Source: Aeropyrum camini SY1 = JCM 12091
Lineage (GTDB): Archaea; Thermoproteota; Thermoprotei_A; Sulfolobales; Acidilobaceae
Length of the DNA stretch: 64,000 bases
Assembly (NCBI RefSeq): GCF_000591035.1
Contig: NC_022521.1
Location: forward strand, 186,001 to 250,000
Direction of reading: 5' to 3'
The notes under the pieces are model-generated. The model had not been told where the DNA came from, searched no databases, and saw nothing but the letters and a program-made list of their open reading frames with translations. The translations under genes were made by a program, and so were the position numbers. Positions 1-64,000 of the stretch are shown here, one piece after another; positions within the stretch are counted from its first letter, which is position 1, and each line of letters begins with the position of its first letter.

Positions 1-47
1 TTATCTAGGGATTGAGAGGGGTTGTAGCGGCTTAGCTTAGAGGGTCT

Positions 48-659
48 TTACCTCTTTATGAGTCTTAGCCATAATTCGTGTAGCCTCGTATCTCCAGTAA
101 GCTCTGGGTGGAAGCTTGTTGCGAGCAGGGGGCCCTGGACAGCGGCAACCCCTACATTTTGGCCGTTGTAGGTTAGCCAGCTTATTATCCTGGCTGGGCT
201 CTCCGCCCCCATTATGGCGGGGCTCCTTATGAAAACCCCGCGGAAGCGGCCTTGTAAGCCGTCTATCTCTAAGTCTGCTTCGAAACTCTCCCGCTGCCTT
301 CCGAAGAAGTTTCTGACAACCTCTATCCTCATGACGCCGAGTAGAGGCTGGCTCTTCTCTCCGACAACCCTGTCCCTAACCTTCCCCGCTAGTATTATGG
401 CGCCAGCGCAGGTGCCCATTGCGGGGAGGCCGTTTAGGATGAGCTCCCTGAGAGGCTCTAGGACTCCTAGCCTCTTCGCCAATATACCTATGGTTGTGCT
501 TTCTCCACCCGGTATGATTATGCCGTCCAGCCCTTTGAGGTCCTCCGGCTTCTTGACCACCACGGCCTCGCCGTGGACGCCTAGACGGTCGAAGGACCTC
601 CGGAGCATGTAGACGTGCTCGTAAACACCGCCCTGGTAGCCTAGCACCCCTACCTTCAA
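48..659 (-). CDS. pdxT: PLP synthase glutaminase subunit PdxT
   Basis: Hydrolyses glutamine and passes ammonia to PdxS for ribose-5-phosphate-dependent pyridoxal 5'-phosphate synthesis in the cytosol. The 203 residues match a full-length class I (triad) amidotransferase: PGGEST near residue 50, the nucleophile Cys in [10 protein letters not shown] near residue 83, and the His-Glu pair in SFHPEL near residue 183. The ATG overlaps the pdxS stop codon by 4 nt, so the two are translationally coupled in the order pdxS-pdxT. The identification is secure from motifs and context. Confidence 0.96.
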
Positions 660-1717
660 GCCTCAGCACCCCTGACCTGGAGGAGCTCTTCCGGGCTTAG
701 CTTGCGTATGTCAATGCCCATCATGCTCTTAGCCTCGCTAACCATCCTCTGAGCCTCGGCGACGGCCTCTGGATCGTCCCACATGCTGGTGGCTAGCACT
801 ATAGCAGCGGCCCTCTCACTAGGGTCTGAGCTCTTGAATATGCCGCTCCCCACGAATACCCCGTCTGCGCCGAGCCACATCATGAGGGCGGCGTCAGCGG
901 GCGTGGCTATGCCTCCGGCCGCGAAGTTTACTACAGGCAGTCTGCCCAGCCTTGCAGTCAGGTCAACGAGCTGGTGCGGTACACCGTACTCCCTCGCCAC
1001 CCTCAGCCTCTCTTCAGCCGGCAACCCCCGGAGCCTCCATATCTCGCCCATTATAAGTTTCATGTGCCTCACGGCCTCTGCTACGTTGCCGGTGCCAGCC
1101 TCGCCCTTAGTTCTTATCATGGAAGCGCCCTCGGCTATCCTCCTCAGAGCCTCTGCAAGGCTTCTAGCTCCATTGACGAATGGGACTTTGAAGAGCCACT
1201 TGTTTATATGGTGCTTCTCATCCACAGGCGTGAGGACCTCGCTCTCGTCTATCATGTCAACCCCTATAGACTCGAGTATCATGGCCTCATAGTAATGGCC
1301 TATCCTGACCTTCGCCATGACCGGGATTGTTATGCTCGCCATCACCTGCTCTATAACCTTAACATCAGCCATTCTAGCGACGCCGCCAGCCTTCCTGACG
1401 TCGTAGGGTAGCTTGTCAAGAACCATAACAGCCACCGCGCCAGCATCCTCAGCTATACCTGCCTGCTCAACGTTCGTCACATCCATCACAACACCGCCCT
1501 TCTGGTAGACGGGGAAGCCTAGTTTCACCGCTAGAGTACCGTTGACAGGCCTCTCTAGGACCTCGGGAAGCCTCTCCGGCCCGTACGCAAGCCACACACC
1601 CTCCTCTCTAAGCCTGTCTCCAGCCTCTGCGAGCCTGTAGAAGAAGTCGACAATCTCGTTGAACCCGACCTCGTAAAGCCTGACTGATTCGCTTAAGGGA
1701 CCGTACTTCGGGATCAA
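656..1717 (-). CDS. pdxS: PLP synthase lyase subunit PdxS
   Basis: Condenses ribose 5-phosphate, glyceraldehyde 3-phosphate and ammonia to PLP as a (beta/alpha)8 dodecamer with PdxT. Diagnostic stretches are [22 protein letters not shown] (catalytic Lys), [34 protein letters not shown] and GSGIFKS. An open frame reaches 1807, but a TATA-like AATAATATA at about 1747-1757 (minus) places transcription start near 1725, so I take the TTG at 1717; the exact start is uncertain. Even so, about 60 residues precede the conserved core ([16 protein letters not shown]), more than I recall for other archaeal PdxS proteins. It is followed by pdxT with a 4-nt overlap. Confidence 0.93.
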
Positions 1718-1813
1718 GCCTCTACACCGCCCCCTCAAGTCTCCAACTATATTATTAGGGTGCGTGGTGGGTTTATAGCTGAGGCCTTGAGGGAGCTGGC
1801 GTCTCAAGAGGCC

Positions 1814-2653
1814 TCATACTATGTCCTCGTCCCCCAACTGGACAGACACCTTTAGAACCCCCGCCTCCCTGGCTAGTTTGTACAGTGTCCGGTGGGCTTC
1901 AACACCATCCTCCCCCATATCCAGGGTTCTCTCGTTAACGTACATCCTGATGAACCGGGCTACCAGCTCCCGATCTTTGACCCTGCTATAGCGCATCGAG
2001 TATTCCAGAGCCTCATCGAAATGCTGGTAGGCGTATTCAATGCTCCTCCTCAGTGCGTCCCTAAACTTGGCGGCAGCGCTACGGCCAAGCCTTTTGCTGA
2101 ACACGTCTACCCCTAGAGGCATAGGCAGCCCGCCGGTTGCGCGGGCCCACCAGTCCCAAAGGTCGAGGACGACAGTTAACCCTCTCCTGGAGTACGCTAT
2201 CTGCTCCTCGTGAATGAGGAGGCCTGCATCGACTTTTCCCTCCTCAACAAGCCCGGGAATCTCATCGAACCTTGCATATACTGGGGTGAACTTGCCTTTC
2301 AACGCTATAGTCAGCAGGAGGCCCGCGGTGGTGTACCTGCCGGGTAGAGCTATGCGCGATCCCTCAAGCCTCAACCCGTCCTTCCGGGCGACAACCACCG
2401 GGCCGTAACCCTCTCCCATGCTCGCTCCGGTCCTCAGAAGGAAGTACCTGTTAATTAGGTACGCGTAGGCGTGGGCGCTGACAGCACTGGCGTCAACATT
2501 CCTACCCTCCTCTACAAGCCACCTGTTAAGCGTCTCTATATCCTCAATAATATGCTTCACACCACGGAACCCCTCGATCTCTATAGCCCCCACCGCTATC
2601 CCGTAGAACATAAAAGCGTCGTCGGAGTCAGGAGTGTGAGCAACAGTCAGCAT
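1814..2653 (-). CDS. mqnD: 1,4-dihydroxy-6-naphthoate synthase MqnD
   Basis: Converts cyclic de-hypoxanthine futalosine to 1,4-dihydroxy-6-naphthoate in the futalosine pathway to menaquinone. It has the periplasmic-binding-protein-like fold of the MqnA/MqnD family: an N-terminal HTPDSDDAFMFYGIA stretch equivalent to the SPDxDDAFM signature, GRYTTAGLLL in the middle, and LIHEEQ at about residue 150, the MqnD-type His motif. ATG 2653 aligns best with family starts; TTG 2665 is possible. It is divergent from mqnC-mqnE-mqnA across a 165-nt promoter region and lies about 100 nt upstream of pdxS on the same strand. Confidence 0.9.
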   Translation of the reverse strand: MLTVAHTPDSDDAFMFYGIAVGAIEIEGFRGVKHIIEDIETLNRWLVEEGRNVDASAVSAHAYAYLINRYFLLRTGASMGEGYGPVVVARKDGLRLEGSRIALPGRYTTAGLLLTIALKGKFTPVYARFDEIPGLVEEGKVDAGLLIHEEQIAYSRRGLTVVLDLWDWWARATGGLPMPLGVDVFSKRLGRSAAAKFRDALRRSIEYAYQHFDEALEYSMRYSRVKDRELVARFIRMYVNERTLDMGEDGVEAHRTLYKLAREAGVLKVSVQLGDEDIV

Positions 2654-2818
2654 TCCCCCATACAAACCTTCCTACACCCCACCACCACCCGGTGGCGGGT
2701 AGGGTGTATAACTACAGCTACAGTACACCTCCCCGGGGCGGCATAGGGGTTTCCGAAATCTAATTTTAAGCTAATATTCCTCGGGGGGAACATTTCTCAC
2801 GCGGGTGCGTCTCTTAGG
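2654..2818. promoter_or_regulatory. Divergent promoter region between mqnD and mqnC
   Basis: A TATA-like GTTATACACC (minus, about 2702-2712) faces mqnD. TTTTAAGCTAATA (plus, about 2763-2775) faces mqnC, which starts with TTG at 2819. Placing both halves of the menaquinone branch on one divergent region would allow joint control, but I see no clear operator palindrome. Confidence 0.45.
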
Positions 2819-3967
2819 TTGTCGATGCTCGCTGGCATTGCTGAGGACAAAGTGTTAGAGAATATTCTGAAGAGTGCGGATGAGCTTGGCCTAGGCGATG
2901 CTCTCTTCAACGCTCTCGAAGGGAGAGCCTCTGCCAGGGATATAGTCGAGCTTTACAAGGCCCCCACCCCTCTCCTGGGCGCCGTAGCCCGGAGAGTGAC
3001 AGACCTTCTGACGGGCAGGAGGGTTGGCTACATTGTCAACATGATCATGAACTATACTAATATATGTGTCGTGGGCTGTACCTTCTGTAGCTTCTACAGG
3101 AAGTCCGGTCATCCGGAGGCCTACAAGCTGGAGGCGAGGGAAGCTGCATCCCAGGTGATAGACGCGTGGAGGAGGTATAAGATCAGGCAGGTCCTCTTCC
3201 AGGGCGGTGTCGACCCGGCCATACCACTAGAATACTATGAGGAGGCCTTCAAAACGATCAAAACAGCTACTAGGGGGGAGGTGGCTATCCACGGGCTCAG
3301 CGTTGTGGAGATAGAGTGGCTCTCCAGGATCAGCAGGATGAGTGTCGGAGAGGTTGTTGAGAGGCTTAAGAATGCGGGGATGGATAGCGTCCCCGGAGCG
3401 GGTGCGGAGATACTGAGTGATAGGGTAAGGCGGGTCATAAGCCCTCTTAAGAGCAGCGCCGACACGTGGATCAGTACTATGGAGACTATAATGGAGAAGG
3501 GGCTGCCCATAAGCGCGACAATGGTGTACGGACACGTGGAGACCCTCGAGGAGAGGGCTGAGCACCTGCTAAAGCTCCTGGAGCTGCAGAGGAGGAGGGG
3601 GAGGATAATGGCCTTCATAGCCTGGAACTTCGAGCCCGAGAACAACGTGCTCGGGAAGAAGATACCCCATCCCGCCGGCGGAACCGAGCTCCTGAAGACC
3701 GTGGCGATAGCCAGGATAGTCTTCAGGGGGGAGATAAAGTGGATCCAGGCCGGGTGGCTGACGGCCGGTGTGAAGCTCGGCCAGGCCACGCTGGAGTACG
3801 GTGCGAACGACTGGGGGGGTACGCTGTACGGGGAGAAGGTCCTCCCGGAGGCAGGAGTGCCGTTGCCGAAGCTCGTTAGGAGGAGCATTGAGAGGCTTAT
3901 CGCTGAGGCTGGATATGAGCCTGTGGAGAGGGACAACTGGTACAAACCCGTGCCTAAAAACGTGTGA
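2819..3967 (+). CDS. mqnC: Cyclic dehypoxanthine futalosine synthase MqnC (radical SAM)
   Basis: A radical SAM enzyme that cyclises de-hypoxanthine futalosine. The cluster-binding CX3CX2C is CVVGCTFC, followed by SFYRKSGH. MqnC rather than MqnE is indicated by LFQGGVDPAIPLEYYE (the QGG motif) and by the TMVYGHVET, ASW-like IQAGWLTAG and YGANDWGGT blocks. It has 382 residues and starts with TTG at 2819. The stop codon overlaps the mqnE GTG start by 4 nt (GTGA), giving translational coupling. Confidence 0.92.
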   Translation: MSMLAGIAEDKVLENILKSADELGLGDALFNALEGRASARDIVELYKAPTPLLGAVARRVTDLLTGRRVGYIVNMIMNYTNICVVGCTFCSFYRKSGHPEAYKLEAREAASQVIDAWRRYKIRQVLFQGGVDPAIPLEYYEEAFKTIKTATRGEVAIHGLSVVEIEWLSRISRMSVGEVVERLKNAGMDSVPGAGAEILSDRVRRVISPLKSSADTWISTMETIMEKGLPISATMVYGHVETLEERAEHLLKLLELQRRRGRIMAFIAWNFEPENNVLGKKIPHPAGGTELLKTVAIARIVFRGEIKWIQAGWLTAGVKLGQATLEYGANDWGGTLYGEKVLPEAGVPLPKLVRRSIERLIAEAGYEPVERDNWYKPVPKNV

Positions 3968-5169
3968 AGGCGTGTGGGGTGTGTGGCATCGTGGAGCTCA
4001 GGCCTCCTAGGTGGCTGGAGAGGATGGTCGGTGTCTATGGGGACAGGAGTCTCGAGAGGGCTGTTTATGGAGACCGGCTATCCAGGCATGATATAGAGAG
4101 GCTTATATCTGAGACACCCCTCCACCCCCTGGCTGCTGCGGCAGACTACTATGCGAGGATTGTCAAGAAGGGTGTGGGCAGCTATATAGTAAACATATAC
4201 CTAGCCTACACCAACGTGTGTGTGACGAGGTGCACTTTCTGCGATTTCTACGTGCCACCGGAGAGGAGGAGCAGCGGCTACACCCACCAGCCCGAGCATC
4301 TGGGCCGCGTGGCTGGGCTGGCCCGGAAGAGGCTGGGGGTTAGGGAGGTGCACATGGTTGGCGGCAACGATCCCGAGCTCCCGCTGGATTATTATGAGGA
4401 GGCTATAAGGGCGATAAAGAGGGAGGCGCCTGGGGTGATCCTAAAGGCGTTCACGGCGGAGGAGATTGGCTTCATAGCCAAGGCCACGGGCAACTCGCCT
4501 AGGGAAGTCCTCTCCAGGTTCCGGGAGGCGGGTCTCGACGCGCTCCCGGGTGGAGGGGCTGAGGTCCTCAGCGAGGAGGTTAGGAGGAGGATAGCGCCCC
4601 TGAAGATATCTAGCGATGAGTACCTGGAGATACATAGGCTAGCCCACAGTATGGGTATAAGGAGCAATATAACGCTGCTCTACGCCCATATAGAGGAGCC
4701 TCGGCACATAGCCGAGCATCTCGACAGGATCCGCAGCCTCCAGGAGGAGACTGGGGGCTTCATAAGCTTCATACCAATAAGGTTCAACCCCGGCAAGACG
4801 CCTCTCTCGAGGCACCCAGAGTACGTCAGGAGGGGTGATAGGGGCGGTTTGTACGATCTCAGGATCGTGGCCGCCAGCAGGCTCGCCCTCCTCGGCGCTA
4901 TAGACAATATAATGGCTTACTGGGTGAGCATGGGGGAGAAGCTCGCCCAGGCAGCCCTATCCCATGGAGCCAACGACATCGGAGGCACCTTCTATAACGA
5001 GAGCGTGATAAGCGCGGCAAGCAGCCTGAAGAAGAGGAAGGGCATGAGCCCCGAGAGGCTAGCATTCAACATTGCCACGGCGGGGTGGACGCCTATGGAG
5101 AGGGACACCTTCTACAACTACTATCCCCCGAGGGCCGAGCCGCCAAGGCTCCCGTGGATGCAGGGCTAG
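3964..5169 (+). CDS. mqnE: Aminofutalosine synthase MqnE (radical SAM)
   Basis: Catalyses the radical SAM step joining the chorismate-derived enol ether to SAM-derived adenosine to make aminofutalosine. The cluster motif is CVTRCTFC, followed by DFYVPP. EVHMVGGNDPELPLDYY, ILKAFTAEEI, SNITLLYAHIE and MAYWVSMGEKLAQAAL are the MqnE versions of blocks that differ in MqnC. Length is 401 residues with a GTG start coupled to the mqnC stop. The pathway also needs a futalosine or aminodeoxyfutalosine hydrolase or deaminase, which is not in this window. Confidence 0.91.
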   Translation: MKACGVCGIVELRPPRWLERMVGVYGDRSLERAVYGDRLSRHDIERLISETPLHPLAAAADYYARIVKKGVGSYIVNIYLAYTNVCVTRCTFCDFYVPPERRSSGYTHQPEHLGRVAGLARKRLGVREVHMVGGNDPELPLDYYEEAIRAIKREAPGVILKAFTAEEIGFIAKATGNSPREVLSRFREAGLDALPGGGAEVLSEEVRRRIAPLKISSDEYLEIHRLAHSMGIRSNITLLYAHIEEPRHIAEHLDRIRSLQEETGGFISFIPIRFNPGKTPLSRHPEYVRRGDRGGLYDLRIVAASRLALLGAIDNIMAYWVSMGEKLAQAALSHGANDIGGTFYNESVISAASSLKKRKGMSPERLAFNIATAGWTPMERDTFYNYYPPRAEPPRLPWMQG

Positions 5170-5220
5170 AGCACCCCACGGCTACAGGGTAGTGTACACT
5201 GGGGAGGGAAGGCTGGTTTT

Positions 5221-5925
5221 ATGGTCTATGACATTGCGCTTCCAAGCCACTCCTACGCCCTCCCCCTCCTGGACGAGGTCCTCTCCAGAGGTCTCAGGGT
5301 TATTGAGCTACAGCCCCCCGAGGCTTACAAAGCCCTCATTGAAGGTAGGGTAAGGTCCGCCCTCATACCACTTGCACTAGCCCAGGACGTCAAAATATGC
5401 CCCGGACCCATGGTGTGGAGCCTCTCGGCCACAATGAGCGTCGCAATCTACTCCAGGACAGCTAGAAGCCTCGGTGAATGTAGGGGTATAGCGGTTTCAG
5501 GCGAGTCAAGGACCTCTCTCACCTATCTATTAAAGGTTAGGGAGAGAATGGAGGCTGGCTGGGACATAGTCCATGCTGAGAGAAGCTGCGTCACCCTCGA
5601 ATGCCTACTCTCACACAGCGACTGCGCCCTCATCCTGGGCGATAATGCGCTCAGGGCCAGAGCTAGGCTGAAGCCGGTAGAGGATCTGGGGAGCCTTGTG
5701 AAGAGGGTCCTTGGGGTGAGCCCCGTGTATGCAGTGGCAGCATCCACAGGGAACTGCCCAGAAGGCCTGCCCAGGGGTGAGCCGCCTGTTAGAAGGAGGC
5801 ATATAGAGGAGGTGTGTAGAAGGACGGGTATAAGCCTGCGCGACGCTCTACTCTACTTCACATTGGTAAACCTACACTACGACCCCGAGGCCCTAGAGAA
5901 GGTTCTACCCCTCTTTCATAGTTGA
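5221..5925 (+). CDS. mqnA: Chorismate dehydratase MqnA
   Basis: Dehydrates chorismate to 3-[(1-carboxyvinyl)oxy]benzoate, the first committed step of the futalosine pathway. The protein of 234 residues has the MqnA pattern: an N-terminal strand leading to a short ligand loop, SALIPLALAQD near residue 45, the central SGESRTSLTYLLK block and LILGDNALRAR near residue 140. ATG 5221 follows a purine-rich GGGAGGGAAGG. It is the last gene of mqnC-mqnE-mqnA, 51 nt after mqnE. Confidence 0.88.
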   Translation: MVYDIALPSHSYALPLLDEVLSRGLRVIELQPPEAYKALIEGRVRSALIPLALAQDVKICPGPMVWSLSATMSVAIYSRTARSLGECRGIAVSGESRTSLTYLLKVRERMEAGWDIVHAERSCVTLECLLSHSDCALILGDNALRARARLKPVEDLGSLVKRVLGVSPVYAVAASTGNCPEGLPRGEPPVRRRHIEEVCRRTGISLRDALLYFTLVNLHYDPEALEKVLPLFHS

Positions 5926-6023
5926 CGCAGAGCCGAACGGTAACACCCCTTGAGGACGTCAACCACCAGCCGTAGGAGAGACTTGAGGCCATGGCTGGGG
6001 GGTTTGTGCGTTCCAGCCTGGTT

Positions 6024-6791
6024 TTATGTGTTCTCGGGGAATAGCTTCTGCTCGAGCCTCGATATGACGTCCTCCCTCAGCTTCTCATACCTCTCCAGAC
6101 TGCCTACGTCAAACCAGGGGCCGTTGTGGATGTAGGCTACTGCTCTGGCCCTTCTAACGAGTATGGGCATCATGTCTCCCATTATATCGAAGCTAGTTCC
6201 CAGGTGTTTTGCCGTCTCCATGAAGGAGGACTTGCTGAAAACTGCTATCCCTATGAAGACGTTGACGTCTATCCACGGTTTTTCCTCCACACTCTCTATA
6301 ACACCGGCTCCCCCTGTCCTAACGACACCCACGGGGACCTGGTACTTCTCTGCAACGGCTAGGGTGGCCGAGGCGCTTAGGCTCTTATGTAGCTTGTACA
6401 TAGAGTCTAGGCTGACCTCTGCTATAATGTCTCCATACCATACAAGAAAGTCGTCCTCCGCGACCTTACCGTTCTCTAGGGCTTTGAGAACGCTCCCTCC
6501 GGTCCCACTGTACTTTTCATCGTCTATACTATAGTCTATCTTAACACCCAGCTTCTCGCCCCTACCGAAGTAGTTGTAGATGTAGCGCCACTTGTAGCCG
6601 ACGAGTAGGACTATGTTCTCGACGCCCTGGAGGGAGAGCATTTTAACCACATACTCGAGTAGAGGCTTCTCTGACCGGCCTAGAGGTATCATGGGTTTGG
6701 GTATGAGGTCTGTATATGGCCTGAATCTCCTCCCCTTACCGCCTGCAAGTATAAGGGCTATCCTGGGGGTTGACAAGGGTCTATGCACCAT
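6024..6791 (-). CDS. Sugar-phosphate nucleotidyltransferase
   Basis: Likely transfers a nucleotidyl group from an NTP to a sugar 1-phosphate, making an NDP-sugar for glycosylation or cell-surface polymers. The nucleotide loop ILAGGKGRRFRPYT is followed by KPMIPLG, with GTGGSVLKAL and DIIAE as the substrate and metal Asp region and the C-terminal GPWFDVG. There is no left-handed beta-helix acetyltransferase domain, so it is a stand-alone transferase of about 255 residues. ATG 6791 is chosen over an upstream frame because a TATA box (TATAAATAC, about 6815-6823 minus) sets transcription start near 6793, making it leaderless. The sugar is not determinable. Confidence 0.85.
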   Translation of the reverse strand: MVHRPLSTPRIALILAGGKGRRFRPYTDLIPKPMIPLGRSEKPLLEYVVKMLSLQGVENIVLLVGYKWRYIYNYFGRGEKLGVKIDYSIDDEKYSGTGGSVLKALENGKVAEDDFLVWYGDIIAEVSLDSMYKLHKSLSASATLAVAEKYQVPVGVVRTGGAGVIESVEEKPWIDVNVFIGIAVFSKSSFMETAKHLGTSFDIMGDMMPILVRRARAVAYIHNGPWFDVGSLERYEKLREDVISRLEQKLFPENT

Positions 6792-6868
6792 AATCCCACA
6801 AGGCATCATTGTAGTATTTATAGTGTGAAGTCTGGGAAAGTAACGAATAAGCCTTAACCCTGAACTCC

Positions 6869-7417
6869 TCATGCTTTGAGCCTTACTACCCCGGGTTTAA
6901 AGGCTATAATACCGGAGCTCCCCACTCCAGGTTTCCTCAGGCAGTTATGGACAACGACACCTCCGACGCCCGGTAGACCGTAGACTATCGTCCAACCACT
7001 ACCACAGTCTAGAGCGGCGAGGGCGGCTAGGTCCTCCTCGCCCTCAACAACCACGGCGCTCCTCCCACCCCCCTCTATAGCGCTACATACCAGCGAGTAC
7101 ACCTCAAGCGAGAGATGCCCTGGAGGGCTTCTAGCCTGATAGAGCTTGAATCCTTCTGGAACGCCTGTGGCCACCCCGCTCTCCCTCCTCGTCTTGCCGT
7201 CTAGAACGAGGAGGAGAGGTGTGTCCGGCCTCCTAGATAGTGCTGAGAGGCAGATTTGCGACACGAAATCGCCTATACAGGCCACCCCTCCGCAGGGTGT
7301 TGCCGCGATCTCGTCCACAAACCTCTCTCCACTATATACAGGTCCGGCTGCTGAAGCCAGAGACTCTCTGAGGTCCTCGGGGAGGCTTAGGACGGGTAGG
7401 AGGTGTTTGGTAGTCAT
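6869..7417 (-). CDS. GTP-dependent dephospho-CoA kinase (DUF359 family)
   Basis: Phosphorylates dephospho-CoA with GTP in the last step of archaeal CoA synthesis, replacing bacterial CoaE. The DUF359 signatures are an N-terminal LPVLSLPEDLRESL, CIGDFVSQ (the GDxV block), LVLDGKTRR, VVEGEEDLA and YGLPGVGGVVV. An open frame extends upstream to 7561 through the spt4 gene, but the ATG at 7417 gives the family length of about 180 residues and follows the spt4 stop by 2 nt. Order of transcription is rpo7-spt4-this gene, a linkage I associate with archaea. Confidence 0.87.
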   Translation of the reverse strand: MTTKHLLPVLSLPEDLRESLASAAGPVYSGERFVDEIAATPCGGVACIGDFVSQICLSALSRRPDTPLLLVLDGKTRRESGVATGVPEGFKLYQARSPPGHLSLEVYSLVCSAIEGGGRSAVVVEGEEDLAALAALDCGSGWTIVYGLPGVGGVVVHNCLRKPGVGSSGIIAFKPGVVRLKA

Positions 7418-7419
7418 CT

Positions 7420-7638
7420 CTATATCATTACCTTCTTCCCTATAAGTATAGCCTTCCTGACGGGCTTGTCTATCCCCAGCTCCCTGGCTATGACAGAATT
7501 CTCCGGGTCTACCACAACCAGCATTCCGCTCCAGTTCTCGGTGAACTGGGTGGACCCGCATTCTGGACAGACTTTCGTGCCCCTCGGAACCAGCGCGCCG
7601 CAGTTCTTACACGCTATGAGCGAGGTCCTCCTGGCCAA
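7420..7638 (-). CDS. spt4: Transcription elongation factor Spt4 (RpoE2)
   Basis: Partner of Spt5 (NusG-like) that binds the RNA polymerase clamp and promotes processivity. The 72 residues include the zinc ribbon CKNCGALV...CPECGST and the C-terminal GIDKPVRKAILIGKK characteristic of archaeal Spt4. It sits between rpo7 (6 nt upstream) and the dephospho-CoA kinase (2 nt downstream). Confidence 0.94.
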   Translation of the reverse strand: MARRTSLIACKNCGALVPRGTKVCPECGSTQFTENWSGMLVVVDPENSVIARELGIDKPVRKAILIGKKVMI

Positions 7639-7644
7639 TCGTCT

Positions 7645-8205
7645 TCACCCCCTCTTCGCTTCAGCCGCCAGCCACTCCTCCTTGCCGAGGTAGGGCTGCC
7701 TCATTGTAAGGCCTATACCTATTATCTGGGCGGTCCTGCTGGGCTTAGACACGTGTACAACCCTAGCCCTAACCACATCACCAACTCTAATCTCCCTCTT
7801 GCTGGCGAGCCCCACGAAGCCTGACCTGTCCGGCAGGAGCTCCACACCCTCATCCATAATCTGGCTTCTGTGAACCTTGCCGTCGAGGGGGCCTAGGTTC
7901 ACCACCAGGCCGAAGTCGTCCGCCCTTGTTACCACCCCCCTAACTACCTCTAGCTGGACGGGTTTGAACGCCAGTACCCTATACCTGACGGGATAGTAGA
8001 TCGAGGGGTCCCCGCCCACGGGGGGTATCACACCGTCCCCCACAATCTTGGCGTCGAGAACAGCTACTATAACGCCCATCTCCTCGTCAATCCTACCCTC
8101 CAGCCTCCTCAGGTGCTCCAGCGCCGCCTTGTCAAGGTCCTCTGATGAGTAGATGCTAGCCGGCTCCATGCCTATCCACTCTTCAACTACGTATTCATAG
8201 TACAT
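7645..8205 (-). CDS. rpo7: RNA polymerase subunit Rpo7 (RpoE')
   Basis: Forms the Rpo4/7 stalk of archaeal RNA polymerase. It has an N-terminal RNP-like domain, then an S1/OB domain around residues 80-170 (EVVRGVVTRADDFGLVVNLGPLDG, VGDVVRARVVHVSK). ATG 8205 (MYYEYVVE) fits homologue starts better than an in-frame upstream start at 8226. A TATA-like TTAAAAGC on the minus strand at about 8270-8278 overlaps the stop codon of the upstream LutB-like gene. It heads the rpo7-spt4-kinase operon. Confidence 0.93.
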   Translation of the reverse strand: MYYEYVVEEWIGMEPASIYSSEDLDKAALEHLRRLEGRIDEEMGVIVAVLDAKIVGDGVIPPVGGDPSIYYPVRYRVLAFKPVQLEVVRGVVTRADDFGLVVNLGPLDGKVHRSQIMDEGVELLPDRSGFVGLASKREIRVGDVVRARVVHVSKPSRTAQIIGIGLTMRQPYLGKEEWLAAEAKRG

Positions 8206-8273
8206 ACTGTAGACACCCTCCCCCAAAGCCCGGGCTGGTTAAGAGAGTGTTGGCGACGAGGCTAAATAGGCTT

Positions 8274-9487
8274 TTAACCCTTCTCAACTCTGGATGCAGC
8301 GCGAGCCTTCAGACCGGCTATAATGCTCGATAGGGGTATCTCGACGGGGCAAACCTCGTCACACCTACCGCAGCCAAGGCATAGGTAGCTTATCTCTCCC
8401 GCAAGGTCCTCGCCAAGCGTTATAGCTGTCCAGCCCATCCCCATCGGCCCGCCGTACGCCGGGCCGCCCCACAGGTTTGCCGTGTGGAGGAAGACGGGGC
8501 ACTCGAAGCTGCATCTACCACATCTTATACACCTCAGCTGCTCTACTAGAAAGGGTGGCTAGCAGCCTTCATCCTGCCATTGTCGAGGAGGACCACGTGG
8601 ACCTCCCTGGGGCCGTGGGCCCCCAGCACCTTTATCTGCTCTATATCCCCGGTGGCGGATGGACCTGTTATGAGAGATATATAGACCGGCATCCAGAAGC
8701 CAGCGAACGCAGCCTGCACCAGGGCCACGTTAACGGCGTCCCAGACCGTGGGCACTATCTTGTCTATAGGCACCAGGGCCACGTGGACGGGGGGGAGGGA
8801 GGATACCAAGCGGATGTTGCCCTCGTTCTCGACCAGCACTATTGTGCCTGTCTCTGCAGACAGCGAGTTGGCCCCGGTTATCCCTACTCTGGCTTTGAAG
8901 AATTTCTCCCTTAAAAACTGTCTGACCGCGGCCACCATGCCCTCTACGTCGCTTGGGTCAACTTCTATGCCCAGCTTATCCCTTATTATCCTAGCGGCCC
9001 TCTCCCTCGTCATGTGCACAGCGGGGGCTACATTGTGCATGGGCTTGACACCTTCAAGCATAACCAGGAGCTGGCCGAGATCCGTTTCCCAAACCTCGCT
9101 TCCCAGGGACTCGAGGTACTCCCTCAGGCCAATCTCCTCAGCCGCCATGCTCTTAGACATGACCACGATGGAGCCTCTACCCACAATCTTACCCACGATC
9201 TCCCTCGCATCCTCAGCAGTCTCCGCGTAGTAGGGGTTTGCCCCCACCCTGCGCAGAGACTCGACAGCCTCCTCAACAAGCTCTCCCAGGCGCCCAACGC
9301 TCTCCCTCTTAACCTCCGCAACCCTTTTAGCAGCCTCAAGTATCTCCGGATTTCTCGAGAGTATCTCAGCCACCTTCTTCTGGTTGTTCAGGCCGCTCCT
9401 CATCAAGCCCTCCTGGAAATCCCTGTCCTCCAGAGCCCTCGAAACCTCATCTATAACATCGTCAAGGGGGCTACCCACGGATAACAC
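8274..9487 (-). CDS. LutB/LldF-like LUD-domain iron-sulfur protein, frame broken at a -1 slippery heptamer
   Basis: Belongs to the lactate-utilisation family: an N-terminal LUD domain (about residues 60-300; SMAAEEIGLREYLES, GITGANSLSAETGT) followed by a C-terminal 2x[4Fe-4S] domain. The N-terminal frame stops at TAG 8548-8546 after NGRMKAASHPF. The ferredoxin part (CIRCGRCSFECP and CLGCGRCDEVCP) continues in the -1 frame to TAA 8276-8274. Joining them at CCCTTTC (8555-8549) leaves 14 residues between NGR and CIRC, the spacing I recall for intact LutB proteins (NGRSKxLADPEYREALxCIRC). Either programmed frameshifting, a mutation or a base error explains it. GTG 9487 lies about 25 nt after a TATA box near 9511-9520. 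No lutA or lutC is adjacent. Confidence 0.85.
8549..8555 (-). promoter_or_regulatory. Candidate -1 ribosomal frameshift heptamer C_CCT_TTC
   Basis: In the zero frame the codons are CAC CCT TTC TAG, which fits X_XXY_YYZ (C CCT TTC) with the stop codon immediately 3'. A -1 slip restores the frame encoding both ferredoxin clusters. The -1 frame has its own stop (TAG) only 4 codons earlier than the zero-frame stop, so the shift must occur within about 12 nt, exactly where the heptamer lies. Confidence 0.55.
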
Positions 9488-9539
9488 CCAGTATACAAGC
9501 TATGTTACCTGCATATACTTTACCCTTGGCATAGACCCT

Positions 9540-10463
9540 TCAATACCTATGGGCGTACCCAACTATCTCCTCCAGACTTCTAAAACCCTCTATCCAGAGA
9601 TACCTCCTCACACCATCCACAATGCGGCGGAGGACCTGAGGCCCCCTCGCCACAATGGCGGAGCCGACCTGAACAGCCTTAGCCCCTGCAAGGTGGAACT
9701 CCACGGCCTCCTCCCAGCCCTCGACACCGCCAGCTGCGAATATATCTGCACCAGTCTCCCTATAGACCTCATACACCGCCCTCACAGCTATGGGGTGTAT
9801 CGGCCTGCCCGAAAGGCCTCCTACCCTATTACCTAGGACGGGCTTCTTCGAGTAGATGTCTATCTTCATGGCCCTCACACTATTTATAAGCGTGAGGCCC
9901 CTGGCTCCCGATCCGAGAGCCTTAGAGGCAGCCTCAACCAGCTTGTCGCTGAAGCCAAGCTTAGCTATAACCGGTATTCTAAGGGTTGAGGCGACTGAGG
10001 ATACAACCCGAGCCACAGCAGCAGGGTCCTGGCCTAGCTCGAGGCCGCCCCCCTCAAAGTGGGGGCAGCTGAGGTTGAGCTCGACGGCGGCGACGCCGGA
10101 GTCCTCGAGGGTGGATGCTATCTCAACCCACTCCTCCGGGCCTCCCGCAGCTATACTTGCTATCACCGGTATCGACACCCTCTTCACCGCCTCCGCCAGC
10201 AGCTGTGCAGCCTCTCTAAAACCAGGGTTCGCCAGGCCTACTGCGTTGACAATCCCCCCCGACGCCGGGTAAAGGCGGGGCTGTGGATACCCTTTCCGAG
10301 GCCTGTAGGTCACGCTCTTGGCGACGAAAAACCCGCCTCCACTCTCCTCAACAAGCCTCGCCTCAGCTGGCTCCCATCCTAGGACGCCGCTGGCGTTTCC
10401 GACCGGCCATTCTAGCCTTATCCCTGCGACGCTAATGGATATCTCCGGTAGCGAGTACACCAT
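9540..10463 (-). CDS. pyrD: Dihydroorotate dehydrogenase PyrD (class 1)
   Basis: Oxidises dihydroorotate to orotate in UMP synthesis with FMN. Class 1 is indicated by the catalytic Cys in ELNLSCPHFEGGG and the absence of an N-terminal membrane helix. FMN and substrate motifs include NASGVLGWEP, PRLYPASGGIVNAVGL, VIAKLGF, GGLSGRPIHPIAVRAV and FAAGGVEGWEEA. ATG 10463 is preceded by GGGGGGAG. The start overlaps the end of pyrC by 32 nt, so the two are co-transcribed. The electron acceptor partner (PyrK) is not in the window. Confidence 0.93.
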   Translation of the reverse strand: MVYSLPEISISVAGIRLEWPVGNASGVLGWEPAEARLVEESGGGFFVAKSVTYRPRKGYPQPRLYPASGGIVNAVGLANPGFREAAQLLAEAVKRVSIPVIASIAAGGPEEWVEIASTLEDSGVAAVELNLSCPHFEGGGLELGQDPAAVARVVSSVASTLRIPVIAKLGFSDKLVEAASKALGSGARGLTLINSVRAMKIDIYSKKPVLGNRVGGLSGRPIHPIAVRAVYEVYRETGADIFAAGGVEGWEEAVEFHLAGAKAVQVGSAIVARGPQVLRRIVDGVRRYLWIEGFRSLEEIVGYAHRY

Positions 10464-11712
10464 AAACTCCCCCCAGCATCCCATCCCACGCTGTATAGAC
10501 TATCCTACCCCTTATCATGGTTGCAGCACAGTCGAAGCTCTCCATACCCAGGGCGGGCGTATAGAGAGCCTTGGAATAGCCTTTATGGTAAACCCTAGTC
10601 CTCTCAAGCTGGAGTATAGACGCCGTGGCTGGACAACCCTCCCAGAGGCACCTACCCTCGAGACCAAGTATACCCGCTGGAGCTTGGGATACAAGCCTTG
10701 CTAACCCGCCAATCCCCATGGAACCTAGCAGCCTGGCAGCCACAAATCCAGGCCACCACTCGAGCCAGGGGAAGCCTGGAGGGGCGGCGGCGGGGTGGAT
10801 CCACTTCTCCCAGGGACTGTGGGGGGCGTGGTCGCTTGCCACCGCATCAACTAAACCCTCGACCACAAGCTGGGCGAGAAGACTCTTCTCCCTCAAGCCC
10901 CTAAGAGGCGGGTTGACCTTCGCCCAGCCAGCCGAGGGGCCGCCGCCCGCCTCCTCCTCCGAGAGGAAGAGGTGGTGGGGCGTGGCGTCAACAGTAAACC
11001 CCCTCCTCTTCGAGAGAACGACCGTCTCGGGACAGGAGGCGTGCGTTATATGGATCCTAGGCCTGCAGCCGCAGGCCCTCGCTATCTGCTGTAGGAGATC
11101 GACGGCCGCCGACTCGGCGTGACACGGCCTCGACACCCGCCTCAGCCAGCCATAGTCGGGGCCTGCAAACAGCTCCGGCACCTCGGGGTGGAGCACCACC
11201 AGGAGGCCAGCCTCCTCTGCTGCTTCCAACACGTCCTGGACTCTCCCAGCATGCACCAGGTCCTCGGGGTATATCTTGAACCCCGCTATACCCATTGACG
11301 CCATCTCGACGGCGTCGCCATAGCTCCTCGGGACCCCCGCGTACACGGTATAGTCAACCCGCGCCTTAGCCTTCAGTGAGGATAGCTTTTCCCTCAACGC
11401 CTCGGTAGTCCTCAGCGGCGGCTGTGTGTTCGGCATGTCGGCCACCAGCGTAACGCATCCGCTGGCTGCAGCTGCTGTGCCGCTCTCCTCATCCTCCTTG
11501 TACGATAGCCTGAGGCCCCTGAGGTGGACGTGGAGATCTATAACACCGGGTATTGCTAGGCTCCTCCTCCCCCTGAGGTCGAGGCCGGATATGCCTCGTA
11601 GGCCCCTAGTGAATACCCTCTCAACCCTACCCCCAGAGACTCTGATACATGCATCCTCCAGAACAGCTTCCCCCGTGTAGAGTAGGTCCACACACACTAG
11701 CTGGCTGGACAC
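10432..11712 (-). CDS. pyrC: Dihydroorotase PyrC
   Basis: A zinc amidohydrolase that closes carbamoyl-aspartate to dihydroorotate. Metal ligands are visible in VIDLHVHLRG, FKIYPEDL (the carbamylated-Lys position), LHPEVPEL, IHITHASCPET and ASDHAPHS. An open frame begins at 11916, but a TATA-like GGTTAAAGAC (about 11735-11743 minus) sets transcription start near 11711, so GTG 11712 gives 426 residues, the family length. GTG 11697 is an alternative. It overlaps pyrD downstream and shares its promoter region with the divergent phosphodiesterase. Confidence 0.92.
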   Translation of the reverse strand: MSSQLVCVDLLYTGEAVLEDACIRVSGGRVERVFTRGLRGISGLDLRGRRSLAIPGVIDLHVHLRGLRLSYKEDEESGTAAAASGCVTLVADMPNTQPPLRTTEALREKLSSLKAKARVDYTVYAGVPRSYGDAVEMASMGIAGFKIYPEDLVHAGRVQDVLEAAEEAGLLVVLHPEVPELFAGPDYGWLRRVSRPCHAESAAVDLLQQIARACGCRPRIHITHASCPETVVLSKRRGFTVDATPHHLFLSEEEAGGGPSAGWAKVNPPLRGLREKSLLAQLVVEGLVDAVASDHAPHSPWEKWIHPAAAPPGFPWLEWWPGFVAARLLGSMGIGGLARLVSQAPAGILGLEGRCLWEGCPATASILQLERTRVYHKGYSKALYTPALGMESFDCAATMIRGRIVYTAWDGMLGGVYGVLATGDIH

Positions 11713-11796
11713 AGAACCATGCACCCTAGTGTAGTCTTTAACCCCTGGGGGAGAAAACGTGAGTGTTTGGGCTGTGCCGACTAGGGCTGGTGTGGC

Positions 11797-12459
11797 TTGG
11801 AGGTTATAGGCCATAGGGCTAACAGCCGGAGGATAGCTCTGTTCTACTCCATTGTTGGGGTCAAGGCTGTTGAGGTTGATGTGAGCCTCAGCCGGGGAAG
11901 GCCGATGGCCCTCCACGGGAGACCCTCGATAAGGAGGGCCACCCCCCTGGGCCGCCTCTGGGGGTGGATAGACTACAAGCTGTTCTACCGGGACCCGCTT
12001 TACAAGCCTACGCCCCTGGAGAGGTGGCTCGAGAAGCTGTGGGAGATGGGTTTTGAGAAGGTGGTTATAGATGTCAAGTCGGCCGGCCTAGAGCCCGAGA
12101 GGCTCGTGGAAGAGGTTGTAAGAGGCTGGCCGGGTAAGGCTGTGTACACCAGCGAGAACCACAGGTATCTGAAGATGCTCAAGAACCAGACTGGCGCGGA
12201 GATATACACAACCTACAGCATACTCCCAGTCAACGTTACTGGTCCAGCAGTAGAGGCGGGGGCCGACGGTGTAGCCATTAGATTCGACCTCGCCGCCGAG
12301 AAGGGTGTTGTTAGAGCGCTTCGAGAGGCTGGCCTGGGGGTTATAGTGTGGACTGTAAATACTGTAGACCAGTTGGAAAAGGTTAGAGGACTCGGGGTAA
12401 ACGGGGTTGTCTCCGACAGGCCGGATATAATCCTCAAAGACTTAAGGGGAAAAGAGTAG
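11797..12459 (+). CDS. Glycerophosphodiester phosphodiesterase family protein
   Basis: Predicted to hydrolyse glycerophosphodiesters to an alcohol and glycerol phosphate; in archaea possibly glycerol-1-phosphate diesters. A TIM-barrel pattern is seen with VIGHRANSR at the N-terminus, VEVDVSLS, LHGRPS (catalytic His), VVIDVKSAG and a C-terminal WTVNTVDQLEKVRGLGVNGVVSDRPD. The usual ENT after HRG is replaced by NSR, so the metal site may differ from bacterial UgpQ/GlpQ. It starts with TTG at 11797, divergent from pyrC. No signal peptide, so cytosolic. Confidence 0.82.
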   Translation: MEVIGHRANSRRIALFYSIVGVKAVEVDVSLSRGRPMALHGRPSIRRATPLGRLWGWIDYKLFYRDPLYKPTPLERWLEKLWEMGFEKVVIDVKSAGLEPERLVEEVVRGWPGKAVYTSENHRYLKMLKNQTGAEIYTTYSILPVNVTGPAVEAGADGVAIRFDLAAEKGVVRALREAGLGVIVWTVNTVDQLEKVRGLGVNGVVSDRPDIILKDLRGKE

Positions 12460-12518
12460 GTTTGGGTAGGCTACATAAAAAGACCTGTCTACCCTGTTCT
12501 AATCTGCCTCCTCGGGCT

Positions 12519-13811
12519 TCAGCCTGATACAGCCGTCTGCACCGCGTCGTAGGCGTCCACGATCCCGTATCCGTAGAGGCTATCGTATCCGGGATCCCCT
12601 GCGTCTGCAGCTGTTATATGTAGTACACCCCTTACTGTGTCAGCCGTTGTGTCTCCCTCGGACCCGGGTGGGAGTAGAGGGAGGCCGCTGGCTAGCCTGG
12701 CAGCCTGTATCAGAGCGACGGTGCCTGAGACGTGTGGCGTCGCCATGCTTGTCCCGCTTAGCTCTTCATAGGTGTCGTCCGGGTAGGTGCTGAGTATGTT
12801 TACGCCCGGCGCTGCGACCTCCGGATTCATGTTGCTCCAGCTCGGTACATTGCCATTCTCATCTATAGCTCCTACCGCTATGACCTCAGGGTAGGCTGCT
12901 GGGTATGAGGGGCTGGCGGCTCCATCGTTACCTGCGGCAGCCACTATAGTTATGCCCAGGTCGTATGCAGCCTTTATTATGTCGTGGACCGCCTGGGGCG
13001 CGCTGCTTCCCCCCAAGCTCATTGATATGACCTCGGGGGCGTCGTCCTCAGGATCCCCCGCTACAACGCCGTCGCCATCGGCATCTATGACGCCGTCAGG
13101 ACCCTTAACGGCCAGGTCTATGGCTATAACAAGATCGCTCCAGCTGCCGTACCCACCGTTTCCAAGGGCCTTTACCGCGTAGATCTCTACGCTGTGCGCT
13201 ACACCTATGACGCCTATGTCGTTGTCTATTGCTGCCACTGTGCCTGTAACATGGGTTCCATGGCCATTCCTGTCCTGGTAGTTGGAGGATATTTTACCGT
13301 TCCAAACAGCTATCCCCCAGACAATGTTTCCTGCGAGGTCTGGATGGTCCTTGTCAACGCCAGTGTCTATAACGGCTACCTCTATTTCACCATCGCCATC
13401 ACCATTGACATCAACCCATCCAGTAACGCCTCCAGGCCACACCATCTCAGCGTCAATATAGTCTATACCCCAGGGCAACACCTCGGCGGGCTGGGACTTA
13501 TTGCCGCCACCTGCCCACGGCGGCTTAGCCATGGCATAGACCACGCCGTCTTCGGAAACGTTTACAACACCCGGTAGTTTAGAGAGTAGGCCTACAGCCT
13601 TTCCTGGTATGCTAATAATGGCGACAGGGGCCAGATCAGCAACATATATCACCTTGCCCTGAAGAGCCTCCACCGCCTGGGGGTTAAACTCTTCAGGGTT
13701 AATCTTAGCTATCACAACCGTACTAGCCCCAGCTGCCGACCCCGTATAAACAGGGAATAGAGGCAGAATGAAGATCAGCGCGATAGCGATAGCCGCTATC
13801 TTAGTTCCCAC
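12519..13811 (-). CDS. Secreted subtilisin-like serine protease (pernisine-type)
   Basis: A calcium-dependent S8 protease exported to the medium. GTG 13811 gives 430 residues: a signal peptide (about residues 3-27, IAAIAIALIFILPLF), an I9-like propeptide to about residue 92, then the catalytic domain with Asp in AVIDTGVDKDHPD, His in RNGHGTHVTG and Ser in SGTSMATPHVSG. DVNGDGDGEIE and DADGDGVVAGDPEDD are Asp-rich calcium loops typical of thermostable subtilases. The frame extends to 13979, but residues before 13811 do not look like part of the signal sequence. Length and layout match what I recall of A. pernix pernisine. Confidence 0.93.
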   Translation of the reverse strand: MGTKIAAIAIALIFILPLFPVYTGSAAGASTVVIAKINPEEFNPQAVEALQGKVIYVADLAPVAIISIPGKAVGLLSKLPGVVNVSEDGVVYAMAKPPWAGGGNKSQPAEVLPWGIDYIDAEMVWPGGVTGWVDVNGDGDGEIEVAVIDTGVDKDHPDLAGNIVWGIAVWNGKISSNYQDRNGHGTHVTGTVAAIDNDIGVIGVAHSVEIYAVKALGNGGYGSWSDLVIAIDLAVKGPDGVIDADGDGVVAGDPEDDAPEVISMSLGGSSAPQAVHDIIKAAYDLGITIVAAAGNDGAASPSYPAAYPEVIAVGAIDENGNVPSWSNMNPEVAAPGVNILSTYPDDTYEELSGTSMATPHVSGTVALIQAARLASGLPLLPPGSEGDTTADTVRGVLHITAADAGDPGYDSLYGYGIVDAYDAVQTAVSG

Positions 13812-14178
13812 CTGAATTACACCAATTACTACAGCGGCCACACACCCTATTAACCGCGATACAATAAAAATACAGACCCATGATGACAAGAAACGATGAA
13901 ACCGAAATATTACAGTAACGGCTAAATATCCTACCGTTCTAGACTTCCTAAATAAAAACAGAAACATACTTAAACACATGGAGGCTCGAACCCCGTGAAA
14001 GACGATATTAGGATAGGTAAAGAAAAATAACGGATATAATCAAACACATTGAAGAGCAAAGTCTAGACACTATAGCTGAGGTCATGCGCGAGTATAAGCT
14101 ACGGGGCGTGAGGCCGTACTACAGGCCCTGCGTCGAGAGCGGGGATAGTAGCGGGGTGAGGGGGGGCGGGAGCTCGTG
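13812..14178 (+). other. Intergenic stretch with possible gene remnant
   Basis: No gene I can defend. A GTG at 13995 opens an 11-codon frame ending TAA. A second open stretch about 14045-14150 (plus) reads EEQSLDTIAEVMREYKLRGV without a start codon and runs into the antisense of tRNA-Ser. It could be the decayed 3' part of a small gene. The region also holds the AT-rich promoter of the protease (GTATTTTTATTG, about 13865-13875 minus). Confidence 0.2.
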
Positions 14179-14266
14179 TGGCGCCGCGGGCGGGATTTGA
14201 ACCCGCGCGGGGTCTCCCCCACCGGCTTAGCAGGCCGGCGCCCTGGCCAGGCTAGGCGACCGCGGC
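14179..14266 (-). tRNA. tRNA-Ser(GCT)
   Basis: Class II tRNA with acceptor GCCGCGG pairing CCGCGGC, discriminator G and encoded CCA at 14181-14179. The anticodon stem-loop is CCGGC-CTGCTAA-GCCGG, giving anticodon GCT (reads AGC/AGT). The long variable arm TGGGGGAGACCCCG confirms Ser. T-arm CGGG-TTCAAAT-CCCG. No intron. Confidence 0.96.
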
Positions 14267-14411
14267 ACCCAGATTTATTCACTTATTCTCCTGCCGGGGA
14301 ATTAAAAGTTTACCAGCTGCACTCTATACTCTACTCCAGCTTCCTTCCGACACTATCATTAATCTTTTCTATGATTATGTAAAGTTCGTCGTCAGGGGCT
14401 GCTACGATTCA

Positions 14412-14760
14412 GGCCCGCCCCCGAGCCCCCGCCCTCCACGCCTCTGGGCCGGCCGGAGGGTTTCCCTGCAGGGCTCCTCCCCCCGCAGCCCCCGCGAACG
14501 CTGGTCGGCCGGGGTCGGCTGCTCCCTTCCGGGCCTCGCCGGGTGGCCCCGGTTACGGCGGCTTCGGCCAGCCCTCCGGCTGGCCGCCCGCCTCCGCCAG
14601 CCCCGCGGGACGGGGTTCATTGTACCCTGCAGGCCCTCGCCGGCCCGGCCAGAGGCCTGGGGGCGGGTTCTTCTGGCCCCCGCATGGCGCCTTCGGGGCC
14701 CCCGTGTCCGGGGGGGCGGAGGGTCGGCGGCGCCCTCCAGCCCTTCCTCGGGGGCGGGCC
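14412..14760 (-). ncRNA. ffs: Signal recognition particle 7S RNA
   Basis: Very GC-rich (14412-14760) with a perfect 14-bp pairing of its two ends: GGCCCGCCCCCGAG at the 5' end (minus) with its complement at the 3' end, i.e. archaeal SRP helix 1. The universal helix 8 core appears on the minus strand as GGCCCGGAAGGGAGCAGCC (GGAAG loop and asymmetric GGGAGCAGCC). A nearby GGCCAGCCGGAGGGCTGGCC hairpin fits helix 6 with its GNAR-type loop. A TATA box (TTTATTTT complement, about 14784-14794) lies about 26 nt upstream. Apparent open frames inside are shadows of the RNA gene. Confidence 0.93.
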
Positions 14761-14792
14761 ATGTAGAATATAATCTGACCTAGGGGTTTATT

Positions 14793-15065
14793 TTGGTGGG
14801 GGTGGGTGCTGTGGCTGACTGGGGGTGGCTTGTCGTCGCTGGGTTTCTGCTTATATTTCTAGGGGTGGTGCTTGTTTTCCTCGGTGTTTTCGCCTCTGCG
14901 GTGCAGGGAGGTGGTAGGGTGGAGGGTGGGGGGGTTGTGGTTATAGGCCCCATTCCTATCGTGTTTGGAAGTAGCGAGAAGATGTTCCTTATCTCCGCTG
15001 CTATAGGGCTTCTCTTCATGATTCTCGCTATCGCTCTTGCCCTCCTCGCAAGGAGAGGTATATAG
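14793..15065 (+). CDS. Small two-helix membrane protein, TIGR00304/DUF131-like
   Basis: About 85-90 residues with two hydrophobic segments (residues about 11-35 and 66-86) separated by a Gly/Val-rich loop GGGRVEGGGVVVIGPIPIVFGS. The VVVIGPIPIVFGSSE block followed by a second helix is the pattern I associate with the archaeal TIGR00304 (DUF131) family, whose function is unknown. The start is uncertain: TTG 14793, GTG 14796, 14802 or 14811 are all in frame. It is divergent from the SRP RNA and shares the intervening AT-rich promoter. Confidence 0.7.
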   Translation: MVGVGAVADWGWLVVAGFLLIFLGVVLVFLGVFASAVQGGGRVEGGGVVVIGPIPIVFGSSEKMFLISAAIGLLFMILAIALALLARRGI

Positions 15066-15079
15066 TAGGGAGGGGGTGT

Positions 15080-15262
15080 TTATTTCGAGAGGGTTTCTAC
15101 AGCCTTCTCCACTCCCTCCCGCTTTATGCTTTCTAGCCTCTCCACAGCTCTTTTGTAAGCCTGTATCACGTTGGATTTCGCCTCGCCCAGAAGGTGGGCG
15201 CTCGACGACTTCAGTATCTCGCTCTTCTCCTTTAGAAAGCCTTCGAGGTCTATTCCGGCCAT
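15080..15262 (-). CDS. Small helical protein of unknown function
   Basis: 60 residues from ATG 15262 (MAGIDLEGFLKEKSE). Charged and predicted almost wholly alpha-helical, with a heptad-like run in the second half (RAVERLESIKREGVEKAVETL). No recognised domain. It lies convergent with the DUF131-like gene and downstream of the ABC permease on the same strand, 72 nt from its end. Small size limits certainty that it is expressed. Confidence 0.5.
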   Translation of the reverse strand: MAGIDLEGFLKEKSEILKSSSAHLLGEAKSNVIQAYKRAVERLESIKREGVEKAVETLSK

Positions 15263-15333
15263 AGTAGAGTCACCCAAATCCCCTAAAGCTCCCTTCAGAG
15301 GGGTTAACTATTCCCTTGGGACCTCCGGAGATT

Positions 15334-16116
15334 CTATAGCGTCCTCTGCGCCAGCCTGGTGTAGAGTAGAGTGTGTGCCGCGAGCGCTAGGAGGCCCACC
15401 ACGAGGATTATAGTGTATATGGCCGAGGCTGTTTCCACGTCTGCAAGGCTAATAGCGTTGTAGAGCGCTAGGGGGAGGGTTTCCGTTCTTCCCGGTATGT
15501 TCCCCGCAAGCACCAGTGTGGCGCCGAACTCTCCCAGGGCTCTGAAGAAAGTAACTGCCCATGCCGACAGTATGCCGGGGAGGCTAAGCGGGAGCACTAT
15601 ACGGGCTAGCACCTCGAGCCTTCCGGCTCCGTATGCCTCAGCGGCCTCCTCTAGCTCCCTTGGCACCATTGAGAACACGCCCGTCAACATCGAGACTGCT
15701 ATAGGGGTGACGACCAGTAGCTGAGCAAGTATAACTGCCTCAGGGCTGAAAAAGAGGCCCAGGGACTGGGAGAGGCTGTCTAGTATTGGATAGCGGGTGA
15801 ACAGAACCAGAGCTGCGGTGCCGAGCCCCACGGGCGGTATGCTCAGGAGGAGTAGGTGCAACTGGGATATGAGGCGCGTAAGGCGTCCACCGCTCCTCGC
15901 CATAGCATAGGCGGGGGCTGTGGCTAAGGCTACTGCTATTACAGAGCTTATAGTGCTTGAGACTAGGCTTAGCGCGAGGGACCTTCTGAACCTTTCTTCC
16001 AGGAAGAGGCGGGCTAGGTCCTCCGGCGTTGCCATGAGGACGGGTGAAGCGACTATCGCTAAAGATGCGATACCTATCGCAACAGCTATGGTGGTGGGGA
16101 TGCCGTACCCCCTCAA
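15334..16116 (-). CDS. ABC transporter permease, tungstate/molybdate type
   Basis: Inner-membrane permease with five to six hydrophobic segments. The ATPase-contacting EAA loop reads EAAEAYGAGRLEVLARIVLPLSLPGI, followed by FFRALGEFGATLVLAG, a block characteristic of the ModB/WtpB/TupB group. Its ATG overlaps the stop codon of the upstream binding-protein gene by 4 nt. No ATP-binding subunit is encoded next to it, so it must use one encoded elsewhere. Confidence 0.85.
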   Translation of the reverse strand: MRGYGIPTTIAVAIGIASLAIVASPVLMATPEDLARLFLEERFRRSLALSLVSSTISSVIAVALATAPAYAMARSGGRLTRLISQLHLLLLSIPPVGLGTAALVLFTRYPILDSLSQSLGLFFSPEAVILAQLLVVTPIAVSMLTGVFSMVPRELEEAAEAYGAGRLEVLARIVLPLSLPGILSAWAVTFFRALGEFGATLVLAGNIPGRTETLPLALYNAISLADVETASAIYTIILVVGLLALAAHTLLYTRLAQRTL

Positions 16117-16907
16117 CAGCTGCCACCCACTTCTACTCCGTAGTCGGCAAACACGTACGAATGTCCCAGGACAAAGTTGAAGAGGTCCTCAGCTAGGGGA
16201 CCCCTGTTCACAGGGAGGGCTACTACTACAGGGGCTTTAACAGATGCAACCGCAGGGTCATAAACCTCGTCAACCCCTTCTCCCATCAAATTCGTGTACA
16301 CGTTAAAGGTTACAGCCGCGTCCGCTAGGCCCATTACAACATAGTAGGCGGCCTGGGAGGCACTGTCAACAAGCACAACCCCTCCATCACCAACCTTCTT
16401 CAAAACGGTCTCCTCCAGCCCCAACTCCTCCAAGAGCTCCCACGCTAAAACTCCAGCCGTAACATGCTCCGGGTTGCCTAAAGCCACAACTACATCATCC
16501 CTCAGAAGCGCGTCCCTAAGGCTAGACACCCCCAGGGGGTTTCCCTCAGCCACGATCAGCGCAAGCCTTATACAGCCAACCACCTCAAAGTAATCCTCGT
16601 CGAGCAACCCCTCCTCCAAACCTTTAACGGCGAACTCCCAGCCATCGCTTACATAAAGATCTCCACTTCCCCTCAGCTCCAGCTGGGCCAGGACGAAACC
16701 GCTACTACCATAAACATACGACACCTCAACCCCCCGCTCCTGAGAGAAGGAAGATAGAATCTCCTCTAGAGGCTTCTGAAGAGTCCTGTCAGCAAACACC
16801 ACAGCTTGAACACTACCATCGCTATAGAACACGGTAAATGCGACTGCAGTAACCAACGAAATAGAGAGCAACAGCAACAAGGCAAAAAGCAACCTTGAAA
16901 CCGGCAT
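16113..16907 (-). CDS. ABC transporter substrate-binding protein, ModA/WtpA-like
   Basis: Extracellular binding protein of 264 residues with an N-terminal hydrophobic signal/anchor (about residues 5-25), then a type II periplasmic-binding fold. Oxyanion-transporter features: VFADRTLQKPLEEILSSF, YVYGSSGFVLAQLE, DLYVSDGWEF, RLALIVAEGNPLGV, and ALGNPEHVTAGVLAWELL. Molybdate/tungstate is the best guess from the paired permease; the specific anion is not decided by sequence alone. No lipobox is evident. Confidence 0.83.
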   Translation of the reverse strand: MPVSRLLFALLLLLSISLVTAVAFTVFYSDGSVQAVVFADRTLQKPLEEILSSFSQERGVEVSYVYGSSGFVLAQLELRGSGDLYVSDGWEFAVKGLEEGLLDEDYFEVVGCIRLALIVAEGNPLGVSSLRDALLRDDVVVALGNPEHVTAGVLAWELLEELGLEETVLKKVGDGGVVLVDSASQAAYYVVMGLADAAVTFNVYTNLMGEGVDEVYDPAVASVKAPVVVALPVNRGPLAEDLFNFVLGHSYVFADYGVEVGGSC

Positions 16908-16928
16908 TCACCAAGTCACCTGAAGACC

Positions 16929-17036
16929 CTAGCTCTCCACCAGCTCGTTACAGCTACCATCACAATAGGGTGGACTCTTAGTCCTGCCACACTCACAATA
17001 CGGCCTTTTAGACGGTAGTTTGATGCTTTTCAACAA
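16929..17036 (-). CDS. Mini CDGSH-type iron-sulfur protein (35 aa)
   Basis: A short frame from TTG 17036 (or TTG 17033) to TAG 16929 encodes a single CDGSH-like motif: CECGRTKSPPYCDGSC. This follows the pattern C-x-C-x2-[ST]-x3-P-x-C-D-G-[ST]-H, except that the final His cluster ligand is Cys. Such proteins bind a [2Fe-2S] cluster. A TATA-like AATTTTTATTG (about 17068-17080 minus) lies about 35 nt upstream, and a stop codon 4 codons before the TTG pair limits the start. It is 21 nt upstream of the binding-protein gene, possibly co-transcribed with it. Confidence 0.68.
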   Translation of the reverse strand: MLKSIKLPSKRPYCECGRTKSPPYCDGSCNELVES

Positions 17037-17105
17037 AAGACACCATCATGGAAATAACCAGAGGAGAGACAATAAAAATTCCCATAGGCCAGGTGTTAGT
17101 GAGGG

Positions 17106-17183
<78 letters not shown>

Positions 17184-17286
17184 CATAGAACTAATATCAG
17201 TGTACTTGCTTATTGAGCAACGGGTTGGCTGGGTGAATGAATAATAGGTGTTAGGATTAGATATTCTATATTCTTGGGTGTGTAAA

Positions 17287-17478
17287 GTGCCTATAACTGT
17301 TAGGGCTAGATATGAGAAGGGCGTGCTTAAGCCGTTGCAGGATTTAAATTTAGAAGAGGGAGAAGAGGTTATTGTGATCGTAAAGAAGAAGCCCAATATA
17401 GATAGGTTTGTGGGGGTGCTTGGCAAGGCCTCGGCCGGAGAGTTAAGAGCGTATGAGGAGGAGGTATACGCTCCTTGA
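17287..17478 (+). CDS. vapB1: AF2212-type (DUF104) antitoxin, cassette 1
   Basis: 63-residue antitoxin of the AF2212-like family: the N-terminal VRARYEKGVLKPLQDLNLEEGEEV is the family signature, followed by a short acidic C-terminus that would bind the toxin. GTG 17287 is about 20 nt after an AT-rich TATCTATATTC-like box (about 17260-17273). The stop overlaps the TTG of the PIN gene by 4 nt (TTGA). It is the only one of the four cassettes on the plus strand. Confidence 0.85.
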   Translation: MPITVRARYEKGVLKPLQDLNLEEGEEVIVIVKKKPNIDRFVGVLGKASAGELRAYEEEVYAP

Positions 17479-17922
17479 TCTTCATTGATACAAACATCTT
17501 CTACAACATTCTCTATGAGACAGAGCTTACTCCTAAAGCCAGGAAAGCTATCGATATGCTAGTGGAGCCGGTAATATCTGTGATTGTTTACAACGAGCTA
17601 GTTCATGTTACATTCAGGGCTTATGCAAGACGCAAGTACGGAATAGTCAGCTATCAAAAGTTTAGAAAGTTTTTTTGCAGAGAGAGGAATAGATGCGTTT
17701 AAAGAACCAATGGAGAATATTCACCAGCTTCTTGAGGAGCTGGATGTAAAGATATTGAAGGATTATCAATCAGTAGATGATCTTAGAGAAGCTATCATGA
17801 ATTATAGGCTTTTGCCGACCGATGCACAGATAGCAATAACATGCAAACATCACGATATAACAACCATAGCAACATTAGATGAAGACTTTAAACGAATACC
17901 ATGGTTAAAAACAATACCATAA
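17475..17922 (+). pseudogene. vapC1: VapC-like PIN toxin, cassette 1, frameshifted in a T7 tract
   Basis: PIN-domain ribonuclease. The first half (MIFIDTNIFYNIL, acidic Asp5; VYNELVHV) and the second half (LLPTDAQIAIT, TLDEDFKRIPWLK) carry the usual acidic residues but lie in different frames. Skipping one T in the T-run 17670-17676 rejoins them into about 148 residues, matching cassette 4 VapC (150 residues), with which it shares LLPxDAQIxxTCKH and DEDFxRxPWLKxIP. Inactivation, transcriptional slippage at T7, or a base error are possible. Confidence 0.82.
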
Positions 17923-18467
17923 CTACTTACTTAAGAATCCTAAAGAGGCATACTGAGAATCGTAACAAGTTAGTAAAGCATGCATGTTAGTAGGCGTTTG
18001 ACAGTACATATTCGGTAGCCATAAGGGGGATTTTAAAGTAATTAAAACCTGGAAACCTAGCAAAAATTGAATTCGCTGCAGGATCAGCTCTATCGATTTT
18101 CTCCTATAGATACCGCGAGATTTACTCTAAGTATTATGACTCTCCTAAAAGTTCTCTTAAATTCACTCAAGAGCTTTTTCCCTTTTTGGTGTGCTTTGGC
18201 AAGCTTTGATACAGTTTCGTAAATGGTAGTGAGCTTAGTAGCTCTCTTGGTGATTGTTACTCCTTTAAACTCCTCCTATGTGACTTAGCATATTTACCTT
18301 CAAAAGAGGATATAAATGACTTATTTCAACATTTAAATCCGAGCTACCACATAGGAAGAATTATGATCTGAGTTAGTACTATTTTTGGGTTTATATGTCA
18401 CTCGCAGGCTTAAGATGTTGCATTATTATCAGCTGCACATACCATTGCGGATAATCACATGGAAGTA
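17923..18467. other. Gene-poor end of cassette 1 with an ORF remnant
   Basis: AT-rich stretch without a full gene. On the minus strand 18275-18090 is open for 62 codons but has no start; it reads KRATKLTTIYETVSKLAKA and later FKRTFRRVIILRVNLAVS, lysine-rich and helical, probably the tail of a lost gene. Half-copies of the ATGTTGCAT repeat arm occur at about 18414-18422 and near 17980. Confidence 0.3.
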
Positions 18468-18512
18468 CATGTTGCATTCTATCATGGAATGATGTAACAT
18501 GGGCATTTATAT
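18468..18512 (+). repeat. Inverted repeat plus TATA box before tRNA half-copy 1
   Basis: Arms CATGTTGCATTC (18468-18479) and GAATGATGTAACATG (18487-18501) form an imperfect palindrome, followed by TTTATAT (18506-18512) and the tRNA fragment 8 nt later. It closely resembles the element at 19479-19520. Confidence 0.7.
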
Positions 18513-18519
18513 CGCTGTT

Positions 18520-18565
18520 CTGCGGAGCCGGAGGTCCCGGGCATGAAACCCAGGCGGGCCCGCCA
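18520..18565 (+). repeat. tRNA-Arg 3'-half copy 1 (degraded)
   Basis: Begins at the anticodon loop (CTGCGGAGCCGGAGGTCCCGG, one mismatch to the tRNA) and ends in GGCGGGCCCGCCA. The T-loop is mutated (GCATGAAACCCA instead of GTTCAAATCCC). It cannot be a functional tRNA because the 5' half is missing. Confidence 0.85.
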
Positions 18566-18597
18566 GCAAACACCGCAAAACCAACACAGACATGCCA

Positions 18598-18692
18598 CAG
18601 AGAATATATCGATAACCGAGGCCTCAGAGAGGCGCCGAGTCTATCTCAGGATAGATTATCAGGAGTGATTCTATTATTGCTCTAGAAGCTTA
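18598..18692 (+). repeat. Cassette left-end repeat, copy A
   Basis: Direct repeat of about 95 bp shared with 21046-21144: both contain AGAGAATATATCGATAAC, GGCGCCGA, AGATTATCAGGA, GATTCTAT and CTAGAAGCTTA in the same order. It sits just after the tRNA half-copy and overlaps the 3' end of the PIN gene in both cassettes. Confidence 0.75.
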
Positions 18693-19184
18693 CTGTGTAA
18701 TTTTGATTGAATTTCCTCTATGGTTGCCTCTCTTACAAAGATCGAGTTTATTTTTAGTCTTTTGGCTTGGTCTGCCATGCCTTTGTCGTCGGTTATGAGT
18801 AGGGAGTCTGTGAGGAGTGCAAGTTAGGAAGTAGGTGTCGAAGCCGGATGGAGCGGTTGTTAGTGCTACTTCAAGAGCTTTATCATATATTATATTCTCA
18901 TCAATAATTATGAAGGTTTTGTTTAGGCTTTCTAGGACTTCCAGCACTTGTTCTCTCGACAACCCGCTCCGCTTCAATACTGACGCGACCTCTATTGTGC
19001 CAGCCTTCGGGAAGAACACCTTATAGTTTCTCTCTTCTAGTAAGCGTAGTATCACGCGTATCTCATCACGCGTTCTAATCTCCCTCTCGTATATGTCCCT
19101 TCGCAGATATCTTGGTGGGACTAGGATGCTCTTGGCTACTACGCTTGTGTCGAGTACAACACTATCCGTATAGCTTCTTGCCAC
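18674..19184 (-). pseudogene. vapC2: VapC-like PIN toxin, cassette 2, frameshifted near the C-terminus
   Basis: PIN-domain protein from GTG 19184: VVLDTSVVAKSIL (first Asp), FFPKAGTIEVASVL (Glu) and SGFDTYFL (Asp) are in frame. The frame then departs at about 18811-18830. One nucleotide over, ALLTDSLLITDDKGMADQA supplies the last acidic residues and the frame ends at TAA 18674 as SKLLEQ. A +1 shift is needed, so the gene as given lacks the complete active site. It is a different PIN subtype from cassettes 1 and 4. It overlaps the antitoxin gene by 23 nt. Confidence 0.8.
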
Positions 19185-19368
19185 GCTTGCGAACCTCCTC
19201 TAAAACCTCGTCTACACTCCGCTCGGCCTCAAAACTCTCGGATAATACTAGTTTATAGAAGCTCTTATCCCTTACAACAACGACTAACTCCTCTCCCTCC
19301 CTAAGATCAACGGGTTCGAGAGGCTTCAGTACACCCTTCTCATATTTTACTCTGATAGCCTTAGACAA
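19162..19368 (-). CDS. vapB2: AF2212-type antitoxin, cassette 2
   Basis: 68 residues from TTG 19368 (LSKAIRVKYEKGVLKPLEP), with the AF2212 signature VKYEKGVLKPLEPVDLREGEEL and a charged C-terminal toxin-binding tail (DEVLEEVRKRGKK). A TATA-like CTTATTAGATT (about 19382-19396 minus) places transcription start at the TTG, so it is leaderless. Its promoter resembles that of cassette 4 (TAAAGGCTTAG then TTATTAG). It is intact although its toxin is broken. Confidence 0.85.
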   Translation of the reverse strand: MSKAIRVKYEKGVLKPLEPVDLREGEELVVVVRDKSFYKLVLSESFEAERSVDEVLEEVRKRGKKLYG

Positions 19369-19478
19369 GGTAGCCGCCCCTAATCTAATAAGTAAGGTCA
19401 AAGCCTCTAAGCCTTTACCCCAGCATGTTGCAAAATTATCAACCAGGAGAAGCAACGCGTCTTATCATTCGAGAGTAT

Positions 19479-19520
19479 ATGTTGCATCCTGTCATGCACT
19501 CATGCAACATGTGTTTATAA
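19479..19520 (+). repeat. Inverted repeat plus TATA box before tRNA half-copy 2
   Basis: Perfect 9-bp arms ATGTTGCAT (19479-19487) and ATGCAACAT (19502-19510) around a 14-nt loop, followed by TTTATAA (19514-19520). The tRNA half-copy starts 10 nt further on. TTTATAA reads as a TATA box on either strand. Confidence 0.75.
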
Positions 19521-19529
19521 GTCCCGAGT

Positions 19530-19574
19530 CTCCGGAGCCGGAGGTCCCGGGTTCAAATCCCGGCGGGCCCGCCA
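19530..19574 (+). repeat. tRNA-Arg 3'-half copy 2 (exact)
   Basis: 45 nt identical to 17139-17183 of the intact tRNA-Arg, from the anticodon loop CTCCGGA through the encoded CCA. The boundary is sharp on both sides, as expected of an att core. The 258 nt that follow to 19832 contain no gene I can support. Confidence 0.93.
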
Positions 19575-19832
19575 CAAACTTCATAATTTTCAACTCTATT
19601 CTTGGATGCTCAGTATTTCCTAGAATTAATTATTCTGCATTGTTTGATCTAACTATTGGGAAAAATTAAGAAACTTCTCAGGTTATTGTACAAACATGGT
19701 GAGGATTACGCCTATAAAATGCGGAGTTTTTGTGGGTTTCCCGTCTTGTATTATAGTGGGTAGAAACTGATGGAAGGGGGGGATCCTGCGGGGCATCTAG
19801 CTTTAGGTAGACATGGTGGTATCATGTGGCTG

Positions 19833-20276
19833 CTAGGTGTTTCTGGGTCTTATTACCAGCTTTCTCTCCCATTCCCTAAATGTTATCTCGTATGCCTCGA
19901 AGAAGCCTTGACGGCCTAGTAGGGCTATATCTGAGGCTATGTATTCTGTGAAGGCTACCGGGATAGTAATGCTTCCCAGTCCTTCTACCATTATCCTTAC
20001 CCGCTTTTTAATGTAGGCTCTAACGTAACCCCCTACTCCTGCTAGGTACACTTGCTCGGCATCGTCTAAGTCTATCCCAGCGTCTTCGGCTACACCCGTG
20101 TGGAAGAGGCTTACGGTGGCACCACTATCTACCAAGGCGTAGATAACAGTCCTCTCCCTGCCCTCGATTACTACTGGTATAATAGGGTAGTACCTCTCCC
20201 GATACATGGTATATGGAAAGACTTTCTCTTTCGGATTAGCCTTACCCTTTCTCATAACTAGAACCTCCAGGGGCAC
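19833..20276 (-). CDS. Retropepsin-like aspartic protease, cassette 3
   Basis: About 140-147 residues (GTG 20276 or ATG 20255). The catalytic loop YALVDSGATVSLFH carries the D-S-G-A motif of single-domain, dimeric aspartic proteases, followed by the second-half block SDIALLGRQGFFEAY, equivalent to the conserved ILGRxxF stretch. No signal peptide, so it should be cytosolic. It follows the DUF5678-like gene by 23 nt on the same strand and occupies the position that PIN toxins hold in the neighbouring cassettes. A toxin-like role is inference from placement only. Confidence 0.75.
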   Translation of the reverse strand: MPLEVLVMRKGKANPKEKVFPYTMYRERYYPIIPVVIEGRERTVIYALVDSGATVSLFHTGVAEDAGIDLDDAEQVYLAGVGGYVRAYIKKRVRIMVEGLGSITIPVAFTEYIASDIALLGRQGFFEAYEITFREWERKLVIRPRNT

Positions 20277-20299
20277 GGCCAGTAGATGTTGTGGGATGC

Positions 20300-20512
20300 T
20301 TAGACGACGAGTAAGTCGTGGCTTGGAACCTTAATCACTCCGTACTCGTCTCTCTTGAAGCCTTTCTGTGCCATTATTTCGCGTAGCTCTTTTAGACTCC
20401 TAGCCCAGGCAACAACCCGCCCATCAACTATAGCTGCCCAGTAGCCTGGCTGAACCTTGTCTAGCTCGCCGGGCCTAATAGGCTGGACAGCCCTCTTTAG
20501 AGCAGCGCTCAA
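20300..20512 (-). CDS. DUF5678-like small protein, cassette 3
   Basis: 70 residues. The core YWAAIVDGRVVAWARSLKELREIMAQKG followed by GVIKVPS matches the pattern I associate with DUF5678: a short beta-rich unit of about 50 residues of unknown function. It is the upstream, promoter-proximal gene, the position of the antitoxin in the other cassettes. No DNA-binding motif is obvious. Confidence 0.65.
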   Translation of the reverse strand: MSAALKRAVQPIRPGELDKVQPGYWAAIVDGRVVAWARSLKELREIMAQKGFKRDEYGVIKVPSHDLLVV

Positions 20513-20918
20513 AACACTAACACCCCAGATACAAGGAGGTCAAAGTAACTAAAATATCCGATATCCCAGCATGCTTATCCTCAATAATTCTTCTTCTTAT
20601 CTAGGCTCCTATACCTAGTGCATGTACATACTGATGCCTATGTAATACACATATTTACTATGCATATCACCCCGTATTCCTTAAGTTCATCAGGCAAGCT
20701 TTACCAACTAGCCCCAATGTGTCAATCTAAACATCCCTTAAGCCTCACGCCCACGTCCAAATATGTTGAGTTTCCCGGTCCCACCAGCTCAAGAGTTTCT
20801 AGTACCCTTCCCTCATGCCCTTAGTAAATTTAGATTAACAATTCTGCTAATACTTGCATAACTTTAGAACATTTTAGAAGTGTCCCACGCATCACCCTAC
20901 AAGGTATAAATGAGTTAT
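20513..20918. other. Gene-free part of cassette 3
   Basis: About 400 nt with no supported gene. The minus strand 20818-20728 reads EGRVLETLELVGPGNSTYLD and then VGVRLKGCLD before a stop, without a start codon. It may be a decayed fragment; I do not recognise it. Otherwise AT-rich. Confidence 0.25.
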
Positions 20919-20964
20919 GGAATGTCTCGAACTACCATCAAGTCCTGGGACATTTCTTTATAAG
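20919..20964 (+). repeat. Inverted repeat plus TATA box before tRNA half-copy 3
   Basis: Arms GGAATGTC (20919-20926) and GACATTTC (20949-20956), then TTTATAAG (20957-20964). The arm sequence differs from the ATGTTGCAT arms of the other copies, yet the dyad, the TATA box and the spacing to the tRNA fragment are kept. This suggests the structure matters rather than the exact sequence. Confidence 0.55.
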
Positions 20965-20966
20965 TA

Positions 20967-21018
20967 CCGGCCTCGGAGCCGGAGGTCCCGGGTCCGCGAA
21001 TCCCCGCGGGCCAGCCGC
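20967..21018 (+). repeat. tRNA-Arg 3'-half copy 3 (degraded, extends into anticodon stem)
   Basis: CCGGCCTC-GGAGCCGGAGG matches the tRNA from the anticodon stem with one deleted base. The T-arm is altered (GGGTCCGCGAATCCCC) and the acceptor reads GCGGGCCAGCC. Confidence 0.8.
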
Positions 21019-21045
21019 AGCACCCACAAAACAATCACAAATCAC

Positions 21046-21144
21046 GATAGAGAATATATCGATAACAGAGACCTCAGAAAGGCGCCGATCCTTTAGCCAG
21101 CAGATTATCAGGAACGATTCTATACATAGGTCTAGAAGCTTAGG
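21046..21144 (+). repeat. Cassette left-end repeat, copy B
   Basis: Counterpart of 18598-18692, with the same order of blocks (AGAGAATATATCGATAAC, GGCGCCGAT, AGATTATCAGGAACGATTC, TCTAGAAGCTTA) and scattered substitutions. It overlaps the end of vapC3. Confidence 0.75.
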
Positions 21145-21592
21145 GTATAACCTTTAGCCACGGCACTCTCCTGAAGTCCTCGTCAAAAGTTAGAATAGTG
21201 TCTATACCGTAATGCTTGCAGGTTAGAGTTATTTGAGCGTCATTGGGCAAAAGCTTATAATCTAGAAGAGTTTTGATATAATCTTGATTGTTGAAATAAT
21301 CGCCTATTATCTCGACATCTAGATCCTTTAGTATTGAATCTATGAGGGTTATCACTTTGTTCGGATATCCCTGTTGTTTGATTAGTTTTCTTAAACTGTA
21401 TTTCCCCTTGATTTCCCCTTTCTGTTTGTAGTATTCGTAGGTTGCAACGTATATTGCTTCGTTTACTGCTACGCCTGAAATAACGAATTTCCAGTCGCTA
21501 TATCTCTCTATGGTTTGTTCTGCCAGGTCGCTTTTCTCGGTTTCGAGGAGTATGCTGAGGATTATGCTCGTGTCGATGTAGGCGGTTTTCAT
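21140..21592 (-). CDS. vapC3: VapC-like PIN toxin, cassette 4 (intact)
   Basis: Predicted ribonuclease toxin of 150 residues with an uninterrupted PIN domain: AYIDTSIILSIL (Asp7), AVNEAIYVATY (Glu), LLPNDAQITLT (Asp) and TFDEDFRRVPWLK (Asp). It is similar to the frameshifted cassette 1 toxin over its C-terminal third. ATG 21592 overlaps the antitoxin stop by 4 nt, the usual coupling of antitoxin then toxin. It is the only complete toxin of the three. Confidence 0.88.
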   Translation of the reverse strand: MKTAYIDTSIILSILLETEKSDLAEQTIERYSDWKFVISGVAVNEAIYVATYEYYKQKGEIKGKYSLRKLIKQQGYPNKVITLIDSILKDLDVEIIGDYFNNQDYIKTLLDYKLLPNDAQITLTCKHYGIDTILTFDEDFRRVPWLKVIP

Positions 21593-21786
21593 TGTGTGTG
21601 GGCCTCTTCCTCAAGCTCTAATAGTTCCTTGATTGAGGATTTCCCGAGGGCTCCTCGATACTTCTTAAGGACTTTCTTAATGTCGCGTTTAACTGTTACT
21701 ACTACTTCCTCGCCCTCCTCAAGATCCAAAGGCTCGAGAGGCTTTAGCACTCCCTTCTCATACTTTACACGGATAACCTTTGACAT
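21589..21786 (-). CDS. vapB3: AF2212-type antitoxin, cassette 4
   Basis: 65 residues: VIRVKYEKGVLKPLEPLD and EEGEEVVVTVKR form the AF2212 core, then a charged tail ending in LLELEEEAHTQ. It is nearly identical over its first 30 residues to the cassette 2 antitoxin although the toxins differ, which points to recent shared descent of the antitoxin half. A TATA-like CTTTTATTAG lies 20-30 nt upstream. Confidence 0.88.
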   Translation of the reverse strand: MSKVIRVKYEKGVLKPLEPLDLEEGEEVVVTVKRDIKKVLKKYRGALGKSSIKELLELEEEAHTQ

Positions 21787-21893
21787 GGCACAGCCCCCAA
21801 CTAATAAAAGGGTTTAGACCCCTAAGCCTTTACCTCTAGATAATTGCATTACTATCGCAGTTAAAAATCACATAAGAATATCTATTGTGAGTG

Positions 21894-21927
21894 CATGTTG
21901 TATGTCTTCATGCACCCGTGCAACATG
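21894..21927 (+). repeat. Inverted repeat before tRNA fragment 4
   Basis: Arms CATGTTG (21894-21900) and CAACATG (21921-21927) with a 20-nt loop, followed by a weak AT stretch (GGGTATTTC) instead of TTTATAA. It is the most distal member of the series. Confidence 0.6.
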
Positions 21928-21935
21928 GGTATTTC

Positions 21936-21961
21936 TCCCGGGTTCAAACTCGCGGCGGGCC
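21936..21961 (+). repeat. tRNA-Arg fragment 4 (T-arm only)
   Basis: TCCCGGGTTCAAACTCGCGGCGGGCC corresponds to the variable loop, T-arm and part of the acceptor of tRNA-Arg with two changes. The anticodon part is missing. It marks the distal edge of the island. Confidence 0.7.
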
Positions 21962-22127
21962 TTCTAGATAAGTATCTCTATATAGGTTCTCTGTTGCTTT
22001 CTGACTCACATCAATATTTGTTCATAGTAATCAGATTTTCTCTGTAGTATTTAGCACGACAATTTCTCGAAGAACCTAATGTAAATTTTAAGTTAAAGAC
22101 GTGGGTGATCTTCAACCTACAACCTAA

Positions 22128-22527
22128 TCACTTCTTTTGTTCAAAGTTTTTATCCGTGTAGATTCCCGAGACATAAATGTAACCTTCGCTATAAACAGCG
22201 TCATCAACTACAGCGACCCTGCCATAGGAGGACGACGCTATACTAAAGCTTCTGTATCCTATGAGGCTGCATTTCCCATCGAACTCGGCTATAATGACAG
22301 GGTTGAGAAAAATAATTGCCGTCATTAGGATCTACGTTCTCAACAACGGACACCACAAAAGCCTTATCGCCATCATGGGTGAGAGCAGCCCCAGAGAAGG
22401 AGAAACCTGGGCTATAGCCCGTCTTCAACTTCTCCATAGTCAAGCTGTTATCACACTTCAATTCGCCACCACTAGTGAAGGCAGCCACACCCAGGACGCC
22501 AGCATTACTAGTTATTTCCGAGATCAT
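22128..22527 (-). pseudogene. Frameshifted fragment of a beta-propeller-like surface protein
   Basis: Two overlapping frames on the minus strand read as one broken protein: GVLGVAAFTSGGELKCDNSL...AFVVSVVENVDPNDG in one, then VIIAEFDGKCSLIGYRSFS and YSEGYIYVSGIYTDKNFEQ in the other. The shift lies near 22300-22320 (TTTTT run). The repeated beta-strand pattern (G-x-Y-I-Y-V-S-G) resembles propeller or PQQ-like repeats. It has no signal peptide and stops abruptly upstream, so it is a decayed piece. It lies head to head with, and 53 nt overlapping, the plus-strand gene that follows. Confidence 0.5.
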
Positions 22528-23503
22528 CGTCGGCTACAACACCCGGGAACTGCTGGTAATGAAGCTATCGGCTGACACACTGGATATAGTAGACTCGATA
22601 ACCCTCAGGCTCTCCGAAGCCAGAGAACCCTATACCACGGGGATAGACGCTGTCTCGACACTCTACAACAGAACTGGCGACAGCGGCAATAAAGGGCTGA
22701 TAACGTTGGCTCTAGACTCGTCCACTATGCAGCCCCTCTGGTCCTCACTAACCATACCAACCGGTCTTGAAACCAGTCAGGCAGTGGTCACGGGAGTCAA
22801 GCCATCTGGGGAGGCGTTGCTAACAGTAGGCTCTTTATTCCAGGGGATGTATTATGACCCCGTCTCTTCCACAGGCTTCATAACTGTCCATGAGCTACAC
22901 AGTGGAACCCTTGCTGCAGCATACACAGTAGGATCCGGAGTGGGAGTGATGCTCCAGGACATAGCTGGCGGGGAGGATAGCATGGTGGTAGCCGGTAAGT
23001 GGCTACCAGGCTCTGGACAACCCTGGCTCCAAGAATCTTCAGCTAGCGCCGAGGCTATTGAGGAGGGTGGTATAGCGGTTACCAGCATAACCCATTCTAG
23101 CCTAACACAGCCGATAAAAACGGGTGAAGAACTAACGGGAGGTTTGGACTTGGATGACAAAACAGGTGATGTAGAGACGAACCCAGTAAGCTTGGAGAGC
23201 CACTCGCTAGTCATGTTAAGCTTAAAAATCGAAGAACTTGTAGAGAACCCCACAGATGTAGCACTACCCACTAGCACGGAAACGGGTATTACAATAGGCC
23301 TACCCCAGGGAACGACGAAAACAGGAGGGGAAACTAACAGCCAGCCGCCAGAGGTAACAACTGGTGAAACGGCACCAGAAGCTAGTATAACATCAAGCAA
23401 TGGAGGCTTGGCCATGGAGCTTTTAGAGGCCAGGAGCAGCCTTCTACTAGTTGTAATAGCTGTGCTGATAGTGTTTCTTTTAGCTGTAGTAGTAAGAAAG
23501 TAA
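22475..23503 (+). CDS. C-terminally anchored surface protein, probably 5'-truncated
   Basis: Up to 342 residues (ATG 22475, or ATG 22559 for MKLSADTLDIVDS). Alternating beta-strand blocks (EIIVGYNTRELLVMKLSADT; LITLALDSSTMQPLWSS; ALLTVGSLFQGMYYD) suggest a beta-propeller, followed by a Thr/Glu-rich linker (residues about 265-315) and a C-terminal transmembrane helix (SSLLLVVIAVLIVFLLAVVV) with a basic tail. It lacks the N-terminal signal peptide such proteins need. With the inverted fragment immediately upstream, the 5' end was probably lost by rearrangement. Confidence 0.55.
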   Translation: MKAATPRTPALLVISEIIVGYNTRELLVMKLSADTLDIVDSITLRLSEAREPYTTGIDAVSTLYNRTGDSGNKGLITLALDSSTMQPLWSSLTIPTGLETSQAVVTGVKPSGEALLTVGSLFQGMYYDPVSSTGFITVHELHSGTLAAAYTVGSGVGVMLQDIAGGEDSMVVAGKWLPGSGQPWLQESSASAEAIEEGGIAVTSITHSSLTQPIKTGEELTGGLDLDDKTGDVETNPVSLESHSLVMLSLKIEELVENPTDVALPTSTETGITIGLPQGTTKTGGETNSQPPEVTTGETAPEASITSSNGGLAMELLEARSSLLLVVIAVLIVFLLAVVVRK

Positions 23504-23601
23504 CACGCTAAGGCACCAGGATCTTACCGCCAATAGAGCGGGGTGTCACAATGTACTATTCCACTGTCCCTTCCGAGCCCTAACCAGCTTGTTTTATTAA
23601 A

Positions 23602-24174
23602 CTAGTGGTTTTGGTTATTTTCTAGATCTGGATCAGCGTGTTTAACAATACTGGTTTCCGCTAGCACGCTCCCAAGGGATTTTTTGATGATTTCGAATAT
23701 AACTTGCTCTACGAAATGCTTTGTTATGCAGAACTCGCAGGGCTTGAGCCTCTCGGCTATTTTAACCAGATCCTCCCCCCTTGTAGCCATGAGTTTTTCA
23801 ACCAGCCTCCTGACATCTTCCTTCACCTCCTCAGCCATCTCTTCGATTAGCCTATCGGCCTCCGGGTCTCCAGTGTAGGCGTAGTACCTGGTGTTAGCAA
23901 CGTACTTGTACGTTCGTCCAACCTTCGTTAGCTCTACGAGGCCGCTATCCTTAAGTATAGAGAGGTGGTATCTTATAGTGTTGGCGGTCTTAACAATACC
24001 CCTCTCCCTAAGGCTTCTAGCAATCTCCTCAACACTCATAGGCCGCTCGTGAAGCATCTCCAATATCATAATCCTAAGCTCATCACTAAGCGCTTTAGCC
24101 TCCTCAAGCCTAACCGGGATTAGCCTCCTCACCCCGCCGCCTAGCCTTAAACCCTTCTCATCCAAACACACCAC
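23602..24174 (-). CDS. Winged-helix transcriptional regulator with C-terminal Cys pair
   Basis: 190 residues. An ArsR/HTH_20-type winged helix spans about residues 25-95: ALSDELRIMILEMLHERPMSVEEIARSL, then TANTIRYHLSILKDSGLVELTKVGRTYKYV as recognition helix and wing. The C-terminal half is helical with CEFCITKHF near residue 148, a possible metal or redox site. It probably represses or activates nearby genes, but no cognate operator could be assigned. The upstream region holds AT-rich TATA-like boxes near 24288-24295. Confidence 0.82.
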   Translation of the reverse strand: MVCLDEKGLRLGGGVRRLIPVRLEEAKALSDELRIMILEMLHERPMSVEEIARSLRERGIVKTANTIRYHLSILKDSGLVELTKVGRTYKYVANTRYYAYTGDPEADRLIEEMAEEVKEDVRRLVEKLMATRGEDLVKIAERLKPCEFCITKHFVEQVIFEIIKKSLGSVLAETSIVKHADPDLENNQNH

Positions 24175-24350
24175 CCCCCAGATAATAATGCTTCCTAGGA
24201 CGCTTTCACACCATCATACTCAGGCACAACAATAAACTAGATGACAGCGCGTCAAACCCCCCCGTATTTACTATTGATTACAAAGATTTATAAAAAGAAC
24301 CGGATCGCATATCCCACAGTCCACTAGTCCGGGTAATTAGTTTGAAAACT

Positions 24351-26486
24351 TTAAGACAAATACCTGTAGACGAATATTGCCAGCAGCACTATTAATAGTG
24401 CTAAGCCAAACCAGCTGACTCTGCTGATTGGGCTTGTTTCTGTAACGATTTTTATGCTTGTTGTAGTAACTGTCTCCACCTCCAGTTCTGTATGGGTTGT
24501 AGGCAGATATTCTGTTTCTATTAGTGTAAGTGTATCTCTATGCGTCCTGACCTCGGTCTCTACATGGGTAATGGTTTCTGTGAAAGTCTGGGTTTCGTAG
24601 TTAGTAGTAGTTATAGTCTCAGTAGTCTTCAGAACATCAGTTTCTGTTACAGTCTGCGTTATAGTTATAGACTTAGTCTCAGTCTTTGTCTCTGTAACAT
24701 TGTTGGTGACAGTGGCTGTCACTGTCTCTGTGACCGTCTCGGTATCCGTAACAGTATTAGTATTTGTGATAGTCTCCGTAACAGTACTGGTAACAGTATT
24801 AGTGGTTGTTTCGGTTTCTGTAATAGTGGTCGTGGCTGTCACGGTTACTGCATCAGAAGGTAGATACACGTTTTCCAGTTCGTAGTATGTTCCGTCAAGA
24901 AACGACTTATACCAGACCACTATAGAGTCAACAGGTTCTTGCACATTTATAACAAGGCGTGTCTTTGGGGGCACTTTGATATCAAAAGTCTGTAAGCCGG
25001 AGGAACTATAGAATAAGCCTATCAATAGATTGAGGCTCAGAGGATTCAAATTGTATACATCAATATTCAAGGATCCGTCATCCAAGTAGTTTACATAGAC
25101 GTAGACGTTAGGAGACGGATCTGCTATCGCATCCACCAGTTTATCAACCTCTCCTCGAATATAATCGTCGTACAGCGGCCACTGACATACTATGTGGGCC
25201 GGCATTTCTATCTTGAGTATTCTATACAGTTCGCGTGAGGCTTCTTCCAGTGTCTCCTCGGGAATGTTAAGTTCGTCATTTAGAAAAACGGGAAGCTTAT
25301 CAAATACGAACTCCAAAAATGTAGTGTAAAATTGCTTCTCTACCTCGCTCCATGGAGATCTAGTATAGCCTTCGGGCAACCCGTTTATATTTTCTATTAC
25401 ATATCTAACCGCGTCTACTACAGTCAAGTTCTCGTTTTTTAAAGAAGATAGCTGCATTATGTAGTAGTTTATTACTAATAATGCAGTGGCACCAAACATA
25501 TATGGGTCTTCACCTTTTGCCATGTTACATATCCAATCCCTTTCTACATAAGATCTCGTTTCCTCCGGGAAATACTTCATACCAAAGTCCCACGAGGTGA
25601 ACTCAGCCCCACCCTCCAACAGAGTATAGGGATTAGGAGAAGTGTATGGAGCTGAAAACCAGGAGTGAGCTAGCTCGTGTATAGTGATTACAGCATCCTC
25701 ATATAGATATCTATTTCCCTCTTTCATATAGGATACGCTTCCGAAGTTGTGGGCACCGTTATAATGTCCATAGGGGTCTGGAACATCGTTGGATGTTAAC
25801 ACGAATATCGTTGGATCAAATATTGTTTCTCCATATGCATCCCTCAATGTATTAACCAGGCTCAACCCCTCTGAAACTACCTCTAATACATCGGGATCTA
25901 CACGAGTATCGTAGATTATATCTATACCTTCAAAACTTTCCCTTTTAAACACGTCGGGGGAGTAGAGTATTATAGGCTCTTTCCAACTTAAAGCGTCAAA
26001 GCTACTAAGCATATATACAGGTTTGACGTCTCTAAAACTGACTAGAACGCTATTATCATCGCGGTTTATGCTGAACCTTTCAAGGCCTAGTGCGAGCCTG
26101 TATGTTTGAGAAGTCGTATCGTCAAGCTTGAAGAGCACTGTTCCCTTTTCCCAAACTACTCCTCTTATCGCGTTCAGCACACAGGGTTCACCTGTATCAG
26201 GATTTATAAATGAATACAGGTTTACGAAGGCAAATTCTTCCGTCAATGTGCTATATGCCCAGCTGTTGAACTCCGCTTTACATTTAACCGTTTGGCCCTC
26301 ATAGACCGTTATGTAAGGTTTTTTACCGTCATAGCTAATTAGCAGTGTTACGTCCGGTTCAGAGGTATAGCTGGTTGCGACATAAAAGATACCGGTGTTT
26401 AATAACAGGATTATTAGGAGCGTGAGTATTAGTGTGTTTGAAGTGGAAAACACATGTCTAGCGGAATTATACAAAACCATCCCCAA
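24351..26486 (-). CDS. Membrane-anchored gluzincin-like metallopeptidase with Thr-rich stalk
   Basis: 711 residues predicted to face the cell exterior. An N-terminal hydrophobic segment (about residues 17-36, LILTLLIILLLNTGIFYV) precedes a large domain with the zinc motif HELAHSWF near residue 268 and the third ligand Glu in LLEGGAEF about 20 residues later, as in M1/gluzincin peptidases. A Thr/Glu/Val stalk of about 140 residues follows, then a C-terminal transmembrane helix (LALLIVLLAIFVYRYL). The substrate is unknown. The stalk plus anchor is typical of crenarchaeal surface proteins attached at the S-layer/membrane. ATG 26480 is an alternative start. Confidence 0.78.
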   Translation of the reverse strand: MGMVLYNSARHVFSTSNTLILTLLIILLLNTGIFYVATSYTSEPDVTLLISYDGKKPYITVYEGQTVKCKAEFNSWAYSTLTEEFAFVNLYSFINPDTGEPCVLNAIRGVVWEKGTVLFKLDDTTSQTYRLALGLERFSINRDDNSVLVSFRDVKPVYMLSSFDALSWKEPIILYSPDVFKRESFEGIDIIYDTRVDPDVLEVVSEGLSLVNTLRDAYGETIFDPTIFVLTSNDVPDPYGHYNGAHNFGSVSYMKEGNRYLYEDAVITIHELAHSWFSAPYTSPNPYTLLEGGAEFTSWDFGMKYFPEETRSYVERDWICNMAKGEDPYMFGATALLVINYYIMQLSSLKNENLTVVDAVRYVIENINGLPEGYTRSPWSEVEKQFYTTFLEFVFDKLPVFLNDELNIPEETLEEASRELYRILKIEMPAHIVCQWPLYDDYIRGEVDKLVDAIADPSPNVYVYVNYLDDGSLNIDVYNLNPLSLNLLIGLFYSSSGLQTFDIKVPPKTRLVINVQEPVDSIVVWYKSFLDGTYYELENVYLPSDAVTVTATTTITETETTTNTVTSTVTETITNTNTVTDTETVTETVTATVTNNVTETKTETKSITITQTVTETDVLKTTETITTTNYETQTFTETITHVETEVRTHRDTLTLIETEYLPTTHTELEVETVTTTSIKIVTETSPISRVSWFGLALLIVLLAIFVYRYLS
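24423..24860 (-). repeat. Thr-rich stalk-coding repeat (TVTET-type)
   Basis: Low-complexity coding repeat: on the minus strand, units such as TVTETVTATVT, TETKTETK and TETITTT recur for about 140 codons. The abundance of Thr suggests heavy O-glycosylation. Confidence 0.8.
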
Positions 26487-26647
26487 AATTCAGATTTCTC
26501 TAATGTAGATAAAAGCATTAAAATTCATTATCATCTATATTATCCCTACTTTATCTTCCTAAAGCTCTAATCGCAAGACTTGTTACACAATAATTCTCAA
26601 TGTCTTAAGCATGGATACCTTAAGGTGAGTAGGCATAATTAGCCATG

Positions 26648-27139
26648 CTATCGGTAGGATGCTGTTTCGGAGCCACTGCTATCCTGGGCTAGTTTCTTCA
26701 CTTCTTCGAGAGCCTCTACTGCGTGCTTCTCAGCGTTCATTAACCCTCTAATTATTTTGGCTATCCTCCCCTCTTTGTCTATCACAAAAGTTACCCTATC
26801 CGCGAACCTAATTGGTCCTAGGACTTTGAGCACTCCAAAAGATTTACACGCTTCGCCTTCAACATCGCTTGCCAGCCTGAACCTGACACCGTACTTCTCC
26901 GCGAACCTCCTGTTCCTATCTGGAGGGTCTGTAGACACTCCTATGACTTCAGCTCCCAGCTTCTTGAACTCCTGATAAATCCCGTTAAACCCTATAGCCT
27001 CCCGCGTGCAGCCCGGTGTAAAAGCCTTCGGGTAGAAGTAGAGGACAACAATTTTTCCTCTCAGCTGGGAAAGTCTAAGGGCAGATCCGTCGATGAGCTG
27101 TATCTCAATATCGGGTGCGGGGTCGCCAACGTTGAGCAT
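26648..27139 (-). CDS. Peroxiredoxin, Bcp/PrxQ type
   Basis: Thiol peroxidase that reduces H2O2 and alkyl peroxides. The peroxidatic Cys is in FTPGCTREAIGF (about residue 46), after the IVVLYFYPKA strand. Five residues separate it from the place where a PrxQ resolving Cys would sit, and that position is Gly, so it behaves as a 1-Cys or differently resolved enzyme; another Cys lies in GEACKSFGV (about residue 92). ATG 27139 (MLNVGDPAPDIEI) matches family starts. A 7-bp palindrome lies upstream at 27188-27206. Confidence 0.9.
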   Translation of the reverse strand: MLNVGDPAPDIEIQLIDGSALRLSQLRGKIVVLYFYPKAFTPGCTREAIGFNGIYQEFKKLGAEVIGVSTDPPDRNRRFAEKYGVRFRLASDVEGEACKSFGVLKVLGPIRFADRVTFVIDKEGRIAKIIRGLMNAEKHAVEALEEVKKLAQDSSGSETASYR

Positions 27140-27187
27140 TAGATGCTCTACTAGTAGTTGAGAGGCAGGGTTTAATTTATTATGCAT

Positions 27188-27206
27188 CGGTATATAGTGT
27201 ATACCG
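27188..27206. promoter_or_regulatory. Palindrome upstream of peroxiredoxin gene
   Basis: Perfect 7-bp arms CGGTATA and TATACCG with a 5-nt spacer, just upstream of an AT-rich TATA-like ATAATAAATTAA (about 27172-27183 minus). Position and symmetry fit an operator for a dimeric regulator. Confidence 0.45.
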
Positions 27207-27298
27207 CTTGAGTCCTACGCCAGTTTTGCCTAGACCCTTTAGATGCTGCGGCGATATATGCATGATGGGGTTACAGTCCAGCCAGCATTTATACAGTG

Positions 27299-27577
27299 TC
27301 ATGTTCTTGATATGACGTAGAGTATAGAGACGCCAGCAAGGCTGGCCACCGTGATTGCGGCTAAAGGCGCGGCAAGCTCTACCCCATAGCCCTCGCTAGC
27401 TAGCCTGTAGTAGGTTGCTGTGGCTATAACCCCCTGTACTAGGAAGAGGGCGGCGAGGACTATCATCGCCTTTCCCACTGGCGTGTGGCTTATCCTCCCA
27501 TAATTGGCTGCCAGAAGGATGGCTAGGACGAGCTGTGCAATAGCCGCTACCAGTGCTATAGCCCACAGAGGGTTCAT
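27299..27577 (-). CDS. Three-helix membrane protein paired with a winged-helix regulator
   Basis: 92 residues, mostly hydrophobic: helices at about residues 4-24, 36-57 and 68-88. No family recognised. Its ATG overlaps the stop of the upstream HTH gene by 4 nt, so regulator and membrane protein are a coupled pair. Small membrane partners of this kind sometimes tether or control a regulator, but that is inference. Confidence 0.65.
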   Translation of the reverse strand: MNPLWAIALVAAIAQLVLAILLAANYGRISHTPVGKAMIVLAALFLVQGVIATATYYRLASEGYGVELAAPLAAITVASLAGVSILYVISRT

Positions 27578-27927
27578 AGCCTGACACCCACCTTCCTTAT
27601 GGAATCTTCAATAACGCTCCAATGTCTCTCAGCCAGGCTTGTGAGTGCATACGGAGCTCCATATCCCTCGTAGAGCCTAGCTATAAGCCCGTGCCTAGCA
27701 AGGACCTCCAGGTGGTGTAAAACCGTCCTATAATTCAGGCCCAACTCCTGTGATAACTGGTGAGCATTCCTCGGGCGCTCCCTTAGCAACCGCAGAATCT
27801 TGGCTCTAGTAACCCCGCCTCTACTACCCTCTATAAGCCATCTCACAAGGAGGCCAACGCCGTCCACACTACTAGACACAGAGGCACCCGCCCCCTGGGC
27901 GTCTCTGCTAGAGGCCTGACAACCCAT
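27574..27927 (-). CDS. ArsR-like winged-helix regulator
   Basis: 117 residues with a winged helix in the second half: GVTRAKILRLLRERPRNAHQLSQELG, then LNYRTVLHHLEVLARHGLIARLYEG, the sequence pattern of ArsR/HTH_20 proteins. The first 25 residues are low complexity. ATG 27927 may be correct; a start within the GTG codons further in is possible. It is divergent from the cupredoxin gene, and the tandem TTGTATACAA palindromes lie between them, so it is a candidate binder of that operator. Confidence 0.75.
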   Translation of the reverse strand: MGCQASSRDAQGAGASVSSSVDGVGLLVRWLIEGSRGGVTRAKILRLLRERPRNAHQLSQELGLNYRTVLHHLEVLARHGLIARLYEGYGAPYALTSLAERHWSVIEDSIRKVGVRL

Positions 27928-28059
27928 GTTAAAGAATAAGGCCTAGACATTAATTAATAGGCCCTTGAGCCCCGTCTAGAATCGCTAATCCAGTAGTGAT
28001 TTTGCCAGCTTTTCCGCCAGTGGCTAGTTTAGTTTACCAGATGTTTTTGGCGTAGGAAT

Positions 28060-28080
28060 TTGTATACAATTTGTATACAA
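28060..28080. promoter_or_regulatory. Tandem palindromic operator TTGTATACAA x2
   Basis: Two perfect 10-bp palindromes, TTGTATACAA at 28060-28069 and 28071-28080, spaced 11 bp centre to centre (one helical turn). They lie 30-50 bp upstream of the cupredoxin TATA box (TTTAATAG, about 28110-28117) and 133 bp from the divergent regulator. This is the geometry of cooperative dimer binding on one face of DNA. Confidence 0.72.
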
Positions 28081-28141
28081 AGTTGGGAAATTGCTATACC
28101 AAGGCTTGGTTTAATAGGTGTTAAACGTGGGTGCCGTGGGC

Positions 28142-28582
28142 GTGGCATCTGTTAGTACGAGGTACGCTTTGGTGGGCCTGTTAGTAGCGGTCATTGCCAT
28201 AGTGGCTATAGCTTACTTATACCTTGGTGGAGGCGGCTATGGGGGGCAGGAAACTACGAGCCCTGGAGAGGAGGCCACGGGGGCTGGCGGGGGTACTGTC
28301 GTTAAGGTGGAGTTGTACGAGTGGGGTATCAAGATTGAAAAAACTACGTTTGAAGCCGGGGAGAAAGTAGTATTCGAGGTTGTTAACAAGGGGAGCTACA
28401 CACATGCATTCGAGATTGAAAACGATGATATAGGATTCGAGGTTGAGACGGAGAATCTAGCGCCCGGCGAGTCTGCCAAGCTTGAGGTCGTGTTCCCCCA
28501 GCCTGGCGAGTATGAAGTATACTGCCCGATCGACGGGCATAGAGATCTCGGTATGGAGGCGTTAATAACTGTCAGTGGCTGA
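28142..28582 (+). CDS. Membrane-anchored cupredoxin (type I copper protein)
   Basis: Small blue copper electron carrier on the outer face of the membrane. An N-terminal helix (LVGLLVAVIAIVAIAYLYL) is followed by a Gly/Thr/Glu linker and a plastocyanin-like domain. Copper ligands are His in SYTHAFEIE and Cys-His-Met in YCPIDGHRDLGM. The frame is open to 28118, but the TATA box TTTAATAG predicts transcription near 28139, so GTG 28142 (or 28136) is the better start. Probably shuttles electrons to a terminal oxidase; its partner is not in the window. Confidence 0.88.
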   Translation: MASVSTRYALVGLLVAVIAIVAIAYLYLGGGGYGGQETTSPGEEATGAGGGTVVKVELYEWGIKIEKTTFEAGEKVVFEVVNKGSYTHAFEIENDDIGFEVETENLAPGESAKLEVVFPQPGEYEVYCPIDGHRDLGMEALITVSG

Positions 28583-28665
28583 CCGCCCAATCAATCGGCT
28601 CTATGCGAAAGCGCAACTTTCTAATAGTCTCAGACGCCCAAGAGTTTAACCGTGGATTTTTGGGA

Positions 28666-29430
28666 TCACACAATCTTGACGGAGCTCGACACCGCTTTAA
28701 CGTTCACTCTCACCCTGCTGCCGCCAGGTGCTCCAGCATCTTTTTTAACTTCAAGCCTGGAAAGCCTCGCTACCTGCTCCTCAATGTAGTAGGTCTTGTC
28801 CCCCTCGAACTCAATTGTCACCCCGCTTGACCTCGAATCCACATCTATCCAGTACTCCCCCCTGATGGTCGGTGTGATAGCCAGCTTCACACCGCTGGAG
28901 TCAGCCTCAACATATACTCCGCCACCCGGTTTTATCTTCGATCTACCCTTCACACCGCTGGAGTCAGCCTTCACGCTAACATAGTCTAACGGGGTATCCA
29001 CGGCTTCAATGACGACACCACTGGAGTCGGCTATAACGGCGAGGGCCTCCAGGGGTGCCTCAACAGTTACCGAGGCGGAGTCTACCCGCAGCCTTGCGAT
29101 AAGCCTGCCCCTCTTCTCACCGAACCCTAGCTCCACGTTTCCCCCGGGGCTTCTAAAGCCCCTGATTGATAGGCTCCTCCCCTGGATCCCGGTTATCCGG
29201 ACCTCCGATGAGTCCGCCTCAACAATTAGGAGTATATCCCTGTCGAGGGTCTTCTCCAAGCCAAAACCGATTCTGCGGCCGCTCCATGGGGCTACCCCTC
29301 TCCCGATAATACCCCTTAGCATGCTCCTTACGACACTTCTTAAGCCCCTAAGAGGCGTTGTAGAGGCCCTACCCATCTTATCAACACGCTCTCCGCCGCC
29401 CACCATATCCAGACCACCCTCACCTCCCAT
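28666..29430 (-). CDS. Beta-repeat protein with DSSGV motifs (DUF4097-like)
   Basis: 254 residues. After a basic N-terminal part, the motif [AV]DSSGVxI recurs about every 20-25 residues: EADSSEVRI, RVDSASVTV, IADSSGVVI, KADSSGVKG, EADSSGVKL, SRSSGVTIEF and AVSSSVKIV. This is the periodicity of a solenoid (right-handed beta-helix or DUF4097-type adhesin fold). No signal peptide is seen. It is the last gene of a four-gene minus-strand operon with an HTH protein, like bacterial DUF4097 loci where such proteins accompany regulators. The start overlaps the upstream gene by 11 nt. Confidence 0.65.
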   Translation of the reverse strand: MGGEGGLDMVGGGERVDKMGRASTTPLRGLRSVVRSMLRGIIGRGVAPWSGRRIGFGLEKTLDRDILLIVEADSSEVRITGIQGRSLSIRGFRSPGGNVELGFGEKRGRLIARLRVDSASVTVEAPLEALAVIADSSGVVIEAVDTPLDYVSVKADSSGVKGRSKIKPGGGVYVEADSSGVKLAITPTIRGEYWIDVDSRSSGVTIEFEGDKTYYIEEQVARLSRLEVKKDAGAPGGSRVRVNVKAVSSSVKIV

Positions 29431-29722
29431 GCTTACTCCTCCTTCTCTCAGGCCTGGCCAACACTGGGGGGCGAACCCTGGTTAAGCCAGCTAAGCCGGG
29501 TAGTCTCATGCTGTTTACAAATCTCTCATACTCCTCTGAGAGCTCTCTAGCAAGACTCTTTGGAAGCATTCTGGTTTTCCTCTTGAACTGTATTTTAGAC
29601 ACGGTCCTCCACAAGCCAAGCCTTATCCTGAGCCTGATGTAGACAACGCCTAGCCTGACAATCAGCCCTAAAGCTCTTATGGTGAGTAGCACAGCCGACA
29701 CCAGCCTCCTAGTCCGTTGCAA
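29420..29722 (-). CDS. Basic membrane-associated protein of unknown function
   Basis: 100 residues, strongly basic, with a hydrophobic stretch at about residues 8-31 (VSAVLLTIRALGLIVRLGVVYI) and an Arg-rich remainder. No recognised domain. It overlaps the HTH gene upstream (14 nt) and the DSSGV-repeat gene downstream (11 nt), so it is translationally linked to both. Confidence 0.6.
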   Translation of the reverse strand: MQRTRRLVSAVLLTIRALGLIVRLGVVYIRLRIRLGLWRTVSKIQFKRKTRMLPKSLARELSEEYERFVNSMRLPGLAGLTRVRPPVLARPERRRSKHGR

Positions 29723-30128
29723 GACTTATCACCATCCTCCTGCCCCGCCTCTCAACCCTTACAATGCCCAGTCTTTCGAGAACCCGCAAACGCTCTCTTA
29801 TAACTCTCCTCGAGGCTGTCCCCCTAAGCCTCCTAACCTCCCTCTCCAAACCCCTCAGCGTTGTAGGCCCGTTGACTGCTAGGACCTCAACTATAGCCCT
29901 AGCTATACCATCGTCAGCCATACGCTGGTCTACACGGGACACAGCCTGAGCCACCCTCCTCGCCGTGGAGATCGCCTCGTGTATGGGTAGTGTGAAGGCC
30001 GTTGCAATCTCGGCCGCTATCCTCGCCTCACGCCCTCCAGCACCAGCCATCTCCTCAATCCTCCGCAGGCGCTCCAGGACCTCGGCGAGGAGCCTCTCAA
30101 TCCGCTCCAACCTTTCTTCAAAGCTCAC
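29709..30128 (-). CDS. Winged-helix/HTH protein with N-terminal coiled coil
   Basis: 139 residues. The first 25 form a coiled coil (ERLERIERLLAEVLERLRRIEEM). The C-terminal half is a winged helix: IARAIVEVLAVNGPTTLRGLEREVRRL, then RVIRERLRVLERLGIVRVERRGRRMVI. Probably a DNA-binding regulator controlling its own operon. It follows the acidic protein gene by 56 nt and overlaps the basic membrane protein gene. Confidence 0.7.
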   Translation of the reverse strand: MSFEERLERIERLLAEVLERLRRIEEMAGAGGREARIAAEIATAFTLPIHEAISTARRVAQAVSRVDQRMADDGIARAIVEVLAVNGPTTLRGLEREVRRLRGTASRRVIRERLRVLERLGIVRVERRGRRMVISLATD

Positions 30129-30183
30129 ACCGCCGCTGCCCTCCAGCCTTGTAAGCCCCTAGTTTCCCTGAAGGCTGGATAAC

Positions 30184-30594
30184 CTAGCCCTCTCCGGCTT
30201 CCTGCAGCTCCCCTTTAGCCAGCTCCCTGAGTATCTTAGCTATGTTTAGAGACTCCATCCTCATCCTAAAGTACTCCCGAGTAAACTCCTCCACCATCTC
30301 CTCGGGCATGCCACTATCCCTCAGCTTCTTATAGAACGATGCCACCTCCTCACCGAGCTTAGCCCCATCCATGACCGAGAGGGCAGTCTTCAAAATGTTC
30401 CCCAGCGGCTCCTCCAGATTCTTTATAAACTCCGAGACTGCAGCTAACACCTCCCTAAGCTCCTCAACATCGCTGCGAGAGTCCTCCTGCCCGTGGGAAA
30501 CCTCGACCTCAACCTCCCCCTCCCCGGGGTCTGGGAAAGTATCTTTAACAGCCTCCCTCGCCTCCATCCTCTTCTCCTCATCCATCCGATCCAC
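30184..30594 (-). CDS. Acidic helical protein of unknown function
   Basis: 136 residues, rich in Glu, mostly helical. The core (SVMDGAKLGEEVASFYKKLRDSGMPEEMVEEFTREYFRMRMESL) resembles a conserved crenarchaeal helical domain seen next to DSSGV-type genes, but I cannot name the family with confidence. It is the first gene of the operon with the HTH, membrane and repeat proteins. Confidence 0.6.
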   Translation of the reverse strand: MDRMDEEKRMEAREAVKDTFPDPGEGEVEVEVSHGQEDSRSDVEELREVLAAVSEFIKNLEEPLGNILKTALSVMDGAKLGEEVASFYKKLRDSGMPEEMVEEFTREYFRMRMESLNIAKILRELAKGELQEAGEG

Positions 30595-30840
30595 CCCAGC
30601 GTTCCAAACGTAGTCTATAGTTGGTTCTCTCTATATCTACTTTAGACATATCAAGTGAACCATTTCAGCCCTCAAACATGCTAACCCCCTCTTCTGGGCG
30701 AGAGACGTCGAGGCCAGGGTAAGACCGGATAGGCTGTTTCCCTGGGGCCGGGTGCTTCCGATAAATGTTTCACCACATGGATGGCGCAATTATGGTGGTT
30801 TCTAATACAGAGTGTTAATTGGTCGCCAGGTGCGTTTGCA

Positions 30841-32268
30841 TTGGTCAGTCGTTTACTGTGTAGCGTCGATGTAGGCACGTCTGGGGTTAGGCTGAGTGTG
30901 TACGGCGAGGACCTGGGGCTGGTGGCCAGGTATTCCAGAGAGCTCCCCCTCATCCTTGGAGGGGGGAGGGTTGAGCAGGATGCTACGGTTCTCATTGGTA
31001 GAGTTAGGGAGATGCTGGAGAAGGCGGGTAGGTCGGGGTGCAGCGTGGTAGGCTTGTCTGTATACAGGGGTTCTGTGGTTGCCTGGAGGCGTGGTGAGCC
31101 GCTGGGCGGTGTGGTTACCTGGATGGATTCCCGGGGGCTGGAGGAGTACTCGAGACTCCCTCCCCTTGCCAGGCTGGCCTCGAAGACACCTGTGTTGGGG
31201 AAGGCCTTACAGCCTGGGTCCCCGGCGCTCGTGATTAGGCGGCTATGGCTTAGCCACCCCGGCGCCAGGGTTTGGAGTGTTGACGGTTTCCTTTCAGACT
31301 TGTTAACCGGGGAGTTTACAAGCGACCCAGGCCAGGCCGCCCTAACAGGCCTGATAAGCCCCTACAGCCTCAAACCCCTAGCCTCCGTCATCCGGCTCCT
31401 AGGCTTGGGGGGGCTGGAGCTGCCGAGGCTCCACTTCCACGATACCCCTCTATCCCGTGTTGACGGTGTGGCTGTGGGGCCTATGGTTGCCGACCAGCAG
31501 GCGGCTTCAATAGGGCTGGGGTGCCTGAGGGCGGGGTGCGCCAAGGCCACTCTCGGCACCGGGCTCTTCATAGACGCCCCCCTTGAGGGTGGTCTGCCGC
31601 TCTTCACCGGGGATCTCATACCCGTGGTTAACCTCGCCCTCCCCGGGAGGGTGTGCTACGGTCTCGAGGGTTTCGCCGCCGGGGTTGGAATGGTTTTCGA
31701 CGCCTTCGCCAGAGTACTAGGCGGGTTCGGGGTGCTGGAGGAGAAGGCTCTAGAGCCGGGGGACCCCGCGCCGGTAGTGCCCGTGCTCGCCGGGTTGAGG
31801 ACCCCATATAGGCCCCTCCTACGTGGCGCTGTCCTCGGGGTTTCGCCCGGCTTTACCGCCGCCTCCCTTGCGAAGGGTCTTATACTCGGCACGCTGCTTA
31901 CCCTCCTCACAATATACAGGGAGCTAGCCGGGAGAGTGGGGGGGTTTCGGGAGCTCAGGATTGGGGGAGGCCTCTCCAGGCTCGGACTCCTAGCTTCCTC
32001 CATAGCCTCCGCCGTAGGAGTCAGGGTGTATAGGAGCGTCGACTATAACGACTCGGCCCGCGGCGCCGCCCTAGTGGCTGGCTATGCATCCGGCGTGGTA
32101 TCTAGGCAGGACCTTCTAAACCCTCCCGTCAGCCTAGTTGAGGTGGAGCCCCTGGAGGGGCTTAGGCTGAGTGGTGTTGACGCTTGGCTCGGCTTGGTGG
32201 ATGCCCTGGCCTCGAAAGACTTCTGGAAGAGGTTGGAAGAGATCCGGAGGTCGAGCTGGGAGAGATAG
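30841..32268 (+). CDS. FGGY-family carbohydrate kinase
   Basis: Phosphorylates a sugar or polyol with ATP. The FGGY N domain starts LCSVDVGTSGVRLSVYG, with WMDSRGLEEY further on; the C domain has KATLGTGLFIDAP (phosphate 2) and IGGGLSRLG (adenosine). TTG 30841 is chosen because a TATA-like GTTAATTGG (about 30812-30820) predicts transcription there; the frame is open to 30781. 475 residues. It lies upstream of and overlaps (85 nt) the FAD-linked oxidase gene. Together with the G3P-dehydrogenase-like gene, glycerol is a plausible substrate, but xylulose or another polyol cannot be excluded. Confidence 0.82.
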   Translation: MVSRLLCSVDVGTSGVRLSVYGEDLGLVARYSRELPLILGGGRVEQDATVLIGRVREMLEKAGRSGCSVVGLSVYRGSVVAWRRGEPLGGVVTWMDSRGLEEYSRLPPLARLASKTPVLGKALQPGSPALVIRRLWLSHPGARVWSVDGFLSDLLTGEFTSDPGQAALTGLISPYSLKPLASVIRLLGLGGLELPRLHFHDTPLSRVDGVAVGPMVADQQAASIGLGCLRAGCAKATLGTGLFIDAPLEGGLPLFTGDLIPVVNLALPGRVCYGLEGFAAGVGMVFDAFARVLGGFGVLEEKALEPGDPAPVVPVLAGLRTPYRPLLRGAVLGVSPGFTAASLAKGLILGTLLTLLTIYRELAGRVGGFRELRIGGGLSRLGLLASSIASAVGVRVYRSVDYNDSARGAALVAGYASGVVSRQDLLNPPVSLVEVEPLEGLRLSGVDAWLGLVDALASKDFWKRLEEIRRSSWER

Positions 32269-33620
32269 CCACTCCCGAGGAGGTTGTACCCGAGTTCAGC
32301 AGGTGGCCCAGGCCGCTGGACATGTGGCCCCTGTGGCTGCTCCTCCTCGAGAGGGGCTACAGGCCCCGGGCCGTCGTAGCCAGGCCGAGGAGTAGGATGG
32401 CTGTCGAAAGGATTGTGGAGGCAGCCGCAGCATCCGGCGGCTGCCTGGTTCCCCGGGGTGGCGGTTCAAACGTCGTGGGCGCCTCACCCCCCATCGGCTG
32501 CTGCCTAGTACTAGACCTGACGGGGCTGGACAGGGTAATCTGGTTCAGCGGCGAGGACCTGGCGATCCATGTGGAGGCTGGGGCCCGTGTCTCCCAGGTG
32601 GAGGAGTGGCTCAACACCAGGGGGTACACCCTAGGCTACCACCCCCAGTCGGAGAGGCTGGCTACAATAGGAGGCTCAATAGCCATGCTCGGCTCCGGCG
32701 CCCTGGCCCCGGGGCTGGGTAACATAGAAGACATTGTTCTATGGCTGGACGCGGTAATACCGGGTCTGGGGACCGTCACGCTAGGCTCCCGCAATAGCCC
32801 CCGGGGCTGGGAGGGGCCGGGTGTTAAACACCTTCTCATAGGGTCTGAGGGCTCCCTGGGAGTCATAGTATCCGCGGGGCTCAAGGTCAGGCCGCTGCCA
32901 GAGTTCACAGCCGCCGTAGCCTACAGGCTCCCAGGCTTCCGCGAGGGTCTCAAGGCTGCTAGAAGGCTCACACTATGGGGTGGCGTCAGGCTCCTGAGGC
33001 TCCTAGACCCCAGTGAGGCTGGCCTGCTCTACGGCGTCGACGGCGCGGTTCTCATGGTAGAGTTTGAGGCTCCCGACAAGGGGCTGCTGGAGGCTATGGA
33101 GGGCTATGTTGAGAAGGTCGCGTCGGAAAGCGGCGGTTCGAGGGTCGAGGGTGTCTACGAGAGGTGGGCTAGGGCGAGGTACATGTACGACGAGCACTTC
33201 AGACAGCTCTGGAGCGCCGGGCTGTGGGTCGACACTATAGACACCGCGGCACCCTGGAGCAGGGCCGAGGAGCTTAATAGGAGCCTCATAGAGGGGCTCT
33301 CCCGCGTTCCCGGCGTCGTGGCCGTGACAAGCCACGCAGGCCACTTCTACACTGGAGGCGCCGCCCTCTACCACACAGTGGTTATGGAGAGGAGGCTAGA
33401 CACCTACTGGAGGGTCTGGGCCGCGGCGGCAAGGACTGTGGAGCGCCTGGGCGGCTCCCTCAGCCACCAGCACGGCTGGGGACTGGTTAGGAAGCCCTAT
33501 CTAGGCCTTCTCGGCGACAACTACAGGCTGTTCTGCCGGGTCAAGGAGACTCTTGACAGCAGCGAGGTCCTCAACCCCCACGGCCTGCCGTCGAGGTGCG
33601 GGAGGCTTGGACAGGTTTGA
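32184..33620 (+). CDS. FAD-linked oxidase, alkyl-DHAP synthase/D-lactate dehydrogenase type
   Basis: A VAO-superfamily flavoprotein of up to 478 residues. The FAD-binding PP loop is LVPRGGGSNVVGA, followed by GGSIAMLGSGALAPGLGNIED. The C-terminal cap has TSHAGHFYTGGAALYHT and LSHQHGWGLVRK, closer to alkyldihydroxyacetonephosphate synthase (SHHHGVG) than to glycolate oxidases. TTG 32184 is the only reasonable start in frame and overlaps the kinase gene by 85 nt. The substrate is probably a hydroxy acid or a glycerol-type compound. Confidence 0.78.
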   Translation: MARLGGCPGLERLLEEVGRDPEVELGEIATPEEVVPEFSRWPRPLDMWPLWLLLLERGYRPRAVVARPRSRMAVERIVEAAAASGGCLVPRGGGSNVVGASPPIGCCLVLDLTGLDRVIWFSGEDLAIHVEAGARVSQVEEWLNTRGYTLGYHPQSERLATIGGSIAMLGSGALAPGLGNIEDIVLWLDAVIPGLGTVTLGSRNSPRGWEGPGVKHLLIGSEGSLGVIVSAGLKVRPLPEFTAAVAYRLPGFREGLKAARRLTLWGGVRLLRLLDPSEAGLLYGVDGAVLMVEFEAPDKGLLEAMEGYVEKVASESGGSRVEGVYERWARARYMYDEHFRQLWSAGLWVDTIDTAAPWSRAEELNRSLIEGLSRVPGVVAVTSHAGHFYTGGAALYHTVVMERRLDTYWRVWAAAARTVERLGGSLSHQHGWGLVRKPYLGLLGDNYRLFCRVKETLDSSEVLNPHGLPSRCGRLGQV

Positions 33621-34713
33621 CGTGGCGGTGGTGGGAGGCGGGGTTGTGGGCCTGTTCACCGCCCTAAACCTAGCCTGGAGTGGCTATAGCGTTGTGGTTG
33701 TTGAGGAGATGGAGAGGGTCATGGGGGGTGTCAGCGCCAGGAGCGCCAACGTCATACACGTCCTCCAAACCCCCTTCTCCAGCCTAAAATCTAGGCTATG
33801 CGTCGAGGGGAACAGGCTTCACTACCGTCTCTCACCCGAGCTAGGCTACAGGGTGGTCGAGGCTCCCCTGATACTCGCCTATAGGGAGAGGTATAAGGCG
33901 CCTGCTGCAGCCGCTGTTGCCAGGCTGCTCCCCAGGCTTATACCCAAGCCGTTGCACGAGCCGTCGGGCCCCGAGATTAGGGTTGCACATGTGAAAGGCC
34001 CCATGCTTAGGGACCTCGAGCCCGGGCTCTCCGACGATGTCCTGGGGGGTGTAGTAGTCCATGGATATGGAGTCGTAGATTACAGTGGCCTCTCCTCGAG
34101 CCTTGAGAAGAGGGTGCGGAGGCTGGGGGAGATACTTGTCTCCTCGCCACTCACCTCGGCGGAGGAGAGGAGCGGGTGGATGGTGCTAGAGGCGGGCGAG
34201 TCTACATTAGCTTCTAGGGCCGTCGTAAACGCGGCCGGCCTTAAGAGCCACCTTGTCGCCAGGCTTCTCGGCGATAGGGTTCCAGAGCAGACGCCGGTGA
34301 GGGGCGTGATGAGCCTCCACCGGAGGCCCAGGCTGAGGAGTATAGTGGCCCCGCTGGAGCTGAGGAGGGGCGAGACTAAGGGTGGGGGCGCGATACCTCA
34401 GGCTGACGGCAGCCTCCTATTAGGCCCAAACAACGCTGGCCCCACTGTAATCGGCGACGAGTCCTACACCCGCGAGGACCTGGAGTGGCTCCGGCTAAGG
34501 TTCCAACCCCTCCTCGCCGAGGCTGTGGAGGAGCCGGATAGAGTGGTTGTGGGTCTGAGGCCTGTAGCCCCCGGTAGAGACTTTTTGGTGGTGAGGGGGA
34601 GGGGGAGGGCTGTGCACCTGGTGGGCATCGAATCCCCCGGGCTGACCGCAGCCCCCGCCCTGGCCGTGAGGGTAGCCCGCGTGGTTGACGAGCTGCTGGG
34701 GGGGAGGCGGTGA
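33607..34713 (+). CDS. FAD-dependent oxidoreductase, glycerol-3-phosphate dehydrogenase-like (DAO family)
   Basis: The dinucleotide fold VAVVGGGVVGLFTALNLAWSG, VVVVEEM follows the start, with GGVSARSANVIHV and a C-terminal GLRPVAPGRDFLVV...HLVGIESPGLTAAPALA, the pattern of GlpA/LhgO-type oxidases. TTG 33607 is preceded by GGGAGG and overlaps the upstream oxidase by 14 nt; about 368 residues. Third gene of the kinase-oxidase-oxidase operon. LhgO-type 2-hydroxyglutarate oxidase is an alternative to G3P dehydrogenase. Confidence 0.8.
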   Translation: MDRFDVAVVGGGVVGLFTALNLAWSGYSVVVVEEMERVMGGVSARSANVIHVLQTPFSSLKSRLCVEGNRLHYRLSPELGYRVVEAPLILAYRERYKAPAAAAVARLLPRLIPKPLHEPSGPEIRVAHVKGPMLRDLEPGLSDDVLGGVVVHGYGVVDYSGLSSSLEKRVRRLGEILVSSPLTSAEERSGWMVLEAGESTLASRAVVNAAGLKSHLVARLLGDRVPEQTPVRGVMSLHRRPRLRSIVAPLELRRGETKGGGAIPQADGSLLLGPNNAGPTVIGDESYTREDLEWLRLRFQPLLAEAVEEPDRVVVGLRPVAPGRDFLVVRGRGRAVHLVGIESPGLTAAPALAVRVARVVDELLGGRR

Positions 34714-34810
34714 ACCCTCAAAAGGATGCTTCCAACCGCCCCCGCCCAGGTTCGGCTTCTAGAGACCGCTCAAATACTGGTTTAACCCCACATATACCTC
34801 GGTGCGGGTT

Positions 34811-36031
34811 TTGGAGAACGGCTTCAACCTCCTCCCGCCCGATAGGGCGGAGTCTATAAGGCTTATCCAGGTTTCCGTCAGGAGGCTTGCCGAAAAGTTC
34901 GGCTCTAAATACTGGATGGAGAGGGATGAGAGGAGGGAGTACCCCCTGGAGTTTGTCGAGGCCCTCGAGAAGGGTGGCTTCATGGCTGCCAACGTTCCTG
35001 AGGAGTATGGAGGAGCTGGCTACGGGCTTTTCGAGGTTGCTGCTATACTGGAGGAGCTGGCCGCCACAGCTGGGGGGACCGCTGCCTCCAGCTCGGTACA
35101 CGCTGCCTACTTCAACGCCCATATACTGGCTAAGTATGGGGGCGAGAGTGTTAAGGCTAGGTATCTCTCGGAGATAGCCCGGGGTAGACTCAGGTTCCAG
35201 GTTTTCGCAGTGACCGAGCCGCACTCAGGCTTCAACACGCCCAGGATATCAACCTTCGCCAGGAGGGAGGGGGACTACTATATACTCCGGGGGCAGAAGA
35301 TATTCATTTCGAGGCTTAGACACTCGGACCTCGGCATAGTGGCCGCCCGGGTGGTGCCATACGAGGAGGCGCCGAGGAAGACGCTGGGTATAGCCCTCTT
35401 CCTCGTCGACCTTAGGGAGGCCAAGGGGAGGCACCTCAGATTCGAGGATGTGCCCAACAACCTCAGGAGGTTTGTAGACACCAGCATAGTATACATCGAG
35501 GACCTCCCAGTACCGGCGGAGAACGTTCTCGGAGACCCTATGAAGGGGTTCTACATACTGATGGAGGAGGCAAACGCTGAGAGAGCCTTCATAGCGGCCC
35601 AGTGCGTCGGCTCAGGCAGGTGGGTCATCGAGAAGGCGGTGGAGTATGCCCGGGAGAGGATAGTGTTCCCCCCGGATCCCATAGCAAAATACCAGGGTAT
35701 CCAGTACCCCCTTGCGGACGCGTGGCTGAGGCTTGAGGCTGGAGACGCGCTTAAGGAGAAGGCGCTCCACGCGCTGGAGTCGGGTGCAGAGAGGCGTGTG
35801 GCAGGCTACTACGCCAACGCGGCCAAGTATATAGCGTGCGAGGCCTGCTACCAGGCCGCTAGGATGGCTATGTGGACCATGGGGGGCTATGGGTATAGCG
35901 TGGAGATGGATGTTGAGAGGCACTGGAGGGGGGCGGAACTGTTCGCCGGGGTTGGCCAGGTGTCTCCACACATGATCCTTAACTTTGTTGCAACCAAAGT
36001 GCTGGGGATGCCCAGGTCCTACGGCGAGTAG
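34811..36031 (+). CDS. Acyl-CoA dehydrogenase
   Basis: Flavoprotein introducing a 2,3-double bond into an acyl-CoA. Family blocks: YGGAGYGLFEVAAILEEL, FAVTEPHSGFNTPRI (FAD loop), YILRGQKIFISR and MWTMGGYGYSVEMDVERHWR. The usual C-terminal catalytic Glu position (GTSE) reads FAGVGQVS, whereas NAERAFIAAQ offers a Glu at the position used by isovaleryl- and long-chain enzymes, so a branched substrate is likely. TTG 34811 lies about 26 nt after TATA TTTAAC; GTG 34802 is possible. First gene of a C5-type CoA operon (MaoC, CoA-transferase, lyase). Confidence 0.88.
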   Translation: MENGFNLLPPDRAESIRLIQVSVRRLAEKFGSKYWMERDERREYPLEFVEALEKGGFMAANVPEEYGGAGYGLFEVAAILEELAATAGGTAASSSVHAAYFNAHILAKYGGESVKARYLSEIARGRLRFQVFAVTEPHSGFNTPRISTFARREGDYYILRGQKIFISRLRHSDLGIVAARVVPYEEAPRKTLGIALFLVDLREAKGRHLRFEDVPNNLRRFVDTSIVYIEDLPVPAENVLGDPMKGFYILMEEANAERAFIAAQCVGSGRWVIEKAVEYARERIVFPPDPIAKYQGIQYPLADAWLRLEAGDALKEKALHALESGAERRVAGYYANAAKYIACEACYQAARMAMWTMGGYGYSVEMDVERHWRGAELFAGVGQVSPHMILNFVATKVLGMPRSYGE

Positions 36032-36038
36032 GCTCCGG

Positions 36039-36569
36039 GTGGCAGCCGTGGCTGGACCTAGCTGGGCGGCCTGGGGCGAGGAGGGGCCGTACTTCGAGGA
36101 CTTCAGAGTCGGAGACAGGTTCTGGAGCTGGCCATGCAAAACACTTAGAGAGTCCGACAACACGCTCTGGACGGCGGTTACAGGCGATTCGACACCTCTA
36201 TACGTAGACAAGGAGTACGCAGGGAGGGCTGGACACAGGGATACCCCTATACACCCGGTTCTCGTCCTCGCCCTAACAGCCTCCCTAGCGGTTAGGTACA
36301 CCAGCATTAACAGCATGGCGTTCCTCGGGGCGGAGTACATGAGGATACACAAGCCTGTCTACCCGGGCGACACGCTCTGCGTGGAGACGGAGGTAGCGTA
36401 CAAGAGGGAGTCTAGGTCCCGGCCTGACACAGGCATTGTAGTCTGGGTGCATAGGGCGTATAGCCAGAGTGGCGAGCTTGTAGCCGAGGTGAAGAGGGCT
36501 AACCTGGTCTACAGGAGGGGGAGAGCCCCGAGGTGGTGGCCCGTTGGAGAGGGTGGCGGCAAGCCTTAG
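36039..36569 (+). CDS. MaoC-family enoyl-CoA hydratase
   Basis: Hot-dog hydratase, GTG 36039, about 176 residues. FEDFRVGDRFWSW, then the hydratase 2 region TGDSTPLYVDKEYA, where the catalytic Asp is present but the usual His of NPxH is Tyr, and MRIHKPVYPGDTLCVETEV. Its place next to an acyl-CoA dehydrogenase, a CoA-transferase and a CitE-type lyase suggests hydration of mesaconyl- or itaconyl-CoA. It overlaps the CoA-transferase gene by 26 nt. Confidence 0.8.
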   Translation: MAAVAGPSWAAWGEEGPYFEDFRVGDRFWSWPCKTLRESDNTLWTAVTGDSTPLYVDKEYAGRAGHRDTPIHPVLVLALTASLAVRYTSINSMAFLGAEYMRIHKPVYPGDTLCVETEVAYKRESRSRPDTGIVVWVHRAYSQSGELVAEVKRANLVYRRGRAPRWWPVGEGGGKP

Positions 36570-38007
36570 AAACAAGATAGTGGACCCCGAGGACGCCGCC
36601 CGCCTCGTACCCAGGGGCGGGGCGGTGGCTTTCGCCGGCATGGGGGGAACAGCATACTCCAAGGCATTTGTGAAGGCCCTGAAGGATAGGGCCGAGAGGG
36701 AGGGGCCTCTAGACCTAGCAGTGTACTCTGCGGGCACGACAGGCCCGGAGCATGAGGAGAGTCTCGCTGCAGCGGGTATCAGGAGGAGGATACCGTACGG
36801 GGCTTCCAGCCCGGCGACTAAGAGGCTTGTAAACGAGGGCGGGTTTGAAGCTTGTGACATGAGCCTCTATAAATACTCGAGGCTGCTGAGGCTAGGTGTC
36901 ATAGGCGTGGTTGACGTAGCGGTTGTGGAGGCCACGGCTGTTTTTGATGATGGCTTAGTGTTGTCGAACAGTGTAGATGCCGCCCCAGCCATGGTGGAGG
37001 CGGCGGAGAAGGTGGTGGTCGAGGTTCACACTGCCAAGCCTGTACTACACGGGCTGCACGACATTTTCTACCCGGAACCGGGGAGAGGTGTGCCGCCTCT
37101 GGAGAGCGTGGCAGGCAGGCTCGGCAGCAGGCTACTCAAAATACCTTGGTCAAAGCTAGCGGCCATAGTACTCTCGAGGGAGGGCGAGGTGGGCAGCAGG
37201 CATTACCGGCCCCCAGACTCTATGGACGCGAGGGTCGCGGAGAACATAGCGGAGTTCCTAAGGGGGGAGGCCCAGAGAGACCCTCGGATCCGGGGCAGGC
37301 TCTCAACTCTACAGCCTGGAGCGGGGCTGGTAGCCACGGTGCTGGCGGACTACTCAGGCGACCTAGGCTTCCGGGTGAGGATATGGGGCGAGGTAGCGCC
37401 TATCCAGTGGGTCGCCAGGCTTGGGGAGAATGTTGAAGCCGTCTCCGCCTCGGTAGTCTACTCCGTCTCGGGGGACGAGGGGCTCTGGAGCTGGTTTTTC
37501 AGCGATTACGGGGAGCTGTCTGGAAGGCTCGTTCTGAGGCCCTATGAGGTGACTAACAGCCCCGAGGTCCTCACCAGGTTCTACCACATGGTCGTACAGC
37601 AGGCTATAGAGGTTGACATCTACGGCCACGCCAACGTCTCACACATAGACTCAAGACTCTACGCCGGGGTCGGGGGCTCCGTGGACCACGCATGGAGCAG
37701 TTATCTAACCATACTAGCCCTACCCTCCATAACCAGCAAGGGCATACCCAGAATAGTCCCCCTCACAGCCCACGTCGACTCGACGGAGCACGACGTTGAC
37801 GTCATAGTTACAGAGCAGGGGTGGGCGGACCTACGGGGCCTGTCGCCCAGGGAGAGGGCAGAGTCGATAATAGACTGCTGCGCCCACCCTAGCTACGCCG
37901 ATGGGCTTCGGAGGTACCTGGAGAAGGCTGGCAGGGAAGGGGGCCACCAGCCCTACAGCCTAGAGGCAGTCCTAGAGTTCATGAGAGAATACGGGAAGGG
38001 GGGTTGA
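36544..38007 (+). CDS. Acetyl-CoA hydrolase/CoA-transferase (Cat1/RipA type)
   Basis: 487 residues from TTG 36544. Moves CoA between acyl groups. Blocks of the acetyl-CoA hydrolase/transferase family: AVAFAGMGGTAYSKAFVKAL, LAVYSAGTTGPEHE, PWSKLAAIVLS, LQPGAGLVATVLADY and TEQGWADLRGLSPRERA. Such enzymes include succinyl-CoA:acetate, 4-hydroxybutyrate and itaconate CoA-transferases (RipA/Ict). Gene order with MaoC and CitE homologues favours a dicarboxylate acceptor, but specificity is not readable from sequence. Confidence 0.85.
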   Translation: MERVAASLRNKIVDPEDAARLVPRGGAVAFAGMGGTAYSKAFVKALKDRAEREGPLDLAVYSAGTTGPEHEESLAAAGIRRRIPYGASSPATKRLVNEGGFEACDMSLYKYSRLLRLGVIGVVDVAVVEATAVFDDGLVLSNSVDAAPAMVEAAEKVVVEVHTAKPVLHGLHDIFYPEPGRGVPPLESVAGRLGSRLLKIPWSKLAAIVLSREGEVGSRHYRPPDSMDARVAENIAEFLRGEAQRDPRIRGRLSTLQPGAGLVATVLADYSGDLGFRVRIWGEVAPIQWVARLGENVEAVSASVVYSVSGDEGLWSWFFSDYGELSGRLVLRPYEVTNSPEVLTRFYHMVVQQAIEVDIYGHANVSHIDSRLYAGVGGSVDHAWSSYLTILALPSITSKGIPRIVPLTAHVDSTEHDVDVIVTEQGWADLRGLSPRERAESIIDCCAHPSYADGLRRYLEKAGREGGHQPYSLEAVLEFMREYGKGG

Positions 38008-38014
38008 GGGGGTT

Positions 38015-38884
38015 ATGTGGAGGAGCATGCTATACGTCCCGGGAGTAGACGAGAGGAAGCTCCGTAAGTCGACTACGATTGAGGCCGACGCGGTTATCAT
38101 AGATCTCGAAGACTCCGTGCCACAGGGCAGGAAGGAGGAGGCTAGGAGGCTCGTGGAGACGCTCCTAGGAGAGCTCGAGTGGGGGAGCGACGTCTGCGTG
38201 AGGATCAATAATCCGGCCAGCAGAGAGGGGCTCAGGGATTTAGCGGCTGTCACACGCTGGGAGACTGTCTCGTGCCTCCTCGTGCCTAAAGCCGAGGCCA
38301 GGCTAGACCAGGTGTACGGGGCTACTGGCAAGAGTTTAGTTGCTATAGTGGAGACGGCCCGCGGCCTGCTTAGGGTTGAGGAGGTGGCCTCTAGCGAGGG
38401 CCTCGTGGCCCTAAACTGGGGCCCCGCAGACCTGGCAGCGAGCCTGGGAGCTAGTGTGGACCCCCTGGACTCGGGGATCTACACGCCCATACTACGGCTC
38501 ACCATAGCAGCGGCCGCGAGGGCATACGGTCTGGAGCCCCTTGACAAGGTCTACTTTAAGGTGGGGGATCTCGAGGGTCTGGGGAGGGAGTGTCTCGAGG
38601 CAAAGGCCCTGGGGTACAGCGGGAAGACCGTTATACACCCTAGCCACGTCCCCATCGCCAACGAGGCTTTCACACCCACGAAGGAGGAGGTTGAGAGGGC
38701 TAGGTTGGTGGTTGAGGCCTACGAGGACGCGGTGAGGAGGGGCTTGGGGGCTGTTGCCCTCGAGGGGGAGCTTGTGGACGCGGTTCACTATAGGCTAGCT
38801 CTGAACGTGCTGCGAAGGGCTTCTAGGATAGGCAAGGTCGAGGAGTCGATGCGGCGGGAGAACCGGGGGGAGGGACAGGCTTGA
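38015..38884 (+). CDS. CitE/HpcH-family C-C lyase (citramalyl- or methylmalyl-CoA lyase type)
   Basis: 289 residues, Mg-dependent TIM-barrel lyase: RSMLYVPGVDERKL, VIIDLEDSVP (metal Glu/Asp), VCVRINNP, LVPKAE, VAIVETARGL, LNWGPADLAASLG and GYSGKTVIHPSHV. This group cleaves 3-hydroxyacyl-CoAs such as citramalyl-CoA (to acetyl-CoA and pyruvate) or methylmalyl-CoA (to propionyl-CoA and glyoxylate). It is 7 nt downstream of the CoA-transferase and closes the four-gene operon. Confidence 0.87.
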   Translation: MWRSMLYVPGVDERKLRKSTTIEADAVIIDLEDSVPQGRKEEARRLVETLLGELEWGSDVCVRINNPASREGLRDLAAVTRWETVSCLLVPKAEARLDQVYGATGKSLVAIVETARGLLRVEEVASSEGLVALNWGPADLAASLGASVDPLDSGIYTPILRLTIAAAARAYGLEPLDKVYFKVGDLEGLGRECLEAKALGYSGKTVIHPSHVPIANEAFTPTKEEVERARLVVEAYEDAVRRGLGAVALEGELVDAVHYRLALNVLRRASRIGKVEESMRRENRGEGQA

Positions 38885-38963
38885 GAAGGGGATGGCGTCT
38901 AGCCGTGGCGGCTCTGAAGCAGTGTTCAACCCTCCACTTTTAATTCTGGCAGGGGTGGAGAGA

Positions 38964-39458
38964 ATGGAGGTGGTCTTGAGGCCTATAGGATTCGTGAGGC
39001 ACGGGCTGCCCGACGATAGCGTCAAGAGCAGCCTAGAGGGGGTCCAGGGTTTTATCGAGGTCCTCCCCGAGTACACTCCCGGGCTGGATGGTCTAGAGGG
39101 CTTCTCCCACATAGTCGTTATAGCGTACCTCCACAAGGCTAGAGGCCGATCTCTCAAGGTGAAGCCTCGGGGGCTCCTCCGGCTTGGCTTCAGGCTCGAG
39201 GACCTCCCGGAGGTCGGCGTTTTCGCCACCGACTCGCCATCAAGGCCCAACCCCCTTGCACTCACAATCGCCAGGCTCCACGGCATAGAGGGGGGCAGGC
39301 TTAGGGTTTCAGGCCTTGACCTCTACGACGGAACCCCGGTCCTCGACATAAAGCCCTACACACCCTCCAGGCGGGTTGAGGACCTAAGCCTCCCCCTCTG
39401 GTATAAGCGGCTGATGGAGGAGGCGGCCAGGAGAGACCCGCGGGTTAGGGAGCTGTAG
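38964..39458 (+). CDS. trmO: tRNA m6t6A37 methyltransferase TrmO (TsaA/UPF0066)
   Basis: Methylates N6 of t6A at tRNA position 37. Signature blocks: LRPIGFVRHG, GLEGFSHIVVIAYLHKA and FATDSPSRPNPLALTIARL, with DLYDGTPVLDIKPYTP near the C-terminus. ATG 38964 (MEVVLRPIG) lies about 24 nt after TATA CTTTTAATT (about 38937-38945), so it is leaderless; the open frame to 38892 is not needed. 164 residues. Confidence 0.86.
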   Translation: MEVVLRPIGFVRHGLPDDSVKSSLEGVQGFIEVLPEYTPGLDGLEGFSHIVVIAYLHKARGRSLKVKPRGLLRLGFRLEDLPEVGVFATDSPSRPNPLALTIARLHGIEGGRLRVSGLDLYDGTPVLDIKPYTPSRRVEDLSLPLWYKRLMEEAARRDPRVREL

Positions 39459-39520
39459 CCCCAAGGCCGTAGAACGTCTTTTCCCTCCCTAGCCCCTACA
39501 CTTTGTGGTGGTGACTAGGC

Positions 39521-40348
39521 TTGGCCAGGTTCTTCGTGTCCGTTGATGCGGAAGGCATGCCCTACAGCCCCAGTAGGGTTATGATGATGCCCGGCGACCC
39601 TCTCTACGGGGAGCTTAGGAGGATTATGACCAGGGTTACCAACATCGTCGTGGAGGAGCTCTTCGCCTCGGGGGCCGAGGGCGTTGTTGTTGCAGACAGC
39701 CACGGCGCCATGGTCAACCTTGACCCCTTCGAGATAGACGGTAGGGCGGAGCTCGTAAGGGGGTTTCCACGGCCCCTCGCAATGATCAACGGGGCGAGGG
39801 GCTGTAGGGCGGCCCTCTTCATAGGCTATCACGGAAGCCCCCAGTCAGGAGGCGTCCTGGGCCACACGTACGCGGGGAGAATATTGCAGAGGGTCAAGGT
39901 CCAGGGGAGCGAGGCTGCAACTGAATACCTGCTAAACACCTACGCACTCGGCGAGATGGGAGTGCCAGTTGTTGCTGTGGCTGGGGACTCGGTGCTGGAG
40001 GAGGAAGTGAGGCGGCACACGCCTTGGGCTAGGTTCGTCGCGCTCAAGAGGCCAGCCTCCTCCCTAGCGGACGTGACTCCCCCCTGGCGTATGTTTGAGG
40101 AGAGCCTCAGGAGGGCTGTTAGGGAGGCGGTAGCCGGAGAATCTCTGGAGAGTGCCAGGCCTGTGAGGCCCAGGGAGCCGTGGATAGAGGTCGAGCTTAA
40201 GAGGCCGTGGCACGCGGATGTCGCCGAGCTATTCCCCTGTGTTGAGAGGATTGACGGCGTCACTGTGAGGCTCTCCTGCGGTAGCTTCCTAGAGAACTAC
40301 AAGCTACTAGAGGGTGTTGTAATGGCGTCATACTCGCTGGAGCGCTAG
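39521..40348 (+). CDS. D-aminopeptidase DppA-like (peptidase M55)
   Basis: Zinc aminopeptidase expected to form decamers and act on D-amino-acid-containing peptides. Metal-site blocks: FVSVDAEGM, VVVADSHGAM, LFIGYHGSPQ and GVLGHTYAG (His). 275 residues from TTG 39521. The M55 family occurs in archaea where it processes short peptides; the substrate here is unknown. It is convergent with the ureohydrolase gene. Confidence 0.87.
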   Translation: MARFFVSVDAEGMPYSPSRVMMMPGDPLYGELRRIMTRVTNIVVEELFASGAEGVVVADSHGAMVNLDPFEIDGRAELVRGFPRPLAMINGARGCRAALFIGYHGSPQSGGVLGHTYAGRILQRVKVQGSEAATEYLLNTYALGEMGVPVVAVAGDSVLEEEVRRHTPWARFVALKRPASSLADVTPPWRMFEESLRRAVREAVAGESLESARPVRPREPWIEVELKRPWHADVAELFPCVERIDGVTVRLSCGSFLENYKLLEGVVMASYSLER

Positions 40349-40358
40349 AGCCCCTGCC

Positions 40359-41243
40359 CTAGCCTGGGGGCCTCGCCCTCGCGAGGGTCTCCCTTATTAT
40401 TTTCGCGGCTGTGAATAGAGTCACCCCCGCGGGGTCGTGGGGCGGTGAAGCTTCGACCACGTCGAACGCTATTATATCCTCTGGGAGGCTCTTTATAATC
40501 CTCACTACCTCCCTGACGGAAAGGCCGCCGGGCTCGGGGTTGCCGACGCCGGGCGCATAGGCGGGGTCGAGCACGTCTAGATCGTAGGACACGTAGTAGG
40601 GTATACCTCTATTGAGGTGGCTGGCGAGGTCCTGGAAATCATCAACACCTATAACCGTGATGCCGCTTTCCTCTGCGAACTCGTGCTGGCCGGGTGTAGG
40701 AGCCCTAACGCCGGCGAGGACTATGTCGGAGGGTTTGACAAGGCCCTCCTCCACAATCCTCCTAAGGGTGCAGGCGTGGCTATACCTGTCGCCCTCGTAC
40801 TCGCTGTAGAGGTCTGGATGGGCGTCGAGATAGACCAGCCCCAGCCTGCCTCTGTAAACCCTCCTGACTCCCCTTAGCGCCGCGATGGTTATCGAGTGGT
40901 CGCCTCCTAGGAAGAGGAAGAGCTTTCCTCCCCAATGGGATGCAACAGCCTCCTCTACAGCTCTGGCAACCCCCTCGAAGCTGGGTGCAGATACGTCGCC
41001 CAGGTCTATATACCGCCACCTGCTAGCCAGGTTGACGAGGTCCTCAGAGTAGCTGTTATAGAGTCTGGAGGAGGTGGCCTCCCGTATCGCGGGTGGCGCC
41101 TCAGCAGCTCCCCTCCTGTAGCTAGAGGACCCATCCCAGGCTACGCCCAGCAAGGCTAGATTCGGCTTTCCTGAGCTTGGTATGCCGAAGAGCAGGCTGT
41201 CCACCCCCGCTGGCCTAGGCTTTCCCGCCCGGCTGTATCCCAC
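40359..41243 (-). CDS. Ureohydrolase, agmatinase/arginase family
   Basis: Binuclear Mn enzyme. Metal motifs: FLGGDHSIT, YLDAHPDLY and SYDLDVLDP, with AFDVVEASPPHDPAGVT near the C-terminus. 294 residues. Agmatinase (to putrescine, for polyamine synthesis) is more likely than arginase, as there is no arginase-type signature and archaea use agmatine routes; formamidase-type activities are also possible. It overlaps the end of the mutase gene by 29 nt. Confidence 0.86.
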   Translation of the reverse strand: MGYSRAGKPRPAGVDSLLFGIPSSGKPNLALLGVAWDGSSSYRRGAAEAPPAIREATSSRLYNSYSEDLVNLASRWRYIDLGDVSAPSFEGVARAVEEAVASHWGGKLFLFLGGDHSITIAALRGVRRVYRGRLGLVYLDAHPDLYSEYEGDRYSHACTLRRIVEEGLVKPSDIVLAGVRAPTPGQHEFAEESGITVIGVDDFQDLASHLNRGIPYYVSYDLDVLDPAYAPGVGNPEPGGLSVREVVRIIKSLPEDIIAFDVVEASPPHDPAGVTLFTAAKIIRETLARARPPG

Positions 41244-42606
41244 ATTTATCTTTGATCACTCTTAGCACCCTCTCGAGGAGGGCTTTAGCCTCCTCTTCAG
41301 ACCTGGCCTCAAGCATTACCCTGACCACAGGCTCGGTGCCGCTGGGCCTTACGAGCACCCAGTATCCATCAGCTATAACCTTCACCCCGTCTATCGTAAC
41401 CATCCTCTCACCGCGGAACTCCCGTTTCACAGCCTCCACAGCGCAGAGAGCCTCCTCCCTGGAGGCAGGTATCTTAGTTTTAATCGGGTGGTAGCTGGGA
41501 AGCTTGTCGAGCATGGATGAGAGCTTCTCACCCGTCGCCCTCAGCATAGCTAGGAGTAGAGCGGCCTTCATCCCCCCATCCCTGACGTATTGGTGCGGGG
41601 GGTGCATGTACCCTCCGTTCTCCTCGAACGCGGCTATGCCTCCCATGCCAAGTATAGCCCTGGCTATTATCGGGGCCCCCACGGGGGTCCACACCACCTC
41701 TATACCCCTAGGCCTGAGATAGTCCTCCACAACTATGCTGCTAGACACGCCAGTGTAGACCTTGAGCGGGCCCTTCACTAGCCCCGCCTCGGCCACAAAC
41801 CCCGCGAGGAGGGCGCCGCTCCTGTCGCCCCAAACCACCCTGCCCTTATCGTCTATAACAATAGCCCTGTCACCGTCGGCATCATGGCCTACGCCGAAGG
41901 CGGCGCCGGAGGACCTCGCCAGACTGGCCGCGGGTGCGAGTGTATCAGGCGTGGGCTCAGGCTCTCTGGCGGTGAATAGGGGGTCGGGATTGCAGCTGAG
42001 TGGTATGGGACTGGCTCCAAGCCTCTTCAATATCTCGATAGTAGTGAAGCTGGTAGCCCCTCCCCCACAGTCAACGACAATCCTCTCCCCCCCGCCTCGG
42101 CCTGAGTAGGCTGAGACGGCGTCGACAACCTTGCTGATGTAGTAGTCTATAGCGTCGTAAACCCTCCTAGGCTGGCGAGCCAGGCCCCGCCACTCCACGG
42201 TGTGGAACTTCCCCTCCCAGAACAGGGCTTCTATACCCTCCTCCACATCCCTAGGAACCTCTACTCCATCACCGCCAACAACCTTCACCCCATTATATTC
42301 GGGGGGGTTATGGCTCGCAGTTATCATAACCCCGCCGTCGAAACCATGATCCCTAACGTAAAGCTGTAGAGCAGGCGTGGGAAGAACACCGGCCAAATAC
42401 ACGTCAACACCCTCGAAAGCAAGGCCAGCGGCCACAATACCCTCGAAAAGCTCCCCCCCAGACCTGGTATCCCTGCCGACCAGAATCCTACTCCCTCTGC
42501 CGAAATAAGCACCAATAGCCCTGGCTAGCCTCAGAACAAACTCCGGGGTCAACTCGGACCCTATAACACCCCTAACACCATCCGTCCCGAAAAGCCTCTT
42601 AGACAA
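41215..42606 (-). CDS. glmM: Phosphoglucosamine mutase/phosphomannomutase (GlmM type)
   Basis: 463 residues of the alpha-D-phosphohexomutase family: N-terminal RLFGTDGVRGVIG, phosphoserine loop MITASHNPPEYNG, metal loop GHDADGDRAIV, sugar loop FEENGGYMHP and phosphate loop VRPSGTEPVVR. Length and FGTDGVRG favour the GlmM group, which makes glucosamine 1-phosphate for UDP-GlcNAc; phosphomannomutase or bifunctional activity is possible in archaea. The gene ends 29 nt into the ureohydrolase gene. Confidence 0.88.
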   Translation of the reverse strand: MSKRLFGTDGVRGVIGSELTPEFVLRLARAIGAYFGRGSRILVGRDTRSGGELFEGIVAAGLAFEGVDVYLAGVLPTPALQLYVRDHGFDGGVMITASHNPPEYNGVKVVGGDGVEVPRDVEEGIEALFWEGKFHTVEWRGLARQPRRVYDAIDYYISKVVDAVSAYSGRGGGERIVVDCGGGATSFTTIEILKRLGASPIPLSCNPDPLFTAREPEPTPDTLAPAASLARSSGAAFGVGHDADGDRAIVIDDKGRVVWGDRSGALLAGFVAEAGLVKGPLKVYTGVSSSIVVEDYLRPRGIEVVWTPVGAPIIARAILGMGGIAAFEENGGYMHPPHQYVRDGGMKAALLLAMLRATGEKLSSMLDKLPSYHPIKTKIPASREEALCAVEAVKREFRGERMVTIDGVKVIADGYWVLVRPSGTEPVVRVMLEARSEEEAKALLERVLRVIKDKCGIQPGGKA

Positions 42607-42689
42607 ACCCCTCTACACCACTGGGAAACAGGGTCCGGCAGACGGATTAATAATATGGAGTAGGCCTCCCGCGGGTCACATACGTTTAG

Positions 42690-42766
42690 AAGCGGCTTTC
42701 AGCACTCAAGACCCTCCTCATCCCGCCCTTGGTTGGAGGGCGGTAGGGCCCGCTAGGTTCATCACT
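42690..42766 (-). ncRNA. Possible C/D box-type small RNA
   Basis: A C box GTGATGA (42765-42759) lies about 25 nt after TATA TTCTTATTTAG (about 42775-42788), a partial C' box GGATGAG near 42722, and a D box CTGA (42702-42699). A GCCCT/AGGGC hairpin fills the middle and no clear D' box is seen, so this is tentative. It lies in the gap between pfpI and glmM. Confidence 0.28.
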
Positions 42767-42812
42767 ATTTGGTACGACACTAAATAAGAATTATTATGTT
42801 GTTTACGACGGT

Positions 42813-43355
42813 TTACGCCTTAGGCACCGGCGTAGGGGCCAGGAGCCCCCTAGACTCCAATAGGCGTATGAATTCTCTCATCCAGAAGGGTATGTCCGGC
42901 GGGTACCTCGAGCTGACAAGATTACCGTCCACTACAACAGGCTCGTCAACCCAGTTTCCTCCTGCGGCTATAACATCGTCCTTAACCCCCCAGAAGCTCG
43001 TAAGCCTTCTACCCTTTACAACGCCCGCGCTTATCAGGACCTGCGGGCCGTGGCAGATGGTAGCCACGGGCTTGTTGTTCTCGAAGAAGTGGCGCACTAT
43101 ATTCAGAGCCGCCTCATGAAGCCTAACCCTCTCGGGGGCCCTCCCGCCTGGTATGACCAGGACATCAAACTCCTCAGGCTTCACCTCGTCGAACGCCAGC
43201 CTCGCCTCAACCTTGTAACCCATCTTACCCCTAATCTCTCCTCTCTCCGGGGCTGCAACCAGGGTCTCGAAGCCCGCCTCCACTAGCCTATAATACGGGT
43301 ATAGGAGCTCGACGTCCTCAAACCCGTCAGCAGATATTATGAGCGCCCTTGGCAT
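42813..43355 (-). CDS. DJ-1/PfpI-family protein (PfpI-type)
   Basis: 180 residues. Flavodoxin-like core with the nucleophile elbow ATICHGPQVLISAG (Cys near residue 100), VIPGGRAPERVR supplying the conserved Glu region, and KGRRLTSFWGVKDDV as in archaeal PfpI proteases. Members act as chaperones, glyoxalase/deglycase or hexameric proteases; a PfpI-like protease or deglycase role is most likely. ATG 43355 is preceded by GGGAGAG. Confidence 0.86.
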   Translation of the reverse strand: MPRALIISADGFEDVELLYPYYRLVEAGFETLVAAPERGEIRGKMGYKVEARLAFDEVKPEEFDVLVIPGGRAPERVRLHEAALNIVRHFFENNKPVATICHGPQVLISAGVVKGRRLTSFWGVKDDVIAAGGNWVDEPVVVDGNLVSSRYPPDIPFWMREFIRLLESRGLLAPTPVPKA

Positions 43356-43522
43356 CTCTCCCACCACTATAATACTAGTGTCCCCAGAAGAGGTTAAAAC
43401 TAGCCGTGTATAAGGTAATGTAGGCTGAAGAACATAGATCCCCGGCTTCCAGCGTGTATAGCCTGTCGAAGAAAGGAAGTTGCCCTACAGTGTGACTCGG
43501 GCGTGAGGGTTGGGGAGAGGGC

Positions 43523-43855
43523 TTACGCCTCTACCGGATCCACCTTCACCCCGTACTTCTGCCTCCACTCCTCGAAAGCCTTCTTCTCCTCCTCGCTTAG
43601 CTCCCTGCCCAGCCTGTACCAGCCAGCCTTCTCTGTCTTCAGCTCTTCAGGCGCCTCCTCCACCTTGTAGATACAGTTCACCGGGCAGCTCTCTATACAG
43701 CTGAAGTCGTCCTGGCACTTCTCCCATATGAGCCTGGCCTTCATGTTCTCGTCGAACTCAAGGGCGTCGTAGGGGCACACCTCTATACATGCTCCACAGC
43801 TTATACAGGTGTCCTGGTCGATAGCCACCCTAACAAAGTTTGCTAAGCTGCTCAT
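43523..43855 (-). CDS. Ferredoxin with two iron-sulfur clusters
   Basis: Low-potential electron carrier. The first motif CISCGACIEVCPYDAL binds a 4Fe or 3Fe cluster; the second is CQDDFSCIESCPVNCIY, in which the first spacing is wider than in simple 2[4Fe-4S] proteins, as in thermoacidophile dicluster ferredoxins. About 110 residues from ATG 43855, with a C-terminal helical extension (EEEKKAFEEWRQKYG) of about 30 residues. It probably serves 2-oxoacid:ferredoxin oxidoreductases. Confidence 0.9.
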   Translation of the reverse strand: MSSLANFVRVAIDQDTCISCGACIEVCPYDALEFDENMKARLIWEKCQDDFSCIESCPVNCIYKVEEAPEELKTEKAGWYRLGRELSEEEKKAFEEWRQKYGVKVDPVEA

Positions 43856-44017
43856 AGCACTCCACCACATGTAGACTAGCGACTTGTAGGGATTAATAAG
43901 AGTTAGTATAGTATAGCGGCGTTAACACTAGGCCTGCATCCTTTATGGGCCGTGCATTAAAGACGGGCCGGGGGGTCGCCCGGTATTATAGCCCCGTAGG
44001 GTGTAAATAGGTTTGGT

Positions 44018-44407
44018 GTGAACAGGGTGTCAGGCCTCGGAGAGTTTCTGGAGGAGATAGTTAAGGAGGCTTCCAGGAGGGGTTTCTCGGTTGAGAAGAG
44101 GAGCCAGCGGGGTGTTGTGTTGAGGTATGAGGATACGCCCCTCGCCCTGGAGGTGGCTACGGCTGGAGGATCTATTGTTGTTGATGCAGTTTCTCTCGGC
44201 GATGTGGAGGAGATTTTCGAGGATTATGAGGGCGACCAGGAGGAGCTTAGAAACAGGGTGGAGGAGCTGTTGGACGAGGTGGAGTCTCTGGGAGACCTAG
44301 TCTCCGGCCTTGCAAGGAAGTATGGTTTCCAAGTTGAAGCCAGGTATAGAAGGTCCCTGCTGGACTTCAGGGATGCTCTGGAGGACTATATAGAAGCCAT
44401 GTCTTAG
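44018..44407 (+). CDS. Conserved-looking helical protein of unknown function
   Basis: 129 residues from GTG 44018, about 28 nt after a TATA-like GTATTATAG. The N-terminal half has alternating strands (GFSVEKRSQRGVVLRYEDTPLAL, SIVVDAVSLG); the C-terminal half is an acidic coiled coil (EELRNRVEELLDEVESL). No family recognised. It is convergent with the helicase gene, overlapping its end by 4 nt. Confidence 0.6.
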   Translation: MNRVSGLGEFLEEIVKEASRRGFSVEKRSQRGVVLRYEDTPLALEVATAGGSIVVDAVSLGDVEEIFEDYEGDQEELRNRVEELLDEVESLGDLVSGLARKYGFQVEARYRRSLLDFRDALEDYIEAMS

Positions 44408-46272
44408 ACTCCTAGCACCCTAGACTTGGCCGTCCTCAACGCCTCCTCAAAATCCTCAGCACCCTTGACAACACGGTGATAGGGTATGCCGAGGACCTCC
44501 TTCAAATCCCTCCTCAAATACCTGTAGTCCATGAGTATGTAGAGAGCCCTATCGTCAGGACCCCTAATACTTCTCCCAAGGGCCTGCCTAACCTTTATAA
44601 TGGGGTTGACAAGGTAGACAAGCTTCTTAGCGTCGGATAGGCCGATCCTAGACGCCATGACCTCCAGATGCTTCCTCGTATAGTCGTCTGGCTGGGGGAA
44701 AGGGACTCCAACAATGATGACAGTTGACAGCAGGTTCTTTCCCTCGTAGTCAACGAACTCCACCCCCTCCACCAGCTTGCCGCCAGCCACCGCATTTATA
44801 ACAATCCTCTCTCCCGGATCTCTGGTGAGTATTCTCGCCTCAACCTCGTCCAGGCTTATCCCCCTCGTCTCCACTATAGTCTCTACGTCAGCAGGCAGCC
44901 TCTCCACAACTCTGTACATCACCTCATAACTCGGGTACACCGCTAGCTTTAGCCCGGGTAGCAGCCTGTCAGCTAAAGCTATCCTAGACGCTATAAGCCT
45001 GTACATGGAGTCTCCCCGAGACCTGTAGGCCGTTGTGACGTCGGCCGCAACTATGGTGAAAAACCTGCCGAACCCCCTTACACCGTACATCAGGCCTGCG
45101 TCCACAATTCTGAAGCTCCTGGAGACCCCTAGGACCTTTAGGTAGAGCTTGGGAGAGGGCATGGTGCCGCTCAGGAGCACCGCCGCCTTCACCCTCTCCA
45201 GCGGCTCCTTAACAACCCTGGAGGGGTCTAGGGGTGTGGCTATAAGCCAGACGAGCCTGTTTTCATCCTTCTCGGCGAAGAGGTAAGAATCCTCCCTCGA
45301 CAGGACTGAGAGCCATGAATGTATTTTTGATGTGGAGGTCTTCACCCTCCCTATGCCTGATGGCCCGGAGAGCGAGAGAGCCTCCTCAGCCTTTCTAGCC
45401 CTTATGGTCTCGACAATGTCCTCGACAACAGCTAGATCGTCAAGCCCTTCAAGGAACGGCTGCTTATCGAGCAGAGTTATTCTCGAAACTCTAAGCCCGG
45501 AGGCCGTTTTAGACGTCCTCTCGAGCCACGATATGAAATCCTTGGCTGAGGGGGCATACTCCCTAACCTCCCTGAGGGCCAGCTCCAGGTCTTTTAGGGA
45601 CACCCTGTATTCGAGGAGGCTGTGAATGTTGAGGAGGCTATGGGCCTCGTCCACCACGGCAACGAAGTCGTCATAGTCGTGGGGCTCCAGGAAAGACCTG
45701 AATATGTCCTCCTTGAAGAGGTAGGGGTAGGTGGCCACTACAAACTGGCTCTCCTCAACCAGCCCCTTCAGCGCGAAGAAGGGACATACACCCTTGAACT
45801 TTGCTATATCCCACGCAAGCCTGTATGCGCTTATCGCGGGGTGCCCCCTGACGTACTCGGCAACTTCGGCCTCATCCGTTTCGGCGAGCTTCTCGTAATA
45901 CCTGCAAGCCCCCTTTGCCCTGGCTATCCTGCAGTTGCCCCAGAAATCCTCTTCAGAGGGTAGGATACCCTCCACCGACATGAGGGGGCACATGCGCCTA
46001 GCGCTGAACAGGAATGTGAACCTAGCCCCAAACCTCTTAAGCTCCCTCACAACAGGGTCAATCTCGTTCACAGTACGCACAAGGTAGAGAACCCTCTCGA
46101 CACCAGCTGAGAGGAGTCCGTAGATCACAGCAGCCGTCTTCCCAAAACCGGTGGGCGCGCTTGCTACAAGAATCTCCCCCTCTGAAACCGACCTCCTAAC
46201 TTCCTCCGCAAGCTCCCTCTGCCCCTTCCTCCAGCTTCCATATGGAAAGGCCGTCTCTCCACTGTCGGACAA
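44404..46272 (-). CDS. xpd: XPD/Rad3-family iron-sulfur DNA helicase
   Basis: SF2 5'-3' helicase for DNA repair. Walker A APTGFGKTAAV (about residue 40), FeS-domain cysteines in RMCPL, GNCRIARAKGACRYYEK and GVCPFF, Walker B VVDEAHSLLN, VLLSGTMPS (motif IV), and the motif VI region QALGRSIRGPDD. 622 residues, a full-length archaeal XPD. The 4Fe-4S domain between helicase motifs I and II and the arch region are both present. Confidence 0.92.
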   Translation of the reverse strand: MSDSGETAFPYGSWRKGQRELAEEVRRSVSEGEILVASAPTGFGKTAAVIYGLLSAGVERVLYLVRTVNEIDPVVRELKRFGARFTFLFSARRMCPLMSVEGILPSEEDFWGNCRIARAKGACRYYEKLAETDEAEVAEYVRGHPAISAYRLAWDIAKFKGVCPFFALKGLVEESQFVVATYPYLFKEDIFRSFLEPHDYDDFVAVVDEAHSLLNIHSLLEYRVSLKDLELALREVREYAPSAKDFISWLERTSKTASGLRVSRITLLDKQPFLEGLDDLAVVEDIVETIRARKAEEALSLSGPSGIGRVKTSTSKIHSWLSVLSREDSYLFAEKDENRLVWLIATPLDPSRVVKEPLERVKAAVLLSGTMPSPKLYLKVLGVSRSFRIVDAGLMYGVRGFGRFFTIVAADVTTAYRSRGDSMYRLIASRIALADRLLPGLKLAVYPSYEVMYRVVERLPADVETIVETRGISLDEVEARILTRDPGERIVINAVAGGKLVEGVEFVDYEGKNLLSTVIIVGVPFPQPDDYTRKHLEVMASRIGLSDAKKLVYLVNPIIKVRQALGRSIRGPDDRALYILMDYRYLRRDLKEVLGIPYHRVVKGAEDFEEALRTAKSRVLGV

Positions 46273-46448
46273 TAGAGCCAGGCACCCCCAGAAGCGTCAG
46301 ACAGCCACCGCGTCCCCATTCCTCTCGTCGGAGATCGAGGTGTTCATCATACCGCCACCCAGGGAAGGGCGGCTCCAGCCGTCCACAATAAAACACTTGT
46401 GGCAACAAACTTATAGTAGCGGGTACCCCCCACAGCAGGGGTGGTTAT

Positions 46449-46787
46449 ATGTTGCTGCTAGCAGTCGTTGTGGGCGCCGTCCTACACCTCATACTCCTCT
46501 TCCTCCTGCCAGTGATAGGGAACGTACTCGCGGGTGCTGTAGCCGGCTTCATAGCAGGCGGGCTAGGCCAGGGGGCCGTTGCCGGGCTAGCCTCTGGCGT
46601 GCTGGCATCTCTGGTGGCGTCAGCCCTCGTATTCATAGGAGCGTTCGCCCTATTCTGGATACCGCCGCTAGCCTTCATGGCGAGCCTCGCCGGCGTCCTT
46701 GTCCTAGTAGTACTCCTGCTGCTCCTAGGCATAACAGGCCTTATAGGAGGGCTTATCGGGGGAGCCCTGAGGCAAGCCCTTGACTAG
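46449..46787 (+). CDS. Gly/Ala-rich polytopic membrane protein (DUF5518-like)
   Basis: 112 residues, almost entirely hydrophobic, with about four helices. LIGNVLAGAVAGFIAGGLGQGAVAG contains small-residue GxxxG-type packing motifs, as in DUF5518-like archaeal proteins. Function unknown. ATG 46449 follows a TATA-like ACTTATAGTAG (about 46408-46418). Divergent from the XPD gene. Confidence 0.65.
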   Translation: MLLLAVVVGAVLHLILLFLLPVIGNVLAGAVAGFIAGGLGQGAVAGLASGVLASLVASALVFIGAFALFWIPPLAFMASLAGVLVLVVLLLLLGITGLIGGLIGGALRQALD

Positions 46788-46867
46788 CGTGGAAGATTCA
46801 AGACCAGGCTAGAAAAGTATGGCGAGCCTGCAGTCTACTCCCATTCGATGAGATAGGAGCCCCGGCG

Positions 46868-47009
<142 letters not shown>

Positions 47010-47096
47010 GCTCGCGCCGGGGTTAGAATATCTTCTTGTGAGGCTTAAAGAGTTTTCCCCTAAAGCTGGGGGCTGATTTCCCACGTCGGCCCCGGC

Positions 47097-48446
47097 TTAC
47101 ATCATCAAATCCTTGTATTTCTCAACAAGCTGTATGCTACGTTTTATGTCGGCGAATAGGCGTTCGGCTTCCTCAACATGCTCTGTTTCAACCCTCCTGG
47201 AGCCCCTCCTCTTAGCCACTACCATGGCGGGCTCCAGCAGTTGAATCGCGTATCTTAGACTCTTCTCGGCCCCTATATCAGCCAGCCTCTCGAGAGCAGC
47301 CTCGCTAAGCAGCACCTCCTCCTCGTCAGCCCTTATCCTGATTATTTCTTTTATCTCCTCCCTCGTGTAGGGCCTCGTAGTTATTATTAGCAGCCTGTCG
47401 AGGAGGTCGCGGGGTATGCCGTGGGGGCTCTCAATGTCGGTCCCCCTTATCTTAGCTACCCCCCTGTTCGTCGCCAGAACTATTATGGGGGCGAGCTCGC
47501 TCTCCATGGCTTTTGAGAGGAACGAGAATGACTCCATGTCGAGCAGGTGGGCGTCGTCGATGAATATCACCCCCGCGACTATCTCAGCCTTACCCTCGCC
47601 CACCCACTTCTTAACAAGCTCGTCCGTCTTCTTCCGGTCCTCGGAGGTCACCCCCCTCTCCGCCTCGAAAAGGCTGAGGAGGCCGGTAAACGCCACCCTC
47701 TGGGCGGCTATACTCGCGTCTATATCATGGAGCGTCAGGGTCCTGACAAACTCCTTAACCTTCCTGACAGGACCCTCCGGGAGCTCGACCTCCCTAACCA
47801 CATCTATATCGAAGCCCTGTCCCCTGCCCTTACCTCTGCCTACAACCCTCACCACACCTGTCTCAAGATCTATAACAATCACATCCCCCCTCCTGACGCC
47901 GAGGCCTACGAGCTGCTCCGCAACCTCCGGGCCCACAGTAAACGTTCTAGACTCGTCCCTCGTCTCGAGAGTTATCCTAGCCCCCGCTATCACAGGGTAG
48001 GGGCTGAAGGGCGTCCTCCGCTTCTGGACCGAAATGCTGGTGACAACGCCTTCAACAACCTCCCTCCGCTCCCTAACCCTCACTCCAATAGCCTTCCTGA
48101 ACGCCTGAAGAAGCATTTCCAGCTTGCCAGAGTCACCCCTGAAAAGCTCGCCAGCGTTTAGGGCTACAAACGGTGTGTCCTCGCCCAGCTCCCTCGCTAT
48201 TGCTATAGCCAGAGCAGTCTTGCCCGTGCCCGGAGGGCCAACTATAAGAATCCCCCGGCCCCCCAGCCTGCCCTCTCTAACCATCTCCACTATAACGCCA
48301 GCAGCCTCACGAGCCTCCTCCTGCCCTACAAGGCCTCCTCCTATCTTCCTAGCCTTACCATCGGAATCCAGGCCAAGGCCTGTTATATGGCTGTGCCTGC
48401 TAGGCCCAAAACCCCTCACCACCTCCGCCTTGATCTCGCCACTCAT
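47097..48446 (-). CDS. RuvBL/TIP49-like AAA+ ATPase
   Basis: Archaeal relative of eukaryotic RuvBL1/2 (TIP49). Walker A ILIVGPPGTGKTALAIAIA (about residue 65), Walker B GVIFIDDAHLLDMES, an insertion domain between them with an OB-like stretch (residues about 130-220) typical of RuvBL, sensor LATNRG and a C-terminal AAA lid. ATG 48446 (MSGEIKAEVV) gives 449 residues. The archaeal role is not established; eukaryotic forms work in chromatin remodelling and snoRNP assembly. Confidence 0.9.
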   Translation of the reverse strand: MSGEIKAEVVRGFGPSRHSHITGLGLDSDGKARKIGGGLVGQEEAREAAGVIVEMVREGRLGGRGILIVGPPGTGKTALAIAIARELGEDTPFVALNAGELFRGDSGKLEMLLQAFRKAIGVRVRERREVVEGVVTSISVQKRRTPFSPYPVIAGARITLETRDESRTFTVGPEVAEQLVGLGVRRGDVIVIDLETGVVRVVGRGKGRGQGFDIDVVREVELPEGPVRKVKEFVRTLTLHDIDASIAAQRVAFTGLLSLFEAERGVTSEDRKKTDELVKKWVGEGKAEIVAGVIFIDDAHLLDMESFSFLSKAMESELAPIIVLATNRGVAKIRGTDIESPHGIPRDLLDRLLIITTRPYTREEIKEIIRIRADEEEVLLSEAALERLADIGAEKSLRYAIQLLEPAMVVAKRRGSRRVETEHVEEAERLFADIKRSIQLVEKYKDLMM

Positions 48447-48704
48447 CGGCACCACCCCCTACACCAGGGGTTTCTGGGGGCCGCAGGAAATATCGTTACA
48501 TTTGGAAGCTATTAGCATTGACGGGGAAGTAGGTGGCCCAGGCTGCATATGGCCCTCCCAGCCTGTGCTGAGGACCTGGGGGGCCGGCCGGGACGTCTAT
48601 ACCCTTTTCTTGGCCACTGGCCGAGGACCCAGGCGAGGTGTAGGAGGAACTTGGCTCCCCCCTTTTCGGTGAGATGCTGATGCGGGTGCACAGGATGGAG
48701 GGAG

Positions 48705-49202
48705 CTAGGCCTCCTCCCTCTCCATAGCCCTGTTAATATGGTACATGGACTCAGCGGCGTATTTTAGCGCTGACCTGGCTTTGAGGTGCTCGACCGTGGT
48801 GTAAAGGCCCTTGAACACTATCTCTTCTACCGTTCCGTCGGGTAGCCTTCTTATGGTAAGGGTGGCTAGGTCCTCCCCTGCGATATCACCCGTTCTCGCC
48901 TGCACAGCCCTGAGCTCCTCCTCTACGCTGCGTAAATAGGCTTCTATCTCCTCTGGCAGGGCCATGGGCCACTCCATAACGATCCTGACGTGGGTCTCTC
49001 CCTTGTAAAGCCTCGCGACCCTCCTCCTCCCCACCTTGACCTCCTCAACCTTCTCCCCGGGGAGGCTTGCCGATACCGATCCCTTCTCGACTATCGCTAG
49101 TATGGTCTTGTAGTACGATATCTCCTCCTCCAGGTCCCTAATCCTAGCCCTGATCCACTCTAAAACCTCCTCCCTCCTCATTAGCTGCCTCTCGCTCGAC
49201 AA
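48705..49202 (-). CDS. Protein of unknown function with N-terminal coiled coil
   Basis: 165 residues. An N-terminal coiled coil (EEVLEWIRARIRDLEEEISYYKTIL) precedes a mixed domain: VKVGRRRVARLYKGETHVRIVMEWPMALP, LTIRRLPDGTVEEIVFKG and a C-terminal helix. I recognise a conserved crenarchaeal look but no named family. It may form dimers through the coiled coil. The roughly 250 nt between it and the RuvBL gene hold nothing I can support. Confidence 0.6.
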   Translation of the reverse strand: MSSERQLMRREEVLEWIRARIRDLEEEISYYKTILAIVEKGSVSASLPGEKVEEVKVGRRRVARLYKGETHVRIVMEWPMALPEEIEAYLRSVEEELRAVQARTGDIAGEDLATLTIRRLPDGTVEEIVFKGLYTTVEHLKARSALKYAAESMYHINRAMEREEA

Positions 49203-49282
49203 AACCGCTTCCCATAGCGGAGCTTAGGCTTTATGTAATGAATATACCTTAGGGTTTGTATTACCCATGAAGCCCGCCTAGT

Positions 49283-50260
49283 CTACAGTATTCGGAACTT
49301 CTTCACCCCATCCCTCTCTATAACCTCAACCTTCATCTCTACTTGCAGCCTCTTGAGGTGTGCTAGTGCCTCCCCTATGGCGAAGAACTTCTCGACCGGA
49401 GGATACTCAGCCCAGTTGCTGTAACTAGTCCTCCACTTCATACTCGAAGCAACCTCGTATCCTGTCATACTGCCTTTCCTCCTGAGGAGACTCAACACCT
49501 CCTCCAGCCTCTTGCGATGGTGCTCAACCAGCTCCCTCGCCCGCTCGGCAGGGCTTATAATGGGGTTTCCATGTCCAGGATAGGCTACGAGGTAGTTCTT
49601 CTGGGCCAGCATCTCCAGCGTCTTCAGGTAATGGCCCAGCGGGTCGTGGCTCTCGTCATATAGGATCACGGAGGGCGTTATCCTCTCAAGCAGCGTGTCA
49701 CCGACTATCGCGTGCGTCCCGTCGAGTGACTCGAGCACTATGTGGCCAGGCGTGTGTCCTGGGGCTGGGAGAGCCCTATACTCCGCCTCACCGAGCTTCA
49801 AGATGTCCCCAGGGTAGATAGGCCTGAGGTCTAGCGACGAGAATGCCCTGTAAGCTAGAATAGTCCTGAAAACCGGATGGGTCCTCCTGATAGACTCTAT
49901 AACAGCTTCTGGCACGCCATGCTCCCTATAGAGGCTTAGAATGTTCTCCACGAACATGTCGGGCGATCCGCTGCGCAGGGGGGTGTCGAGCTCTCCCACG
50001 CCGATGAATACCGTGGGCTCGAAAACCTCCTTAAGGATCGCCGCGCCGCTCATATGGTCTACGTGAAAATGAGTGATAACTATTTTGCCCACGCCCTCTA
50101 TCCTACCCCTAATCTTGTTCTTGACCTTGGCTATCAGGTCGTGTATGCTCCTGGCAGAATACATCCCCGCATCGACAATATCAACCTCTCCAGAGTCCTT
50201 CCTGAACACGGCGACGTTAACAGAGCCGAGGCTCTGTATCGGTATCCAGACGTTTACCAT
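49283..50260 (-). CDS. Metallo-beta-lactamase-fold hydrolase
   Basis: About 325 residues from ATG 50260. The HxHxDH zinc motif is ITHFHVDHMSG, with PAPGHTPGHIVLE, VGDTLLE (Asp) and VAYPGHGNP completing the binuclear site. A C-terminal region with winged-helix character (RRKGSMTGYEVASSM) resembles members acting on thioesters such as LACTB2- or glyoxalase II-like proteins. Substrate unknown. Confidence 0.83.
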   Translation of the reverse strand: MVNVWIPIQSLGSVNVAVFRKDSGEVDIVDAGMYSARSIHDLIAKVKNKIRGRIEGVGKIVITHFHVDHMSGAAILKEVFEPTVFIGVGELDTPLRSGSPDMFVENILSLYREHGVPEAVIESIRRTHPVFRTILAYRAFSSLDLRPIYPGDILKLGEAEYRALPAPGHTPGHIVLESLDGTHAIVGDTLLERITPSVILYDESHDPLGHYLKTLEMLAQKNYLVAYPGHGNPIISPAERARELVEHHRKRLEEVLSLLRRKGSMTGYEVASSMKWRTSYSNWAEYPPVEKFFAIGEALAHLKRLQVEMKVEVIERDGVKKFRIL

Positions 50261-50447
50261 AGAAAAAGGTTTTTTCACACTAGACAATACTCCAAACCCC
50301 CAGTAAGAGGGAGGGTTCACCGCGGAAAATAACGGTCACGCCTGCACAATAGAGTCTCTCATAGCGAGTTTGCATGACTACCCGTGTAATACTGGCGCTA
50401 CCCACGCTAGACTACATCAGGCCTAAACCAGTAGCGGGGTTTGAAAA

Positions 50448-50984
50448 TTGATACTGAGCGACAGGGATATCAGGGGTCTGCTTGCCATCGGAGACCTCGT
50501 AGTGAATCCTCTTTCGGGAGATACTGTTAGGGAGAACGGGCTGGACCTTAGGCTGGGCCGAGGGTACTGTAGGTTCAGGTCAACTGGGCGTGTTCTCGAC
50601 CCTAGGGCCCCGGGAGAGGCCAGCGACTTCTATGAGTGCAGCGAGGCAGACGAGATAATTGTTGGGCCGGGGGAGCATATGCTCCTCCACACACTAGAGT
50701 ATATCAGGCTACCCAGCTATGTTGCCGGCCTTGTAAACCTTAGGAGCACATGGGCTAGAACGGGGATATATATACCGGCGACCGTTGTTGACGCGGGTTT
50801 CGAGGGCCAGCTAACTATAGAGGTTATAGGCTCAGGGTTCCCTGTGAAGCTCTACCCCGGGGACAGGTTCCTACACCTCGTCCTCGTCAAGCTCCAGAGC
50901 CCAGCGGAGAACCCCTATAAAGGGCGCTACCAGGGGCAGAGGGGGGTGAGGCTGCCTAAGCTCTTCGCCGAAAATACCGGGTAG
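50448..50984 (+). CDS. dcd: dCTP deaminase
   Basis: Deaminates dCTP to dUTP, feeding dTTP synthesis. Trimeric dUTPase-like fold with ENGLDLRLGRGY, LGPGEHMLLHT-like VGPGEHMLLH, LVNLRSTWARTGIYI and VVDAGFEGQLTIE (active-site Glu). TTG 50448 gives 178 residues. A bifunctional dCTP deaminase/dUTPase is possible, as some archaeal members do both; the A/T position after the motif does not decide it here. It is convergent with the next gene, overlapping by 29 nt. Confidence 0.9.
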   Translation: MILSDRDIRGLLAIGDLVVNPLSGDTVRENGLDLRLGRGYCRFRSTGRVLDPRAPGEASDFYECSEADEIIVGPGEHMLLHTLEYIRLPSYVAGLVNLRSTWARTGIYIPATVVDAGFEGQLTIEVIGSGFPVKLYPGDRFLHLVLVKLQSPAENPYKGRYQGQRGVRLPKLFAENTG

Positions 50985-51300
50985 CTCCTGAGGCGGCCGC
51001 TGCGGACGCAGAAGCCAGCAGCGGGTAGTATAGTAGGGGGAGAAAGCCCGCTGGCCCGGCTACGTCGGCCTGGAGCTGTAGAGCTGATAGGAGAGGTGCC
51101 TCAGCCGCCACCGCCAAAACGTAGCCGGTGAGTGCCGAGACTGCCGCCACCGCGGGGCGGAGCCCCCGGGATAATAGTGATGCCGCTGCCGACGCTATAG
51201 GAGGCGCCGCTATTGAGAGGGGCGGGGGCAGGAGGAGAGCTAGTATAGCGAATACCGCTGCCCCTATAACGAGCGCCGCAAGAGGGCTCCTAGAGTCCAT
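50956..51300 (-). CDS. Ala/Leu-rich membrane protein
   Basis: About 114 residues from ATG 51300, with three to four hydrophobic segments (for example AALVIGAAVFAILALLLPPP and PAVAAVSALTGYVLAVAAEA) and a basic tail RYFRRRA. No family recognised. It follows the acylase gene by 6 nt or overlaps it (ATG 51309), so is probably co-transcribed. Confidence 0.55.
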   Translation of the reverse strand: MDSRSPLAALVIGAAVFAILALLLPPPLSIAAPPIASAAASLLSRGLRPAVAAVSALTGYVLAVAAEAPLLSALQLQADVAGPAGFLPLLYYPLLASASAAAASGATRYFRRRA

Positions 51301-51305
51301 GACCA

Positions 51306-53912
51306 TCACCCCCCGAACACTATACGGGCGCTGGTAGTAGGCTTCCCGCCGAGGGTTAGCACGTGGTAGCCGCCCTCGCAGTACTCCCAGTAAAGGTTGT
51401 CGTAGAAGCTTGAGAAGGGCACGCCGCTGGAGCCTCCGGGGAGGCTCATGTAGAGGAGTGATGTGGAGAGGTCGGCCACGAGCCTGACGCTGGGGCCGGC
51501 CTCAACAGGCACCCCCCGGCTGGGTGAGACACTGCCGGGGGGCGCCACGTTCACCGTAAACGGTCCCCCAGGCGCTGGGCATTCACCAAAGCCTAGCACC
51601 TCGGAGAGGATGTGCTCGGGGTTATAGTAGTGGATCTCGCCGTATACCCACTCCTCCGGCTTGGGAGACGCAAAATATGCTTCAGCAGTCTCCACAGCCT
51701 CGTCTATAGACCTGTAAGCGATCTCCTCCAACACACCATCAGGGAAATACTTCAGCACCCAGTCCTCGCCCCGTAAATATGCTGTGAGAGCCTTCTCGAT
51801 GTACTCCACCTTCAGGAACCTCCAGTGGTCCTCGGAGCCGTAGAGCCCCTCCCAGAAGCCCCTGGCAAAGTACCACGACACCAGGAGGGCCAGGGTTGGC
51901 CTGTAGTCGTCCGCATCCATAGCAGGACTCCCGGCCCAGCTGGCCAGAGTTTCTAGATAATTCTCGTAACCGGGCCTAGCGTCACTCTCGGCTACAGAGG
52001 TAACCAGGCTTACCAGGGTCTGCAGCCCTAGGTCCTGGACGTCTAGCTGGATACTCCTCATGTCGCCCGGCTCCAGAGGACCCTCCCGAGCTTTCTCCCG
52101 GAGAAGCTTGTAGATCCTCTCTGTTCTAAACCTGTCCGCATAGTCCCAGCCCAGGCCCTCCCAGCAGCTGCCGCTGAAGGGCTTGCTGTTTGCTGTAGCC
52201 ACGAAGCCCTCGGGAGGATTTAGTAGGATGGGGAGGCCTGAGTAGGGTTTAAATCCCTTCCACTCGCCCTCCCCCATGCTCCCGTTGAACGGGAGGAAGC
52301 CAGTGTTCACTATAGGTCCCTGGCTCGTCTCCAGTGTGGGTAGCCCAGCCCTCTCAGGGTAGGCCCCTATGGGGCTGTACGCTATATTCCCCTCGGCGTC
52401 GGCCACTACCATGTTCTGCGGCGGACCGTAGAAGTACCTCTGAGCCGATAGAGCCTCCACAACGCTTCCCGCCTTGTTCAGGAGCCAGAGGAAGACCATT
52501 TCGAAAGTCGGCCTGGCGGATGTGTAGGCCACCGCGAACTTTTCTCCCCACCGCTCTGTGACTGGGCCGTGGATAGTCCTCGCCACGCGTATCTCCTCCA
52601 CCCTGTAGCTCCGAGAGAGGGGGTCCCAGACGTAGGTCTCGACGGAGGATTCCTCCTGATCTAGAACCTCCCCCCTGTAGATGTAGCTGTCCTCGTCGAC
52701 CCACTGGTACCTGTAGAAGTCGGTGAAGTCGCTTCCCACGTTTGTGAAGCCCCATGCAACGCTGGAGTTCCTACCTATGACTACCAGGGGTACACCGGGT
52801 ACCGTCACCCCGGCCAGCCTGTAGCCTGGGCTGGATATCACTATGGGCAGCCATATGCCGGGTGCTGTGAGGCTTAGGTGGGGGTCGTTGGCTAGTAGTG
52901 GTTTCCCGGAGGATGTTAGACTACCCGAGACTACCCAGTTGTTGGAAGCTGTAGCCCAGGAGAGCATGTACATGACGTGCTCAGCCAGCCTGGCCAGGCT
53001 CTCGGCGTCTGGAGTATATCCCAGATTGAGAGGCTGAGGCTTGTGCAGCGGCTCCCGGCGCTCCTCCACTTCGAGAGTGGGGCTGTAAGGCCCCTCCAGC
53101 CCGGTGACAGCACCCCAGGTTGTTGCAGTGCTGCATGCTGCGTGGGGCATGTTGAGACTCCTCTCCACAACGTCGAAGTCCACTATAACGTCGGGACCCC
53201 ACCTTTTGACTAGCCTGTCGAGAACGAGGTCCTCCTCGCCGTAGGATAGCATGAGGGCTAGGACCTTGGCCATGGCCAGGGTGTCCTGGGGTAGCCATGG
53301 GCTGGGCTTCACACCAAGAATCCTGTATTCCACAGGCAGCCTGCCCGTGCTGAGGGCGTATTCTATGTAGTCGTTCACCCCGGCGGAGTATGCGAGAACA
53401 ATCTTCTCGACCTCCTCGAACTCTGGGTTCTCCTGTATGTGCCTCCACTCCGCGTCAACAAAGCCCCTGAGACCCAGGGTGGCGGCAGTCCTGTCCGCCT
53501 CCAGGCCCGCGTCTCCCACCAGGCCAGAGAGCTCTCCTAGGCCTACCCTCCGAAAGACGTCCATCTGAAATAGTCTTAGGCTAGCGTGCACCCAGCCAAC
53601 CGCGTAGAAGGCGGCCTCGTCGCTAGACGCGTGTACATATGGTATACCAGCCTCGTCGAAGTAAACCCTCGCCTCCCCCTCAACCCCCGGGGGGAGCGTG
53701 AACTCGCCTACAGGCGGCTCGAGCCCCAAGCCCCCTACAAACCCGTTTTTGGGGTCGAGGAGTGATGCGAGAAGAGGGTTGGCAAGGGGGAGGATCAGGA
53801 GGGCGATGGTGAGGAGGGCTGAGAATAAGAGGGTAACACTTCCAAGCCGGGAAGCCAAGGCTTTAGAGCACCTCAGCGCAAGAGACCCGTCTAGACTCGT
53901 CCTCACTATCAT
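51306..53912 (-). CDS. Penicillin acylase-family Ntn hydrolase
   Basis: 868 residues. A hydrophobic N-terminal segment (about residues 28-50) suggests export or anchoring. The alpha-chain part has FDEAGIPYVHA and AVGWVHASLRLFQMDVFRRVGLGELS. The autocatalytic junction is ATASNNWVVSGSLTSSGKPLLANDPH, with nucleophile Ser of SNNW at the start of the beta chain, then GVPLVVIGRNSSVAWGFTNVGSD. The family hydrolyses acylated amines such as penicillins or acyl-homoserine lactones; in a thermophilic archaeon the natural substrate is unknown. Neighbours are other peptide/amide hydrolases. Confidence 0.88.
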   Translation of the reverse strand: MIVRTSLDGSLALRCSKALASRLGSVTLLFSALLTIALLILPLANPLLASLLDPKNGFVGGLGLEPPVGEFTLPPGVEGEARVYFDEAGIPYVHASSDEAAFYAVGWVHASLRLFQMDVFRRVGLGELSGLVGDAGLEADRTAATLGLRGFVDAEWRHIQENPEFEEVEKIVLAYSAGVNDYIEYALSTGRLPVEYRILGVKPSPWLPQDTLAMAKVLALMLSYGEEDLVLDRLVKRWGPDVIVDFDVVERSLNMPHAACSTATTWGAVTGLEGPYSPTLEVEERREPLHKPQPLNLGYTPDAESLARLAEHVMYMLSWATASNNWVVSGSLTSSGKPLLANDPHLSLTAPGIWLPIVISSPGYRLAGVTVPGVPLVVIGRNSSVAWGFTNVGSDFTDFYRYQWVDEDSYIYRGEVLDQEESSVETYVWDPLSRSYRVEEIRVARTIHGPVTERWGEKFAVAYTSARPTFEMVFLWLLNKAGSVVEALSAQRYFYGPPQNMVVADAEGNIAYSPIGAYPERAGLPTLETSQGPIVNTGFLPFNGSMGEGEWKGFKPYSGLPILLNPPEGFVATANSKPFSGSCWEGLGWDYADRFRTERIYKLLREKAREGPLEPGDMRSIQLDVQDLGLQTLVSLVTSVAESDARPGYENYLETLASWAGSPAMDADDYRPTLALLVSWYFARGFWEGLYGSEDHWRFLKVEYIEKALTAYLRGEDWVLKYFPDGVLEEIAYRSIDEAVETAEAYFASPKPEEWVYGEIHYYNPEHILSEVLGFGECPAPGGPFTVNVAPPGSVSPSRGVPVEAGPSVRLVADLSTSLLYMSLPGGSSGVPFSSFYDNLYWEYCEGGYHVLTLGGKPTTSARIVFGG

Positions 53913-53959
53913 TCGTGAAGGCTGAGGGAATGTTAAATGTTTATAGTCCTCCTGTATTG

Positions 53960-54958
53960 TCAGGCCTCCGGGAGGACCTCCATCAAGACCCTGGCTATGT
54001 TGCCGTAGGCTACAGCCTCCACCTGCCTATCAGAGAGGCCAGCCTCCCCCAAGGCTTTCAGGAGGAGTGGGAGCTTGTCTATCGACTCTAGCCCTGCCGG
54101 CGGCTTTATGTCGAGCAGTCCATGGTAGTCAGTGCCTATGGCTAGGTGTCTATGGCCGTAGACCTCCACGAACTCGACTATCTGGCGGGCGACATCATGG
54201 AGTGTAGGGTGCCTGTCCCTCGTTATGAGGGTTGAGATGAGGGAGTAGCCTATCACCCCATCTTTAGACACGACGGACTCAACAGCCTCTTCACCAACAT
54301 TCCTAGGGGAATCCACCTTCCACCTGAAGTTGGCGTGCGACACAATTACAGGCTTGGGGGAAGCTGAAGCAGCGTCTGCGACAGTCTTGTCGCTGGCGTG
54401 AGCCAGATCCACTATCACGCCCAGCTCCCCAGCCTTCTTAACAAGCTCCTCCCCCTCGACTGTCAGGCCGTAGTCCCTCCTGGTCTTACAGCTGGCGGCC
54501 CACCTGTTGTCGTGGTTCCATGTGAGTCCAAGGCTCCTGAAACCGAGCCTGTAGAGGACTTCAAGGTCTAGAGCGTCCACTAGGGGGTCCGCCCCCTCCA
54601 GGTGTAGGAGGAGCCCCAGCCTCCACTGGGGGGCCTCGAGGATCTTGCGGGCTTGGCTCCAACCCTCGACTATCTCTACACTATGGATGCGGGCTATCGA
54701 ATAGTATGTCTTCACCTGGTCCAGCATAAGCAGCCTCGAGGAGGAGGGGGTGGGGTAACCCTCTCCTCCCTGGTATACGTTGGCCTCGGGGAATACTGCG
54801 GCGAACACTATCCTCACGTTAGCCCTAGAGTATTTGGGGATGTCTGCCTGCCTCCCCTCCAGGTCCTCGCCATATCCTCCGAGAGGCTGTCCTGCTCCCA
54901 TGGAGGTGTAGTAGAATGCTATATCCTCGTGGAGGTCGACAATGGGGGGGCTTGTCAA
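53960..54958 (-). CDS. Membrane dipeptidase-family peptidase (M19)
   Basis: Zinc dipeptidase of 332 residues. Metal motifs: IVDLHEDIAFY, LHLEGADPL, WNHDNRWAASC, VDLAHASD, VSHANFRW and IGTDYHGLLD. Such enzymes cleave dipeptides including D-residue-containing ones. No signal peptide, so probably cytosolic. TTG 54958 is the start, divergent from the serine hydrolase gene. Confidence 0.9.
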   Translation of the reverse strand: MTSPPIVDLHEDIAFYYTSMGAGQPLGGYGEDLEGRQADIPKYSRANVRIVFAAVFPEANVYQGGEGYPTPSSSRLLMLDQVKTYYSIARIHSVEIVEGWSQARKILEAPQWRLGLLLHLEGADPLVDALDLEVLYRLGFRSLGLTWNHDNRWAASCKTRRDYGLTVEGEELVKKAGELGVIVDLAHASDKTVADAASASPKPVIVSHANFRWKVDSPRNVGEEAVESVVSKDGVIGYSLISTLITRDRHPTLHDVARQIVEFVEVYGHRHLAIGTDYHGLLDIKPPAGLESIDKLPLLLKALGEAGLSDRQVEAVAYGNIARVLMEVLPEA

Positions 54959-55057
54959 TCAAAGCACCTCCCATCCAGACTGTATAAGCATATATCGACC
55001 TCTGTTATACAAATATGTCCTACCCTAGAGCAACTCTCTGGCCTAGGGTGTCTCCGA

Positions 55058-56428
55058 GTGCCTCCTCTCCCCGCGGAGCTCGAGTCTTTTCTCCTGGATA
55101 AGATTTCCCGCTACAGGATGCCTAGCCTCGTGTTGGCCGCGTTCAGAGGGGGAGACAAATTCTACGCCTCCTACGGCTACTCCAGCATAGAGAAGGGCTC
55201 TCCCGCTAGCGTTGACACAGCGTACGGTATAGGCAGTATAACGAAGTCGTTCACGGCGCTGGCCATACTCAGCCTCGAGGAAGAAGGGGAGCTCTCCCTA
55301 GACGACCCCGTGGGCGATCACCTGGGGGTCAGGCTCGAGGTTGAGGGGGAGCCGATAACGCTGGAGCACCTGCTAACACACACGTCGGGCGTCCCGGCCA
55401 CAGCCTATGCTGAAGCACTCCTGAGAGGCTTCCTCGGGGTAAGAGGCTATTGGAAGCCCTACTCCAGGCCGTGGGATGCGGTGCTCTATCTCAAGAGGGC
55501 TATAGAGGAGGGGTGGGCCGTTTCTAGGCCTGGGAGGAGGTTCTTCTACCTGAACGAGGGGTACGTTGCCCTGGGCATCGTTGTTGAGAGGTCCTCGGGC
55601 ATGAGCTACGAGGATTACATTAGGCAGCTTGTATTCGAGAGGCTGGGCATGGGGGGCTCGGGCTTCATAGGCGACAAGCTTGACCACGCTGCAACACCAT
55701 ACAAGCCCGGCGACAAGCTCGAGCCCGTGCCGCTCCCCTCCGGGATAACCGCTGACGGGGGTATAATGTCGACTGCAAGGGATATGCTGCGCTACGTGGA
55801 GAGCCTGGCCAGGGGTGAGTTTAGAGGTTTCGCAGAGAGGATGGAGAAGCCTAGGGTGAGGGTGCCGTGGCAGGCGCTAGGCGGCGAGGCCTACGGCTAC
55901 GGCCTGATAATCTACCCAGACTTCTCGGGCGGTAGCCTGGCCGGCCATGGGGGGAGCCTCCTGGCCTACACGGCGTGGATGGGCTACTCAACCAGGCTTG
56001 ACTCGGGGGTGATTCTACTCTCCAACACCACCGGCTACCCCCTTGCAGCTATGGGAATGGCGGTCCTCTCCTCCCTAGCCAGAGGCTCACACTTAGACCC
56101 CCGGCCTGTGAGGGCGCTCGAGATTGTGGAGAGGCTTGAGGGTTACTACGAGGGGTTCGACTCGAGCGTCGCATTCAATATAAGGAGGGTTGGAACGGGG
56201 CTTCTAGTAGAGCCGGTGGGTGGTGTGGGACCTACAATGGCCCTGGCGCCCCGCGATATACCTGGGCCTGGTGAGCTGGAGTCGGGTGAGGGTAGCGTTG
56301 TATTCACCTCGCCATACATGGGGGGTGCTCTCGATGTAGAGTTCACATGGAGGGGGGATAGGGTTGAGGCGCTTCTCGAGAGATACAGGATAGTCAAGAG
56401 AGGGCCGGTCAGGAGTTATGGAGGCTAG
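55058..56428 (+). CDS. Beta-lactamase-like serine hydrolase (PBP4*/class C family)
   Basis: Catalytic SxxK in GSITKSFTALAIL (about residue 60), then YLN in FFYLNEGYVALGIV and the C-terminal GHGGSLLAYTAW in place of KTG, characteristic of esterase/D-aminopeptidase relatives rather than true penicillin-binding proteins. A C-terminal lipocalin-like domain (about residues 340-456) is typical of this archaeal/bacterial S12 group. GTG 55058 lies after a TATA-like GTTATACAAATA (about 55003-55013). 456 residues; the frame upstream of it is not coding. Confidence 0.87.
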   Translation: MPPLPAELESFLLDKISRYRMPSLVLAAFRGGDKFYASYGYSSIEKGSPASVDTAYGIGSITKSFTALAILSLEEEGELSLDDPVGDHLGVRLEVEGEPITLEHLLTHTSGVPATAYAEALLRGFLGVRGYWKPYSRPWDAVLYLKRAIEEGWAVSRPGRRFFYLNEGYVALGIVVERSSGMSYEDYIRQLVFERLGMGGSGFIGDKLDHAATPYKPGDKLEPVPLPSGITADGGIMSTARDMLRYVESLARGEFRGFAERMEKPRVRVPWQALGGEAYGYGLIIYPDFSGGSLAGHGGSLLAYTAWMGYSTRLDSGVILLSNTTGYPLAAMGMAVLSSLARGSHLDPRPVRALEIVERLEGYYEGFDSSVAFNIRRVGTGLLVEPVGGVGPTMALAPRDIPGPGELESGEGSVVFTSPYMGGALDVEFTWRGDRVEALLERYRIVKRGPVRSYGG

Positions 56429-57507
56429 TAGCCTGTCCTACCCCTGTCTAGGCGCTCCTCCAACACGTCTAGCGGTATTGAGGCGAGGCCTGTTGCAGTG
56501 TCTGCTGCTCCATAGCTGACCAGGACCTCGCCGTCGACGAGCCAGGCCCCGCAGGGGAAGATAGTGTAGGGCCTGTCGCCGAACCTCTCCTCCACTGTAG
56601 ACGGCTCCATAATATACTCTGGCGTCACCGCCTTCAAAACCATCTCACCCCCCTCCAGGGCCAGCTCCATAGCGAGCGCCCTGTAGACCTGCTGCTCGGT
56701 ATCCACCCCGTGGAGCAGCACGATGAGGCTCTTACCCTTGTAGCCGTTCACAGGCGTCGCCCAGCCTATCTTCTCCTCGAAGGGGGAGGGATCCATGATT
56801 CTCCACACAGACCTTGGAGCCAGGGGCGATATAGGACCCTCAGGCAAGCCTTCCGATAGGCCAGCGAGAAGGTGGAACCTGCCGGAGACGTCGTGCACCC
56901 TGTAGAAAACTAGCAGGCTGCCGCGGTAGCTCACGACGAAGGCGTTCTTAATGCTTATCGCTAGAGGAGCCTCCTCGGGCTCGAGGGTTATGTAGGCCTC
57001 CTTAACCCACTCTCCGCCGGGTTTGCTCCTGACAGCAACCACAGGGAAAGTTTGGCCGACGCTGGAGGAGTAGTATGCAAGGGTTCTCCCAGTATAGGTC
57101 AGTAGATCAAGCTTCTGAACGCTGGTGTACCGAGGGTCCTCAGCCCCCCAGAAGTCTATCCAGTCTCCCGGCAGTAGCTCCGGTCTCGCAGTATGTCTCT
57201 CCTCGCACACGCTACAGCCGCCCGAAACCATGCTTGCCAAATCGAGGCTAAGGCTTGCTATAAGGCTTACATACTTGTAGTAACCCACTACAACCCTCCC
57301 AAACAGCTCGATCACATCCCCGCTAAGCCTGAAAGTGGAGTTGAAGAAGGACACGACCCTCCTGGTAGAGCCTCTCTCGAGCTCCACGTTCTCGGGCCTA
57401 ATGTAGCCGAGCCTCCTGGCGATGTCCACTGTAGAGCGACGCCTAAGCCTCTCGGCCTCCGCGCTGCCGACCGCTTCTTTAAACCGCTCTGCCAGGCTCC
57501 TACGCAT
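56425..57507 (-). CDS. GH130-like beta-mannoside phosphorylase/hydrolase family protein
   Basis: About 360 residues in a five-bladed propeller family. GH130-like blocks: FWGAEDPRYTSVQKL (metal/phosphate Asp), and FPCGAWLVDGEVLVSYGAADTATGLASI near the C-terminus, the family hallmark. Family members phosphorolyse or hydrolyse beta-mannosides. The surrounding large glycosidase-like gene suggests mannan or N-glycan handling, a guess from context. Confidence 0.78.
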   Translation of the reverse strand: MRRSLAERFKEAVGSAEAERLRRRSTVDIARRLGYIRPENVELERGSTRRVVSFFNSTFRLSGDVIELFGRVVVGYYKYVSLIASLSLDLASMVSGGCSVCEERHTARPELLPGDWIDFWGAEDPRYTSVQKLDLLTYTGRTLAYYSSSVGQTFPVVAVRSKPGGEWVKEAYITLEPEEAPLAISIKNAFVVSYRGSLLVFYRVHDVSGRFHLLAGLSEGLPEGPISPLAPRSVWRIMDPSPFEEKIGWATPVNGYKGKSLIVLLHGVDTEQQVYRALAMELALEGGEMVLKAVTPEYIMEPSTVEERFGDRPYTIFPCGAWLVDGEVLVSYGAADTATGLASIPLDVLEERLDRGRTGY

Positions 57508-57527
57508 GTTAACCATTATCCAGCACC

Positions 57528-59747
57528 CTAGCTCCTGGGCTCCGCTAGGATGACCATATACTCCCCCAGAGTCCTAATATTCACCAGAACCCCATCCCCA
57601 TCCGAAACATAGTCCAGGCTCTTCCCCGTCACTGCGTCGTAAACGTTCAGCCGCTCGCCGCTGGTGTTGGGCAGGCGAACCTTGAAGGGGCCAACGGGCA
57701 CCAGCACCCTGGGTGGGTGCACGTTATAGCTGGGATGATACGCGGGGAGGGACTGCTTGCTCGGACCGGTTATAGTCGATAGTATCCTCTCGTTGAACGT
57801 CAGGTTAACTAGATGGGCGCCCACGGTGTCGCCCTTCCTGAAGAACTCCGTCTGAACGGTGTCAGGAGCGTCGCTCCACGCCTCCGGAGGCGGGGCCTCC
57901 TTCTTGAGGGGCCTGAGAAGGAGTTCCGCGTAGTCGGGATGGCCTAGCCTCGAGTAGTGGGCCCCCAGCCTGACTGAGTAGTAGAGGGTCTTCCCCAAAC
58001 CCCTTCCCCCGAGGGTTATCGCCGCCATGTTAAGCTTAGAGTCGGGGGCGGGCGTGCTCCGGCCCAGCGTGTACTCGTATCCGTAGGCACTCCTCCCCAG
58101 ACGACCCCACCCAAGGACCTTGGCGCCATCCAGCGGCCTCGCCCTAACCAGCTCGCCCAGCCTAGGCTCGGTCCTCTCTCGGGTGAAGGCAGTGGAGAAG
58201 TCCCCGAAGACAACCGCCTCCGGGAGCCCCTCCCAGTATTCCCGGTAGGCATCCCCAAGGTCGACAAAGACATAGCCAAAATAGAATACGCCCTCGTACC
58301 TGACCTTGAGCGTCTCCTCCATAGCCAGCGAGTGGCGGTAAGTGAAGTCCGGGTACATCCTCCCGATACTGTGGGTCACCACTAGGAAGCCGCCCTCCTC
58401 AACATAATCCTCCAGTGCAGACTCTTCCTCGTCGCTTAGAACATCGGTCTCCGCCGCGACAAGCACCTTATACCTCCCCGCCTTGTGTATGTCCCTCATG
58501 CTTAGGAACTCGTAGGGTATGTGCCTGTGGAACGCCATCATGGCTATACCCTCTATTTCCGAGGTATAGTAGTGGGGTGCGTTCCAGTAGACCTTCTCGT
58601 GAGTGTCGCTGCTGTAGAGTATTCCCATGTACCTTATCGGCTCCGACCCCACTATCTTGTCTTCGATCCTCTCCATCTCCTCGTAGACCTCAGCCAGAGC
58701 GTCTATGGCACGTCTATCCTCGAAGAACTGGCTGCTGAATATGGTGGCCATGGGGTGGCCTCCCGAGGCCACTATGCTCCTCACACCCTGCTTTACAGCC
58801 AGTGGTGTCGCGCTCTGGACGGTCCTTAGGTTGTAGAAGAGGTTTCTGCTGACAAGCACAGGCTTGCCCTCGCCCACCGCCGCCTGGCTGAGCTTAGTCA
58901 CCATAGGAAGCATCATCACAGTGAGGACGTCTGTCTCGCTCGCCTCTGCGAAGACCGCGTCTAGATACTCCCTCGCCCTCTCCGTGACTATAGTCCCCCT
59001 CCCCGCCCAGCCGACGGGGTGGCTGTTGTAGAAGAACATAGCGCCCTCCTTGGCACCCTTCACAGTATCTCTAAGCCTCCTTATACTGTCGACTATGACG
59101 TGGTACCTCCACTCCCAGGCTTCTCTGAAAGCCTCGTCCTCCATGTCGTCAACGGTGGGAAGGTCTAGGCCCCTCTCCAGCCTGAACCTCAGCCGGCAGT
59201 ACCTGCAGTAGCACGCCCTAGGAGGGTCTGGGAGGTATCGGAAGCTATCCAAGAGGACGCCGTCAGCGTCCGTCGCCTTCAGAGCCTCTTCAGCCTCGGG
59301 TATGAAGTAGGTTTCGAAGGCGGGGCTGTTGATACATATCTGGGGCCACTGCGGATCCCTCACCCTCTCCTTCACGGGGTAGTGCTCTAGGACTATGACC
59401 TCGCCGTTTCGAGTCCTCTGGGCCCACCCCGGGTGGCGCCTGTAGATATACCTGTTAGCGGTGTGGTCCGTCATTATGACAACGCGGAGACCCTCCCTTC
59501 TCGCGGCTTTAACGAGACCGGCCACGTCTAGCCTTGCCCTTCGGTGGCGAGGGTATAGCCGGCTTCCACGGTAGAATACACGCCCCCAGGCGTCTCTCGC
59601 GAAAACAACAAGCGTGTTGGCGTGGGCCTTCTTGGCAAGGTTCACGAGGTCCTCCGGGGAGATGGCGTCGGCGTAGAAGCCGTATGGGTCTTCAATGTTA
59701 AACTGGATAACCCTCAGGAGGCCGCGGTTCCACCATGGAGTAGACAT
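57528..59747 (-). CDS. Large glycoside hydrolase-like protein (TIM barrel plus trimerisation-type domain)
   Basis: 739 residues from ATG 59747; a TATA-like AATAAAAGTT (about 59795-59803 minus) sets that start over GTG 59777. An N-terminal TIM barrel (residues about 15-320) has ANTLVVFARDAWGRVFY, VVIMTDHTANRYIY, DADGVLLDSFRYLP, CYCRYCRLRF (CxxC) and MFFYNSHPVGW. A central flavodoxin-like domain (residues about 380-520; EEGGFLVVTHS) resembles the GH42-type trimerisation domain, and a beta-sandwich C-terminus follows. I do not know the substrate; alpha-L-fucosidase-like and beta-galactosidase-like relatives share this layout. Confidence 0.7.
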   Translation of the reverse strand: MSTPWWNRGLLRVIQFNIEDPYGFYADAISPEDLVNLAKKAHANTLVVFARDAWGRVFYRGSRLYPRHRRARLDVAGLVKAARREGLRVVIMTDHTANRYIYRRHPGWAQRTRNGEVIVLEHYPVKERVRDPQWPQICINSPAFETYFIPEAEEALKATDADGVLLDSFRYLPDPPRACYCRYCRLRFRLERGLDLPTVDDMEDEAFREAWEWRYHVIVDSIRRLRDTVKGAKEGAMFFYNSHPVGWAGRGTIVTERAREYLDAVFAEASETDVLTVMMLPMVTKLSQAAVGEGKPVLVSRNLFYNLRTVQSATPLAVKQGVRSIVASGGHPMATIFSSQFFEDRRAIDALAEVYEEMERIEDKIVGSEPIRYMGILYSSDTHEKVYWNAPHYYTSEIEGIAMMAFHRHIPYEFLSMRDIHKAGRYKVLVAAETDVLSDEEESALEDYVEEGGFLVVTHSIGRMYPDFTYRHSLAMEETLKVRYEGVFYFGYVFVDLGDAYREYWEGLPEAVVFGDFSTAFTRERTEPRLGELVRARPLDGAKVLGWGRLGRSAYGYEYTLGRSTPAPDSKLNMAAITLGGRGLGKTLYYSVRLGAHYSRLGHPDYAELLLRPLKKEAPPPEAWSDAPDTVQTEFFRKGDTVGAHLVNLTFNERILSTITGPSKQSLPAYHPSYNVHPPRVLVPVGPFKVRLPNTSGERLNVYDAVTGKSLDYVSDGDGVLVNIRTLGEYMVILAEPRS

Positions 59748-59931
59748 AGATTTTGCACACCCTTCAGGCGGCTGCACCCATATTTTCTATCACGCAACTT
59801 TTATTCTTTTGAGATATTGCGTGTTCCACCCACCACTCCACCTTTAACCCCTTATTAACCGGGTTATACCGGGGTATTACAGACATATCACCCTGCCCGG
59901 CTGTTGCTCCAGCGTGGCGCCCCGGAAACGC

Positions 59932-60981
59932 CTACCTCCTCCTCCCCCTCATGAGCATATCCAGGAAGCGTTTGGGCGGCTCTAGTGCGACCTCGCCCGT
60001 GTCGATCGACCTTATAAGCTGCCTCCTCCACTCAGCCCTTCTCAAAGCATCCTCTCCCGGGGCCCACCCCCTGGGCGGTTTGACCTCGACGGGGCGTCCG
60101 GAGGTGTCTAAGCTTATGTAGGTTAGGTATGCTTCGCTGGTTAGCCTGGCCTCGACGCCGCCCATGAACCCTGAGGCGGATCGTATGAGGACCTCAACGC
60201 TACTCCTCCCTACGTAGGCGGTTCGAGCCCACATACGGAGGACCTCCCCGACCCTCATCGGGGCTATGAAGTCGGCGGGGCCGACGAACCCGGTGACTAC
60301 TATGCCCTCGGCGTTACGCATGGCTGCAACAGCCCCCAGCTCGTCCACAATATACAGCATGGCCCCGGCGTGCATGACATCGTAGGCTACAGAGTCTACA
60401 GGGTTAACTATCCTATAGGACTCGACCTCGAAAGGCTCCGGCCCTGGCTCCCGGAGCCTGTAGAGGGTCTTCCTCAGGCGCTCCCTGGCTGAGAGCCTTT
60501 CAGAACGGGATCTACGCATCCTAAGGCCAGCCTCCACAAGGCCCTCCTCTTCCCTGTCAACGGCCTCTATACACGAGCCGTGAGGGTATGGCTTGAGGGA
60601 CCCGTCTAGAGGCTTCACGTTGACGAATGTCATGTGGGCTGTGCTAACACGCTCTAGCCCACGCCCCCCCGGCCTCCCCAGGGAGTATGCTGCAAGGCCA
60701 ACCTCCACACTGCTCCTCCCAGCATATGGTGCCCAGGCGAATATGGCTAGCGTCTCCCCCACACCCACGGGCTTGCCGAGGTAGATGAAGTCTATTCCGG
60801 CGAGGAGGGGATATCCAATAACCACCTTAGAGGCCGCCAGAGTCCCGGCATCCACCAGCCATCTAATCATGTTTCCCCCGTGAAGTATACCAAGGGGGTT
60901 AGCATGGCTCTGCATTATTATGTGGAGGGTACTCACTACAGTGTCGCTGACTGAAAATATCCTCGAGCAGCCGCTGGCCAA
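59932..60981 (-). CDS. Acyl-CoA thioesterase with two hotdog domains
   Basis: 349 residues. Two tandem hotdog domains: residues about 12-150 (HANPLGILHGGNMIRWLVDAGTLA, WAPYAGRSSVEVG) and about 185-330 (DVMHAGAMLYIVDELGAVAAM, RTAYVGRSSVEVLIRSA). In the first domain the Asn-His-Gly motif is complete; in the second Asn/His is preserved only as MHAG. Acot7/BFIT-like thioesterases hydrolyse acyl-CoA. It lies between the glycosidase cluster and the ribosomal operon. Confidence 0.82.
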   Translation of the reverse strand: MASGCSRIFSVSDTVVSTLHIIMQSHANPLGILHGGNMIRWLVDAGTLAASKVVIGYPLLAGIDFIYLGKPVGVGETLAIFAWAPYAGRSSVEVGLAAYSLGRPGGRGLERVSTAHMTFVNVKPLDGSLKPYPHGSCIEAVDREEEGLVEAGLRMRRSRSERLSARERLRKTLYRLREPGPEPFEVESYRIVNPVDSVAYDVMHAGAMLYIVDELGAVAAMRNAEGIVVTGFVGPADFIAPMRVGEVLRMWARTAYVGRSSVEVLIRSASGFMGGVEARLTSEAYLTYISLDTSGRPVEVKPPRGWAPGEDALRRAEWRRQLIRSIDTGEVALEPPKRFLDMLMRGRRR

Positions 60982-61094
60982 AAGAACAGCACCCTATGGA
61001 ACTTAGGGAGCAGGGATGGGGTAAAACCGGGGGTATAGGCCTAAAGGGCGATTTATAAGGTGGGGAATTGTAGTTTTCTAGGCTTGGCGGGGGG

Positions 61095-61571
61095 CTAACC
61101 CTCCTCGGCCTCCTCGGGGGGAGCCCTTGTTACCACCACCTCGCCGCCAGCCTCCTCTATCTTCCTTATCGCGGGCTCGGAGGCTAGGGGGGTTATCACC
61201 TTTAGAGGCCTAGCTACCCTCCCCTCTCCAAGGAGCTTGTGTATCCCAAGCTTCTCGAGGTTGACCACTATCTTGCCATCCTCCTTCTCGGCCTTGCCCT
61301 GTGCCTCGAGCAGGGAGGCTATCTCGTCAAGCTGCCCGACGTTGATAGTCCTCACCACCATCCCGGCCCTTATCCTGGGGGGGTTGAATCCCTTCTTGCC
61401 GTACCACCTTGGAGCATACTTTATAGTCCATGTCCACTCGTGCTTGCCCAGACCCGCCGCACCATAGCCGCCCTTCGACCCGCTCTTCCTATGCTGCCCT
61501 ATCCTGCCCCAACTCATCGTCCTTGTCCTGCCCCTGAGCTTCCTCGACTTCTTCCTTCTCCTAACAACCAT
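61095..61571 (-). CDS. rpl15: Ribosomal protein uL15
   Basis: Large-subunit protein. [31 protein letters not shown] is the conserved N-terminal basic rRNA-binding stretch, and [19 protein letters not shown] lies near the C-terminus. 158 residues. Last gene of the minus-strand spc-type operon. In many archaea secY follows rpl15, but here a hotdog thioesterase lies downstream instead. Confidence 0.96.
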
Positions 61572-61583
61572 TCACGCTCACCC

Positions 61584-62063
61584 CTAGAGCATCTTGAGTA
61601 TAAGCTGGTTTATCGCTGACCCCCTGTATCCCAGCTCGCCTCCATCCCTGAACATCCGTTTTATAGACTTCTTGAAGCCGCCGCGGGGAGGGTGTAGCCT
61701 GAAGAACGGTTTAACCCCCTTCTCCTCGAGCCTGTGGTAGTGCAGCTCGCCCGCCACGAGCTTCTCAGCCAGCTCGCCCAGCCCGCTCAGCCCGAGGTTC
61801 TCCTTAACCCATTCGTCTGTGAGGGGCCTATCGCCAGTTATCCTGCCCCTCCTCCTGAGAAGCTCCTCGAGCACACTCTTCTCTATCTCACCGTAGGTGG
61901 TCCAGCTCTCCACAGTCCTGAGCATCTCCCTAAAGCCTGGGAGGCTGTCGTGGTATATCGATGCGGTATACCTCCTCCTCAGCCTTAGGAGATACAGTGC
62001 CTTGTTTATGTCAGGCGGGACGTCGACCATCCCTCTTATCCTTATAACCGCATAAAGAGGCAT
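61584..62063 (-). CDS. rpl30: Ribosomal protein uL30
   Basis: MPLYAVIRIRGMVDVPPDINKALYLLRLRRRY is the typical archaeal uL30 start. The long archaeal C-terminus includes FFRLHPPRGGFKKSIKRMFRDGGELGYRG. ATG 62063 follows GGTGGAG, so it is preferred over GTG 62072. About 159 residues. Confidence 0.96.
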   Translation of the reverse strand: MPLYAVIRIRGMVDVPPDINKALYLLRLRRRYTASIYHDSLPGFREMLRTVESWTTYGEIEKSVLEELLRRRGRITGDRPLTDEWVKENLGLSGLGELAEKLVAGELHYHRLEEKGVKPFFRLHPPRGGFKKSIKRMFRDGGELGYRGSAINQLILKML

Positions 62064-62102
62064 CTCCACCACCCCGCGCCAGAACGAACATGAACCCGCT
62101 CT

Positions 62103-62759
62103 TCACAGCCTCAGCCTAGCCTCGGCCCAGTCAGCAGGGGTTACGAAGCGGTAAGTGTTCCTGAGAGCCAGGTAGGTGGCCCTCGCGAAGTTGTAGCTAG
62201 TCCTTGTCTCCCCCTTGGTGAACGTCCAGACGTCGCTTATGCCCGCCAGCCTGAGGACTACCTTCGCGACGTCGCCTGCCACAAGGCCGGTGCCTTTGGG
62301 GGCGGGCTTTAGGATTACTTCGACGCTGCCGCTCTTCCCCCTAACCGTGAAGGGGACGCTATGGGCCTCTCCGCATGTGCACTCCCAGCTCCCGCAGCCC
62401 CTTCGAACAGGTATTATGTTGAGCTTAGCGTTCCTGATGGCCTTTTCAATGGCGAACCTAAACTGCCTCGCCTTACCCTTGCCTAGACCGACATAGCCGT
62501 CCTTGTTGCCAACTACAACGACAGCCCTGAACCTGGTTATCCTGCCAGCGTCCGTCATCTTCTGAACTATACTCACGTCTATAACCTCGTGGTCGAGGCC
62601 TTGTAGGAGGTAGTCCACTACCTCCGTCTCCAATATCGGCAGGTTCCTGCGGAAGATCTCATCTATACTCTTTATCCTACCCTCCTTAACTAGCCTGCCG
62701 ACCCTGGTCCTAGGCTGCCAAGCCTCCAGTTCCGCCTGGTCGGCCTGCCTCTGCGACAC
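62103..62759 (-). CDS. rps5: Ribosomal protein uS5
   Basis: 218 residues. N-terminal archaeal extension ([16 protein letters not shown]), then the double-stranded RNA-binding fold [43 protein letters not shown] and [14 protein letters not shown] Cys set ([13 protein letters not shown]) in the middle may bind zinc, as in some archaeal uS5. GTG 62759 start. Confidence 0.96.
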
Positions 62760-62787
62760 CTCGAACCCCCCACTCTAGGTTATAAGC

Positions 62788-63432
62788 TCAGGCTTTAACC
62801 TCTACCTCCCCAGCCTCGGCGGCCGTCTTCTCTAGAACATGCTTATAGGTCTCTCCTATGGCTTTCCTCACCTCCTCGACATGGCTTGGCAGATCCTCTG
62901 GGTTGAAGCCGCGGCTGAGGTATCTCGAGAACTGTCGCTGGTAGAGCTCGGCGTTCTCATCCTTCAGAGCGGCAGCCCACTGGGCTATATGCTCACACCT
63001 AACCCTATCCTCCCCGGGGAGTATCTCCTCGGAATGGGGTATCTCGACGCCAGCGTCCAGCGCCCCCTTGAGGGCTGCGAACACTCGCGACCCCTTCACA
63101 GGCTTGTGAAGACCGACATCCAGCACCGCCTCCCTGACACCTTTTTCAAGCGCCCTTAGACCAGCCAGGTATCCTGTGAGGTATGCCGCGCATGTGTTGT
63201 TCCCGTCTCCCTTCCAGCCAAACTTCTTGGCAAGCTCCCTGCTGTGGGCAGCAGCTATCACCCGGTCACCCTCTATCCTCGCCTCTAGGAATTGGACCCA
63301 AACATACTCGTTGGATATTCTCACAGCCATCCTGGGTTTTCCGGACTTGACAAGCCTGAACCTCCTGTAGTAGTTAGTCTTACCCTCCCTTCTTCTCCTA
63401 AGCGGCACCCTATACCTAGGCCCTCTGCCCAT
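62788..63432 (-). CDS. rpl18: Ribosomal protein uL18
   Basis: 214 residues. [31 protein letters not shown] and [20 protein letters not shown] are hallmarks of archaeal uL18 (eukaryotic L5), which binds 5S rRNA. The C-terminal tail is acidic and helical. Confidence 0.96.
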
Positions 63433-63451
63433 CCACAGCCACCTCCCTGTG

Positions 63452-63919
63452 CTACCTTATCTTCTCCTCCGGAACTATGCCCCTGTCGGCCATGTACCTC
63501 TTCAGGCTGGCGAGGTCTCTGAAAGTGCCTCCCTTGGCCAGCATGTAGAGCCTCCTGTAAGTCTTCCTGTCTATTACCTGCTTGTCCCTAAGGTACCTGA
63601 GGTACCTCCTTATCTTCCTGATCCTGTGCATCCACCTCTCCTTCGGATCCAGCCTGGCGGTGGCTACGCCCTTTCTCCTTCCCATGCCCCTTCTCCTTCC
63701 CTTCCTCCTCTGCATATGCCTGACCCTGCTAGCGTGGCCTGCATTGCCCTTCTCAGGGATGACCCTTATGACGCCCCTCTTTATCAGAGCCCGAACATCC
63801 GCCTTGGTCACCGCCCCCTCAATCTCCTCCCTGAGCTCCGGATCGGGGTTTATCCAGATTCTCGACTCCCCTACTCCCAGAATCTCGGCTGCGAGCCTCC
63901 TTTGGAACCTATAATCCAT
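63452..63919 (-). CDS. rpl19e: Ribosomal protein eL19
   Basis: 155 residues. [37 protein letters not shown] and [27 protein letters not shown] are the eL19 signatures. It lies between rpl32e and rpl18. Confidence 0.96.
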
Positions 63920-63939
63920 GACAGTTCACCCTCCCAAAC

Positions 63940-64000
63940 CTAGTTGGCGACACGGAGCCCCTTCTCGAGGGCTGCCCTCTTGATCTCCTGCTTTTTACGT
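63940..64000 (-). CDS. rpl32e: 3' end of ribosomal protein eL32 (partial)
   Basis: The last 19 codons run off the window: RKKQEIKRAALEKGLRVAN then TAG at 63940. Basic helical tail and position directly upstream of rpl19e fit eL32 in the archaeal spc order. Identification rests mainly on context. Confidence 0.72.
   Translation of the reverse strand, partial: RKKQEIKRAALEKGLRVAN

Follow-up and report, generated by a model that had tools for sequence, protein, structure and literature searches.

A LutB-like gene of Aeropyrum probably expressed by programmed -1 ribosomal frameshifting at a conserved slippery heptamer

We analyzed a LutB-like gene on the minus strand of a 64,000-nt stretch of the Aeropyrum camini genome (the window), covering bases 186001-250000 of a single contig of 1,595,994 bases. 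Its LUD and ferredoxin parts lie in different reading frames that meet at a slippery heptamer, and programmed -1 ribosomal frameshifting very probably yields two proteins from it, a LUD-only and a LUD-ferredoxin form. Judging from the genomes compared, synthesis of the full iron-sulfur protein almost certainly depends on the ribosome slipping back by one base. The site is strongly supported by comparison, and conserved slippage of such a kind in an archaeal cellular gene is rare.

The initial annotation had ended the LUD frame at a TAG directly past C_CCT_TTC and continued a two-[4Fe-4S] domain in the -1 frame; read on the minus strand, the window sequence bore out this description on both points (Table 1). 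The match to the LUD domain (PF02589, E=2.3e-55) spanned residues 71-301 of the 313-aa 0-frame ORF, and the domain is thus complete 12 residues ahead of the stop. The C-terminal end of this ORF reads ...DNGRMKAASHPF-TAG, i.e., ...NGRMKAASHPF-TAG, and the stop adjoins the heptamer (CA[C_CCT_TTC]TAG). Past the heptamer, the -1 frame is open (LVEQLRCIRCGRCSFECP...CLGCGRCDEVCPVEIP...VEKG-TAA). Two overlapping ORFs, the second in the -1 frame, jointly encode one conserved protein. The shift had also been placed in a narrow permitted window of about 12 nt with the heptamer inside; the heptamer does lie within it, but 10 nt separate the -1-frame stop from the 0-frame stop.

Table 1. Features of the LUD-ferredoxin gene and its junction (positions in the window)
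Feature	Position	Strand	Remarks
0-frame ORF, LUD domain protein, 313 aa from the GTG at 9487	8546..9487	-	stop TAG 8548-8546
Slippery heptamer CCCTTTC, 0-frame reading C_CCT_TTC (Pro-Phe; would re-pair on CCC-TTT)	8549..8555	-	in frame in six of six Aeropyrum genomes
-1-frame TAG bounding the permitted shift window at its 5' end	8559..8561	-	
0-frame TAG bounding the permitted shift window at its 3' end	8546..8548	-	followed by a second TAG, 8545-8543
-1-frame coding region, 91 aa (LVEQLRCIRC... to ...SRVEKG) plus TAA 8276-8274; two [4Fe-4S] motifs (Fer4_8)	8274..8549	-	PF13183, E=4.3e-16
Second-line 0-frame stop TGA within GAGCAGCTGAGGTG	8534..8536	-	present without variation in six of six genomes; four of them have it as their first 0-frame stop

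Searching the genus with the DNA of the gene gave a homologue in each of the six species-level Aeropyrum genomes, the other five at 68-84% DNA identity. The LUD frame ended at the junction in every one (open frames of 314-338 aa), and C_CCT_TTC was kept in the correct phase, within the permitted shift window, in all six. Alignment columns 1-8, CCCTTTCT, were invariant, as were the eight cluster cysteines and the openness of the -1 frame. What surrounds the heptamer was less constant. The 0-frame stop is a TAG directly past the heptamer in two genomes and a TGA four to six codons further on in the other four, and the upstream -1-frame limit varies too, giving permitted windows of 10, 10, 22, 28, 37, and 43 nt, each containing the heptamer. 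In two genomes, the slippery sequence is extended: G003 carries four overlapping X_XXY_YYZ heptamers with a CCCTTT repeat (GGGCCCTTTCCCTTTC, L051:2251-2266), and G005 carries three (GGGAAACCCTTTC, L053:4533-4545). A single-base break beside short homopolymers could suggest an assembly or sequencing error, but the same base is affected in two single-contig and four draft assemblies that differ from the window at 16-32% of DNA positions. The relatives refute such an error, and its probability is negligible.

The six Aeropyrum proteins were monophyletic in a tree of 35 proteins (support 100/98), so that one event on the Aeropyrum stem suffices. Across the order, 99 of 214 genomes contained a match to the gene. 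Full-length homologues outside the genus were encoded by one open frame of 375-484 aa, with one of 733 aa (G053). No such homologue elsewhere in the order had the same break; in G171, the match fell into two partial places. A TGA in G193 was considered as a similar break and rejected, as it sits at the N-terminal border. An uninterrupted frame in close relatives had been named at the outset as an observation that would count against frameshifting; the opposite was found, the whole genus being broken and other genera uninterrupted.

When joined at the heptamer, the Aeropyrum product matched intact relatives in both length and residues. The uninterrupted L027 reads NGRKKAAEHPFLKEQLRCIRC at the junction, and the joined Aeropyrum sequence reads NGRMKAASHPFLVEQLRCIRC. 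The spacing of 14 residues between NGR and CIRC, given in the initial annotation for intact relatives, was recovered in the joined product (MKAASHPFLVEQLR) and in the intact L026 and L027. An intron or a bypass was rejected, the joined protein having neither extra nor missing residues relative to these relatives. At the junction, L026 and L027 carry CAC-CCN-TTC-CTN, and the break is therefore most simply one lost C after CCTTTC. We propose that this C was deleted directly past CCTTTC on the Aeropyrum stem, fixed once and retained since, and that the deletion may have been tolerated because the remaining sequence was slippery. In the outgroups G044 (L054:2035-6031) and G045 (L055:1966-6016), the genes ahead of the intact LUD-ferredoxin gene encode a GlcD-type FAD oxidase, a stand-alone Fer4 protein, and a CCG protein, the components of a 2-hydroxyacid oxidase of the lactate or glycolate type.

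Selection was assessed in both halves of the gene. Synonymous differences among the six genomes were close to saturation in each half (pS 0.45-0.82), and the heptamer was unchanged nonetheless. Pairwise dN/dS in the ferredoxin half was 0.04-0.27 where computable, indicating purifying selection. The numbers of variable columns at the three codon positions were 14/11/36 of 42 upstream of the heptamer, counted in the 0 frame, and 34/22/69 of 80 downstream, counted in the -1 frame; the -1-frame pattern was already present in the first 60 nt downstream (6/2/15 of 20). By these counts, codon periodicity changes frame at the heptamer, and the break and the slippery site are conserved with selection on both frames. 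A decaying ferredoxin tail, with the LUD domain as the sole product, would agree with the break itself and with the lack, throughout the genus, of the GlcD-Fer4-CCG-LUD neighborhood of the two outgroups. A decaying tail would not be expected to keep the low dN/dS, the eight cysteines, and the open -1 frame across six genomes whose synonymous distances are nearly saturated, and we rejected this highly improbable explanation on dN/dS and codon periodicity.

We also estimated how often such a site would occur by chance. In-frame X_XXY_YYZ heptamers had a background frequency of 86 per 18,958 codons. Calculated from local codon use for the peptides encoded, the probability of an in-frame CCCTTTC was 0.12-0.19 per genome. 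Multiplied by hand over five clearly separate lineages, with camini and pernix counted once, this amounts to a joint chance of ~4e-5, before the conservation of the break itself is counted. The heptamer chains in G003 and G005 each had a chance of ~0.01 given the peptide. When the window and ~56 kb of further Aeropyrum DNA were scanned blind for a heptamer followed by a 0-frame stop and a long -1 ORF, the LUD-ferredoxin locus was the sole hit.

Under programmed frameshifting, ribosomes would translate the LUD domain as far as CAC-CCT-TTC. The fraction that does not slip would terminate within a few codons, releasing a complete LUD-only protein of about 313 aa. In the slipping fraction, the P-site tRNA-Pro and the A-site tRNA-Phe would move one base back, from CCU to CCC and from UUC to UUU, and reading would resume at CTA to give a 404-residue protein with LUD and two [4Fe-4S] motifs like that of neighboring genera. 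A. pernix has a tRNA-Pro(GGG), and its only tRNA-Phe is tRNA-Phe(GAA) (PMC4307357); these pair in both registers, so both can re-pair after a slip. The conserved break, the in-frame heptamer, the selection on both halves, the change of frame at the heptamer, and the fitting length of the joined product support the programmed -1 frameshifting initially proposed. The transframe protein itself is inferred, as are the slip on the ribosome, its efficiency, any regulation, and the function of the short form.

A base added by RNA polymerase slippage or RNA editing would place part of the mRNA in one frame and produce an identical protein, and genomes show DNA only. Polymerase slippage, however, would have no requirement for the X_XXY_YYZ phase, which all six genomes preserve. 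Known transcriptional slippage runs are much longer than three C and three T, and such slippage is thus not expected here. We consider this route very unlikely.

A stimulatory RNA structure 3' of the site, which the initial annotation had suggested looking for, did not emerge: among nested (pseudoknot-free) folds, no stem was conserved or unusually stable (z-scores -0.46 to +1.36 at 37 °C). At 85 °C, the model left the first 60 nt 3' of the site with almost no fold. By inspection, no conserved 5' Shine-Dalgarno-like enhancer was present at the usual distance. If there is no stimulator, the heptamer itself must account for the efficiency, and the chains in G003 and G005 are consistent with this. 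A more far-reaching version, in which stimulator-free -1 shifting at about 90 °C, driven by the heptamer or heptamers, acts as a regulated switch between the LUD-only and LUD-ferredoxin forms, is doubtful. A possible control point of such a switch would be the modification state of tRNA-Phe. The synthesis of wyosine derivatives requires an iron-sulfur radical-SAM enzyme. Wyosine derivatives also restrain -1 slips (PMC7761594), and iron or redox state could thereby set the ratio of the iron-sulfur subunit.

The 3' side of the heptamer contains a second nearly invariant block, GAGCAGCTGAGGTG (8530-8543, minus strand), which holds the invariant 0-frame TGA and a Shine-Dalgarno-like GAGGTG; the block may reflect nothing beyond the EQLRC codons. 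An out-of-frame ATG lies 6 nt past the GAGGTG in five of the six genomes.

The GAGGTG also bears on gene fission, in which the LUD and ferredoxin parts would be two proteins, the second begun by termination-reinitiation at a non-standard codon beside the stop. The stop codons do overlap the start of the second frame, and a (C/T)TG codon stands ahead of AGG-TGY in all six genomes (TTG in G002, G003, and G005), and in A. pernix TTG often serves as a start (52% of the proteins detected; PMC5911459). The resemblance of GAGGTG, at the same place, to a Shine-Dalgarno sequence would likewise suit reinitiation, but GAGGTG overlies the first cysteine codon, so a start that it served would lose the first cluster motif. 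Moreover, in G000, G001, and G004 the stretch from the -1-frame stop to the first cluster cysteine lacks ATG, GTG, and TTG alike, and fission leaves the invariant in-frame heptamer and the heptamer chains of G003 and G005 unexplained. On these sequence features, ordinary reinitiation is unlikely, and we give fission as a whole only a small probability.

With its frames joined by a -1 shift, the gene encodes LUD (PF02589) and two [4Fe-4S] motifs of Fer4_8 (PF13183) in one polypeptide, as in LutB/LldF. Its TIGR00273 score of 349.5 bits was below the equivalog cut-off of 444.8, so the initial label of LutB-like is the correct name and the protein is not LutB proper. The lutABC neighborhood with LutA (CCG) and LutC was absent: the genome has one LUD gene, and its sole CCG protein is encoded ~110 kb away. 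The gene is flanked in the window by a dihydroorotate dehydrogenase gene and an RNA polymerase Rpb7-like gene, and GlcD-like genes are found elsewhere in the genome. The CCG-domain protein (L048:2524-4635; G000:C1 about 81523-83634) has 704 aa with Fer4 and two CCG domains and a probable N-terminal membrane segment; it is a possible electron-transfer partner. Across the family, a genome almost always carries a single LUD gene, so the LUD-only form could replace LutC. That it stands in as a LutC-like subunit is a guess; it may just as well be a side product of the deletion having been tolerated.

Several known systems resemble the Aeropyrum gene in part. Bacterial dnaX (tau/gamma) likewise produces truncated and full-length proteins, without and with a C-terminal domain, from one gene. 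Its A_AAA_AAG site has a Shine-Dalgarno-like element on the 5' side and a hairpin on the 3' side, whereas features of neither kind were found at the Aeropyrum site. Magnesium chelatase (chlD) of bacteria and methanogens has overlapping ORFs in one gene and a conserved heptamer under selection, but its site is A-rich (A_AAA_AAR), the protein and phyla are different, and chlD cassettes, any archaeal ones included, were tested in E. coli (PMC3711429, PMC5009743). The methanogen gene is likely a further archaeal case (PMC3711429, PMC5009743).

A parallel in Thermoproteota is fucA1 (alpha-L-fucosidase) of Saccharolobus solfataricus, a cellular gene in which a -1 shift at a heptamer (A_AAA_AAT) is needed for the full protein and which a 2021 review gives as the one -1 frameshift reported in archaea (PMC8211752). 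It is the sole archaeal cellular-gene -1 frameshift called demonstrated in the literature searched. In contrast to the genus-wide Aeropyrum break, the interruption of fucA1 is confined to strains P2 and 98/2, and other Sulfolobales have full-length versions; fucA1 has a putative stem-loop and rare CAC codons (PMC8211752). The Aeropyrum gene has C_CCT_TTC and no stem that we found, and its support comes from comparison. Aeropyrum is not mentioned in these recoding papers (PMC8211752, PMC3711429, PMC5009743), and no paper on its LUD-ferredoxin site was found in searches of a mostly open-access literature. LutB/LldF (TIGR00273) proteins also have LUD followed by Fer4_8, and the short Aeropyrum form has the LUD-only architecture of LutC (PMC3924224); the Aeropyrum protein differs in scoring below the LutB cut-off and in having one LUD gene per genome and no lutABC operon. 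A LUD-only lutB with a frame-shift was described in Deinococcus radiodurans, where its authors suspected poor sequencing (PMC3924224); given the Aeropyrum case, it merits rechecking.

The Aeropyrum gene is liable to be split or labeled as a pseudogene by annotation pipelines. Its proposed frameshift is directly testable through the junction-spanning tryptic peptide AASHPFLVEQLR, which is identical in A. camini and G001 (taken as A. pernix K1). Folds in the downstream RNA should be weak in the host, a hyperthermophile. If true, a genus-wide site kept at nearly saturated synonymous distance would mean that archaeal ribosomes use -1 shifts as a stable part of expression.
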